A program made the translations under genes and the position numbers. This document shows, piece after piece, positions 1 to 64,000 of a stretch of 64,000 bases of DNA (position 1 is the stretch's first letter; each line of letters opens with the position of its first letter). Origin of the DNA: Antedon mediterranea (Eukaryota; Echinodermata; Crinoidea; Comatulida; Antedonidae); NCBI RefSeq assembly GCF_964355755.1, contig NC_092676.1, positions 25,650,288 through 25,714,287 of the forward strand, read 5' to 3'. The notes beneath the pieces are model-generated. The model saw only the letters and a program-made list of their open reading frames with translations. It was not told where the DNA came from and did not search any database.

Positions 1-130
1 GCCTAAATCTATTTTCCGCTACATCTTTTCTTTCAATATAATCCACTTTAAGTATTTCATCTGGAGACTTAATATTTCTTTGCGATGAAACATCACCACT
101 GGATCGCCAAAGTTTTGATAGTAGAGACAT
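1..130 (-). CDS. Candidate start exon of an unidentified gene, cut by the left edge
   Basis: On the minus strand an ATG at 130 opens 43 codons without a stop up to the window edge. The peptide begins MSLLSKLWRSSGDVSS and continues with a charged stretch containing SPDEILKVDYIERKDV. An in-frame TAA lies directly before the ATG, as expected for a true start. Composition is coding-like against an AT-rich background. I do not recognise the family. The exon must continue or be spliced beyond base 1. It could be chance, but the open frame with balanced residues is better than the surrounding sequence. Confidence 0.4.
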   Translation of the reverse strand, partial: MSLLSKLWRSSGDVSSQRNIKSPDEILKVDYIERKDVAENRFR

Positions 131-1219
131 TTAGATCTTCTTGCTTAAACACTCAATAGTAAGTCCACATTATTTAACTCTAACCACTTGTAAACAGAAA
201 TTCAATCCTTTTATTACCATCTATTAATAAATAGCAAACACAAACCTATAGATGTATGAACAATTCCAAGGAACTCGCATAGCAACTATTTACACAAGGT
301 TTTCATGAGAATAAACACTGATAGTAATGAATATTGACAATATTTCCTCTTGTAATAAGACCATGTTTTCACCGACAAAATGTTATCAAGATGTTGACAC
401 ACTGATGCACAAGAACCAATTGAATATGCTCCAATTGTAAAGACTGTGAAAAGACTAATTATATCTCAACTCCAAGGGAACATAATTTAAACATAAACTG
501 CCATTTTATACTGTACCCAGACCTCACAGAGAGGAGACAAACCAAAGACAGATTACATACTGTACAATGCCAAGGAGCACAGTCTAAAAGTATTTGTTAG
601 TTTTCACTCAACCATGTCAACCTATTCTTACATTGATAGCACAATAGTAACCGAATAGGCTTAACAAAATCAATTTATTTAATAGACAATAGGTAGCTTA
701 CCTATCTAGATTAAAAACTTGAATATCTCGTAGCCTGATTAAAACACAAGAGGATACACTACACTATCAAAGTAATATTTAATTGAAAGACCCCTGCAAA
801 AAAGTAGCTCCATTCAGCATGCAATCTGTTCTATCAATTGAATGACAATTGAAGAATTCCTTTATTTAAATAATCAGATATTAAACCAAACAAAATTGTT
901 TTTTTAAATAATAATAGTTAATTTTTTTAAGCCTAAAGTTAATATGCTAATTTTTCATCTTTCTACTTTAGTTTTTTAACAAATTCTTGGCCAACCCAGG
1001 GACATCCTATTATCACTATCAACACATTACTGTACTTTTAAATGTTTTTATACTTGTTCCACAGTCATCATGGTTCATATTCTATGGAATAAGTTGGTTT
1101 TTTATGTAAATTCTACCACTGAAGTATGATGCAATAAACGAAATGACATTTGTTAGAGATTTAAACATTGAACTACTGAGTTAATACAGTATTTCGCAAC
1201 ATAATAAGTTCATTAAACT
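131..1219. other. AT-rich spacer, no gene seen
   Basis: No exon, RNA gene or recognised repeat is visible. Bases just right of 130 would be promoter or 5' UTR if the start exon at 1-130 is real. Confidence 0.4.
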
Positions 1220-1397
1220 TTACATTCGAATGGAAAAAAAGTACATAACAGTAAGCACAAAGGTAACCAAAATGCCAATTGAAACAGCCAAAGATGAGAC
1301 AGAATAACCTGTACTGAAGTTAAACTGATTTGTTTTCTTGATGTCCCGCGGAGAAGGCACGTCATTTGAGACCTTGTCGACTGTAGTTTGGCTGCTT
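1220..1397 (-). CDS. Candidate terminal exon encoding a C-terminal membrane anchor
   Basis: On the minus strand, 58 codons end at TAA (1220-1222). The 5' side has a plausible acceptor, CTGTCTGTCGGATATTAGCAG, preceded by a branch-like CCTAAC, so the exon would start at 1397 with one nucleotide completing a split codon. The peptide has a hydrophilic part (SSQTTVDKVSNDVPSPRDIKK) followed by SVSSLAVSIGILVTF and VLTVMYFFSIRM. That is one hydrophobic segment of about 20 residues ending close to the C-terminus, as in tail-anchored or single-pass type I proteins. I cannot assign a family. The upstream exon of the same gene may be the start exon at 3147-3317, but I did not find a joining exon. Confidence 0.45.
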
Positions 1398-2366
1398 CTG
1401 CTAATATCCGACAGACAGGTGTGTTAGGCTACATAGTGTGTTTACAAGCAATGGTGCCATCAAACTCACGGAACTACGCACTAGGATACTGAAAAAGCAA
1501 CTTCTTACAATTCACTGGTGTGTGACAACAACTTGAAAGTGAATACTAAGAAGCTGGCGAGGGTCACAGAATTTTAATGTTTTATCTTTTAATATATTAC
1601 ATTACAGGAATTCATGTTTTTTATGTGTGTAATTCATTTATTATTAATATTTATGTATTTCGATGTGGAGAGCCTCTCGACGGTTATTTTTATTTATAAC
1701 ATTTAGGTGCCTCATTGATTTACTTTTGTACTGTTTTTATATCTTTCTTTGTACTGTATTTTAAATTTGGCGAAATAAATGTATCTTACAGTATAATACC
1801 ATAGATTATGTAAATGCTGGTCACTTACTCATAGGTAGGATATAAAATAGACATAAAAAAAAGGAAAGATAGAAAAATTAAACAAGAAACAAATGATAAA
1901 CACAAGATTTTACACACAGAAGATTGTTGAGTTGTTTGTACTAAAAAGTCGAACTTAAATTTAATAATTTTTTGGATGAATATTTTTTATGGATTTATAA
2001 TTTTCATATTTTCTTAATTGGTCAATAAAAAGGGATCATTAAATTAAAATTGATAGTAAGAACAGATGTTATAATTGTATATCTTATACAGCTGAGGATG
2101 TGACTGAGAAAATGTGGTTAAATTATTCATTGCGACTTATTTATTATCTTGCAGCTGAGTTTTAACTGAAATTGCTTATTAGATAGCTCGGTAAAACTAG
2201 TTTGTAGCCCGATTTCTTCATGGGTGAAATATGTCACTGGGCTACTAAAAATTGGCTATGATGTTAAACGGCACATTATCCTTAATGTACATTTGAATTA
2301 TTATTCAAAAGGTAATTCAATCTTTTAATTATTTGTTAAAAATAGAGGGTAGCACAACACATTTAT

Positions 2367-2495
2367 GTAGTCTACACTATCAAACTTGTTTGAGAAAAAC
2401 CAAATATGGTAGTCATATGCCCTAAAATGGTAGTGATATGACATCATCATGTCCATATATGGGCACATCATGTTTGATAGGGTAGACAGAGCTTT
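2367..2495. mobile_element. MITE-A copy
   Basis: Degenerate copy of the 140-bp TIR element: left end GTCTACACTATCAAAC, right end GTTTGATAGGGTAGACAGAG, internal units AATGGTAGTGATATGACATC. The rest of 1398-3146 holds no recognisable gene. Confidence 0.85.
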
Positions 2496-3146
2496 GATAA
2501 GTTTGGTGAAACATCAAACATTCTGTTTGTTTTGATAATACACCTTCCTATGGCTTGGCATGTGGACAAATATTTCAAAGAAAAACCACAAGTTTCTGTC
2601 TGGCTCCTTGGCTGAAAAATTTGCATCAGATGGTCACTGGTATTTTTAGAAACATTTTAATACTGCTGTCAAATTGATTATGATACAAAAATAAACAGTT
2701 TATTTTTACATTTTTGGTCTATTAATAACTTTATCAAAGAACTTAATTCTGTTCAGTAAAAATCACGGGCAAGCCACTCCGAGGCTCTGTTGAGACTTGG
2801 GCTAGTGAACTGCCATGCTTTATATAGTGGGTATAGAAATTGTTATTGTTAATTTTGGACTAGCAAAAATGCATGGCTAGTAAAGGGTTAGAAATACTAG
2901 CCAATAATAAAGATAAATTGAAGAGGGTTGCCCACACGTTACTGTAAAAAGACTGAAGGGGGTACAAAGGTTAAAGGGCAAAGCCTTGGTTGGGGGTCAT
3001 GAGCCAGACAATTGGGGAGGTTTACATTGGATTTCACACCATAAAGCCCATAATTACATGACACAAAAAAATATTTGAATGAAAATATGCCGGGAAATAT
3101 ATAATTTATAAGCCAATTTATTTTTAAAAAGTTTTGAGAGACTTAC

Positions 3147-3317
3147 CAATAGCGGGTTAATCAATGGATCACTTCGAAAACCCGCAAATGAATTACTCCG
3201 GTTCAGTGACTGGCGATGGGTGCTACTACGGCGCCTTAACGTTCCCGAAAAGTCTTGTAGCCGCCCTAAATAAAACATAGCGAGGTTACTAATGGAAGCG
3301 GTGGATAAACGACTCAT
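3147..3317 (-). CDS. Candidate first coding exon of an unidentified gene
   Basis: The minus-strand ATG at 3317 opens 57 codons that end exactly at a consensus donor (TTG|GTAAGT, donor at 3146-3141), phase 0. The peptide starts MSRLSTASISNLAMFYLGRL and contains a basic-serine cluster (RRRSSTHRQSLNRSNSF) typical of basophilic kinase sites. GC content is higher than in the flanks. Codon composition, ATG and a strong donor together make this a plausible 5' exon. I do not recognise the protein and found no certain downstream exon; the candidate terminal exon at 1220-1397 lies in the right direction. Confidence 0.45.
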
Positions 3318-4054
3318 TGTGGCTAGATTATAAACAAAACATGATGACCGACGTTAATCCTTCCATGATATGACAGATATTAAATGATATGACAAACCAT
3401 CTTACATATGGAAGAGTTCATTATATCAATAGGGTCCCAAAAAAATTAAAAGGGCAATTAACAATTTAAATACACAATGATTAATTGGTTAGTATATGAA
3501 CATATAAATACATAAGAACGTATCTGTTGTTAAAAGTATAAAACTTCATTATTAAACGATATTAAATAAACTTTATTAGAAAGAGGATTTAGTCGGCTGT
3601 GGCTAGGCCTACATTCGTGATTATAGGCATGATGAGCACATCCGCTGCAAGGTATAGACCCCTGGTATGGCAGTTAAGCTTCTAATTTCAGAAACTCATA
3701 GGTTGTTTCTAGGTATCTATCATGTTGCAAGGTAAACAGTTTGCACAGATAGCGTGCTGAGGGTTTTAATATAGAAAGTACTAAATGCTGTCCGTTAAAA
3801 AAAAAATATTAATGGTGTTAAAAACAATGTAAATTTCAACCATAAATGAATTACCAATTTTAGAAATACTCAACATAAAATGCATAATGAACAGGGAAAA
3901 ATTTCATTTAAAAATTTTGTTTAGCAATATTGCTAATCAAACTGATTTTTAAGTCGAAAAACATTGTATTTTTTGCTACACAATTTTCAAAATGTGTAGC
4001 AATAAGGTTGTTTTGTTTAGCTTTTTGCTATGCTACACTGGCGAAAATGTTCCC

Positions 4055-4272
4055 TGATGAACACTAATTTTTACATGATGAATGTTATGTAAATGATGGG
4101 TACTTTTCAAATCTACACATCATTGCTGTATGAATTAAAACATATTCGTTTTGTTTAAACCAACTTTTAATTTTAAAAATACTCAACATAAAATTGTTAT
4201 AAACATGAACACTAATTTTTACATGATGAATAAATGTTATGTGAATGATTGGTACTTTTCCAAATCTACACA
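4055..4272. repeat. Imperfect local duplication, about 70 bp twice
   Basis: A block containing AACACTAATTTTTACATGAT and ending near TTTTCAAATCTACACA occurs at 4055-4122 and again at 4203-4272, with small indels. A related upstream block (AATACTCAACATAAAA) is at about 3865 and 4180. Confidence 0.7.
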
Positions 4273-4673
4273 CCAAAACATCATTTCTGGAAAGATTGGT
4301 ATTCGTAATGCATTTTAAAGGGTTTTAAATTTGGGGCAAAATTTCGGACCTTAGGAACATTCTGGCGCCAATAAAACACTATTTCAAATTCACTGAAACA
4401 AAAAACAAGTAAATAAACAAACGTGTGAGGTGCAGAAGCACTATTGCAGTATTAATGACAAATTGTTACACCTGCCTTAGCCATCAAGAAGATGTTGATG
4501 ATAGACAGGTGGACAGCTGGCCCTTAAGGCACACCTGGAGGAAAGGTGTGTGTGCTTATTTGTTTTAAGAATGCTCTTCATCTATACATTAATTGTCTAT
4601 CTGATGGCTATTATAGTTGTAATTAAGGAATAAAATGCATTCATTCAAGATGGGTGATACTATCATGACAAAG

Positions 4674-4815
4674 TCAGGGCTGTAGCCACCAGTACGTTTG
4701 GTAAGGTTTGAACCCGACTACTTTTTCACAGAGGCTTTTGACAACCCAGTGGCTTGAACAGAGATTGTTCCCTTTTTCTTGTGAAAACCGGACCATTTTA
4801 TTTCTCGTGGCTACA
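4674..4815. repeat. Dispersed repeat, copy 1
   Basis: About 140 bp closely matching 16180-16314. Shared landmarks are GTAGCCACCAGTAC, GGTAAGGTTTGAACC, TTTTTCACAGAG, CAGTGGCTT and ending CTACATCACT. No coding potential. It is not one of the TIR families in this window. Class unknown. Confidence 0.7.
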
Positions 4816-5444
4816 TCACTATAAGTATATAGTCACAGACAATTTAGAGAACATTATCGGGTGGGATTATACTTGGATTATATTGATGGGAATTTTGTGT
4901 CCATAATTTGCCTAAATTAGGAGGTGGGATTATACTTGAGTATGGGATTATATACTCAGTCATACACAGTGTATACCATGTGACACTATACAGTGAAAAT
5001 TAGTGGTTAGATACAAAAAAACAACATTTTTCTAAAAAGCAAAACTTTGAATATGAGAAACATTGCTGCAGAAATGATACATTACATGATATGACATTTC
5101 GTCAATAAATGGAATTCTACTAAACAAATCTATTCACTCCCCAAACCATACTCACTTTTAAATCTAGTTCTTCTACTACCAATTACTCCCAAAAACTAAT
5201 ATTTAGCGACACGTACGTATGTCAGGCAAGATGGGTATCATCCAATTGCTCCAGGAACAATGGAGGACAACATACAACACATGGAGCTTCAAGTGACATA
5301 ACTAATTAACATCAAACTGTACTAGATTCTCATACAAACTTTCTCTGTGATGTTTCCTTATTCTATGAGATCTGACTTCTAACATTATTAAGATATTGTG
5401 TAAGGGAGATGTAGTTTAATTACCTGCTGTAGATTTCTTTTATA

Positions 5445-5654
5445 AAGCTCTGTCTACACTATCAAACTAGTTTGAAAAAAAAAAAGTTTGATGTGCCCAA
5501 ATATGATAGTGATATACCCAAATATGATAGTGATATGCCCAAATATGATAGTGATATGCCCAAATATGATAGTGATATGCCCAAATCATCATGTCCATTT
5601 ATGGGCACATCATATTTTGTTGTCACATAAAGTTTGATAGTGTAGACAGAGCTT
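5445..5654. mobile_element. MITE-A copy with expanded internal repeat
   Basis: Full-length copy, AAGCTCTGTCTACACTATCA to GATAGTGTAGACAGAGCTT. It is longer than usual because the internal 21-bp unit CCCAAATATGATAGTGATAT is repeated in tandem about four times between 5505 and 5585. The small open frame there is only this repeat translated. Confidence 0.92.
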
Positions 5655-6227
5655 AAAATGTCTGTCAAATTGATTAAAGAATACTTTGACAAAAGAAAAG
5701 ATGTGACTGCCAGGGTTCAAAAGATTCTGTTGAGTTTTGTTTTGTTGTTGTTTTTACGAGTGGGGGAAAAGTTGTTAATAAAAAGATTTGAAAAATACGA
5801 GGATGATTATTTAAAAGTTAGCTAGGCCGAGTTTACTTACACTGGAAGGAAAGCCATTAAATAATGGATTTCAAACAGGAACAGGGAGATGTTACTTACT
5901 ATATCAGGATGATTCTGCCTGGGCTTTCACTGACTGGTGTGAAATACACTAATACACCAAATTCAATTATTTATTTTTTTAAATAAAGAAAATACCTAGC
6001 TTCTACAAAAACACTTTCTTCGTGACTTTCATGTGTTTTGAGATGTTTGACTTTTTTAACATGTCTGTAAATGGAGAGCTTTTTAAATTATCTCAAGTTT
6101 ATTGAACGACCTCATTCTGTCAAACTGCACATCTTGAAAATGGCTTGATGTGCCAAAATAAATGTTTACACTTTATTTATTTCCGAATAGAAAAGACTAA
6201 ATGTTTGAAAATTAATTTGTTTGTATC

Positions 6228-6722
6228 AAGCTCTGTCTACACTATCAAACTAGTTTGACAAAAAAGTATGATGTGCCCAAATGTGGTAGTGATATGCTTA
6301 AATATGGTAGTGATACGACATCATCATGTCCATATATGAGCACAACACATTTTTTACTTGGGGTACCCGTGTCTAGGACTCTCTCATCTTCTCCTCCATC
6401 CGACACTATTGAGTAAAAAGTGGGATTTATAAAGTACTACTCCTCCCTTATTCGTTGTAGTATTGAGCTGGGATTTGGCATGAATATACTACAGGAACAT
6501 GTCCTCAAAGCTATAGAATTTTTAAATTTCAAACCGGATGCAGCCATATGACGTCTCAAAGATGGTACCGTATAGCCGTATTTGATACCGAGGTTATTGA
6601 TGTGTATGTGACGTCACATCCCGTCTTATGATGTCATTAAAGTTTCTTTAAATGCTGTACCCCGAGTATCGCACATTCGTGCTTGTTTGTCACATAAAGT
6701 TTGATAGTGTAAACAGAGCTTT
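6228..6722. mobile_element. MITE-A copy split by another element
   Basis: Left half at 6228-6354 and right half at about 6690-6722 are the two ends of one MITE-A copy. The middle is foreign sequence, annotated separately. The insertion is therefore younger than this MITE copy. Confidence 0.85.
6355..6668. mobile_element. TIR element nested in MITE-A
   Basis: About 314 bp bounded by TACTTGGGGTAC and GTACCCCGAGTA, which are inverted repeats with one mismatch. It carries no open frame. Seen once in this window, so its family is unknown. Confidence 0.6.
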
Positions 6723-6867
6723 AGATTAATTATGATTTCCAAACAGTTAATGAATACCAAATAATTAAAACCATCAATGTTAACAACAAAATGATGCAAA
6801 AATATTACTGTACAATATGTAATGTGTTAATTAAAGAGAGCTAATAATAGCTACAACAAAACCCTAC

Positions 6868-6922
6868 CTTCCCTGTCTCTAGCTCTGCTCATCCGAGCCG
6901 AGAAACTACGTTGAAAATTCAT
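6868..6922 (-). CDS. Weak candidate first exon
   Basis: A minus-strand ATG at 6922 opens 18 codons (MNFQRSFSARMSRARDRE) plus one nucleotide, ending at a GTAGGG donor. The frame is open far upstream, so start and significance are uncertain. It could be an alternative first exon of the minus-strand gene suggested at 1.2-3.3 kb. No homology recognised. Confidence 0.22.
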
Positions 6923-7370
6923 CACGTTGTTGATTCCTTTTAAACTTCTGTTTATTTGTGGACGAATTTGGAAAATAAATTTGTTTGTAAGTTTACTGGA
7001 ATAGTTGAGCTGGGTGCCAGTGTCAAGTTCATGGCAAGGTTTGCCTATAAGCGTTCTATGTACTAATAGTACTAATAGTACTACTACTTTGGTATAATTT
7101 TTAAACAAAACTACAAGGTCACATAAGAATGTGGACACTTGAGTCAGTTTGTTTAACAGATTTGTAAACATTGTTTAACTAATAGGATTATATTGTGTTC
7201 AAGTGTATTAAGTACAGTATAGATAGAAGGTCAGAAACAATGATTTTTGCAGTGGTTTTTCTTTTATTTGTTTATTACAAATCATATTTTTCTTTTATAA
7301 AAACCATAATGTGAGATTATTTACTGATTTAGCACATAAAACAAAGAAATATATATTATAATTAGAATAT

Positions 7371-7822
7371 ATAAACACAACAGGCATAGAAATAAATTCC
7401 AAACCGCCCGGTGATACACTGAAAATTATTTAATTAAATTTTGAAACGATAAAGATGAGGAAATCTGGGAGAATGAGAAAAAGTCGCCCCAACCGAGACT
7501 CGAACTCGGACCGTCTGCTTGATATGCAGTTGCCCTAACCATTAGACCACTGGGGCTTTCATGGTATTGTTCTTTAACTCGATCGGATAACGACCCTTTA
7601 ACATTCTCGGCGTGGTACGGTTGGAACACAACTAGTCCTCAGTTGTACGCACGCGCACCAGAGATCAAATTGATACGCCCTCATTTATAATTCAGTATAT
7701 TTATTCACTAAGCAGGATCTCGAGAGATACTTTTATATATAAACACAACAGGCATAAAAATAAATTCCAAACTGCCCGGTGATACACTGAAAATTATTTA
7801 ATTAATTTTTGAAACGATAAAG
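7371..7822. repeat. Composite repeat: direct 83-bp repeats around a tRNA-like module
   Basis: The block containing AACACAACAGGCATA, CCGCCCGGTGATACACTGAA and TTGAAACGATAAAG occurs at 7371-7455 and again in the same orientation at 7740-7822. Between them lies an almost intact tRNA (7486-7556, minus) and a unique segment. Related copies are at 13600-13755, 30545-30842 and 46594-46745. The short open frame over this region is not a gene. Confidence 0.75.
7486..7556 (-). tRNA. tRNA-like sequence with intact cloverleaf, probably a SINE head or pseudogene
   Basis: Read on the minus strand, GCCCCAG pairs with TTGGGGC as the acceptor stem. The D arm contains TGGTCTAATGGTTA (a good A box). The anticodon arm CTGC-ATATCAA-GCAG would give anticodon AUC. 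The T arm CCGAG-TTCGAGT-CTCGG is perfect and supplies a B box. The D arm resembles metazoan tRNA-Glu/Asp. Because decayed versions sit in the same repeat context at 30.66 and 46.6 kb, I favour a tRNA-derived repeat over a functional tRNA gene; no CCA is encoded. Confidence 0.5.
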
Positions 7823-8479
7823 AATATGAAATATTATAAATAAAAAATCTATATTCTTAGAATCTTATGTAATGCAATTTAATTTACTAATATTATTTTT
7901 AATGTAAATTTGCTCACATTACTACTACTACCAATACAAGCTAACAAAAAAATAAAATGTCAAATTTGACTATCTTTCCATTAAATACCCCATCTATCTA
8001 TAAATAAGACATCTAGTCCAGTTTCCCTGTGCTCTAACCCAATTTATGTCTTCATGTTTAAACTAGAGGGCATCATTTACAAGACCACTCATTTTCACAA
8101 GCCTACAGGGAGACAATAATCAATAATTTACATCTCTCTGTAGGCCTACTTTTTGGTAATTCTATGGAAGGGCTGCTACCAGCTGAACAATTCAAAAGAC
8201 AAATATAGTACAAACGATACTTACATGTGCTATACCAACTTCTCTTATGAATACAATTTAATGCCATTGTTATTATCCCAAATTCTCTAAATGTCCGCGT
8301 TTAAAAAATATTTTAGTTTGCAATTTCGAATTAAGTAAATACAACTTAGCATCAATTTTTGAATCTGAGCATAGTAATATATACGAAAAAAGAAAAATGT
8401 CGAACGCGGCAACGAAAATCTTTCAACGAGTGTCCAAATAGTAGTAATAATTAAACACGAGGATAGAGTGAGAAAGACA
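7823..8479. other. Spacer, nothing recognised
   Basis: AT-rich sequence without a convincing exon, RNA or named repeat. Confidence 0.4.
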
Positions 8480-8703
8480 CTAATCCACTTCTTCTTGACA
8501 CGTCGGCTCCAAGCACTCTAGTTCACTTTTTACTGCAAATGCTATTATAAAAAATTAATAGCTTAAAAAAACCACAGCTAATGGTCACACTTGCCGTACA
8601 GAGGCTTTCATGTGCTATTCAAGTGTAATGAACGGATTTAAAACAGGATTTTGCAACTCACCAATAAAAAATCTCACAAGCTAACGTCACATATTGCGAA
8701 TAC
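8480..8703 (-). CDS. Candidate terminal exons of an unidentified minus-strand gene
   Basis: On the minus strand a 42-nt block (8703-8662) is flanked by a strong acceptor (TTCTTTTTCTTGACAG) and a strong donor (TTG|GTGAGT); one frame reads YSQYVTLACEIFY. A second block begins after the acceptor ATAGCATTTGCAG at 8532. Spliced in phase it adds only C-K-K before a stop. In another frame the second block reads KSELECLEPTCQEEVD then TAG at 8480. The splice signals are good but the coding content is too short to identify, and I found no upstream exon. Confidence 0.25.
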
Positions 8704-11172
8704 CTGTCAAGAAAAAGAAATTAAAATATGATTAATTATACTAATTAAGTTACAACTTTACTTAGATGCATGATTTATAAAATGTTAAAATTCAAATTAA
8801 ACACACACTAGTACAGTAGTGTAAATTAAATACTGTATGTCTGTGATGACTAAGGTAAAGTAACATAAAACAAGAAATATTTCTTACAAAAAACGCTGCT
8901 AGCTTATTGAAAAATATTTTTTATTTCAAATGTTTTTTAATGTGTCATTTTATTGTCACATAATAGTTATTTTGCCTGAAAAAAATGTAACTTAAAGCAA
9001 CAAATACTTAAATTGTCTGTCAGACAATGGTTTTTGGGTTTCTTTTCTTTTTTTATATGTGAATAAATATTATATTTTTGTTACAGAAGTGAATACTCAA
9101 TTTCTGTCACTTTAGTTAATTTTATTGCTAAGGTCAAATCTGGGGGTCACTTCATCACCCTAGATATTTCAATTGTGAAGTATCCTATTACAAACACAAA
9201 CTTTAATTGACTGTTTCGATAATAATTCAATGAATATCTGACACTGACAGTGAATATAGGGATTTGTAATTTTAGCATGACATGTCCTAATAGACTCTTT
9301 CCCAGCCGTTTTTTGGGTCTACTGTGAATCAATAAATCATAGTGGAGTTTCCATTTTCACAAAACTGTCTGTCCTTAGAACTATAACTGCTGCTTGCTTT
9401 AGCTTCTGATTGAGTAGTCCTAATGGGACGTAGCGGGCTAGAGCAGCAGCGTGAAAAACTAACTAGACTATAATTTATATCAAAATTTTTTTTCTTAATA
9501 AATCAGACATTGTTGAAAGAGGTGAGATATGATATTACCAAAAAAAAACTATGTTAGTTTAGACAATATTTTAACAGTTTTTGATCATCAAAACAAAAAC
9601 ACAAACATGGGCAACAGCAGATGATTAAAGTAAAAACTGATAATTAGTGTAGGTTCTAGACAGAGTTTTGACTTTATAGTAAAAAGATAAATATTTTGGC
9701 ACATACTGTGTTTCATACGTATACTACCTGAGAAAATCAGACTGATGGAATAACATAAACTAGACAACTACAGACTTGCGGAAAATCTAACCAATCAGAC
9801 GATAGTTGCAACATTAAGAAATGTGCACTTAGAGCAATTTTGCAAGAGGAAGTAAGATTATATAATACATTCCTTTAATTCGTGACATTTCATAAATAGG
9901 ACTACGAACCGAAATAAAACACATCTAAATGGGAAAGTTCTAATTAAAGATATGGATACATGCCACAGTTTATGGTTTATAAGTCATAAGGGAGATATTA
10001 CATGGCTAATGACAACATAAAGGTATTGCCATTTATGACACATGCACTTATTCTAAGAGAAGCATAAAATCTAGCATACCTGTGTCGGGAATGTGAAATT
10101 ACCTGTAAATTATTACTTGAAAAAATGCTTGCAAAAACATTTTTATAGTACTTCATTTGTATGTTTGTATATATTAGGATAATTTCTACAATTTTTTAAA
10201 TTATAGTCAATCATTTTATTTAGCATTATAGGTATACCAACACACCATGCCTTTTGATTTTCAGGAAATCTTTAGTTTGGCTCATCTCATCTCATCTGTA
10301 TCTTTCAAATGGGATGCCAATCATATTTTAAAATAGCACGCCCTCTTCTGTGGCCTTCTCTGCGTTTTGCCGAGTATTTCACTTAGTTTTTGACTAATTT
10401 TTTAAGTAATTATTGTTATTACAATTTGAAACAGCGTTAATATTTTTCTTCAGTATTAAAAAATAAATGCAGAATTTCAAATTGCGCAAATCATGTATAA
10501 ACATTTGATTACAACCTCATCATATATCAAACCATATGCCTAGCTAGCAGTCTACACCAAGATAAATTATGCTAGGACTAGGGCTCGCTTACAGTGTATA
10601 TCACTTTCCTCGTCCCGTAACACACCACAATATTATAGTACTGTATAGACTCTAGTCTACCACCTCCTAGGCCTATTATATTTAAATTACATAGTTTGGG
10701 CCTGGGTCTACTTCCTACAGGAAGTGATCTGGGCCTAGGCCTAGCTAGCCTAGCTAGGCCCTAGCTAGGTATAGACAGTTTATCCCTTTTCTTTTGTGGA
10801 ATATATTATCACGCAGTGTTTCTGAAACATGTATGAATTTGTATGTTTATATATAATACTTACTAGGCCTAGATATAATAGATTTCTAATTAAAGTATAA
10901 CAACAACTACAACTGAAAATGCAATTTTGTACTTCCCGGTGTGATGGGCATTTCTTCCCTGATGGCCGGTTGCAAATTTTGGTTGTGAGCCCTCATCGAT
11001 TGGAAAAACTACGCAAGTTTATTAGTCTTATTATTTTAATGAAGTTGAAACTACGTGGCTGTACATGAGAGGCTAGGGATTTCAATTTTTCAACCATCAA
11101 AAAAGTGCATGCGAGCGCACATTTTTAATATTTGTTAGTTTCATAAAGATATATTTTTTGTTTATAATAATA
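8704..11172. other. Intergenic sequence upstream of NUP35
   Basis: No supported gene. From about 10540 the sequence is rich in CTAG and TAGGCCTAG words (for example 10728-10765 and 11280-11410), a low-complexity feature repeated on both sides of the NUP35 start. The NUP35 promoter presumably lies within the last few hundred bases, but no clear core element is visible. Confidence 0.4.
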
Positions 11173-14100
11173 ATGGATGCTCAAAGTAAGACATCTCAAG
11201 TTCCGTTATAATATTAGCTTATAAACTACCGATGTTTGGTTAAGTATAACTCAAGGATAGTCTATATCTTGATTGAAAGGCTAGGCCTAGGCTAGCCCAT
11301 CTCATTATGTATGATGAACGTGGTGGTTGACACTGAGACGACCACAGCAATGTTTGGAGTAGGCTCGTGTGCATGTTTTCTGTTTTGTGATATAGGCTAG
11401 GCCTAGCCTAGTCCTACCATATCTATACGACTTTCAATCTTATTCTAAAGATAGAGCATAAATGAGACTAGGCCTAATGAAAAGTAAAAAGTATAGGCCT
11501 TTGAAATTGAAATAAATTAAAGAATAGATTAAAAAAATAAAATCAACGTGAGTATGTCATGGACCATGGCAAAAAAGTCCATGGTCCATGGAGTGCTGCT
11601 ACTGTACATTTTACTCTCTTTTTATTGAGTACATGTGTTAGGCCAGCTGAACTCGCCATCATCATCATCTTAATTCGCCATTGCCAGCACTTGTCCAAGT
11701 ATTAATAAGATCTTAACCCAATTTAAAATAGCAGAAGAAGTTTTATCGTAACCAACATAAAACGTGACAGATTTCAATCATTTTGAATCTATATAATAAT
11801 TATATCATGGTAAAATATTGCATAAATATTTATTGATCTGTTTTTAGGTGGTTACCATAGCAGCAGTCATCCTGGAATAGAACCAATGACTCTTGGTTCT
11901 CCAATTTCAAGTGGTAGTCAACATTCCAATACCGCCTACCTCCCAGGATTCCTAATGGGAGATCCCACACCCACAGCATCTGTAAGTATTGTGTGGCACA
12001 ACGAACGTACCCACAGTTAGTCTTGACTAATAGTTGTGATGCATAGAAACAAAGGAAGGGTCATAAAAGCTATTTAGGTTGTTAATCGACTCATTACCAT
12101 CATGCAAGTATATACTGACGTAGTATGTAAAATTCAACTCAACATTTTGTACTTAAACATTTTGTACCCACTGTTAATAAAGCAAGTTTTCTGACCAAAA
12201 ACATCTACATCATCAGTAAAATGTATTAAACTTATTAAACTGTTCATTTTTTTTCAGCCATCGGCTAATCGGCTGTGGTCAACTAGTCCATCAAAAGCTC
12301 TCACGCCATCAACACTTGGACCAAGGGACAGTACACCAAGATTTGATAGATCAGAAAGCAGAAACATTACAAGGTAAAAAATGATTAAGAAATGCTAAGA
12401 AGTGATTAAGGAGCTTGCCTTTAATAATCCCTCAGAAATTAAACCTCTGATTGAAACGTTTCAACAAAAATAATAAAATGCTATCAGTCATATGTAATAT
12501 GTAAGCATATCACTACCATATTTGGGTATATCACTACCATATTTGTGCATATCACTACCATATTTGTGCATATCACTACCATATTTGGGTATATCACTAC
12601 CATATTTGTGCATATCACTACCATATTTGGGTATATCACACTAATCTATTATAATTATTAATTGCTCTTTTTCCAGGGGTTCAATTACCCATACCCCTAA
12701 AGATAAATCTGGAGCGCCACCAGTGGCCGGTCTCTTTGACAACGTCAATGCGATGAGAGGAAGTCCAGCAGTCCACACATCCTATGCCGCATCACCTGAC
12801 AGACGACAGGTAAACATTTTATTCAAAATATTGTAAAATTTGCAAAATTAATTTACATAACACATGTAATTATAAACTGGTATTTAAATTGGAAGTATAA
12901 AGAGTGTTGTATCAAATTGTGCAATTTATCATTTTGTACAATATTTTCTTCTAGATGGATTCCAAGGGCCATATCCCACCGCCTTTATCCGCATCTTTTT
13001 CAAGAACTCCATTATATAGCTCAGTTGGTAAGCATGCATAGGTCCATGATTCTTATATTAATCTATAAATAGTATTTCATGATTTTATAGCAAAGAATAT
13101 CCCTAGTCTCAGGGTATTCAAATATACACTTTCTTGATAGGTACGCCAAGTCAGGTGCAATCCCCAGGAACTGGCAGTTTCTTCAGCCATCAAACACCCA
13201 CCCCAGCATCACCAGCTCAAATTGATCCATTTTATACACAAGGGTGAGTAGTACGCAATGACCATGTTTTTTTGTAAGAAGTCTACTACAAAGTCAAGTA
13301 GACCACACACAGTCTATGCAATAGTAAATCTTGATGAAATTTTGTTATAATTTATTTTTGTTGTTGTAGAGAATCAATATCTTTAGGAGATCAACTGAAT
13401 GATACATGGGTAACTGTGTTCGGGTAAGTCAATATTAAATACATTGAAAGAAAGAATTTTTAAAAGCCCTGCCAGATTTTCACAGTCAACAGCACAGCTC
13501 TCTTACATCAGTCATTCATTCATTCATTTGTCAAGCTAGTTTAAAAAAACACAAAAATGTTAGCATACTGTAAATAGTTCATGCTTTTTATTGTTTATAT
13601 ATATATATATATATTTATATATATACCGGGCGGTTTAGAATTAATGTTCTTTGCCTATTGTGTTTATATATATATATTTATATATATACACATCAGGCAA
13701 TGAACATTAATTCTAAACCGCCCGGTGATATACTGAAATTTAATTAATTAATTTGAATATGTTTATTGTATTGTATTGTAATTGTTGTTCTGTAATTTTT
13801 AATGCAAGCAATGGAATTTCCAGAAATGGATGAGAATAAAATTTGAATCTTGAATCTTAATAAATAACAATAAGCAATAATATAAAATTGAGTTTCTTCT
13901 CGTTTTTTGTGTTCATATCTTATTATGCTAATTACTTACTTATTTACATACACATGTCCTATTGGTATATAAGCACTCTAGGCGTTGTTTACTGTTCTGA
14001 TGATGAGAATAGTTTCTCGAAACATGTCACATTTACATTTTAAGGCAATTTGCCTTTTTATTAAATGCCTCGTTATAGTCATCCTAACTCGCAAGTTTGG

Positions 14101-15413
14101 TGGTATTATGCATGATATATCTTCATATTGTGTTTAAAAACTTTTCAAAACTATTTATTTCTATGTAAATATGTTTATTTTGTAGAGTACCCTCTGCTGC
14201 CGTATCATTTATTATTCAGCAGTTCTCGCAATATGGCAATATTGTCAAACATGTGGTAAGTATTCTGACTCCACATCAAATAATTTAATTTTGTATATAA
14301 CTGTGTAAAGAAATAGATGTGACTGTCCACAACTATGACGATGACAACATCTTTTCTTTGTTCGATGAAATTACAAATGATAATATAACAAATAAATATA
14401 TTGTTTTTAACAAAGATAAATTCATTTTATTTAATTCATTTTATTTTTTATTCTAAATTTGTTTGTTTATTTTATTTTGATTTTATTGTTACATGTTTAT
14501 ATCTTGTCATGTTTTATTTTTGTTGTTCAGCTTCGACTGGATGGACCCACCCTTGTTTACCACATTTTATTGAAGTAAATTCAAAAAATTAAAAGAAAAT
14601 AGGAAGATTCTTGAAGCATAATACATATAAAAGAAAGAACACCATATTCTTATTTTTATTATAGGTCTTTTTATTCTCATCCAAATCTTTTTTTATATTA
14701 TTATCTGTGTTAATTTTATTTTTTTTTATTCTTAGGTGGCAAGCAATGGAAACTGGCTTCACATTCAGTACACATCTAAAATTCAAGCAAGGAAAGCGTT
14801 GAGTAAAAACGGAAAGATCTTTGGCAATAGTATCATGGTTGGTGTCACGCCCTGTATAAACAAGGTAAATTACATTCATTTCATAAACATTTATTTCTAT
14901 TAATAATGCATAGAAAATAACAATAACAAAATAATTCAACCAAAAAATACCATTAATAGTGGATTTTACAAGAAGAAAAAACTTGTCACATCAAACAAAT
15001 GGACAAAACAAACAAAAAATAAAAATTCAAAATTAGAATAATTATATCAAAATGTTTTTTTTTTTTTACAGAGTGTGATGGAAGGAAGCAATAGTCAAGC
15101 GAATGTTACGGGTCACTTAACTCCTTGTACGCCCTCATCTACGACGTATAATCGCAATTCAACAACGCCAGTTAAAAAACCCATTCGACCTTTAACCTCT
15201 GCATATAAAACAGTTAACAGTGAAATTGAGGTATGTAATGTTTTTTTGTTGAATATACATGCAGTAAATTAAATATATGTAACAATGCAGGAATGAAGTC
15301 AATGAATTAAGTGTCATTTTTTTTTATGTTTATAGGTTGTGCCTGACAGCAATACGCCAAAGAAATCAAATAATGTACTTACGAAAACGATGGAGTATAT
15401 GTTTGGATGGTAG
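11173..15413 (+). CDS. NUP35: Nucleoporin NUP35 (Nup53), 11 exons
   Basis: Scaffold nucleoporin of the inner ring that links the NUP93 complex to the pore membrane. Exons: 11173-11185, 11848-11981, 12258-12373, 12677-12809, 12955-13027, 13141-13243, 13370-13423, 14186-14255, 14736-14864, 15072-15230, 15336-15413. They total 1062 nt (353 aa; human is 326). The N-terminal region has EPMTLGSP and LPGFLMGD, then SGAPPV and DPFYTQG. The RRM-like MPPN dimerisation domain spans about residues 202-272 ([37 protein letters not shown]). The C-terminus KTMEYMFGW is the conserved membrane-binding amphipathic helix. All junctions are GT..AG. Exon 1 (ATGGATGCTCAAA|GTAAGA) was chosen because it supplies an ATG in the required phase; it is only 13 coding nt and less certain than the rest. 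Confidence 0.95.
11561..11593. other. Perfect hairpin in NUP35 intron 1
   Basis: CATGGACCATGG and CCATGGTCCATG form a 12-bp perfect inverted repeat around a 9-nt A-rich loop. Confidence 0.8.
12505..12640. repeat. Tandem repeat of the MITE-A internal unit in a NUP35 intron
   Basis: About seven copies of a 21-bp unit (CATATCACTACCATATTTG plus GT or TG), with no MITE-A termini left. It appears to be the element's core expanded or surviving alone. Confidence 0.85.
13600..13755. repeat. Long inverted repeat (cruciform) with AT core in a NUP35 intron
   Basis: Arms at 13625-13661 (ACCGGGCGGTTTAGAATTAA...) and 13690-13726 (...TTAATTCTAAACCGCCCGGT) are nearly perfect inverses of about 37 nt, separated by a (TA)n-rich loop. 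The arm sequence belongs to the same CCGCCCGGTGATA family as the repeats at 7.4 and 30.5 kb. Confidence 0.8.
13757..13860 (+). mobile_element. 3' end of a LINE-like or SINE element
   Basis: Contains TGTAATTTTTAATGCAAGCA, ATGGATGAGAATAAAATTTG and a short TTGAATC direct repeat at the end. Matches 25791-25893 in reverse orientation. Short heptamer tails of this kind are typical of CR1/L2-type 3' ends. Confidence 0.6.
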
Positions 15414-15599
15414 TGGATAGCAGGTGGTAGCATTTACACAGCCAAACAATATTTTATAGTGATTTTTATGATTGAAACAATTGAAAAATGAGGGAAAAAA
15501 TACAAGATATTAATATAGAAAAATGTGTAAACATTACCTGACCTGCTGATTAGGCGGCCATGATCTGTTTTTTAACTTTTTTAAAACATCATATGTGTA

Positions 15600-15748
15600 A
15601 AGCTCTGACTACACTATCAAACTTTATGTGACAACAAAATGTGATGTGACCATATGTGGACATGATGACATCATATAACTACCATATTTGGGCATGTCAC
15701 TACCATATTTGGGAACATCACACTAGTTTGATAGTGTAGACAGAGCTT
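15600..15748. mobile_element. MITE-A copy in the NUP35 3' flank
   Basis: Complete copy (AAGCTCTGACTACACTATCA to TTTGATAGTGTAGACAGAGC) flanked on both sides by TA. Confidence 0.92.
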
Positions 15749-16179
15749 TAAACATTTGTTCTTCATAAAATTGGTGAACATTTATGAGCAACTTAATGTA
15801 AATTAATATTCATGTTTTTCCTTCATGTTTGTGTCATTTATAATGTTTTATGTGTATTTTTAAACTAGTTTAGTTGTATGGAAGAATTTATTTATTACTG
15901 CTAAATTTAATACTCATTGAAAATATAATAACAATTCATCACACTAATTAATTATTATAGATCTAATCATGTCATTTAATAATGTTTTTAAATATGATGT
16001 TTTTAATCCAAAAAAACTAGGAGTGGTTAATCACATGTATGACATTTTACGAGTTTTTTGTATATGGATAATTCTGTTCTCATTAAAGCATATTATATTT
16101 AATAATAAAAGAAATTGGATTTTAAGTCAGTTTTTTATTTCTTTTTGTCATAGAATGTATTTTTATGTAGCTATAAAGA

Positions 16180-16314
16180 CCATAGCCACTAGTACAGTTG
16201 GTAAGGTTTCAACCTGACTATTTTTTCACAGAGATCTTTGACAACTCAGTGGCTTAGAGATTGTTCCATTTCTCGCGAAAACCGCACCACTTTATTTCTC
16301 ATGGCTACATCACT
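16180..16314. repeat. Dispersed repeat, copy 2
   Basis: Counterpart of 4674-4815 with the same order of landmarks (GTAGGGT-free, GGTAAGGTTTCAACC, TTTTTTCACAGAG, CAGTGGCTTAGAG, CTACATCACT) in the same orientation. Confidence 0.7.
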
Positions 16315-16725
16315 GTATTGCATATAGCCAGTATGCTAGTAAACTACAATTCTGTATGCCTACAGATGTCCTGTTTATTTAACAATTAATAACAGCCAAT
16401 CACCTTCCATCAGGGAAGTATGGACAATTACTACATATTACTTGATATGGTTTTAGTTTTGTATCTGGAAAAGACCAATAAAAGATTTGGTGTGGGGTAC
16501 TGCGTGTATGTTCATATTGCATTAGTTGGTCATTAAACAAATTGGATTTAAGGATTATGAATTTTAAAAATGGAAAAAAAGGTCTGAAAGCGCTGTGAAA
16601 AACAATTCTCTTAATCCCATTAAGCATACTACTTAGTATACTAGTAGTTACTACAATGATGGAGAATTTGTTCAAATTCAATTAGAGAAAATTATAGAGG
16701 GGGTAGTTGCATTTTCTGCCCGTCT

Positions 16726-16762
16726 GTGACGCGTGACGTCAGGACTGTTGACCTATGCAAAT
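16726..16762 (+). promoter_or_regulatory. CRE palindrome and octamer upstream of the PHD-finger gene
   Basis: TGACGTCA (16734-16741) is a perfect cAMP-response/ATF palindrome; ATGCAAAT (16755-16762) is a perfect octamer motif. They lie about 155-180 bp before the proposed ATG at 16917, in a locally GC-richer stretch. Function is inferred from motif and position only. Confidence 0.5.
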
Positions 16763-16916
16763 GAGATTGACCTTGTATGTCAAGAAAGCGGTTACCGAAA
16801 GTGTCGAGAAAGGTGAAAAAATACAGGAACAGTGTTGAAAAGAAGCAGAATTTGTCTTTAATTAAGTCATTTTCCTAGATTCAAGACTAACAGAGTGCAC
16901 ATGAATATATGCCGAT

Positions 16917-19315
16917 ATGTTATCAGGTAAAAGAAAATGTCTTCTCTTTGTAAATAAATAGTTTGCAGTCGTTTTCTAACCCACCTCTTTTCTTACTGCA
17001 ACACTTTAGGCAACCAGCTGGCTAGAAGGACAAAATCAGCAATCACCTTTCAAAATATGTAGATTTAGTGTCAAAATATGTGTTATTATCACTAATATTT
17101 ATTGTTTATAAGTTCAGCATTGAAAACTGATTGTTTTAATGTAGCATAGCATGCTTGGAAGTTGGTATTATGTCTGCTATTTCTAACGCAAACTTGGAAC
17201 ATATTTTGACAACAATTTGATGCGAGCCGTGGGTGTCTAGGCCTCTCGGACCCATTTACGCAGTGGACACTGGTAACATTTGGGCGTTGGAGAGAACAAC
17301 AACTGCCGCTTCTCGGCAAATTGACATTAGCGATTATCGTGTTTTCCTATACTGAAGGGATTAAATTACAACTCTATGTTAGTTGATGTTATGGGTTACA
17401 GTGAATACCAGAAATACTCTTACTAAACTTGATTTGATATGCGATACTTAAATTGTAATATAGACTATACTTTTAATTTAAGGGTAAATATCTTGACTGT
17501 GTTTGTCCAGTACTGCAATTAAGATACAGTTTCCCCATAGATTTTTTTTATTTAATCATGTAATTCAGCTGATTGTATAATTGTCTTTATTTGTTAATTG
17601 AGTGTGATCATCCTTTTAATACCATAAATTCTATTTATCAACCAACAATCAATTTATATACTAATTCATTTATTTTGATTCTTAGTTTCATCGCCCGTTT
17701 TGAAACGTCCATCTCCAATAAAAGAAGAAGTAGAAGACATTAATTATTTTGAGGTTAGTATAATATATCATTTTTATAAACCTTTAAACAAATATTAATT
17801 ATAAGCTTTATAATTATATTTTGCATCACCAAATAGGGTATCCATCGATCCAGTTATGTTAGAGAGAGTTTCTGGTTTCCTGGTATTGGGATAATTGCCT
17901 GTAGTTATGGTTGTGATCTCACTGTATATTTACATCTTGTAGACTATGTTCTAAGCTTTTCTTAGTAAAATAATTTTTAACATTTTAACATTTATTTGAT
18001 TTTCAGCATAATAAAACAAAGAAACGTCGGACAATGACAGATTTCAACACGTTTTGTACATGGGTGTTAGACTATGAGGCTTCACTTCAAAAGAGAGAGG
18101 TAAATTAGCAAATATGAGTATATAAAACCTAGAATAAAAAATATACAATTTTGTAATATGTACAGAGTTGAATTTATTGAATAAACGAAAAGGTTAAGTT
18201 CAACCAAAAACCCATTGACTTCCAGTAAATGTGACTAATTTTTGCTTTAAATTACAGTTTTTATAGGTAAATAACTTTTTTAGTTTATCTAATTTTTGGT
18301 AAAAGTGAATAACTATTATGGAACATCAAAATGGCATTTTCAACAACAACAAAAATTGAAAAAAATATTTTTTCAGGGGGACAATATATCTTTAAATGAA
18401 ACAGTGATACTTTTTCTCTTCGCAGAAATCTAGAAACTACAAGCGTAGTCATATATGGAACATCAAAATGGCATTTTCAACAACAAAAATTGAAAACAAA
18501 TATTTTTTCAGGGGGACAATATATCTTTAAATGAAACAGTGATACTTTTTCTCTTCGCAGAAATCTAGAAACTACAAGCGAAGTCGTAGTCCTCAAGATA
18601 GTGAAGGGAACAGCATTGCAAGTGGATCAGAGATTAGTGTACCTTGCTTACCAACTAAGAGAATGCAGAGCCAAGGTTCAAAGAAACTCAGTAAGAGAAA
18701 AATCTTAGTTCAGAATCTAGATGCAATACAGTAGTATACAGATAATGAATGTTTATATGAGTTGATTAGGGAGGGATATTTCATGACAGAGTGAATAGTC
18801 TCCCTATTCAACAAATACAAAATAGTCCTTATTTGACACCTCTACTGTTTTAAAGTAAACTTTATTTAATTAATACATTGCTTTCATTTTGAATCAATGC
18901 TACATAAGTACCATTAAAGATCACCATTAAATATCACTTTAGTAAAACTAATATTGAATGGCACGTGATTTAATTAACCAAATCAAATGTGTGTCAGGTG
19001 TGTTATCATATTTAATCATGCCCTTTTTAGCGATGTTGTTTATTCATATATTGCATACATTTTATGTTTTTTCTTGCAGATGAAGATTGGGAACTAGTAA
19101 CGTGTTACTGCAGTAAACCATTTGCCGGACGCCCCATGATTGAATGTTCCGAATGCCTCACATGGATTCACTTATCATGCGCTAAAATCCGCAAAACGAG
19201 TGTTCCCGATATTTTTATTTGTACCAGATGCAGGGACTCTAAAGTTAAAGTACGCAAATCGTTCCGTGTTAGAGAGCCAAAGAAGCATTTTACGGAGCTC
19301 TATCCAAAAACATAG
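16917..19315 (+). CDS. PHF23: PHD-finger protein of the PHF13/PHF23 type, 5 exons
   Basis: Likely nuclear reader of H3K4-methylated chromatin. Exons: 16917-16926, 17686-17753, 18007-18099, 18561-18690, 19080-19315; total 537 nt, 178 aa, shorter than human PHF13 (about 300) or PHF23 (about 400). The N-terminal motif [17 protein letters not shown] matches the KRRRTVEDFNKFC box of PHF13/23. The C-terminal C4HC3 PHD finger spans residues 109-151: C109, C111, C123, C126, H131, C134, C148, C151, with GRPMIEC and W129, the elements that form the methyl-lysine pocket in this family. The start (ATGTTATCAG|GTAAAA) is inferred from phase and from PHF23-like ML at the N-terminus. I cannot decide between PHF13 and PHF23; it may be the single pre-duplication gene. 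Exon 4 has a partly duplicated 5' end. Confidence 0.88.
18190..18399. mobile_element. MITE-B fragment adjoining PHD-gene exon 4
   Basis: Right part of the element defined at 22180-22645, with TAATTTTTGGTAAAAGTGAA, AACTATTATG and the terminal GACAATATATCTTTAA. It ends about 25 bp before the duplicated splice acceptor. Confidence 0.75.
18317..18589 (+). repeat. Tandem duplication of a splice acceptor and exon start in the PHD gene
   Basis: Two copies of about 135 bp (18317-18453 and 18454-18589) each contain the MITE-B right end GGGGGACAATATATCTTTAA, the polypyrimidine tract and acceptor TTTTTCTCTTCGCAG, and AAATCTAGAAACTACAAGCG of exon 4. Only the second (exon from 18561) continues into the conserved frame. 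The first acceptor (18425) would read through the duplicated intron to TAA. Confidence 0.92.
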
Positions 19316-19572
19316 TTCTTATGGTACTACAACTTTAGAGCGACAATGAGACAGGGTAGCACATTTTCACAAGAATGAACATTTCGTGCAGCTGTTTTAT
19401 TGTCCTTGTAAATATTATATATAAAAATATTTGATAGTTTAAGCAACTTTATCGAATGGGTAAAATCAGGTAAAGAAAAATGTCCCCTGAAACGAAGACC
19501 AAAGAATCATAAACAAAAAATTAATTGTGATATCTGGACTGTAAAATGTTGGTGTCATGTATCAACAAGTTT

Positions 19573-19748
19573 TAGGGGCCTTTCACACCTGTTCCGGTCC
19601 GGCGAATCAAACGCCAATGTTTCATTTTCACGACGCTTCACGCGGCCAAGCACCAATCGATGTGCGCGTAGCCGCGTAAAAACGAAACATTGACGTTCGA
19701 TTGGATTTGTCGTCACGGGACCGTGCCGGAGCAGGTGTGAAAGGCCCA
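19573..19748. mobile_element. TIR element in the PHD gene 3' flank
   Basis: 176 bp bounded by a perfect 16-bp inverted repeat, GGGCCTTTCACACCTG and CAGGTGTGAAAGGCCC. The interior is GC-rich and itself partly palindromic (AAACGCCAATGTTTC and GAAACATTGACGTTC). The overlapping minus-strand open frame is a by-product. Confidence 0.85.
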
Positions 19749-20290
19749 TTAGGGGTGATTTTAAGACTGTTCACTAAAACACAGTTCCTAATAAGGTATT
19801 CATATTTACACCTGCCAACCTGAATATAGAATTTTAAAACAAAAATTTTTTACAGTCCTGATAATCATAATATTTTGTTAAATTTGCAATCTGATACTAT
19901 GATTAATGATCTTATGAATTCTATCTCTTATGCTCTTTTGATTCATTAGCCTTAATTAACTGCATTTAGTTAAACTAAGAAAAATTTCTATGTATTTTAA
20001 AAGTAAACTAATTTACTTGCTTATGTTATTGCAAAATAAATACAAATATGATAAATTTATTTATAAATTCTTGTTGGGAACAATGTAAAAATTATTATAC
20101 TGCAGTATAACTGTATTTTGTTTACTCTTTAAAGCTGTTTATGAAATCAGCAAACTTTTTTTGGGTAATCATACACAATTTTTATTGCAGTGACTGCCTC
20201 ATAAACTTTTATATTGAAAAAATCTAAATCCATTTGTTATTACAGTTATATGTAGTTAACTGCAGTAGAATAATTTTGACATTTTACCTT

Positions 20291-20427
20291 AAGCTTTGTC
20301 CACACTATCAAACTAGTTTGACAAAAATTGTGATGTGCTCGAATATGGTAGTGATATGACATCATGTCCATATATAGACAAATTACATCTTTTTGTCAAA
20401 TCAAGTTTGATAGTGTAGACAGAGCTT
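20291..20427. mobile_element. MITE-A copy
   Basis: Left end AAGCTTTGTCCACACTATCA, right end GATAGTGTAGACAGAGCTT; complete. Confidence 0.92.
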
Positions 20428-20883
20428 AAGAATGTCTTTAATTCATCTAATTTTCAGGGGACAAAATATCTTTAATATAGTTTATCAGTAGAAATATATT
20501 TGACTTCTTTATTTTACTCATTGTAAACTTAGTAATAACTTTTTGCCTCTAAAGAAAAGGGAATAGTGATTTTTTTTTATTGAGCGTATATTGTCAGGTC
20601 ACCTATTTTTATTAAGACTTAATGCTTTTTCTAAATAGATTAAAACATGGTTTTCACATTAAAACAAGATCATCTCCGAAATGTTGGTGCTACATTTGAC
20701 TTTATATGTCCCTGTTAAAAACATAGAACACTGCCATTACTATTATCTTTATATGAATTATTTGTAGTAAGTAATTTCTTACAATGCTAATTGCTGTAGC
20801 TTTTATAGACTGAAGCATGTAATGAAATTGTCCCAAAAAAATGTCATGTAAAGCTTGCCGTGTGCTAGCATTATACCCGTCAG

Positions 20884-21160
20884 TAGCGTAACTGCTATGA
20901 GCACTCATTGACTAAACCCAGCGCCCCCGAGCATGAGCCGTCCACTGCAACTAACCAGTGTTATAGGGTTCTTAAAGCTTTGTCTACACTATCAAACTAG
21001 TTTGATAAAAAAAAGTGTGATGTGCCCAAATTTGGTAGTGATATGGTCAAATGTGATGTACCCATCAAATTTTGTTGTCACATAAAGTTTGATAGTGCTA
21101 CAGACAAGGCTTTAGGAGTGCTAAACCAGGGGCTCATTGCCTGTGAGTGATACCTGTTTT
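20884..21160. repeat. Repeat unit interrupted by MITE-A
   Basis: GTAGCGTAACTGCTATGAGC ... GGGTTCTTA before the MITE and TAGGAGTGCTAAACCAGGGG after it match the tandem repeat at 48842-49140 (TGGCGTAACAGCTATGAG, CCTTAGGAGTGCTAAACCC). The MITE sits exactly between, so this is an occupied site with a homologous empty site in the same window. Confidence 0.8.
20975..21112. mobile_element. MITE-A copy with demonstrable TA target duplication
   Basis: 138 bp, AAGCTTTGTCTACACTATCA to the right end GCTACAGACAAGGCTT. TA precedes (20973-20974) and follows (21113-21114) the element. The homologous uninterrupted repeat at 48.9 kb has a single TA at this point. Confidence 0.93.
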
Positions 21161-22179
21161 TTCATGAGTATATTCACAGTAAGCTATACTTCACTCACAC
21201 TTCTATTGCTAGTAAGTCACTAGGTATAGAAGTGTCTCTCGGATAACATACCTTCCACCACACAGTTGGAAAATTAGCGTAAAAGTTATTGACTATACCC
21301 GGGACTATACCTCATCACTGATATTGAAAACTAGTAAGTTTTAGGTGTTTATAAAAATAGTGTCATGTGGATTGTTGATTATTTATAAGAAAATAATGAT
21401 ATAAGAATTTAAGAAAGTTTTTCATTTTAAGACGTTGATTGCATTAAGTTGTAGACACATTATAGTCTATTACAAAGTACTATATTTAATATAGCTACAA
21501 CAGTGTTTTTATCTTAATTATTTTTTTTTTTTGTATATCTAAACACTTACTGTACATAACAAATATTTTGTTCATTTTAACTTATTTTGTTTTAATTTCC
21601 CTCTTTAAGAACTAACTGTGTTTCTTAGAAACATTCTCTAAAAAATATAAAGTTTGAACTTAAGGCCAATTATGTACTAACTTGTCACATGTTTCACTCG
21701 ATGGCTGCGAATAAAAATGTCAACAAATTGTAATTATGCAGTATATAAATAATTAAGTTTCAATAATAATAAAGAAGTAAGCAAATTAAGTTTTTAAAAA
21801 AATAACATTTATGGATATACTGTATATATAGCTCTACTTATGCAAATAAGGATGGTGTGGTAATTCATAATGTTGGTTATTAAAATACTGCTGTATCAAA
21901 TTTAAACAAAAAGTTTCTTATTCATGAGCAACTCACAATGTGTTCGCTTTTGTTAGCTCCACTTATGTACTTTAACAAATCATGTCTCTTGTTTTTATTT
22001 GTTTCATTTATTTAACTGTATTATTTTATATTCTACTAGTGCCTTCAGTCTGTGTAGATGTACATTAGTACTTTTATTTTATAATTATTTCAAGCTATTT
22101 ATCATAATATACATAAAAGCAAAAGAAATTGAATAAATTTAACAGGTTTGAAAGAAAGAGAAATATTTGTTTTTACTTT

Positions 22180-22645
22180 TAAAGATGTATTGTCCCTTGA
22201 AACACAAAAAAAGTCAAAATATACTAAATTTTTATTGGCCATATCAAAGTAATATTAAAGTTATTGACTTAGTCGCGATTAAAAGTAAACAAAGATTTTA
22301 AACCATGAGTATACATTATGCATGATGCTAATTAGGATTGTTTACAACTTGTCACGGTTGAGAAGGTGTTTTCACACAGATCGCGAGGAAGTTTTATGAT
22401 TATGCATACAGAGTAGCCAAATAAGCGCATTGCATTATAAGATATGTTTTGATCAAAACTTTGACTGGAAGTCAAAGTTATTTTTTGAACCAAAAAACGT
22501 CTGTATTTCAGTTAAATGATTTTTTTTCCGACTAATTTTTGGTGAAAGTTAATAACTATTATGATACTTCAAAATGACCCACTTTTTTTCGAAATCTTTT
22601 TATTTTTATTTTTTTTGAATTTGACAAAGGGACAATACATCTTTA
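22180..22645. mobile_element. MITE-B, full-length TIR element
   Basis: Bounded by AAAGATGTATTGTCCCTT and its inverse AAGGGACAATACATCTTT, flanked by TA. The interior is AT-rich and non-coding. Partial copies are at 18190-18399 and 38250-38452. It shares AAG...CTT termini and a TA duplication with MITE-A but not its sequence. Confidence 0.85.
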
Positions 22646-23049
22646 ATATTCAGTATTTTGAATCTTTTCAGTTTGTAAATATGTCATAAATTGTTTAAAA
22701 AACATGATTGCACTTTCTATTTTGATTTATATTCGCATCACTTATGACCAAAAATATTTACATAAATACAAAATAATGATTTTACTAAATTATTTTTTTT
22801 TAAACAAAAGAAATGTGTTACTCTTTCAAATAAAATTAATTGAGAAATTTTACAAATAATGGACGAATCCAAAAAGTAGTAGCCTCGTTTATCCAGAACC
22901 ACCACGCCTAGGCTAGGCTTCCGCAACACAAAACGTACCTACGATAAAAAGAGCCGCGAGCCGCGACCGAGGCTGTTTCCGGGTTCACGACGGGGCGTTG
23001 ATGGAGTTGATTTGAGTGTTGAAATTAGCTTGAAAACGTACCCAAAAAC

Positions 23050-26000
23050 ATGTCTCGACAGCTAAATCAGAGCCAACAAAAGCTGGCTGAGAAATTAACA
23101 ATCTTAAATGAGCGTGGCATTGGAATGGTTGCTCGCCTTTATAACATTAAAAAGGTAACATCTGAATTCATAATTATGGCCTCCACTTTGTTTATTTTTA
23201 GGCCTGTCAGTTGAATAGGTTGCAGATTTAGAGTTGAGTGAGCAACTGATCCTGCATGTACTGTATTGTAGCATACACAGCTGCTGTCTATTATTAAAGA
23301 ATAAGGCTAGGCACTTACAATATTTTCAATTGTTGGTAGCCAGGCATAAAAGCCTTATTAATGTAATTATATACAACAATTTGTTTGAATAAAGTTTTTA
23401 CTTGTGATTTTGCTCAAAAAATAATTACGACGGTTGCAGAATTTGTTTATTCAAAGATATTTCTGCAATTTCACATTAAACAGAATCGTCTCAGTGCCGA
23501 ATTGTCCCGGATTCAAACAATGAATTTGCACAATTTCTAAATTGCACACAAGTGACAAGTCAGCTTTTTAAATTGAGAAATAATTATGCAAATATTATTT
23601 TTAGTGCAGTAGCGCTATGACGTGTATCTGATGATGCCTAGATCAGCCATGCATGGAAAATATCTTTAATTAATCAAGGAACCATATTTTTTTTCAGGCA
23701 TGTCAAGATCCAAAATCAAAACCTCCATTCTTGTCCGAGAAGGCGTTAGAAGCATGTGTGAAAAAGATTGTTCATAAGTTTCCACAGACGGATATGAACA
23801 ATGATCATGTACAGTACTTTATTTTAATTTTCCATAAAAAACCCATCAAAAAATATAATTTTAATATTATTTAATTATAATAAAATATATCACTGCAAAA
23901 CCTACAGTAACCATGGTTATGTATTAATTTTTTTTTTTTACTTAACAGGGTCAGTTAAATGCTGTAGATCATAGGAAAGGAGACATCATGAAAGTTCTCT
24001 CCATATATTACTTAACATTTAGAGATATTCTGGACTATAAGGTAGGTGTTCTATTTGGATTTAGTTACAGTCTATCAATGTCGAGTAAAAACCTTGATAG
24101 TTACGCATCTTCCTTTGGGCTGATTGAACCAATCCCACCATCTCTATGATCCCACCAAACATGTAAAAAAATGGGTACAAATTTGCATCAAACCAAATCC
24201 AATGCAAACCAATATACATTGATATCTTCTTTTTTATAGGATCATGTAGCCGAATTAATGGTGATTATTGATGCTTGTAACGTCCGGTTTGATATTGTAA
24301 GTTTACAAATTTATTACACTCCCAAAAAAATATTGAAAATTTAATAATTAGCTGGCATACATACCTTCCAAACACACAGATTTACACTGTTAGCTACTTG
24401 ATTTAGTTATATGCGCTATGCCTACTAATTTACAGTAGCACAGTCTTTGCAAATCTTTTTAAAAGAAATTCTACCACTTTTATTATCCCACCGATAGTAT
24501 CATGATCATTTGTCCTTTTGCTAATATACTTATTGTGTCTTCACTCAATTCAATTTTGCAGACAACTAATTTTGATTTAACCAAGTGCTACCTAGACCTG
24601 GTCTGCATCTACATCTCCTTAATGATAATGCTAGCAAGAGTAGAAGATCGTAAGGCCATGTTGGGTCTTTACAACCAGGCTTATCATCTCTCCAATCACA
24701 AAGTGTAAGATAAGATTTTGCTAATGTATTTAATATATTACTCCTTTATATGTAACCATCTTAAAGTTTAGTGCACTAGATGTTACATACTTTAGCTCTG
24801 TCTACATTATCAAAAACTTTATGCAACAAAAAAAATGTGGTGTGCCCATAATATGGACTCAATGATGTCATATTACTACCATATTTGGGCACATCACTTT
24901 TGTTGTCAAACTAGTTTGATAGTGTAGACAGAGCTTAAGAAAGTAAGAGAATGACAGAGCTTTAAGGTCCCTTTCATGTAGAGCTGCCACCACATGGAGC
25001 TCACCCCTGCATCCATGACAGTTTAGAAAGTGATCTCTCTAACCACACTGTGGTTTTTTATTTGTTTTTTTTTATCCAGAGTTTTAACATTATTGTAGCG
25101 TAACGTGTTGATTTTTTATGTTAATTTTAAGCTCCGTCTACATTACAGCATCAAACTAGTTTGACAAAATATGTGATGTGCCCAAATATGCCACTGGTAT
25201 GACCAAATATGGCAGTGATATGGCCACATCAAATGGTTTAGTTGCATAAAGTTTGATAGTGTAGACAGAGCTTTAGAGATTACTTCCTTTTCTCTTTTAT
25301 TTTTGAATGACGTTCTAAAAATATTTTATTTATAGGGAACCTAATTTCCACCGGCTTGGTAAACTAATTGTTGATTTTGAACAACCAACAAGGAAGTTGT
25401 TGGAAGAATTCACGCCTCACACAAAGGTTATAATCATTTGTTTTTCCTTCTACTGTATTTAATGATACTGTATGGTGGTTATACAGCATACAAATTTGTA
25501 TTTTTATATCTACATCGTAATTGTTGATATAAAGTTTGTGGTACACCACGTATATATAGTTCTGAACAGAACTGTTGAGTTTCTCGACGTTATATAATAT
25601 ACGTCGATTTTCCTCAGGAGTAAGAATGTAATTGCCATTATGCATATTAGTTATTACCTCTGTTTTGTTTGTGTTGTAGTTACAGCCAAATACTTGTTAT
25701 TATAGTAAAATTATAATAATATTGAATAACAATAAAATTTATCTAATGTCAGTGTTATTGTCTGAACACATCAATAACATAGAGATATTCAAGATTCATC
25801 AAATTTTATTCTCATCCATTTCTGTAAATTCCATTGCTTGCATTAAAAATTACAGAACAACAATTGAAACTACATTACAATAAACATATTTGATATATAT
25901 ATAAATCTAAAGGCAAATTACTGAAAAAATGACAATGCTGTGGGTATCAGTGGCTGGATCACAATGGAGGTACTGTACAAACAAAATATGCAATGAAAAT

Positions 26001-29000
26001 GACAATACTGTGGGTATCATCAGTGGCTGGATCTCAATGGAGATACAAAAAAAAAGAGAGAACAGCTAAATCAAAACGATAAGTAAAACAGCCAGAAAAG
26101 TTAGCAGAGCATTCGGGCAACACTAGCCCTTCATCAGTGCAAGTATATATATATAATATATAAGGCTTTACCATGTTGAAACACCGGTTCTCGTCAGATC
26201 ACCGAAGTTAAGCGTCGTTGGGCCTGGTTAGAGCTTGGATGGGAGACCATCTGGGAATATCGGGTGCTGTATATGGAGCTGGGGTCCCGTTAGGCATTTG
26301 AAATCAGCATTGCTGACTCTTATGACAGCCCCTACATCTAGTATCTGCCTTTCCTCTGGTGAAGGTGGGCACTGGACGAGCGAAGCCCTTGATCAATGTT
26401 AGGACCAATCAAGGTGCTTTAAACAATCCTGGCTTTGTTTGTATCAAACCTGTTTTTTGGCGGTAATTATCGCTGTTGGCTTCGATTGAATAAAATAAAA
26501 ATAAATAAAATATAAACAATAAAAAGCAAAACTATTTACAGTAAATTACATTGCTTCAATTTGTTTACTTACAAAGTATAATTTCTTCACTTTTTTTCTT
26601 TTCTTTCAATAGTGCCTGAGTTCTGCACTGTTCTCTCTGGAAAAAATCTACCCACGACGGAATCTTGGTGCTGAGCAATGGAGGGCGCAAGAAATGCTGA
26701 GTATCATCACAAAACCTGCAGTAATGCTTAACCCAGCTCAAAGTGATACAGTAAGTAAAATTAAAGTGATGTGCCCATATATGGAAATGATGATGTCATA
26801 TCACTACCATATTTGGGAACATCACACTTTTTTTGTCAAACTAGTTTGATAGTGTAGACAGAGCTTTAGGCAAGATGCTTTACTCTCTTTGCCTAGTAAT
26901 TAAGTTGAGCTATACAGTGCTGCTAAAGAATAGAAGTCCTTAGGGGGAATGATCTTTGTAAGATTTACTCTGCTGCAGTTACTGCAGCAAGCATTACAGT
27001 ATTGTGTGCTATTCATTGACTGTTTGTTTTACTATATTATTTGAAGTACTGTAGTTCTTAAACTGACATTTTCTTTGCATCAGGAAGAACCGCGTCTTGT
27101 GGCCAATAGAAATAGTACAACGTCCATAGATTTCTATGGTTATTATAATAGACAGGTGGGCTGATTTACATAAATTTGCATAAAGCTGAATGACCTGCAT
27201 TGGCATGGTTATATTATGGGTAATATGATATACATGTGGACTGATTTGCATAAAAAGCTGAAAATCCTATATTTGGCATAGTTGCATTATGGGTAGTATT
27301 TTATTACAAGTGGACTGATTTGCATAAAGCAGAAACCCCTATATTTGGCATAGTTGCATTGTGGGTATTTTATTACAGGTAGACTGATTTGCATATCCAA
27401 AAGTTGAATGACCTGCATTTTGCCTGATTACTTAATTCAAAATTGCATGTTTTTATTTTTATTCATTAACAGAAATGTTTGCCATAAACTCATAAGCAAG
27501 GAAGCATGTTGAGAGTATTTTTGATAAACAGTAGAACTCCTACCTTCAGGACCCTACAAAGTGGTCCCCTTAAAGGGTGTCCCCTTAAAAGGAGGTCTCC
27601 TAAATAGGGGGGGGGGGGTCTAAAAAAGGAGTTCTATTGTATATTGATTTGACACTTTAAATATTATGAATATATTTTAAACTTTAAAATAATAATTATT
27701 AGAATAATAATTTACATCCTGCAACATTTTTGTTTTTTAAATAGATTAGGCATTATGATATTTTTCATGTTATGAAATTATCATTCGACTTTACTATATA
27801 CATGGGCATTATGACCAGAATGAGTTATAAACAGATATGGAGATACAATTACTATATATGGGCATTATGACATACCTTAATAACCAAAATATGGAGATAC
27901 AATTACTATATGTGGGCATTATGACATACCTTAATAACCAAATATGGAGATACAATTACTATATGGGCATTATGACATACCTTAATAACCAAATATGGAG
28001 ATACAATTACTATATATGGGCATTATGACATACCTTAATAACCAAATATGGAGATACAATTACTATATATGGGCATTAAATATGGAGATACAATTACTAT
28101 ATGTGGGCATTATGACATATGTTATGACCAAATATGGAGATACAATTACTATATGTGGGCATTTTTACATCTATAACCAAATATGGAGATACAATACTAT
28201 GGGCATTATGATATAAAGTCATGAATATGTATGATTTTTAACTGTTGATCTGTGGATAGTTTCAGAACTTTCTCCAGACAAATGGAAAGTAATTGGCACT
28301 TAAACATATTTTACAGGACTGTCTTATGTAATGATGATATCAATCGTATAATATTATTCAAAATATATGAACTATATTTGTACCTAATTATAATATAATG
28401 GTTGTTTTAATAGATGCGTTGTGAATACTTTTCCTTAGATGCAATGGAGCGTTGGATTATTTGTAAGTTGATTTCTATACATTTCAAAATATACAAATTC
28501 ACAATTCATTTATTCATGGTCAAACACTGTAAAATATAGTACATAGTTTGAAATTATTTTCATTAGAAGTTAAAAATTCACATAAAAATACAAAAATGAG
28601 TTAAAAAGTTGTGATAAAATACAGGTAAAACACATCTTTTAAAATACAGATAAAATACATCATTTAAAATACAAAATATACAGTAATCAAGATTGGTGTG
28701 TGTAAGTGTATAGCTGGCATAAAATGGTTAGGGGTTAGGGTTAGGGTTAGGGGTTGGGGTTAGTGTTAGGGTTAGGGTTTCCATGTTTCATTGAATTGCC
28801 TCATTTAATTCCATAAATAAACTCACACAAATGATCAAACCGTACTGTACAAATTACCATTTATAGAATTCAATTCAATTTATTTTCATAACATACATCA
28901 TTGTGAAATAATATTACAGTGTTTTTTGTGAAAATTAGAATGCACTTATGTTTGAGAAACATAAAGAAGCCCAGAATTCTATGCTATCATGTAGAATTGA

Positions 29001-32000
29001 AATTGTCTTGTCTTTATTATTATAGTGGGTTTTATGGTGTGCCCTAACTTACTGAATCAACCTAGAGCTGTCCATCTGTGGAAGCCAGCTCTGCAAGGTG
29101 GTTATTGTATCACCTTGTTTCGTGACGAAATCCTTACATTTCACAAATACATTGAAGTCTTCTTTGATTCTATCAAGGGGTAAGTACATCATCATTTTTA
29201 TTCTCGGAGAATAGCATCTCAAGCGTGGTTCCCACTAGAATGTAACGCAGTGATGTCTCGAGGCAAAGTGATGTATTGCGTAATCACAAGTGGGAAACAT
29301 CGTTTGATGCAACGCAAGTCAAAAGGACACTGGAAAACAGTATCCGGGGTGAACCAGGTCAAAGTCTACCTGCAAGTAACATTGACGCGCAACAAGCAGG
29401 TTAGATTTCACGCAGGCGGCAGCAAACAAAATTATTGGAAGGGCATTTTCTTACGTTGTGTCAGTTGCATGCTATAGTGAGAACCACGCTTCAATGATTT
29501 TAATACATCATCTTACCTTTACTATATATGGAAGTCCAAATTTGGAGATGCCATTACTATATATGGGTATTATGATGCTTGATACTTGATATTTACAGCA
29601 TGGATATAATGCCATTACTATGGGTTTTTTCAGGTATAACAAGAAAGCGGCCGAAGTCAAAGAATGCAGTATACATGCTTTGCAGAATGCGTAAGTTTCT
29701 TTATACAAACACTAGCACAAAAATAAACAAAAAAATTCACATGTACCATCTGAAATGTATGTCATTTCTAGTTGTTCAAACCAGCTTTTTTAAAATTACA
29801 GTACATCTTGGTACATATATACTTTATGTTCTTTTCTACCTTTCAATTTCAGGCCGGAAGTGCATCGCGAACGACGCAAATACTTGAGGATGGCGTTAAG
29901 AGAGTTGGTGACCATTCTTAGTGACCAGCCTGGACTCCTTGGTCCTAAGGTAAAAATATTCAGTATACCATACCGGTAGATTATATATATAAGAACAACC
30001 AATCTAAAATCGGCCAGAAAATTCTGAAATAATTAAAATTACAAATATTACATTTTTGTCCTTAGGCATTGTATGTCTTTATGGCCTTGTCATTCACAAA
30101 GGATGAAATATTGTGGCTTGTCAGACACTCTGAATACAGACCACCTAGGTCAAAGGTCAAGATTAACACTGACGATCTAGTAGATGAAAATCTTCCGGAG
30201 CTTTTATTCCTAGTGGAGGAATTACGCAGTAAGTATCAACAGATTATGGCAAATAATGTTACAGAAAAAAATAAAAATCACAAATTCTTAACTGTCAACT
30301 TGCCCAACTTTGGACTAGCGATTTTAATAATTTCAGAATAAAAAAAACATTTGTTTATTTATATTTCAGGTCTTGTTAAAAAATACAACCAGGTATTTCA
30401 ACGTTATTATCTTCAGTACTTGAGAGGGTATGACGCCATTGTGCTGAACAACATTGTCAAGGTAAAATTATTGCATTTTTTTTTTTTGTGTTGTCTTGTT
30501 ACAAATCTTTTTTGTATGTGCATTTTGTGTTTATATATATATATATAAACAGCACAGGCACAGAATAAATTCTAAACCTCCCAGTGATATATTGAAATTT
30601 AATTAATTAATTTGAAACGATAAAGATCAGGAAATCTGTGAGAATGAGAAAAAATAACCCCAACCGAGATTCGAACCCAGAACCTTCTTCTTGATATGCA
30701 GATGTCTTAACCATTAGACCACTGGAGTTTTCATGGTATTGTTTAAACTCAAATGGATAGCGACTCTTTAACACTCTCGGCACGTTACGGCAGAACAGCA
30801 CTAGTCCCCACAGATCAAATTGATACACCCTCATCTTATAATTATATATTAAATTGTTTTTGTATTTTTTAGAGTCTAACTGTATGTCCTGAAGATGAGT
30901 CTGTTATCTTAACATCATTTGTCAACACAATGGAAAGTCTTAGTGTGAAACAGAGTAAGTACTCGCCCACTTTACATTGCTAGCATCAATCTGTACACAT
31001 TAAACACCGTAATAATTAAGTGTTACAGATTGTGTTGAGCATCAAGTTACTTAAACATACCCATTATTAGACTTGGTTCTCATTAGAGAGGCAAGGCGAG
31101 TGACCAATGACAAGCGACCGTTTGAATAATCCATCGATTGTGATTGGTCAAATCACCTGCATTGTGTTACGTCCTTGCATTGCCTCTCTAGTGGGATCAA
31201 TTTGTGACGACCGACGACCAAAGTATGTCATGTTAATTCAGTGTGAGTATGCCAAAGTACTGTATTGTGATGTGTTTCCTCCTTCCCCAACTTGTCATTG
31301 TTTAGATGGTCTCTATAGTAAGTCTAGGTGACGACCAATGATACATCGATTGACCTGACCTAGCAAGGTAGTCGCAAATCAAAAGCGTGTAAATTGCTCA
31401 TCTTAATTTAGCATGATCTTTTGTATCTCGTAGTTGAAGAGGGAGAAATCTTTGATTTCCGTGGATTCCGACTGGATTGGTTCCGTCTGCAAGCCTACAC
31501 CAGCGTCAGTAAGGCAACGCTGATGTTGACTGACAACCAGGATCTTGGTAGAACAATGAATTCCATTGTCTTTCATACCATGATGGTGGATCATCTGGAT
31601 GAACTTCTTCTGGAGACTTCTGATCTCAGCGTCTTCTGGTGAGTTCAGTTTATCATATTTTGCATTCAAGGCAAAGAAGAAAGCTCTGGCTACAATATCA
31701 AACTTAATGTGACAAAAAATGTGATGTGCCCATATGGACATGATGACATCATATATCACTACCATATTTGGGCATATCACTACCATAATTGGGCATATCA
31801 CTACCATATTTGGACACATTACACTATAGTGTAGACAGAGTTTTACTGTTTTTATTTTTCAATGAATTTTCTTATAAAGTTTGTTATATAATTACAGTTA
31901 AAATCAAAGACTTATTTTTTTCAGTCACTTTGGCCGATTCTTTGAGAAGTCATTTGAACAAGGCCTTAAGGATTTCTCCCAGATACGCTACACCATTGCA

Positions 32001-35000
32001 TACCCTCTCATATGCTCACACTTCATTGATTGTACTCACGACCTTTGCCCTGAAGAGGTAAGTTTGATTTCTTTTTATATCAAGGCAGTATTCGTTATCG
32101 TTATCTAAAAATGGAAAAGGTTATATTATCAGTAATAAATCTGTCTGTTTCCAAAATAAGTCAAATTGTCATCTATAATATTAGTCATGTGGTAGGAACT
32201 ATTTTTCATGTTATCAATGATTACTGTACTTTTCTTTGTAATGTACATTATTTGTAATTTTTTTAATTATACGGTTTCCATTGTTTATTTAAGTTTAAAT
32301 TTTTTTTAATTTGTCTCAAATCCAACGTTATTCTAATTTAAGGTTGACTTTTACCCCAGTTAGGCTTGGTAAAGTTATCTGTCTGGCGTATAAATTTTAT
32401 AGATTTTTTCCCGCTATTTATTTTTATGTTTTGATGCGCAGTTTATTCAGTTATGATACGGTAATCTAAATAATTGTTTCAGAAAATGCCATGGGACTTC
32501 CGTGAAAACAAAACCTATTTCATGGATTTGGTAAGAAAAAAAAAAAGAATCCACCATTTGGATTGTTGGTTGCCCACCCTAAAGTTGTTCACAGTGTTTG
32601 GTTGCAATTTTTTAATTTCTAGTTGTTAAATTTGAGTTCAGTAGCTTTGTATCATTTTTTATTTTTTGTGAATTATATTATTTATTTAAGATCATTAGTC
32701 ATAACGATGTATTTTAATTTTTTAGAAATTGAATGTTGTCACCAAAAAAAAGACATAGCTTGAGTCTTTATAAAATTTTCATTATTGAAAGAATGTCAGA
32801 AAGGTCAATGAAGGCTGTTAACAATGGGTCAAAGGTCATTACTTGATCATTCAAGCAGACAATAAATATCATGATTGCACCAACATAGTTATAATACATT
32901 TTAGAAACAAACAGTAATATTTTCATATAAAAATATAAACGTCTCTTTTTGTGTGGTTGTTTTTGTTTTTATTTGTTCATTGCATTGTTTTTTTTCTGAT
33001 TGTTTTGTCATGTGCATGAGATTTTAAATTTCTGATGTACTAGAAACAAAATTTAGATAATGATTTGTTAAGAGAGCATGAAACACAGGGTTAACATGTG
33101 TAGAAATGGTTTGTGTTCTTAGGAAAGGTAAATTCAGCCCTCATAATGGAATGGAACAGTCCATGATGTACTGCGCACCCCAAACATGAATTACCCTATT
33201 GTCTTCATTAATACTAAATAGCAACAACTGCAAATGGTTAATGATACCGTACTACAGCATAATACAGTGTAGGGTAACACATACCAAACATTGAAGACCT
33301 TATACACATTATGGAATTAATGATTTAGTCAATCTGAACATTTTTGGATAGATAACCACATTCAACATTGAAAAATAAAGTTAAAATAATTAAATATTTC
33401 TTGGGTATTTTTTACCAAATGGTATGTTGCATGTAAGCACCAATCAGGCAGAAGGGTTTTGAAACAAATTTGGAGTTGAATAATGATGGTTTTTTTTAAC
33501 AGCGTTATCATATTGGTGAGAGAAGTGTATCTGTGACAAATTTGTTCTTAGATGAAATGGCCAAGTCGGTGAAGAATGTTGTTACCAAGATCTGTTCAGA
33601 GCAATGCACTCTCAGCGATCAGGTAATTAATACCTTTTGTTTCTTGGGAAATAAAAATACAGTTATTCTAGCCACTCTAAGAGTTGCTTTAATTTTCACT
33701 GTCTTTTTTCTCATAACCATCTTACTCGAGGTTCAGCGATAGTTCATGTCATTTTTCAAATAGTTGTCCCATGGAGAAATTATATTCCACCAACATAGTG
33801 TGTGTGTGTTATACATTATATTTTCTTATTATTTGTGATTTTCTTGAATGTAGCTTCTCCCGAAAAATGCAGCAATTGTTCTGGTTATTGACCTCCAAAA
33901 GAAGAATGCAATTAAAGAATTAAACAAGAAGTTAAAGAACGTACAATCGCCTCGGAAACCTGGACTAGAAAGCTTCCGAAAGACCAGAGAAGACGTCACA
34001 GAGTAAGACCAACAATTCAAACTTGATTTACTCTATGAATTCTGTTCCGGAGAACAGAGCGGTGAAAATTGTTCCTCTGATTCTTTTTCCTTTTTTGGTT
34101 ATCGCTCTGTTAAAGCTCTGTTTACACTATCAAAGTTTATGTGACAAACAAAATGTGATATGCCCATATATGGACAGTCACATGATGATGTCATATCACT
34201 ACCTTACTTTTGGCATATCAATACTATATTTTTGTACACTTTTTTTGTCAAACTAGTTTGATATTGTAGACAGAGCTTTAGGATATTTTATGTATCATAT
34301 TTGTGTGTAAAACATTGTATTAGGTGCTATATAAGACTGCAGTTATTATTTTTTAAACTTCATTACTTCACTTTATAAGATAAAGGTAAAAAAAACGTAC
34401 CAATTGTACAATACCATATGAAGTTAACAGTTTGTTTTTTGTTATTATAGAATTGATGAACTTCACACTCAGCTGACAGAGCTTTGCTTCGCCATTAATT
34501 ATTCATCGTCCATCACTGTCTGGGATCATGTGTTCTCTCCAAGAGAATATCTCATTCAGCATCTTGAGTCTCGCTTCTCAAAGTAATTGACAATTCTTTT
34601 AATTTTGTACTCATCTCACATCTAAAGCTCTGTCTACACTATCAACTTTATGTGACAAAAAAGGTGTGTGCCCAAATATGATGGTGATGTGCCTAAGTAT
34701 AGTAGTGATATGATGTCACATTTTTTTGTCATTTTTTATAGTTTGATTGAATTGATTGAATATATATTTATACTGGGTAACCCCCTACTCGTCTCGAAAG
34801 ATGCACTAGGTTCTTTAAAGTGCACACGAGCTAGATGTGTACACTGGACCTACGGTTTATAGTCCTTATCCGAGAAGACTCGTTCTACCACCAGAACCAC
34901 GGAGTGAGTGAGCCTCGAACCGCTGCCGATGTTATGGCTACGTAATTACGGTTCCACTGTCTTAACCGCTCGGCCACTCACTCCCTACAGTGTAGACGGC

Positions 35001-38000
35001 TTAAGCAGAATTAAGTTAAATATCATATTTTAGTGATTCAAATCAAAAGAGGAATAATTAGCAAATGTAGATCATCATCAGTCGGCTGCGGAGCAGGCGA
35101 CTACAAGCTTTCTCCAGCCACAACGGTCCTTGGCTAACACTGACAGCTTATCAGTTGTAATCATGCCTCCTTCATCCCCTAAAAGCTGTTGGATGTATCT
35201 CAGAAAGTTGGTTCTCTGCCTTCCTCATTTTCTTTTCCCATGTTGAGGAACATACAAAGCGTACTCTTTGCAGGGTTCGTCATCAGGCATTCAGCAAATG
35301 TAGATAATTAACAGTTAAATGTTAAAATCCTTCCTTTTTTGACGTACCAATAATCTTATTATGTTACATTCATACGTTATCAGTAAATCAATACAATTTG
35401 TTTTAATTTCTGATTCACAGAGCCCTTGTGGGAATGATGATGTACAATCCAGACACTAAAGAAATAGCCAAGCCGTCTGAGTTACTGCTTAGTGTTAAAA
35501 CATACATGGGTGTACTACAGAGCATTGAGAACCAAGGTAAAATATATTACACTATCTCTATAGAGGTATTATACAACTTACTATAGACAATGGACAACTG
35601 AGTATGGCCAATCAGATGGCTCTATGCCTACCTCACACTGAGACTTGGTTTATAAAGCATGTGTTTTCATCCTGTAATTGTTGATATGTTGATTTTTGAA
35701 TGCGAGACAAATGACATGTTCACCCTCCCCAAAGTCAGGACACAACACACAAAAAACTTCATTACTTTCCACGGAGTTTTCAATGATTGTTGAATGATCA
35801 GAAACTGAGTTATGATAAGCAAATTGTGAACCCCTTTTGGTTTATGTTCCTGGACGTACTATGATGGCCATTGAAAGACTGATTTGTGGACTATGATATA
35901 TTTTAGTAACTTGTTTGATTTGTGTTATACTATGTTTTTTTTTCTTTTTTTTTCTTTGATAAAGTTTTTTTAAATATTTATGTCAACTTCATCACTGTTT
36001 ACTTGATCCAATAAAGGAATTGAATATTAATAATAAAATAATGGTGTATTTATACATTTTTTTTAGTTCATATTGATATAACTCGAGTGTTCAACAGTGT
36101 GTTACTGCAGCAGACACAACAACAAGATGCACATGGTGAAAAGACAATAACACTCAACTACACAAACTGGTAAGTTTGTACTCATTGCCGTCGGTGATGG
36201 CTGTCAGAAACTTGCTCCAAAACCAATTGTTGTCTTGTTAGCTACCATGACTAGAATTTGGAATAAAACCATGTAACAATGTTAATTTATTTAAATACTG
36301 TAGTTTTATCTATTCAATTAAATTAAATTCAATTCAAAAGACATTTATTTTCCTCCATAGCAATACAATACAAAATAATAAACAGAAATGGTAAGGTATA
36401 TTAAAAAATGAAATAGTGGAAGACTTTTATTATGCTAACCAGTCACCAATCAGCTTCAATGCAGAGTACGAACCTTGAGTACTGACATATTCATAGAAAC
36501 GTATCTATGTATATACCTGTATGTCATTAAGTGTCTAATGCCTCTATGTGCCTAATGCCTCTATGTGCCTACTATGTCTCTATGTGCCTATGTCTGTATG
36601 TGCCCTATGTCTCTATGTCCCTACATGTCTATTCCTATGTCTATGTCTGTTCTTACAGTTTTATCAATCTTGGTTTATTACTCCTTTCGCTTGTGTTATT
36701 GTGTTTCGCTTTTTTCCTAACAGGTATTTAGAGACATTGCTGCGCCGTGTGACTGCTGGCCAGATCTGCTACTCTCCCTACCAAAAGGCCTTCGTCAGCC
36801 TGGCTCCAGACCCACAGCTTCCATTCAATGCTGAGGAGTACACTGATATCACAGGTGCCCTTAATATACAATTCTTCTACTTTAATTTGTTTATAACTAA
36901 TCTGTAACAGACAGGATCTATGATGGGAAGATGGCGAAATCAATATGATCACACCACATATTTACAATAGTTTATTGTTAAGATTTGCATGGCAAAATCA
37001 AATGTTAATATAAAGTTTGCGTTACACCACATACAGTAGTTTAGTTTGCGACATTTTGATCAATATATTTTGATCGTCCTCTGGAGTGAATTTTGTCATG
37101 CAAACGATATAAGATATTGATGGTTATAATGATGATTATGTTTCAGAGTTACGGGCTTTGGCAGAATTGCTTGGTGCTTACGGAATGAAGTTTCTGCGTG
37201 AGAGTTTGATGTGGCATATCGCAAGTCAGATTGGTGAGCTCAAGGTAAGGTCAATGCAATAAAGTTTCCACCATCTTCATTTAACTTCTAATGAGAACAA
37301 TTATCTTCTGAAAAGGTCCATACTTATTATTGTTGATAATTATTTTGTTTCTTTTTCTGATAGAAATTGGTCGTAGAAAATCATGATGTTCTCCAACAAC
37401 TCAGAACAAGTTTTGACCAGCCAGAGAAAATGACAGAACTCTTCCAGCAACTTAAATGTAAGTTGATATACATGATTAAACTTAACTGTAACTTGCTATA
37501 CTGTAGGTGATTTAAAACAATGTTTTCTACTATTATACCACCCTTAATAGTAATATACGAGACATATTGCTAAAAAAAATCTCTCTCTGAAAATATTTTC
37601 AAAAACAACATTTCTTTGAAGAAATAATATTTGCAATAGTCCCTTGACAAAGCTATACTAATTTACTTTAACTGAGCTTTATTGACAGAGCTAGCTTTAA
37701 ATAATTTTAGTTAATCATTTTTGTTGTCTTGCTTTTAGATGTTGATAACTTGATGACTCGACTGAACATTATTGGTGTCATTTTGGCCTTTAAATGTCTC
37801 ACTCAAGAGGCTTTAGCTGATGTAAGTGTAATTTGTATAAATTAAACCTGTTAAATACTGTCCAAATTCCTTTATCTTACATTATTTTTACTGCAATAAA
37901 TTACAAATTATTTACCTAATGGTTATTAACAATTTAGGTGCTGGGTATACGAGTACCGTTCCTAAACAACTCGGTCATCGACTTCCGTGAACATGTGCCG

Positions 38001-39831
38001 GATGGTAGCTCCATGATCGTTAACGAGTTGGCCTCCAGCGTTGGCCTTTCTGTGAATGTAGACCCAGCACTTGTACGTGCTTTGCAATCTGAGAAAAGCA
38101 GTAAGTTGGTTTATATTTTTATTGATTATCCACATATTAAATCGACATTATTTACATCAACAAATTTGTAGTTAAGCTCTGTGTACACTATGAAAAAAAA
38201 GAAAAAAAAAACAAAAAAAAATTATGTTTTCACTAGTAAAATGACAAAATAAATGGTTAAATTCAACCAAAAATGCATTGGCTGGCAGCCAATTTGACAA
38301 TTTTTTGCCTTCAATTACATTTTTTCAGGTAAATACATATTTTTTCAATCCAATTTTTGGTCAAAGTGGATAACTATTATGTTGCATTAAAATGGAATAT
38401 TCAACAAAATTTTTTTAAGAATTATTTTTTCAGGGGGACAATACATCTTTAAGAATAAGAATCTTTCAATTACACCACACTATATTTTACTATAAAACCA
38501 ATAGAACGTAAATACAAACTCTTAGCATTCCTAATAAATTTGTGTTGTGATAGATTGCATAACTGACCCCAATTCTTAGTATAGCTTCAGACATCATAAC
38601 TTCCGATATTTCTGTGTATGTTGAACTAATACCTGTAAATTTAAGAATGGATTTTATTTTTTACAATGTACAATTTTTATTTCAGTTGACCCTGATCAAG
38701 ATTACAATTATTCGTGTCTCCTGATCGTGTTCATAGCGTTGAGCTTACGAACGCTAGCAAAGAGTGAACAGACAGTGTACAACTCTGTTCTGGATGCCCA
38801 CCCCAACAACAGCCATTGTCTAGCTAAGGCTATTAACACTATCGCAGCATCACTGTTTGTTATACACAATAAGAATGACACAGAAGAGAGACTTCAAGAA
38901 TTTCTTGCTGTGAGTGTAGATACTGTTCTGTTTATGTAACTGAGGGAAGAGAGTGCTAGGATCCCCACTTTTGAAAGACTATTAATATTATATGTTAGCG
39001 CTTTCCCTGTTCAAAACCATTGGTTAAAGCTCTGTTTACACTATCAAACTTTATGTGACAACAAATATGGTCATGATGATGTCATATCAGTACCGTATTT
39101 GGGCATATCACTACCATATTTGGGCAATTTTTGAGCTTAACTTAGAATGTTGTATCTGATCATAAAGACATATTTCAACATGCATGTGAATTATGAGGAT
39201 CTGGAGATTCCCTACCACTACTTTACAAATAATTATGTTAGGAGTTAAGAATTCCCCTCTCTACCATTACTTATGAATAAAATAATGATTTTTAATATCC
39301 TTGTTGTAGTTGGCATCATCAAGCTTACTTCGTCTTAGCCAAGAGACGGACAAAGTGTCAATGAAAGGTCGAGAGTCTGTCTACCTACTTCTGGATCAGG
39401 TACAGATCATTATTTTAGATATTATACAAGATTACATTATTATTATAGTCAGGGGCGCAGCCAGCGCTGAAATCAAGGAGGGGGAGTGTCAACAAATAAT
39501 AGAGTATTGTGCAGCAATTTGTATTGATACATCATTTGTTTCAATTTTTAAGTTGATAAAATTACGATTTTTTGTGAAGGGGATGATGTGTTCACATTTT
39601 TTTCTCTAAAAATTAGGGGGTCAGGACCCCTATGACCCCCACTCATGTATGAGATTGTCTTGTTGCAATACAGATTTGTTAAAATATTAAATTGTTGTAT
39701 CATCATAAAATTTTTTTTTTCCTTTTTAGATTGTGCAAGAATCGCCGTACTTAACGCAAGACTTGCTTGAATCCTGTTTTCCCTACGCTCTGTTGAGACA
39801 CGCCTACCACGCAGTCATACAACATGAATAA
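23050..39831 (+). CDS. NCKAP1: NCK-associated protein 1 (NAP1/HEM), WAVE complex subunit, 30 exons
   Basis: Scaffold subunit that pairs with CYFIP in the WAVE regulatory complex controlling Arp2/3 actin nucleation downstream of Rac. Exons: 23050-23154, 23698-23808, 23949-24041, 24240-24296, 24562-24704, 25336-25426, 26613-26750, 28414-28462, 29026-29179, 29634-29690, 29853-29949, 30066-30228, 30370-30461, 30873-30954, 31434-31638, 31925-32057, 32483-32530, 33503-33622, 33854-34002, 34451-34582, 35421-35536, 36067-36169, 36724-36854, 37147-37244, 37364-37457, 37739-37821, 37938-38100, 38686-38909, 39310-39399, 39730-39831. Total 3423 nt, 1140 aa (human 1128). Diagnostic stretches: [70 protein letters not shown]-like [24 protein letters not shown]. 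All junctions GT..AG and in phase. Exon 17 is an extra cassette. No frameshift seen; clearly a working gene. Confidence 0.97.
24794..24936. mobile_element. MITE-A copy in NCKAP1 intron 5
   Basis: Left end AGCTCTGTCTACATTATCAA, right end GATAGTGTAGACAGAGCTT. Confidence 0.9.
25129..25273. mobile_element. MITE-A copy in NCKAP1 intron 5
   Basis: Left end AAGCTCCGTCTACATTACAG, right end GATAGTGTAGACAGAGCTT, flanked by TA. Only about 190 bp from the previous copy. Confidence 0.9.
25791..25893 (-). mobile_element. 3' end of a LINE-like or SINE element, reverse orientation
   Basis: AAGATTCATCAAATTTTATT, CTCATCCATTTCTGTAAATT and CATTGCTTGCATTAAAAATT are the reverse complement of 13757-13860. Confidence 0.6.
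25925..26046. repeat. Two-copy tandem repeat of about 65 bp
   Basis: AAAATGACAATGCTGTGGGT...GGCTGGATCACAATGGAG and AAAATGACAATACTGTGGGT...GGCTGGATCTCAATGGAG lie head to tail. Confidence 0.75.
26163..26510 (+). mobile_element. 5S-rRNA-derived SINE in NCKAP1 intron 6
   Basis: Bases 26163-26274 are a diverged 5S rRNA: ACCGAAGTTAAGCGTC, GGGCCTGGTTAGAGCTTGGA, TGGGAGACCATCTGGGAATA and CGGGTGCTGTA follow each other at the spacing of eukaryotic 5S. The internal pol III promoter region (A box, intermediate element, C box) is the best-kept part. Downstream is about 230 bp of unrelated body ending in (AATAAA)n-like A-rich sequence, as in SINE3-class elements. The head carries many substitutions relative to 5S, so it is not a functional 5S gene. 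Confidence 0.8.
26764..26866. mobile_element. MITE-A right half in NCKAP1 intron 7
   Basis: Lacks the left TIR; begins at AAGTGATGTGCCCATATATG and ends GATAGTGTAGACAGAGCTT. It starts 13 bp after the exon 7 donor. Confidence 0.85.
27528..27640. mobile_element. Complete short element of the AGTAGAACTCC TIR family
   Basis: 113 bp bounded by ACAGTAGAACTCCT and AGGAGTTCTATTGT. The interior has degenerate CCCCTTAAAGG and CCTAAATAGGGG motifs and a G11 run. It is the compact form of the elements that carry minisatellites at 44.4, 47.9 and 55.05 kb. Confidence 0.75.
27832..28212. repeat. Minisatellite of about 50-bp units in NCKAP1 intron 7
   Basis: Roughly eight units of ATATGGAGATACAATTACTA plus TATATGGGCATTATGACATA and CCTTAATAACCAA, the last ones shortened. 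A single divergent unit is at 29518-29580. The word ATATGGGCAT is shared with the MITE-A core. Small open frames here are the repeat translated. Confidence 0.9.
28726..28780. repeat. Interstitial telomeric repeat
   Basis: About nine tandem (T)TAGGG units with variants TTAGGGG, TTGGGG and TTAGTG, in NCKAP1 intron 8. Confidence 0.92.
29226..29490. mobile_element. TIR element of the GGTTCCCACTAG family
   Basis: Bounded by AAGCGTGGTTCCCACTA and TAGTGAGAACCACGCTT. Relatives are at 31075-31197 and 44779-44946. GC-richer than the intron around it; the open frame inside is not conserved in the relatives. Confidence 0.75.
30545..30842 (-). repeat. Repeat with decayed tRNA-like module, NCKAP1 intron 13
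   Basis: Same order as 7371-7660: GTGATATATTGAA, TTGAAACGATAAAGAT, then CCAACCGAGATTCGAACCC ... CTTGATATGCAG ... TTAACCATTAGACCACTGG, a tRNA-like head on the minus strand with mismatched acceptor and anticodon stems. Confidence 0.75.
31075..31197. mobile_element. TIR element of the GGTTCCCACTAG family, diverged
   Basis: GGTTCTCATTAGAGAGGCAA and TTGCATTGCCTCTCTAGTGG are inverted ends. It lies in NCKAP1 intron 14. Confidence 0.65.
31681..31843. mobile_element. MITE-A copy in NCKAP1 intron 15
   Basis: Left end AAGCTCTGGCTACAATATCA, right end ACTATAGTGTAGACAGAG; three internal CATATCACTACCAT units. Confidence 0.88.
32483..32530 (+). CDS. NCKAP1: NCKAP1 exon 17: 48-nt in-frame cassette
   Basis: AATTGTTTCAG|AAAATGCCA ... 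GATTTG|GTAAGA encloses exactly 16 codons, [16 protein letters not shown], in phase 0-0. In vertebrate NCKAP1 the flanking sequences (CPEE and RHHIGDRS) are directly joined; here they are CPEE and RYHIGERS on exons 16 and 18. The segment can therefore be skipped without breaking the frame. The clean splice sites and non-random peptide argue for a real, perhaps alternatively used exon. Confidence 0.75.
34113..34278. mobile_element. MITE-A copy in NCKAP1 intron 19
   Basis: Complete, TA on both flanks, left end AAGCTCTGTTTACACTATCA. Confidence 0.92.
34625..35002. mobile_element. MITE-A copy split by a tRNA-SINE, NCKAP1 intron 20
   Basis: Left part AAGCTCTGTCTACACTATCA from 34625 to about 34756; right end CAGTGTAGACGGCTT at 34986-35002. 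The SINE lies between. Confidence 0.88.
34757..34985 (-). mobile_element. tRNA-derived SINE inserted in MITE-A
   Basis: On the minus strand it starts GAGTGAGTGGCCGAGCGGTT (perfect A box TGGCCGAGCGG), continues through GGTTCGAGGCTCACTCACTC (B box and acceptor-like pairing with the start), then a body with AGTCTTCTCGGATAAGGACT and TGTGTACAC..., ending GGTTACCCAGTATAAATATA. The head resembles a Ser/Leu-type tRNA with a long variable arm. Other copies: 56923-57268, 58470-58632, 59449-59546. Confidence 0.82.
35078..35285 (-). mobile_element. C-terminal remnant of a non-LTR retrotransposon ORF
   Basis: Minus-strand reading gives [13 protein letters not shown], a stop, then [20 protein letters not shown] and [19 protein letters not shown] followed by TGA. 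The R-x-R-x-x-x-x-x-Y...KDR..W+.LV pattern with a terminal AAD is the common C-terminal end of LINE reverse-transcriptase polyproteins. One internal stop and missing upstream sequence show it is dead and 5'-truncated. Confidence 0.75.
36531..36655. repeat. Degenerate CTATGT-rich simple repeat in NCKAP1 intron 22
   Basis: Irregular tandem of (TGCC)CTATGTGCC, CTATGTCT and CTACATGT units just before exon 23. Confidence 0.8.
38250..38452. mobile_element. MITE-B fragment in NCKAP1 intron 27
   Basis: CCAATTTTTGGTCAAAGTGG, ATAACTATTATG and terminal GGGGGACAATACATCTTTAA; the left TIR is absent. Confidence 0.75.
39027..39129. mobile_element. MITE-A copy, right end lost, NCKAP1 intron 28
   Basis: Left end AAGCTCTGTTTACACTATCA after TA; stops after two internal CATATTTGGGCA units. 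Confidence 0.85.
39447..39650. repeat. Dispersed repeat in NCKAP1 intron 29
   Basis: Starts AGGGGCGCAGCCAGCG and ends AGGGGGTCAGGACCCCTATGACCCCC. Such 'ggggcgcagcc ... gacccc' blocks are usual remnants of DNA transposons in marine invertebrates. No coding potential. Confidence 0.5.
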
Positions 39832-40723
39832 AACACACAACATTCACAGTTTATTAATATTGTGATTTGTAAATGATGAGCCGTGCATGAAAACCGATCC
39901 CCTGCATTTTTTAGTATAAATACGCTCTTTGTCAAACAACCCAGAAGCTGTTTAAAACTCTGAGAACTGATTTATGATATTATATGTAAGCTTAAAATGA
40001 ATTCTATAATACTGTTGAATATAAGGTACTACAGTGTTATTAGTAATAGGAATACCTTCTAGGCCCAACAGATTGTCCCCTTACAGGCCCAACAGATTGT
40101 CCCCTTACAGGCCAATTTGCACAGACGGACAGTAACTGTAATGCAAATTTAGAATCTGTTATTTCTTATACAAAACACAGACAGGGGGTTTCTGCTCATG
40201 ATAGATATAATTCTATTTGGGACAAGCTCTACGGTTTTCCAATTACCGTTCTTCTCGTCTGTGGGTATCCCCTGACTAGTGTCAAATTATATATCGCCTT
40301 TATTTCTCGGACAAGTATGTCGTCTCAATAAAAGTGTCACAAATGGGAGATTCTACTGTTTAATACAACAACGGATGTTTGCCCTTCATAAACAAATGTA
40401 TTACATTTGAATTTTACTCTTAACTATATTTAAACCTAAAATAAACTATTAATGTGTACAGTATAATGTAAATAAATAATAAGAACTTGGTACTTTCTAT
40501 CATTTTCAAGTATTTTATACTTTGATATATTTATAGATTTATTCATTTTTTCAAAATTTCACTTGGTTTTTTCTTTTACTAGATTTGTTTATATTTTGCT
40601 TTCTTCTTGAAATTAAAAACTATTTAATATAATTATAATTTTAACATTAATTTTTCAAAGTGTTTGTGTATATAATTTAAATTTCTGAAAAGAACAAATA
40701 ATTGTGTTGTAACCATTTGCTAT

Positions 40724-40862
40724 AAGCTCTATCTACACTATCAAACTTTATGTGAAAAAAAATGTATGTGCCCATATATGGACACGATGATGTCATATCA
40801 CTAACATATTAGGGCACATCACACTTTTATGTCAAACTATGATGATAGTCTAGACTAGGCTT
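40724..40862. mobile_element. MITE-A copy
   Basis: Left end AAGCTCTATCTACACTATCA; right end diverged (GATAGTCTAGACTAGGCTT). Confidence 0.87.
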
Positions 40863-41606
40863 ACTAAATTATGAAAGCAAATTTCTGTATTTAATATACT
40901 GTCACATAATTTCCTAGTAATGAATTATTCTTCCGTTAAAAAATGATGGTATTTTTTTTTGTCTTTATACGTAAAAGTTTTTAAAGAAATGTTTCAATAA
41001 TGTATATAGTCAATAAGGCGGAATAAAATAAATGTGACTAAATATACCTGAATGTGACTACGTTTTCTACTATAATGTATAAAGAAATTCACAAATAGAG
41101 GATTATACACAAATGAAGAGTTCCAATGCTCTGAGGTTTTGCAACCATCACAATAATTGGTTTGCAATGGTGATGATATTAGCAACATAATCTTTCGATT
41201 TATAATACTAATCAAATGGAGAAAATACATAACATATTCCATCCATCACCTTGTTTGTTTGAAAGCCTTTGGAGCACAATGTTTTTAGGGACAGAACATT
41301 ATAGTACGTACATAGACCTATGTTGAGGGCGCTAACATGTTTTTTTTAATGGAGTGAGTAATTATTTGGATTTCTCATTATTTGTAGATGGAGAGAGCTA
41401 GCTGAGGCCTACATGATTTTGTTGTTTAAAAGGGTATGTTTCCCCTTTTCATTTGGTTAAAAAGTATCTAATGTTGTACACCAACATTCGTTGATAATAG
41501 AAAATATGCATAACTAGATATACATTACAGGATAACGTCATAAATTATAATATTATGTAGACTACCTAGCCTATAATTAGGCCTAATAATCCATCTTCGT
41601 TGGGCT

Positions 41607-42189
41607 GGTTATCAGACGATCGGGACCACGGACGATCGGGCCCAGACGATCGGGACCACGGACGATCGGGCCCAGACGATCGGGCCCACTTCAAGACGAT
41701 CGGGCCCAAATCGTGAGACGGTGAAAGACGATCGGGCCCAACAAACAAGACAATCGGGCCAAAAACATTCTCGGAAAATTAAAAAAAATAAATATGCGAA
41801 TACAGACACAATAATAACAATCAAAATCAATCACATTTATTCATAAATCGAGAGTATTGGTAAGAAATTCTTAAAACCAGTTGTGTTAATAGGGGAAAAT
41901 TATGATAAATCAGAAAAAATCTAATTTATAACCTTTTTAATTAAAATCTTAATTACGCAAGAAAAGCACGTTGGCACTAAGTAAGCACTAGGAATGAAAA
42001 ATGATGAAATGTGGCACATTATTTTATATAACACAAAAGACTATCGGGACCAACTGGTAAGACGATTGGGCCCAACGTGGTTCTAAAAACACTGAACGAT
42101 CGGGCCCAACTGGTATGACGATCGGGACCACATTTTCTGGGCCCGATCGTCTTGGGCCCAATCGTCCGTGGTCCCGATCGTCTGTTCCC
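41607..42189. mobile_element. 583-bp foldback/Mutator-like TIR element with 9-bp target duplication
   Basis: Long terminal inverted repeats: CAGACGATCGGGACCACGGA... at 41613 matches the inverse of ...CGTCCGTGGTCCCGATCGTCTG ending at 42184, with one mismatch in about 31 bp. The left arm is extended by tandem copies of GACGATCGGGCCCA (41613-41760), more at 42045-42135. The 9-mer CGTTGGGCT flanks both sides (41598-41606 and 42190-42198). A 9-bp duplication with long, internally repetitive TIRs is the signature of MULE/foldback elements. The middle is AT-rich and non-coding, so it is non-autonomous. Confidence 0.8.
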
Positions 42190-42507
42190 CGTTGGGCTTT
42201 ACCACCCGCATATTTCTGCTGCTGCAGAAGTAATTTGCTGTGGTTGGTTGTTCCCCCAGTGCTAGGCTAAGTGATAACAATAATTGCTGTTTTTATACCT
42301 CCATGCATGATCCTTGAAAAATATAATATGAATATTTATTATTATTCTAACTAGGTGAACCTAAATAAATAAGACTTTTATTTGTAAGTGAATTTAAATT
42401 AAACCTAGGTATGTTTTTTTACTGTTTTTAGATTCTTAATCTTGTATCTTTTTAGATTTTTAGAAATTTATCATCGTAAACAAGTGTCGTGAATCGTGTC
42501 GTGAATC

Positions 42508-46987
<4,480 letters not shown>

Positions 46988-47225
46988 ACAAGAATCAGTT
47001 GTTGAGCCATGCAATCACTTAGTGAAGAGAGGTGGCCTAGCTTAGAGCAAGTACTGTACAATTAAACCTATGATAAAATGAACCCACCAGTTAACAATTT
47101 ACAGACAATTTTAAATACCAACAATCTATGAAATATACTCAAAATATTATGCAAGTGTAACAGAGATAGCTTAATTACAATAAGAGAATAAGCAGCACCG
47201 TGACAGAGCATTTCTTGGTCCAGAC

Positions 47226-47589
47226 TTACATCCTATTTTCCACTATGAAAATTTGTTCATGCGAATCAAAAGCGTCAGCTTATACACATGCGTATTCATG
47301 TTTCCATCTTCCAAATCCATCTCTGCGACAAATATTTAGTTCCTTGAGTTTTTTGCTTCAGCAAAATTGGTAGTTCGAATTGTTTCTACTTTTTGCAAAG
47401 CGACGAATTTGGCAACCAATCAGAACTCGGGAAATGAGCTATGATGCATTCATGAGCACTCATGCGAATCGAAAAAAGACATGCTATGAACATGAAAATC
47501 GCAGCTATTTGCTCTTGAGTGGAAGATTTTTTTTTCTGCGAAGCATTGAATTCGCTTGAACAAATTCACCTAATGGAAAATCGGCTTAA
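47226..47589. mobile_element. TIR element, about 364 bp
   Basis: Left TTTTCCACTATGAAAATTTG then TTCATGCGAAT; right ATTCGCTTGAACAAATTCAC then CTAATGGAAAATCGGCTTAAG. These are imperfect inverted repeats of about 40 bp. Non-coding. Confidence 0.7.
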
Positions 47590-47950
47590 GTCTCTATGAC
47601 TGATAAAGATCTGCAAGAAAAAAATGACAAATATTATTAGGTAAGGCTTATGGAAGGAAATACAATTTGACTGGAATATATTAACAAAAAGAAATTTAAT
47701 TTTAGTAGTTATCAATATTGTTTCGATATTGTCGTGTTTCTATGTCAAATTTTGGATGCTAAAATTCTCATAGATAATGATTTTGTTGCATATACAAAAA
47801 TGTAAATTTTAATGATTTTATTTATATTTTAGTTTATAGTTTATTTATTATGGTCCGTGTTTTATTGCAACTTTATATCGTAGCCTATTGGCATTTTGCT
47901 ATTTTTTAGTTGTGGACGTATCGTATAAAAATATTTATACAATTTTATAT

Positions 47951-48790
47951 ACAGTAGAATTCCTTTTAAGGGGAAACATTTGGGATCCAAATGTCGCCTT
48001 AATAGGGGAGTCCCATGAATAGGGTATTTTGCCCGTTCGTTTCACCGGAAAGTGTCCCTTTAATATAAGTGCACCCTGAATAGGTGTTGGCTGTAGTGTT
48101 AAACATATATTTCCCCTTGTTCATTTCACAGAAAAGTGTCTCCTGAATAGGAGTGTCTCCTGAATAGGAGTGTCTCCTGAATAGGAGTGTCTCCTGAATA
48201 GGTGTGTCTCCTGAATAGGAGTGTCTCCTGAATAGGTGTGTCTCCTGAATAGGAGTGTCTCCTGAATAGGTGTGTCTCCTGAATAGGAGTGTCTCCTGAA
48301 TAGGTGTGTCTCCTGAATAGGAGTGTCTCCTGAATAGGAGTGTCTCCTGAATAGGAGTATCTCCTGAATAGGAGTGTCTCCTGAATAGGAGTATCTCCTG
48401 AATAGGAGTGTCTCCTGAATAGGTGTGTCTCCTGAATAGGTGTGTCTCCTGAATAGGAGTGTCTCCTGAATAGGAGTGTCTCCTGAATAGGAGTGTCTCC
48501 TGAATAGGTGTGTCTCCTGAATAGGAGTGTCTCCTGAATAGGAGTGTCTCCTGAATAGGAGTATCTCCTGAATAGGAGTATCTCCTGAATAGGAGTATCT
48601 CCTGAATAGGAGTGTCTCCTGCATAGGAGTGTCTCCTGAATAGGTGTGTCTCCTGAATAGGTGTGTCTCCTGAATAGGAGTGTCTCCTGAATAGGAGTGT
48701 CTCCTGAATAGGTGTGTCTCCTAAATAGGAGTGTTCCCTGAATAAGGATGTACTGTCCCCTGAATAGGGGTGTCTGAAAGAAGGGGTAAA
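47951..48790. repeat. 17-bp minisatellite in an AGTAGAACTCC-family element
   Basis: Starts with the family end ACAGTAGAATTCC at 47951. Bases 48130-48745 are about 36 tandem copies of CTCCTGAATAGGAGTGT with variants ...GGTGTGT and ...GGAGTAT. Each unit contains the near-palindrome CTCCTGAATAGGAG, able to form a short hairpin. The 167-codon minus-strand open frame across it exists because 3 x 17 = 51 preserves frame; it is not a gene. No right TIR is evident. Confidence 0.93.
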
Positions 48791-48841
48791 AGAAGATTAA
48801 TTTTTAAATGGAGAGTGAACATGAGTTAGTTGCCAAGATGT

Positions 48842-49140
48842 CACCAGTGGCGTAACAGCTATGAGTGCTCACTGGCAAAACCCAGACGCCTCAGAGTATG
48901 AGCAGTCAACTACCCAGCGTTGGAGGGCCCCTTAGGAGTTCTTAACCCAGAGGCTCCAGAGAATGAGCAGTCCAATACAACTACCCAGCGTTGGAGGGCC
49001 CCTTAGGAGTGCTAAACCCAGGGGCTCCAGAGAATGAGCAGTCCAATACCACTACCCAGCGTTGGAGGGCCCCTTAGGAATGCTAAACTCAGGGCTCCAG
49101 AGCATGAGCAACCCAATACAACTACCCAGCATTGGATGTT
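48842..49140. repeat. Tandem repeat of about 75 bp, 3-4 copies
   Basis: Units contain CTACCCAGCGTTGGAGGGCC, CCTTAGGAGTGCTAAACCC and CTCCAGAGAATGAGCAGTCC. A single unit at 20884-21160 is interrupted by MITE-A. Confidence 0.9.
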
Positions 49141-50381
49141 CCTAAATTAAATCAAATTTAAAAAATCATGTCGTTACACCACCAATAAATAGAAATCATT
49201 ACAATACACCTTTTGACTGTTGATTTGTATGTATTCATTTGGCCACCGTAATACCTAATAGATACGTTATATAATAGAATCAAATGGGCATTTTATGAAT
49301 CCCATGTGTAATATATATTTCTGTACAGAATATTCAAAGAAATTATAATTTATATTATTTTATATTTTCATTATGCATTAATTTTCTTTTGTGGCATGTT
49401 TAAATTTTACGATTAAAAGATAAAGCAGTTTATGTAATTTTGTATACAGTGTTTTTGTGTTTCACAATTTGACATGTTGGACATGTACAGGTTTATTTGC
49501 CTTATTCCACAATACGAACGTATTTAAGGCCGTGTAATAAAATAACAAAAACAACATTCCAAAGAATTTTAATAAGTGCCGTCGCGCATCACAAATAAAA
49601 GAGCACAACATGCATTCTATATACAAAATGTGCAGAACTAAATAGATAATTGGAAGTTAAAAAGGTCATATACATGGCTGCAGTTGCGTGCGCAAATTTG
49701 AGTTTAGTGTTTACCGACCGACCAACCGACGACATAGTGGGATGTAGAGTTGCGTTTGCACGCGACTCGACTGGGAAGTGTACACTCGCCGAAAAAGCTA
49801 CCAGTGTCCCAGGCCGACCGCACCCTATCCACCGGAATTGGGCACAACTGACTAGTTATCTAACAAAAGGCCTGATAATATTAATCTGATATGTACATTA
49901 CAAGGGTTCAGTTTCCTCCATGGTCAGACTAAACTTTACATTTGCAGATAACCCGATATTGAACTGTATTCACGCGGCGTATTTGTTCAATTTTTGCATA
50001 GATTATTGGATTCTTTCCTACCGGGGGTTTTTCAGTAGGTGTACTGGGCGATCTCAAAAGAGGTAAAATTAACATTTATATTGTTGTTTTAAGACAAGAC
50101 TTTTAGCACTAGTTGCCGTTTTATATACGTACATTAGATCCTCACACAGTTTCCAAATCAGAACTATGCAACAGAAAAATTAGCATGTACTTTTTTGTGG
50201 CCGGCTGTGCAAGGAGATCTTCGAAATAAAATCCTGTACATGCCTTACGAATTACCACGTGTAAATCGAATTTAATAATACCGGCTTCATTCTTTCTGTT
50301 TCGTCGTGCTCAGATTATATAACAATTAATGTTACTTTGTGTATTTTTTTGTTATAGTTTACAGACTGAATAGGGTCCGAT

Positions 50382-52036
50382 ATGCAGGGGCAGTTGATGT
50401 TTGCTATACTCTTCGTCACCTTGTGCGTTGAGACGTTGGCAGAAGACGAGTTTCTTTACAAACAGTTCACAGATCCCGAACGAGATGCATTCCACTACGG
50501 AAAGTTCCAGGAAGACTTTGCTTGGGGAGTTGCCACGGCATCGTACCAGATCGAAGGGGCGTGGAACGAAGACGGCAAGGGGCCAAGTGTTTGGGATACT
50601 TTCGCCCATACACCTGGAAAGACGCATTTGAACCAGACAGCCGATGTGACATGTGATAGTTACCACAAGATCGCAGAAGACGTAAAAAATCTTAAAGAAT
50701 TGGGTGTCAATCATTACAGGTTCTCACTGTCCTGGTCTCGCATCATGCCAAAAGGAACACCAGATGAGATCAATCCAGCTGGCGTACAGTATTACCATGA
50801 CCTGATCGATGCTCTTCTTGCTGCTAACATCCAACCAATGGTGACGCTCTACCACTGGGATATGCCACAGGTGTTGATGGATATCGGCGGCTGGGAAAAC
50901 GAACTTATGCATGCGTTATTCGTAGCGTACGCAGATTTTTGCTTTAATGAATACGGAGGAAAGGTTACGAAGTGGATTACCTTCAATGAACCAACCGTGT
51001 TCACTGTTTTTGGCTACGAGATCGGTTACCACGCACCTGGAAAGACCCACCTGGGCTGGGGTGCTTACCGAGCCGGTCACATTGTCCTAAAAGCACATGC
51101 AAGCGCTTATCATCTGTACGATAAAAAATACAGAGCATCGCAAAATGGAGTTGTTGGTATTACTCTTCACGCGCGTTGGTACGAGCCTAAAACGGACACT
51201 GATGCTGACCGTGCAGCTGCCCAACGTGCATTAACTGGTGAACTTGGCTGGTTTGCTCATCCGGTCTTCCTAACGGGGGATTATCCTGAAGTTGCAAAGG
51301 AACTAATTGCCGCAAAGAGCCGAGCAGTCGGCCTAACATCATCTAGATTCCCAGAATTTACAGAGGAAGAGAAACAGATGTTGAAAGGTTCGGCGGATTT
51401 CTTTGGCTTGAACCATTACTCGACCAGTTACATCGAAAATAAGGTAGATGCCTCTTTGATCCCCAACATCATGTCCGACCTTGACTACAAAGCCAGCGAA
51501 GACGATTCTTGGGACAGAACTGGTTCTTGGTGGTTGAGACCGGTTCCATGGGGGTTGCGTAGGACTCTTAAATGGATCAAGAAGACGTATGGTGATATAC
51601 CAGTATACATTACGGAAAATGGAATGTCGGAGAATGACGGGCCAGTGAGATTGGAGGATACGGACAGAGTTACGTATTATAGAGCGTACATCAATGAGAT
51701 ATTAAAAGGTAAAATATCACTGTCGTCGTGTCAATGGTCATCTTCGGCAATGAAGTGTCTTCATTGACGTCACCATCACCTTATAGCACCATAATCATTT
51801 TATGTGGTTTTTTTTTAGCTCAACAGATTGATGGGGTGAATTTAAAAGGTTATATCGCCTGGACTTTGATGGACAACTTTGAATGGGCCGAAGGGTACAA
51901 CGAGCGATTTGGTCTCTTCCATGTGGACTTTAACGATCCGGATAGACCTAGAACAGCACGTGCATCAGCCAAGGCTTTTGCTCAAATCATAAAAGATAAT
52001 GGTTTCATAAAAGCCAAAGAAAAGTCTGAATTGTAG
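50382..52036 (+). CDS. Secreted family-1 beta-glycosidase (lactase/klotho-like), 2 exons
   Basis: Retaining beta-glucosidase/galactosidase of GH1. Exons 50382-51708 and 51819-52036; 514 aa, one complete catalytic domain. Residues 1-20 are a signal peptide ([16 protein letters not shown]), so the enzyme enters the secretory route. Active-site motifs are all present: ASYQIEGA (Q56, glycone binding), LYHWDMPQ (H158), WITFNEP with acid/base E203, YITENG with nucleophile E412, and [14 protein letters not shown] near the end. The C-terminus KAKEKSEL has no membrane segment or GPI signal, unlike lactase and most klothos. Both catalytic glutamates are kept, so it should be active. It could be an LCTL-like or digestive enzyme; substrate cannot be read from sequence. 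The acceptor GGTTTTTTTTTAG at 51818 restores the frame with GCT. Confidence 0.95.
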
Positions 52037-53131
52037 TCTGTAGTTCCTCAAAAGAACCGTCAGTTGGGAAAAATCGGAATGCAAACAACAACTCAAATTA
52101 ATATGAAATAATGGTAAACGCATAATTTAAGTAACTGAAGTATAAAATCTATTCTTCAAAGACGTCACTAGAAATAACTACATCCTAGAAAAGTATGTTA
52201 CTCTGGATAATATGATTAGGCCTATGTATAGTTTTTCTATAATAGCCTAATGCTCTAAAAATAATTAAAAAAAGAACTAAATTTCTGTTTTGGATATTTT
52301 ATTTATTTGCTATATGTAAACAAAACACTTTGTGTATTTTTATGATAAAGGCGAGGACTGAGTTTCCATTTTTGATAGCTGATTTATCAATATTTAATTT
52401 TTATAATTGACAACTTTGACGACCGACCACCTGTGTTCTGTACTGAGTGTGTGTGTGATAATTTAAAAAACATTAGTACCGCCCTCTATGCTGTATACGA
52501 TTATTTATTTTTTTCCTTTTTCGGAAGAACAACAATGTTTTGACGTGAAATGGCTAGGGTCAAGGAAAAAAGTTATTTTGATGATGATAAGAGGTTGGAA
52601 ATTGATTTTATTTGGCACAATTATTATTATTTATTAATAAACCACTCGAAGAATGACTTAATTGAGGTTGCCGTGCTTGGATTTATGCCAATATGATTAT
52701 TTAGTAAATAGGTAGGCTAGAGGCCAGTCTAGCCTACATCACAATCAATCGGAACAGACAAACGGACGCATAGGATAGGCTACATACAGGTCTAAGGACA
52801 GGATATTAGCCTACTATGGTTGATCAGATTAATGCTTTCAAGTTACAGTAGGAGGCATAATTGTCAAGTTTGGGGGTAGAGTAGCTGCTGTACCTTACCT
52901 AGTCCTTTATAATCTTAATACAGTATTTTACATATTATTTAAAAGCTCATTTCATATTTTTAATAAACAAGATGAGGGACCTAATCAACCTAATTAATCA
53001 AGTGATGCAGATCTGAGTTTAAGAGTGGGGTACAATCCTATTTAGGCTTGATGCAATGTCACTGCAACCCCACCCCTTTTAGAGCAGGTTCTTGTGCCTT
53101 TCTGCAGTGTGTACATATTTTGTTCTTGCAG
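52037..53131. other. Spacer with candidate MAP3K4 first exon
   Basis: Glycosidase 3' UTR then AT-rich sequence. ATG at 52550 opens 14 codons plus two nucleotides (MARVKEKSYFDDDK), ending before GTTGGA at 52593. Its phase fits the exon at 53132, but GTTGGA is a weak donor, so this first exon is only a suggestion. No MITE-A in this stretch. Confidence 0.35.
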
Positions 53132-56100
53132 ATTACAAGACCATGATGATGAGTTTGAAGTTTTGGATATAGAAAGAGATGCATCCAACAGTTACGATGA
53201 TGACGGACCATTCCATTCTCTAGACATAGAGATCGCTCGTAATTACACTTATGGAACAACTCCGCCTCTCAATCAACGAGAACTGAAACGTGCTGGCAGA
53301 AAAGAAAAAGCAAAAGTCATTTATGGCGGGTATTCAAAACCGAACAAGTTCAAAGGACAGAATAATTCTTTTAATGAATGTGATTTCCCACCTGTAACAC
53401 GTAAAAACTCGCAGGAGGGTTGCGGAGGCGATGCGAAGGAGATGTACAATAGAAAGAAGATAAATATGATGAAGGAACGAGACCAACAACGGGAGGAGAA
53501 GATCTCAATCAGAGATAATAAAAGTTGTATTGTACAGGAACCGATGAAAACGTTGTCAAGTTACTCAAGTAATCGTTTCAAGAGTTTAACATACCAACAA
53601 GTTAGTCTTCCTCTTTCACCGAATAATGCCTCGAAGAAACGACCAACATCAACTGGAAGTCAAATAAGTGAATGTTCAGAAGACCGCCTTACCTTCCATA
53701 AAACGTTTTCGTTACTTATCAAAATGGGAGCAAGTAATTCGAAAAAGGAAAAAAGTACAGATATCAGCAGTAAGCTGAGTGTGCAGAGACAGAACAGTCA
53801 ACAACTGGAGTTCTGGCAGGCTGAGCTGTCGGAGTTGTTATGGTTGGAACTGCAAGCGTGGCATAACTGTGTAGACATGGAACAACAAGATGTATTATTA
53901 TACCAAGCTCGTTTAAAAGCAAAGGAAGTTGTCGATAGAATATTGAAATTTAGATTCGAGCCAATAATATCCGGGATACAGCGGAGCAAATCACTGCAGA
54001 CGACTCGTCGTTTATTTAGTTCTGATGGCAACGATGATTCTGCTCTTGGAGACGAAGACGATGACATGTCTCACATTCCACATAGTCTTTCAGATTCCAA
54101 TATTGACAGAGGCAGAGAAGGGAGCATATTTTCAGATACCTCGGATTCGGCTCCCATGTTACGAAGATGTTCGCTTGCGTTCGGCTTTGAAGTAACAGCA
54201 ATGATGAAAATGATGCAATTAGCTCACCGACAAATCCATCCTCTATTGCGAGATTTTGAGAATGTACAAAAATTGTTCATATCTTCGAGAGCTCTAGAGG
54301 GCGGTATATCAGACTTTACCAACCCATCGTTTACCCGACAGATTAACACTTTGAATTTATGGATTAACATTACTGTCGATATTTCACATAAATTGAAATT
54401 GCTAGGCCATCATCTTGATGTTTATGGCACGGGTAACTGGCCTGGGATGGCATACAACGCACAATACTCAATTAACGGCAATTCGGATATCGTTAAACCG
54501 TATGCGAAAAAAAGTCGTCGGAGTCTGGCGAGTGTTCGAGAAGACTCTGCCGATCATCAAGATCTGGAGATAGAAGATGATGTTCTGTCATCTACTGATG
54601 ACACACCCGAAAACACACCAGTTGCCCTCTCTGATGACACACCTAGCAGCACCCCGGTCAATACCCCTAAGTCGGAAAAATCACCAATTACGCGCATTTT
54701 CAGTTCATGTCATTTTAGTTTTGATGAGGAGGGTACAGCGTATATGTATAGACCTTACGTGGACAGCGGTCTGAAGCATAACGGTTTGGAAAAAACAATG
54801 ATTGCGCTGCAGTCCATCATAGGTCCAACTTTAACACGAGCAAAAATGGCGCTTGAAAAACCATCACAATTCGATATCGTCACTGATTCCTCAAAGGTAA
54901 GTTGAACGAGAAATACAAAGTTGATCATGGGCTAGAAGTGGGAGTCTACATCTGTCTGTATGCTGTATTTCCATATGAATGCAGTAGCAACTACTTAACA
55001 ATATACAGCACTACTGTAGACTATCCACATTGATCTTAACCAATCTTACAGTAGAACTCCCTTTTTTTAAACACCCCTATTAAGGAAACAGTTTAACATG
55101 AAACAAACAAGAGGAAATATGTTTTAATACTACAGCCAACCCCTATTCAGGGAACTCTTTCAAATGAAATGAACAAGGGGAAACCCCTATTTAGGAGAGA
55201 CCTCTATTGAGGGGACTCTTTTTAACCCCTATTCAGGGGACCTCTTTTGAGGGGACTCTCAACTCCTATTCAGGGGACCTCTTTTGAGGGGACTCTCAAC
55301 TCCTATATCAGGGAATACTACTATCAGTATTACTCTTTTTTTGGGTCCCAAAGATTATAATGTAATACAGGAAGTTCTGTCTGAGGCTGAGTATACTTTT
55401 TAATGATGGTTAAATTTATATTTAACTTCCTTGCAGGTTGAGGAATATCCTAGCCACCCTTGTCTGGATACCTGCTCAGCTAGTCTCAATGATCCAAAGA
55501 CTTCTTGCTTTATTAAACATGGCTGTCACAGCCAAGAATTTCAAGAAATGAATCTACCATCATTCAGGTATAGTTTATTGATGAACACATTCAGAAGTGA
55601 GTCTAGAGTGGTATCAAGGTGGTTTAAATGATATATGGGTATTTCCAATGTTATAATGACAACTACACTGTATCAAGTCATTACCCATCATCCACCTGTA
55701 CTTCTTATAATGACAACTACACTGTATTAACTTATAATTACTCATCAGCCACCTGTACTTTGACATAAAACACCCTTCCTCCCTCATAAATAGACAATGA
55801 ACCCATTCTCCTTTGACTATATTCACATTTTCTCCGATGTTTTGTTCGTTAGGAATGCTTATCTGTTTCTGCTTCGTGTTCTGTTGGATGTCATGCATGA
55901 AAGCTTACAGTTCCGCCTTGCACAAAAACCAGCTGCAGTTGCAGAACCTTCTATCCACAGTATAAATCAGGTAAATATTGTATTTTGTGTCTTAAGCTCT
56001 ATCTACGCTATCAAATTTTATGTGACAAAAAATGTGATCTACCCATATGGATAAATATAATGTTTATAATGTAATCAATAATATAATAATGTCTACAGTC

Positions 56101-59100
56101 TACATCCAATAAATCCCAAAACATAATCCACATGTATTTTAAGAGGCACTATATGTCAACAAATAATTATTAGTCCTCTCTCCATGACGGTTGTCACATA
56201 ATGCTTTGTATTATTTTGTTTTTGTATTTATATGTTTCATATGGACAGTTTGTCTGAAATAAAGTTGAATTGAATTGACAATTTTTATCTGGCATTCAAA
56301 GAAACCGTCAACCAAGCAGCTATGCTTCATCTAGTAGAATGGATAACTTCCAAAAGCACACCTGAGAAAATTCAGGGGTCACCTTTCCTACAACATAGAC
56401 GATATATAAGTATATTAGGAATTGCCGCGGGATATCGGGCAGTCAATTCTGTTAGCACTGGCTATAAACATGTAGCTATAGGTAGGTAGATAGTTCCATG
56501 CTATGTGTATGATTGTGATTGTGTGGTTCTTGTTTCTCAGCTAATACACGAGTGTAAAGAGGTGATTCGATGGGCGGTCTGGGTCAAAGGTTACTACCAT
56601 AGAATGGTGCAAGCCGTTGCCTGTGGCAGTCTGGATGCTGACACAGACATTGAAGAGTATGAAGAAAACTTAAAGAATATGCTTGAGGTACTTTGGATAT
56701 CTTTGTATATTTTATAATAATAATAATAATAAGATTTATACAGCGCACATATCCACTAAAGTGCTCAAGGCGCTTGTGAAAATCATGAAACATATTAACC
56801 TTAACCTAAATACAACTGATAATTTTGACAAAAAACCAAATTAAAAACAAGACCAATCGAACCCACCTCACTGCTTCCGTTTACCAGCAATTTAAGGTGC
56901 ATAGACCAGCCAGTACATAACTGAGTGAGTGAGTGGCCGAGCGGTTAAGACAGTGGAACCGTAAGAGTGAGTGAGTGGCCGAGCGGTTAAGACAGTGGAA
57001 CCGTAATTACGTAGCCATAACATCGGCAGGCGTTCGAGGCTCACTCACTCCATGGTTCTGGTGGTAGAACGAGTCTTCTCGGATAAGGACTATAAACCGT
57101 AGATCCAGTGTACACATCTAACTCGTGTGCACTTTAAAGAACCTAGTACATCTTTCGAGACGAGTAGGGGGTTACCCCGGTGTATTAGTACATCACAGCC
57201 ACTGATCACCAACTGGGCCCTCTGGGAGACCAGTCTTTGACTGAAGAGGTTACCCAGTATAAATATATAAATTTCATAAAAAAATTTCAACTCACAGGTG
57301 TTCTCAGTGATGTGGGTATCTAGCTAAATAAATTAAATCTTACAAATTTTCATCTTTTAATATTTTCATCTTTGCATATTTTCGTCTTTAAAATGAATTA
57401 ATGTTTAGCTACTGGCCTTTTGTGATTTAGATGCAAGGGCAATTCTGATGATAAGATGATGATTGTAATACAGTATTACACAGTTATCAGCAGCTAAGTG
57501 ATAAGAACAATTCTCAGCAACCGTATCATGTGGACACTCCTCATGGTGAATCACTTTTTGACCATAAGATGACATTGGAGTTCACTCTCTAGTAAATTAT
57601 ATAACCTCTTTGTTATAGGTGTATTTTGAATATCTCCATATATGGATGTCTATGCTTCAACGATCACCTCGTGCTTCAGCGAGTTTGAAGAACATTTTAG
57701 AAGAGGAGTGGGCTTTCTCAAAAGAATTCTGCCCTCATATCAGAAGTGGAGAATCCGAGGCTGGGAAAAGATTTTGGTAAGAAGTTGTACTTAACTTGTA
57801 ATAGATTTTTAGATCTTTTTAGAGTTTAAAATCAATATAAATTATAAGTAACTCATTAGCAATGCATGACTGAACAAAGACTGTATATTGAGAACTTTTT
57901 TCTACTCAAAAGAAGACTTTATTTAAAAGCCATGCCTAACACTATCAAACTTTATGTGACAAAATGTGATGTGCCCATAATGCTGATGTCATATCACTAC
58001 CATATTTGGGCACATCACACTTTTTTTGTCAAACTAATTTGATAGTGTACACTGAGCTTAAAGCTATGACAACACTATAAATCTTAATGTTACAACGAAA
58101 TATGATGTGCCCATATATAGAGATGATGTTGTCATATCACTACCATATTTGGGTATATCACACTTTATTTGAGCACATCAAACTAATTTGATAGTGTAGA
58201 CAGAGCTTAACAATAGCAATAAGTGAACTAGTCAACATTTGTTATTATATAGCATTATGGCAAAGAGTCTTCTGGCTTCTACAAGTGAATACCTTGAGGG
58301 CGACACTGATGAAATATGCTCTGGACTTCAAGACAGCACATTGGATCTTAAAAATATTATGTAAGTTGCAATTTAATGACTTTATATAAGTCATATCACA
58401 AGCTTTAAGGAGTACAAATACTGTATACATAGCGACATGGCTACATCTATGTTAACTATGTATTTGTAAGTCCAGTGTACACATCTGGTTCATGTGCACT
58501 TTAATGAACCTAGTACGTCATTTAAAATGAGTAGGCGGTTACCCCGGTATACTAGTTCACACACAGCCACTTTCACAAACTCAACATAGTACTACACTGG
58601 CACTCTTTGACTGAAGAAGCTACCCATTATAAAGAATAACTGAATAATTTATAGTTTGAACGTAAAATGGATTTATTTTAGTTGCTTTAGTGTATTTTCG
58701 CCTAAAGTTGAGTACATAAACACCCTTCTTGATCTTTGTTTTTACCTTCTCAGAAAGAGCACAAGAGATTATTGTAGAAGAATAAAACAGCTATTTTATG
58801 AAGCAAGGGAGAGAACCTCAAGAGCGCTGAGTTTTGCTAAAATGTTGCGAAAAGTAAGACTTATTTATTATTATGATTTTTGTAGTCATGTACTGAATAA
58901 ATGACTGTTTAATTTTAGAATTTTGTAATCTGTATGTCATCAGCTTGCAGAGAAAGATTATAGGTAACTTTATTTTAAAGTGTGATGTGCCCAAATATGA
59001 TAATGATATGCCCAAATATGGTAGTGATATGCCCAAATATGGTAGTGATATGACATTATCATGTCCATATATTGGGTGCATCACATTTTTTTGTCACATA

Positions 59101-62100
59101 AAATGTGATAGTGTAAACGGAGCATCATGATTTGTTTTGTTGACCTCTTTGCAGGATTTGGAAATTGCAGCTGAGTTTCATTTATCAGTTTCAACGGGCA
59201 GACTGCTTCAAGATTTAGAGAATTCAAAACATGTTAGGGTAAGTATTATTATTATATTATTATAATTTGATTTTTCTAAAAATATATTATTCCTGAAATA
59301 ATAAAGTCACCATGTTAATAGAAATATAGTATGTATAAGTAAAGCTCTGTCTACACTTTTAAACTAGTTTGACAAATAAAGCGTGATTTGTCCAAATATG
59401 GTAGTGATATGCTCAAATATGGTAGTGATATGACATCATCCTGTCCATACACCGGTGTACTAGTACATCATAGCCACTGATCATAACTGGACCCTTTGGA
59501 AGACCAGTCTTTTGACTTAAGAGGTCGCCCAGTATAAATAAATAACAAGAAACAAACAATATATGGCACATTACATCTTTTTTTGTCAAACTAGTTTGAT
59601 AGTGTAGACAGAGTTTAAAACTCTTTTATGCCAAATAAAATTTACAATAAAATATTTAATATGACTTTATTATTTAAAAAAATAACCATATTGGTATTTT
59701 CTTGATAGATTAAACTAGACAGTCCTGGTCACATGTTGTTTGTGCCGGAACATATCAAAGAGAATATCCAACAGATTCGTCAGCTACTGAGCGACCTCTG
59801 CGGTCGTGACGACTTCATCCAGTCAAGTCCATCCAGCGAGGAAGGCTATCTGTTATTGGTCAAATCTGAAGAAGTTGACATTTGGCGTGGAGATTGTGTG
59901 GATGTTCCCCTAAATGTTGAGAGAACTATAGCACTGGTCGATATACAGGTAATTTGGATTTCTGTACAGATTCAGTGTCTATACATTTTTTGTGACTTTT
60001 AGATTGAATTGATTGATTGATCACTTTATTTCAGAATAAAAATTCCATATATACAACAAACAATACAAAATGGAAAATCACACTAAAATGTTCTCCCATT
60101 TAGTGAAGAGATTTGAAGATCATAGTACACCTAACAAGATCATTTACACTTTGTAAAGTGCTTATTTTGCATTTTAAAAACTAGTCTATGGACAAGACCA
60201 AGAATGTTCAATGGTTTAAATGAATGAATGACTTTTTTCTTATATTTGTGTTTTCTAAAATTTAGGTTGAAAATCTTTTACTGGTTGTTAACCATTCGTC
60301 TCAACTGTCAAGCCAACGCAAAGCTTTTGAGAAAGCTGTGGGTAGTGATGTTGCTCTAGTCATTGAAACTACCTCAAGTCATAACACAATATCAGATGCC
60401 TTGTCAGAACTTAAGGTGAAAATCCTACTTAAGTATTACAGTCCGCTTCATAATCACATTATCTCTAAAGCTCTGTCTGCACTTTCAAACTAGTTTGATA
60501 AATAAAGTGTGATGTGCCCAAATATGTTGGTGATATGCCCAAAAATGGTAGTGATATGACATCATCCTGTCCATTTATAGGCACATCACATTTTTTGTCA
60601 CATAAAGTTTGATAGTGTAGATAGAGCTTAATAGACATTTTCAAATTATAATACCTGAATAGTAATTTCTATGTAATTTTGTAAAAGTACTTTAATACAA
60701 ATATTATCTATTTTGACAGACAAATGCCTTGAAGCATGGTGAAACGTTAACTGCATGTATTTATAAGATACGTGAGAATCTTGACATTGACCGCATCCAT
60801 GATATTGACCCTAACGACACGTCTAGACTCTGCAAGTATTTCAAAGAAACTATGCATAGATGCTTTGCCGTTGGATTTGAGGTAATTATAAATTATTACT
60901 GAGAATAGATTAAAGAGATTATGTTACATTAAGCAAGGCAATCTAACAACAGGATGCTGAACTCTGAAGATCAAAGAGTTTATCTGTGGCTGTGACACGC
61001 TCAGTTTCACACCCCTTAACAGACACAGAGTAGTGCGAGGAATCTGTATAATACAGTAATGTTGGTATTTGTCACAGCCAGACATAAGATCAAAGGACTT
61101 TTACGAGTTCATATCTTGGTAAGGCAAGCTCAGTGTCCTGCTGTTTACTGCTTGCATTAAGCAAGCAGTAAAATAAAACATTAAGATCTGTCTACACTAC
61201 ACGAAAAAATGTGATATATGGGCATGATGATGTCATATCACTACCATATTTTGGCACATCACACTTTTTTTGTCAAACTAGTTTGATAGTGTAGACAGAG
61301 CTTTAGATACAACAAAATAAAATGTTGAGTAAAACCATTCCCTTTACTTTCATTTCTCAAAAAAATGTTATTATGATTTTATTTTTAAATTTGTAGTATC
61401 ATAAAGAAGTGGCACGACTTCTGTCCGGTGAATTGCGTCAACGGCTAGGCAAATCATCTCTCACGTTTGCTACAACTTGGATGAAATTTGTTGTAGATAA
61501 ATGTGAAAAAGGCAAAGGAAGAAAACCTAGGTATCTATATATAAATTTACGTAAGGGCAAAATTCGGTGAATCACGCGTTATTTCTAGAATGTTTACTCG
61601 ATGGTATATAAAGTTGGTTCGTACTTTCGGTACTGATTTTAACCGCCAGATGTAACCCTGTTTACTAATTAAATTGAGTTTGATAATTAGTTATTGACGA
61701 TTAAAACGAATTTAGGTTCAACGATTTGCCCCAAATAGGGGTGTTTTTCGATCGCGGTATACACTGTCTAATGGATGTCCGTCTTGAAAAATACCCGCAG
61801 ACGATAATACGAGGATGCTTCGCATTTTTCTATCTCCTCCTACGATAATTGTTTTTAATGGCTGAAAACCGGTTGAACAGCTCGAGTACAGCATCATAAT
61901 GTTGAAGACAGGCCGATTAAAAAAAAAAAATACTAATTTGATAGATTTAATATACGTTTATACAAATAAATGTATTGATTTGCGATGAATGGAACATTCC
62001 AATCTCTGTTCCACAAGTGTCTATTCCCTCAGGCGTCGTAAAGGCAAGTACTGTATACTCATAACAGAAATTCGATCCATTTTTTTTTCAACCAACCCAA

Positions 62101-63948
62101 CCATTTCAATCTGTGCTGCAGAGGTTGGATATACATTTTTTTTAACAGATAATGAGCTAGCGCTTTCACTCGCCGTATATTATGTACACATCTTTATTAT
62201 TGCAGTTAAACCACCCACATCACCACCCTTCCCTCGCTGGCATGAGTAGCGTTGTAAAACCAGTAGAGGATGGGCCTTTACGGTACATCACATGCCCTAA
62301 CTAAACGCAGAACAACTTTGGAGGGTAGGGTAGGAACCAACTTAAGTATGAATTGGCTCTAAGAAACAATTGAAAACCATTATGCCTACTAATTAAGTTG
62401 AGTTAGATAATTTAATATTTATTGACCATTAAATCGAATTTATGATTTTGCCCCGAATAGAGGTGGTTTTCACAAATTGTTTTAAATTATATAAACATAC
62501 ACGTCGTAGTGATGTATCGTTACATGTACTATACTATTTCAATCGACGGTGATAGTTTCAACAAGTATTAAATCGCAATGTTTTACTGTGTATAGTGGTA
62601 TATTATTTGTAAAACATGAAAACAATTAATATTTCGTTACTAAATGGATAAAGAATATATTTAAAAATTGTTCTTCTTTGCACCCATCCTCTTCCCCATC
62701 CCTCAACCCTAATGTTACATACAAAACACAAATTAAGTTTGTTTAAATTTGACTTAAACAATGTGTCTCATTTTGTGACAAGTTTCTCTTTCGGATGTAT
62801 ATTTCCAGGGTGCTAATGTTAGTTGAGTACATAAATCACAGTGTCTATTTATTCGTTCCTGTAAACGACATGTATTATTGTTGTACATTTGAAATCGCCA
62901 GTTCTTTAACGCTGAAATTATTATGTATTCGAGAACCATCTGTGGGCACGACCTAGATGGTACGCGAGCGAAGCGAGCGTACCATCTAGTTGTATTAATT
63001 TGTTGTATTGAAATAAATCATCATCAGGTAAAATAAGGATGGGATAAAGGTTATAAACAAGGAACTTCAAACTAATTTTAGAAACTTATTATTGGCTGAC
63101 ATTCAGGTTTCCTGTTATGATGATGATGATGTTATGATCATCTTTTGAATGGATTGATAAAATCAAAACAACATATATATAATAAAAAACATGTCTACAC
63201 TATCAAACTTTATTCCGCAACAAAAATATGTGATGTGCCTATATATGGACATGATGATGTCATATCACTACCATATTTGGGCATATCACTACCATATTTG
63301 GGAACATCACACTTTTTTTGTCACATAAAGTTTGATAGTGTTGACAGAGCTTATGAAGTTGCAAAATTTAATTAATTAAATTTCTTATTCAAAATCAGTA
63401 CAGAAAAGCACACCTGAAAAAAAAATAGCTACAATTTATCTAATTCTCTTTATTTATGAACACAATTCAAAGAAAGTTCTCACACCTTGCCCTAAACAGG
63501 AAGGTAAAACATTCAGGCAGGAAGCAATACCAACGCTCCTTCCTGCTCCCAGAATACAATTACTCTAGCACTACTACAACTATTTGTAAAATTCTGTGTT
63601 CCATGTTGTTGGTGTGTCTCTCTGTATCTTAATTTTTGGTATGTTTCTCAGCATCTCATATTTCTACTATGTCTCTTCGTGAACTTTTCAACACTTATTT
63701 TTGTACATTAACGTTGATTTTACAGTACTTTTACAAATTACAGTACTTGTGTATTAATGCACATGTTGTCTGATGGTACTGTAGTTACAACATGGACCTA
63801 TAAATTAGATAGGTCCATGGTTACAACAATAACTGTAACATTATTTTGTGATTTCTTTCTGTGTAGATGGGCTCAGCATGGCTTAGATTTTCTTATCATT
63901 GCCTGTGATCCAAAGAACATAGCTCATCTAGAGGATGGTGAATTTCAG
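53132..63948 (+). CDS. MAP3K4: MAP3K4 (MEKK4) N-terminal regulatory region, 13 exons, continues off the right edge
   Basis: MAP kinase kinase kinase that activates MKK3/6 and MKK4/7 in stress signalling; in vertebrates its N-terminal half is autoinhibitory and binds GADD45. Exons: 53132-54896, 55437-55567, 55853-55970, 56541-56687, 57619-57776, 58253-58360, 58754-58853, 59155-59238, 59709-59948, 60266-60415, 60720-60881, 61397-61530, 63867-63948; 3379 nt in window, phases consistent. Matching motifs: YGTTPPLNQRELKR (human YGTSPPSTPRQMKR), DRLTFHKTFSLLIKM, ELLWLELQAWHN, NLWINIT, MNLPSF, VLLDVMHESLQFRLAQKPA, ELFHEARER-like QLFYEARERTSRALSFAKML, DLEIAAEF, GFEYHKEVARLLSGE, RWAQHGLDFL. The first exon is not certain (see 52550-52593). 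The serine-rich acidic linker in the big exon (residues with SSTDDTPENTPVALS) is longer than in human. The kinase domain is not in this window. Confidence 0.95.
55048..55325. repeat. AGTAGAACTCC-family element with CTATTCAGGGGACT units, MAP3K4 intron
   Basis: Starts ACAGTAGAACTCCC. Contains several 25-35-bp units with CCTATTCAGGGGACCTCTTT and TGAGGGGACTCT. No clear right TIR. Confidence 0.7.
55625..55775. repeat. Two-copy local repeat
   Basis: TATAATGACAACTACACTGTATCAA ... TTACCCATCATCCACCTGTA (shown in parts) is repeated after about 60 bp as TATAATGACAACTACACTGT ... TTACTCATCAGCCACCTGTA. Confidence 0.7.
55994..56052. mobile_element. MITE-A left-end fragment
   Basis: AAGCTCTATCTACGCTATCA to CTACCCATATGGATA; the remainder is absent. 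Confidence 0.78.
56274..56489 (+). other. Unexplained 71-codon open frame in a MAP3K4 intron
   Basis: Frame without an early ATG reading AFKETVNQAAMLHLVEWITS and SPFLQHRRYISILGIAAGYR, then AVNSVSTGYKHVAIGR and TAG. Composition is protein-like and GC is higher than around it. It cannot be an in-phase MAP3K4 cassette (flanking exons are phase 0 and no suitable acceptor is seen). It may be a transposon ORF fragment; family not recognised. Confidence 0.3.
56715..56790. repeat. (AAT)n microsatellite with SINE/LINE tail
   Basis: AATAATAATAATAATAAGAT followed by TTTATACAGCGCACATATCC and AAAGTGCTCAAGGCGCTT, a tail type common in marine invertebrate retroposons. Confidence 0.5.
56923..57268 (+). mobile_element. 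tRNA-derived SINE with duplicated head
   Basis: GAGTGAGTGGCCGAGCGGTT AAGACAGTGGAACCGTAA occurs twice in tandem (56923-56963 and 56964-57005). A single body then continues through GGCGTTCGAGGCTCACTCAC to GGTTACCCAGTATAAATATA. Fullest copy in the window (346 bp). Confidence 0.85.
57927..58059. mobile_element. MITE-A copy
   Basis: Diverged left end (CCTAACACTATCAAACTTTA), right end GATAGTGTACACTGAGCTT. Confidence 0.85.
58061..58208. mobile_element. MITE-A copy abutting the previous one
   Basis: Starts AAGCTATGACAACACTATAA one base after the preceding copy ends and finishes GATAGTGTAGACAGAGCTT. The two form a head-to-tail pair at one site. Confidence 0.87.
58470..58632 (+). mobile_element. tRNA-SINE, 5'-truncated
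   Basis: CCAGTGTACACATCTGGTTC, TGTGCACTTTAATGAACCTA, GGCGGTTACCCCGGTATACT and CTTTGACTGAAGAAGCTACC match the SINE body at 57100-57260. Confidence 0.75.
58979..59124. mobile_element. MITE-A copy, left TIR lost
   Basis: AAGTGTGATGTGCCCAAATA, three internal units, GATAGTGTAAACGGAGC at the right. Confidence 0.85.
59342..59616. mobile_element. MITE-A copy split by a SINE fragment
   Basis: Left end AAGCTCTGTCTACACTTTTA; right end GATAGTGTAGACAGAGTTT. Interrupted at 59449-59546. Confidence 0.88.
59449..59546 (+). mobile_element. tRNA-SINE 3' fragment inside MITE-A
   Basis: CCGGTGTACTAGTACATCAT, GCCACTGATCATAACTGGAC and GAGGTCGCCCAGTATAAATA correspond to the last 100 bp of the SINE. Confidence 0.78.
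60468..60629. mobile_element. MITE-A copy
   Basis: AAGCTCTGTCTGCACTTTCA to GATAGTGTAGATAGAGCTT. Confidence 0.9.
61183..61303. mobile_element. MITE-A copy
   Basis: Short copy with diverged left end (AAGATCTGTCTACACTACAC); right end intact, followed by TA. Confidence 0.87.
62957..62989. other. GC-rich hairpin in a MAP3K4 intron
   Basis: AGATGGTACGC and GCGTACCATCT are perfect inverted arms around a loop made of the repeated word GAGCGAAGCGA. Confidence 0.8.
63189..63352. mobile_element. MITE-A copy
   Basis: Left end slightly truncated (CATGTCTACACTATCAAACT), right end GATAGTGTTGACAGAGCTT, two internal CATATCACTACCATATTTGG units. Confidence 0.9.
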
Positions 63949-64000
63949 GTAGGTACATCAGATTCAATTAGGAGGTATGCATTATTATTTAGGCATCATT

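Follow-up and report, generated by a model that had tools for sequence, protein, structure and literature searches.

Minisatellites grown from the subterminal boxes of a pogo-related MITE family in Antedon mediterranea: probable local expansion at many loci

Where do the minisatellites of this locus come from? The window, that is, the whole 64,000-nt stretch of Antedon mediterranea DNA analysed here, contains four sites that the initial annotation had assigned to one TIR family, and re-reading their positions, ends and arrays confirmed all four as genuine members. Two of them, starting at 44447 and 55047, are inverted copies, which had been overlooked. The short copy at 27527..27641 (plus strand; 115 bp including the flanking dinucleotides) retains both TIRs and contains three copies of a 17-bp word, hereafter the box, followed directly by the right TIR; it looks like a box-to-box internal deletion. 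The inverted copy at 44447..44963 (minus strand) harbours a box array adjoining its consensus-right end (44471..44601, minus strand; TRF period 18, 7 units) as well as a nested repeat (44786-44945) with the ends AAGCTTGATTCCCACTA and TAGTGGGAACCAAGCTT. All sites had been described as beginning with ACAGTAGAACTCC; while the family assignment stands, this copy opens with GTAGTAGAACCTC and closes at 44950-44963 with a perfect reverse TACAGTAGAACTCC. The copy at 47950..48797 (plus strand; right edge approximate, judged against the consensus) has a left TIR with one mismatch (ACAGTAGAATTCC) and a decayed right TIR (GGGGTAAAAGAAG in place of GGGGTTCTACTG). It encloses the minisatellite AGTGTCTCCTGAATAGG at 48135..48775 (plus strand; 37.4 x 17 bp, 93% match), which derives from the right subterminal box of this copy. 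Both this array and that of the 44447 copy were correctly reported as present, but it had escaped notice that they occupy the same position in the element, inside its right end. The inverted copy at 55047..55350 (minus strand; right edge approximate) has lost its far TIR and carries, in the left box pair, a 37-bp array with two boxes per unit (55182-55313; 3.4 units). Elsewhere in the window, a perfect 42-bp duplication (56923-57006) contains GTGGCCGAGCGGTTAAG, a word resembling the 5′ portion of a tRNA gene, and at 41613-42183 there is a cluster of short arrays whose GACGATCGGGCC-like units run in both directions.

Alignment of 15 copies yielded a consensus of 174 bp, including TA at both ends, that starts with CAGTAGAACCTC. 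The box (GTGTCCCCTTAATAGGG) occurs in it four times, at positions 46, 63 and 131 on the plus strand and 28 on the minus strand: one inverted box lies within the left TIR, two stand in tandem, and the fourth, 85 bp from the first of the tandem pair, falls within the right TIR. At an offset of 85 the consensus repeats 27 bp perfectly, and at offsets of 68 and 17 it repeats 16 bp each. As had been proposed initially, all array cores are variants of one near-palindromic word. That this word arises at each locus, in contrast, is refuted by the consensus, in which the box is already present four times; the arrays match the box, their units derive from the element, and what they expand are existing copies. 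The picture of one element giving rise to a different array at each locus thus holds insofar as there is one family whose arrays differ, but not in the sense of a word made anew locally.

In the 354-Mb genome, exact TACAGTAGAACTCC is found 144 times and its reversed control 7 times. The 17-bp dimer pattern has 611 matches (0 in the control) and a 24-bp interior probe allowing up to three mismatches has 993 (1 in the control), so the family matches are not due to chance. Recognisable copies number from hundreds to about a thousand; this census combines pattern counts with sampled loci and stretches of the genome, and its repeat counts are lower bounds. TA precedes exact CAGTAGAACCTC in 412 of 542 cases (76%)—a count pooling every family with this end word—compared to about 11% predicted from base composition and 1 of 17 in the reversed control. 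The best-scoring full-length copies are mostly only 79–90% identical to the draft query, which makes the family look old, and it is probably no longer mobile. The element codes for nothing and is best explained as a non-autonomous DNA transposon (MITE) related to pogo/Tigger elements. A literature search with its end word returned results that concerned no transposons.

What connects this MITE to pogo/Tigger? A Pfam DDE_1 search led to L031 (G000:C3), which measures 2,756 bp between TA dinucleotides, has perfect CAGTAGAACCTCC inverted ends and contains a 550-codon open frame, which gives 539 aa when read from the first methionine. The encoded protein matches DDE_1 (1.9e-46) and HTH_Tnp_Tc5 (1.6e-17), and human CENP-B, represented by its DNA-binding domain (1HLV, 1.7e-12), is its sole PDB match at E 0.001; judged by sequence, L031 is an intact transposon with a predicted transposase of the pogo/Tigger type. 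The 12 bases of CAGTAGAACCTC at the left end of the MITE consensus are identical at both L031 ends. The left end of L031 also follows the order of the MITE: CAGTAGAACCTC comes first, then an inverted box, the word CGGGACC at an offset that differs by one base from that in the MITE, and finally two direct boxes; this layout was compared by eye, automatic alignment having left the words unaligned. Similar ends, along with boxes arranged in inverted and direct orientation, are also a feature of the plant pogo-type MITEs Emigrant/MathE. The L031 box, ATTTTACGTAC, is another word than that of the MITE, and its right-end repeats follow at 15–16-bp steps. A shared end word combined with a family-specific box is the pattern expected of a family-specific transposase-binding site, and the 17-bp box was probably the landing site of the MITE's own transposase.

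A transposon carrying the MITE's box was not found in 50 loci cut with 1.5-kb flanks, 30 of which came from the 47 DDE_1 matches and 20 from the 28 HTH_Tnp_Tc5 matches, and a general TIR search over the same loci recovered L031 only; the autonomous partner may be extinct. Because no matched partner was found there, pogo membership rests on the TIR, the TSD and the layout common to the MITE and L031. The pogo/Tigger superfamily (PMC7386202) shares its TA target and short TIR with both, and its DDE_1 plus HTH_Tnp_Tc5 transposase with L031; unlike pogo/Tigger transposons, the MITE is non-coding and has its own box, for which those loci held no partner. The two-box form of the L031 right end occurs at 152 places in the genome, at least 15 of them roughly 300–500 bp from an opposite-strand CAGTAGAACCTC, as expected for MITEs of L031's own. 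These L031-box ends (GATTTTACGTTCCCTNGATTTTACGTACGC), about 150 in number, form a very uniform set and probably represent a more recent MITE family that L031 mobilised.

The arrays fall into two main classes, one with a period of 17 bp made from neighbouring boxes and one with a period of 68–88 bp, once 104 bp, comprising interior plus boxes. The second class was read from 16 tandem duplications at separate places, taken from the listed matches of the interior probe and from multiple consensus hits, and 15 of the 16 periods differ by no more than 5 bp from 68, 85 or 102; the accompanying p-value, computed against an arbitrary uniform null, serves as orientation only. The array periods follow the box spacing (17, 68, 85), and repeat lengths are predictable from the original element. 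Unit numbers range from 2 to about 157 across loci; the longest array (L101 with L130, about 157 units) has kept both element ends. Flanks were read at 15 17-bp array loci (L101-L105, L111-L120), and in every case one or both ends showed element sequence; the observations that the initial annotation had named as evidence against its view, arrays outside a TIR element or TIR elements never associated with arrays, did not occur in this sample. Most copies sampled by their TIRs are without an array: a long box array was present in or beside the element at 2 of 30 such loci. With the 24-bp interior probe, which involves no selection for the box, duplications were seen in about 6 of the 81 loci in the listed part. 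Array frequency is uncertain, as loci were sampled either for their box pattern or as the best hits of the consensus. At L009 (1501-2600), an array with a period of 55 bp and about 20 units (98% match), each consisting of one direct and one inverted box, starts right after a perfect end word. At L126 and L127 (G000:C2:11566950-11568300), one and the same stretch (CTGTAAACTTAGAAAATAATTT...) borders the array left and right, indicating that a larger surrounding segment has been duplicated.

Were these arrays born separately, and when did they grow? Among the 16 17-bp arrays, 12 different unit consensuses were counted, which makes most births look separate; as the arrays also lie inside elements, growth appears to have been local and repeated. 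Identity within arrays is 0.77–0.94, compared to a between-array mean of 0.755. Five units of L106 are 99% alike and the units of L107 96% alike, while in both cases similarity to the family consensus is 81%. This contrast points either to growth long after insertion or to later homogenisation of the array.

Our best explanation, to which we assign a probability of roughly 0.78, is a pogo-related MITE whose pre-existing boxes were expanded in place at many loci independently. The boxes would be binding sites for the CENP-B-like DNA-binding domain of the transposase. Expansion would have followed insertion, with the direct boxes already present serving as substrates for replication slippage or unequal exchange and without the transposase, and short copies such as that at 27527 may be the reciprocal deletions. 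Slippage or unequal exchange, the standard account of minisatellites born from transposable elements (PMC6947457), would explain the array periods as well as why growth came late and births were separate. Measured against this, the interpretation given in the initial annotation was about half right. The window also holds a second, unrelated MITE with the ends CTGTCTACACTATCAAACTT and 21-bp direct units (CATATCACTACCATATTTGGG), mostly one to four, whose number varies among about 20 clusters in the 64 kb (2366-2490, 5448-5650, 15603-15744, 31685-31815, 59347-59612, 60473-60625, 63188-63348 and others); a six-unit array lies at 12503-12631 without recognisable TIRs. The similar behaviour of this element suggests that the tendency is not specific to one family and favours ordinary slippage or unequal exchange.

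Alternatively, the palindromic word might stall replication, with the hairpin itself causing array birth. Hairpins of 5 bp are formed both by the ancestral box and by the 17-bp unit of the window, and units of the ancestral type and of the window array fold strongly relative to shuffles (z -3.8 and -5.4); to these, the hairpin-forming interior claimed at the outset does apply. It does not extend to the units of L101, L102/L103 and L105, which fold poorly (z -1.4, -0.6 and +0.6). Such long arrays with a broken palindrome (L101, L102, L103, L105) speak against hairpin-driven growth, and since the longest array (L101) lacks the palindrome, hairpins are not required. We therefore consider them an unlikely cause, although they may help at the first step, with the box still intact, without sustaining growth. 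Conservation of the palindrome as a general array feature was ruled out, all five hairpin pairs being kept in 4 of the 16 array consensuses.

Slightly less likely still is active growth, wherein binding and nicking of the tandem boxes by a transposase of the pogo type, or by a domesticated CENP-B-like protein, triggers local re-replication or unequal exchange. The products are box arrays, the protein of the relative L031 matches only CENP-B in the PDB, and such a role has been suggested for CENP-B in the case of alpha satellite (PMC4585704) as well as for the CENP-B-box-like motif of nematode satellites (PMC3694981). However, growth in old copies looks recent while the 50 loci contained no transposase with this box, the unrelated MITE of the window varies in unit number in a similar way, the two-box ends of the L031-type family seldom grow (of about 100 listed places, two have three boxes), and the box is no closer to the CENP-B box than shuffled units are. 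Nothing observed requires a CENP-B-like transposase to drive growth. The more general proposition, that satellites would be born repeatedly at pogo-type transposase-binding sites with a bound CENP-B-like protein promoting box amplification, seems to us improbable. By far the weakest is a single birth followed by dispersal through transposition of array-bearing copies, which we judge very improbable: dispersal of minisatellites by repeat-bearing elements is documented (review PMC6947457), but it fits poorly with 12 distinct unit consensuses in 16 arrays, with their differing periods and element positions, and with the many TIR-sampled copies that have no array.

Is in-place expansion of MITE boxes a new mode of minisatellite birth? 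The initial suggestion that it was possibly undescribed went too far, as minisatellites born from MITEs and other transposable elements have been reviewed (PMC6947457, PMC12628747). CENP-B box and alpha satellite resemble the present case in that a 17-bp word forms a tandem array, and a pogo-related DNA-binding domain is encoded in this genome (L031); unlike alpha satellite, the sampled MITE arrays are short and dispersed. Reading the box as a CENP-B box was rejected, since about 40% of shuffled units attain the similarity of 9/17, which is chance level. Tandem-repeat MITEs and MITE-born satellites are known with Xstir and miDNA4 in Xenopus and DTC84/pearl in bivalves (PMC12628747, PMC5139131). 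Like our MITE, these are short TIR elements with variable internal arrays seeded by direct repeats; they belong to another family, whereas here the spacing between subterminal boxes accounts for two period classes, and arrays were born at many loci where they still lie within their elements. The foldback elements Galileo and Tetris likewise have tandem repeats within their ends: Galileo end repeats hold extra transposase-binding sites, and Tetris repeats seeded a satellite (PMC4079207). Their TIRs are long, however, the Tetris unit measures about 220 bp and the Galileo transposase has a THAP domain, as opposed to 17-bp boxes in a 174-bp element. BrickBuilt (PMC4596501), a minisatellite also enclosed by MITE ends, differs in being bacterial, with a 23-bp minisatellite, 19 copies in one strain and no known link to pogo.

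Compared to these systems, the kind of event is already known, and here the repeat lengths are predictable from the element. What the A. mediterranea family offers are independent array births from one known seed, still enclosed by the element that supplied it. As both the starting state (two boxes spaced by 17 bp and a 27-bp repeat at a distance of 85 bp) and the outcome (periods of 17 or ~85) are visible, models of minisatellite birth, including those in which CENP-B-like proteins provoke satellite rearrangement, become testable on many replicates within a single genome.
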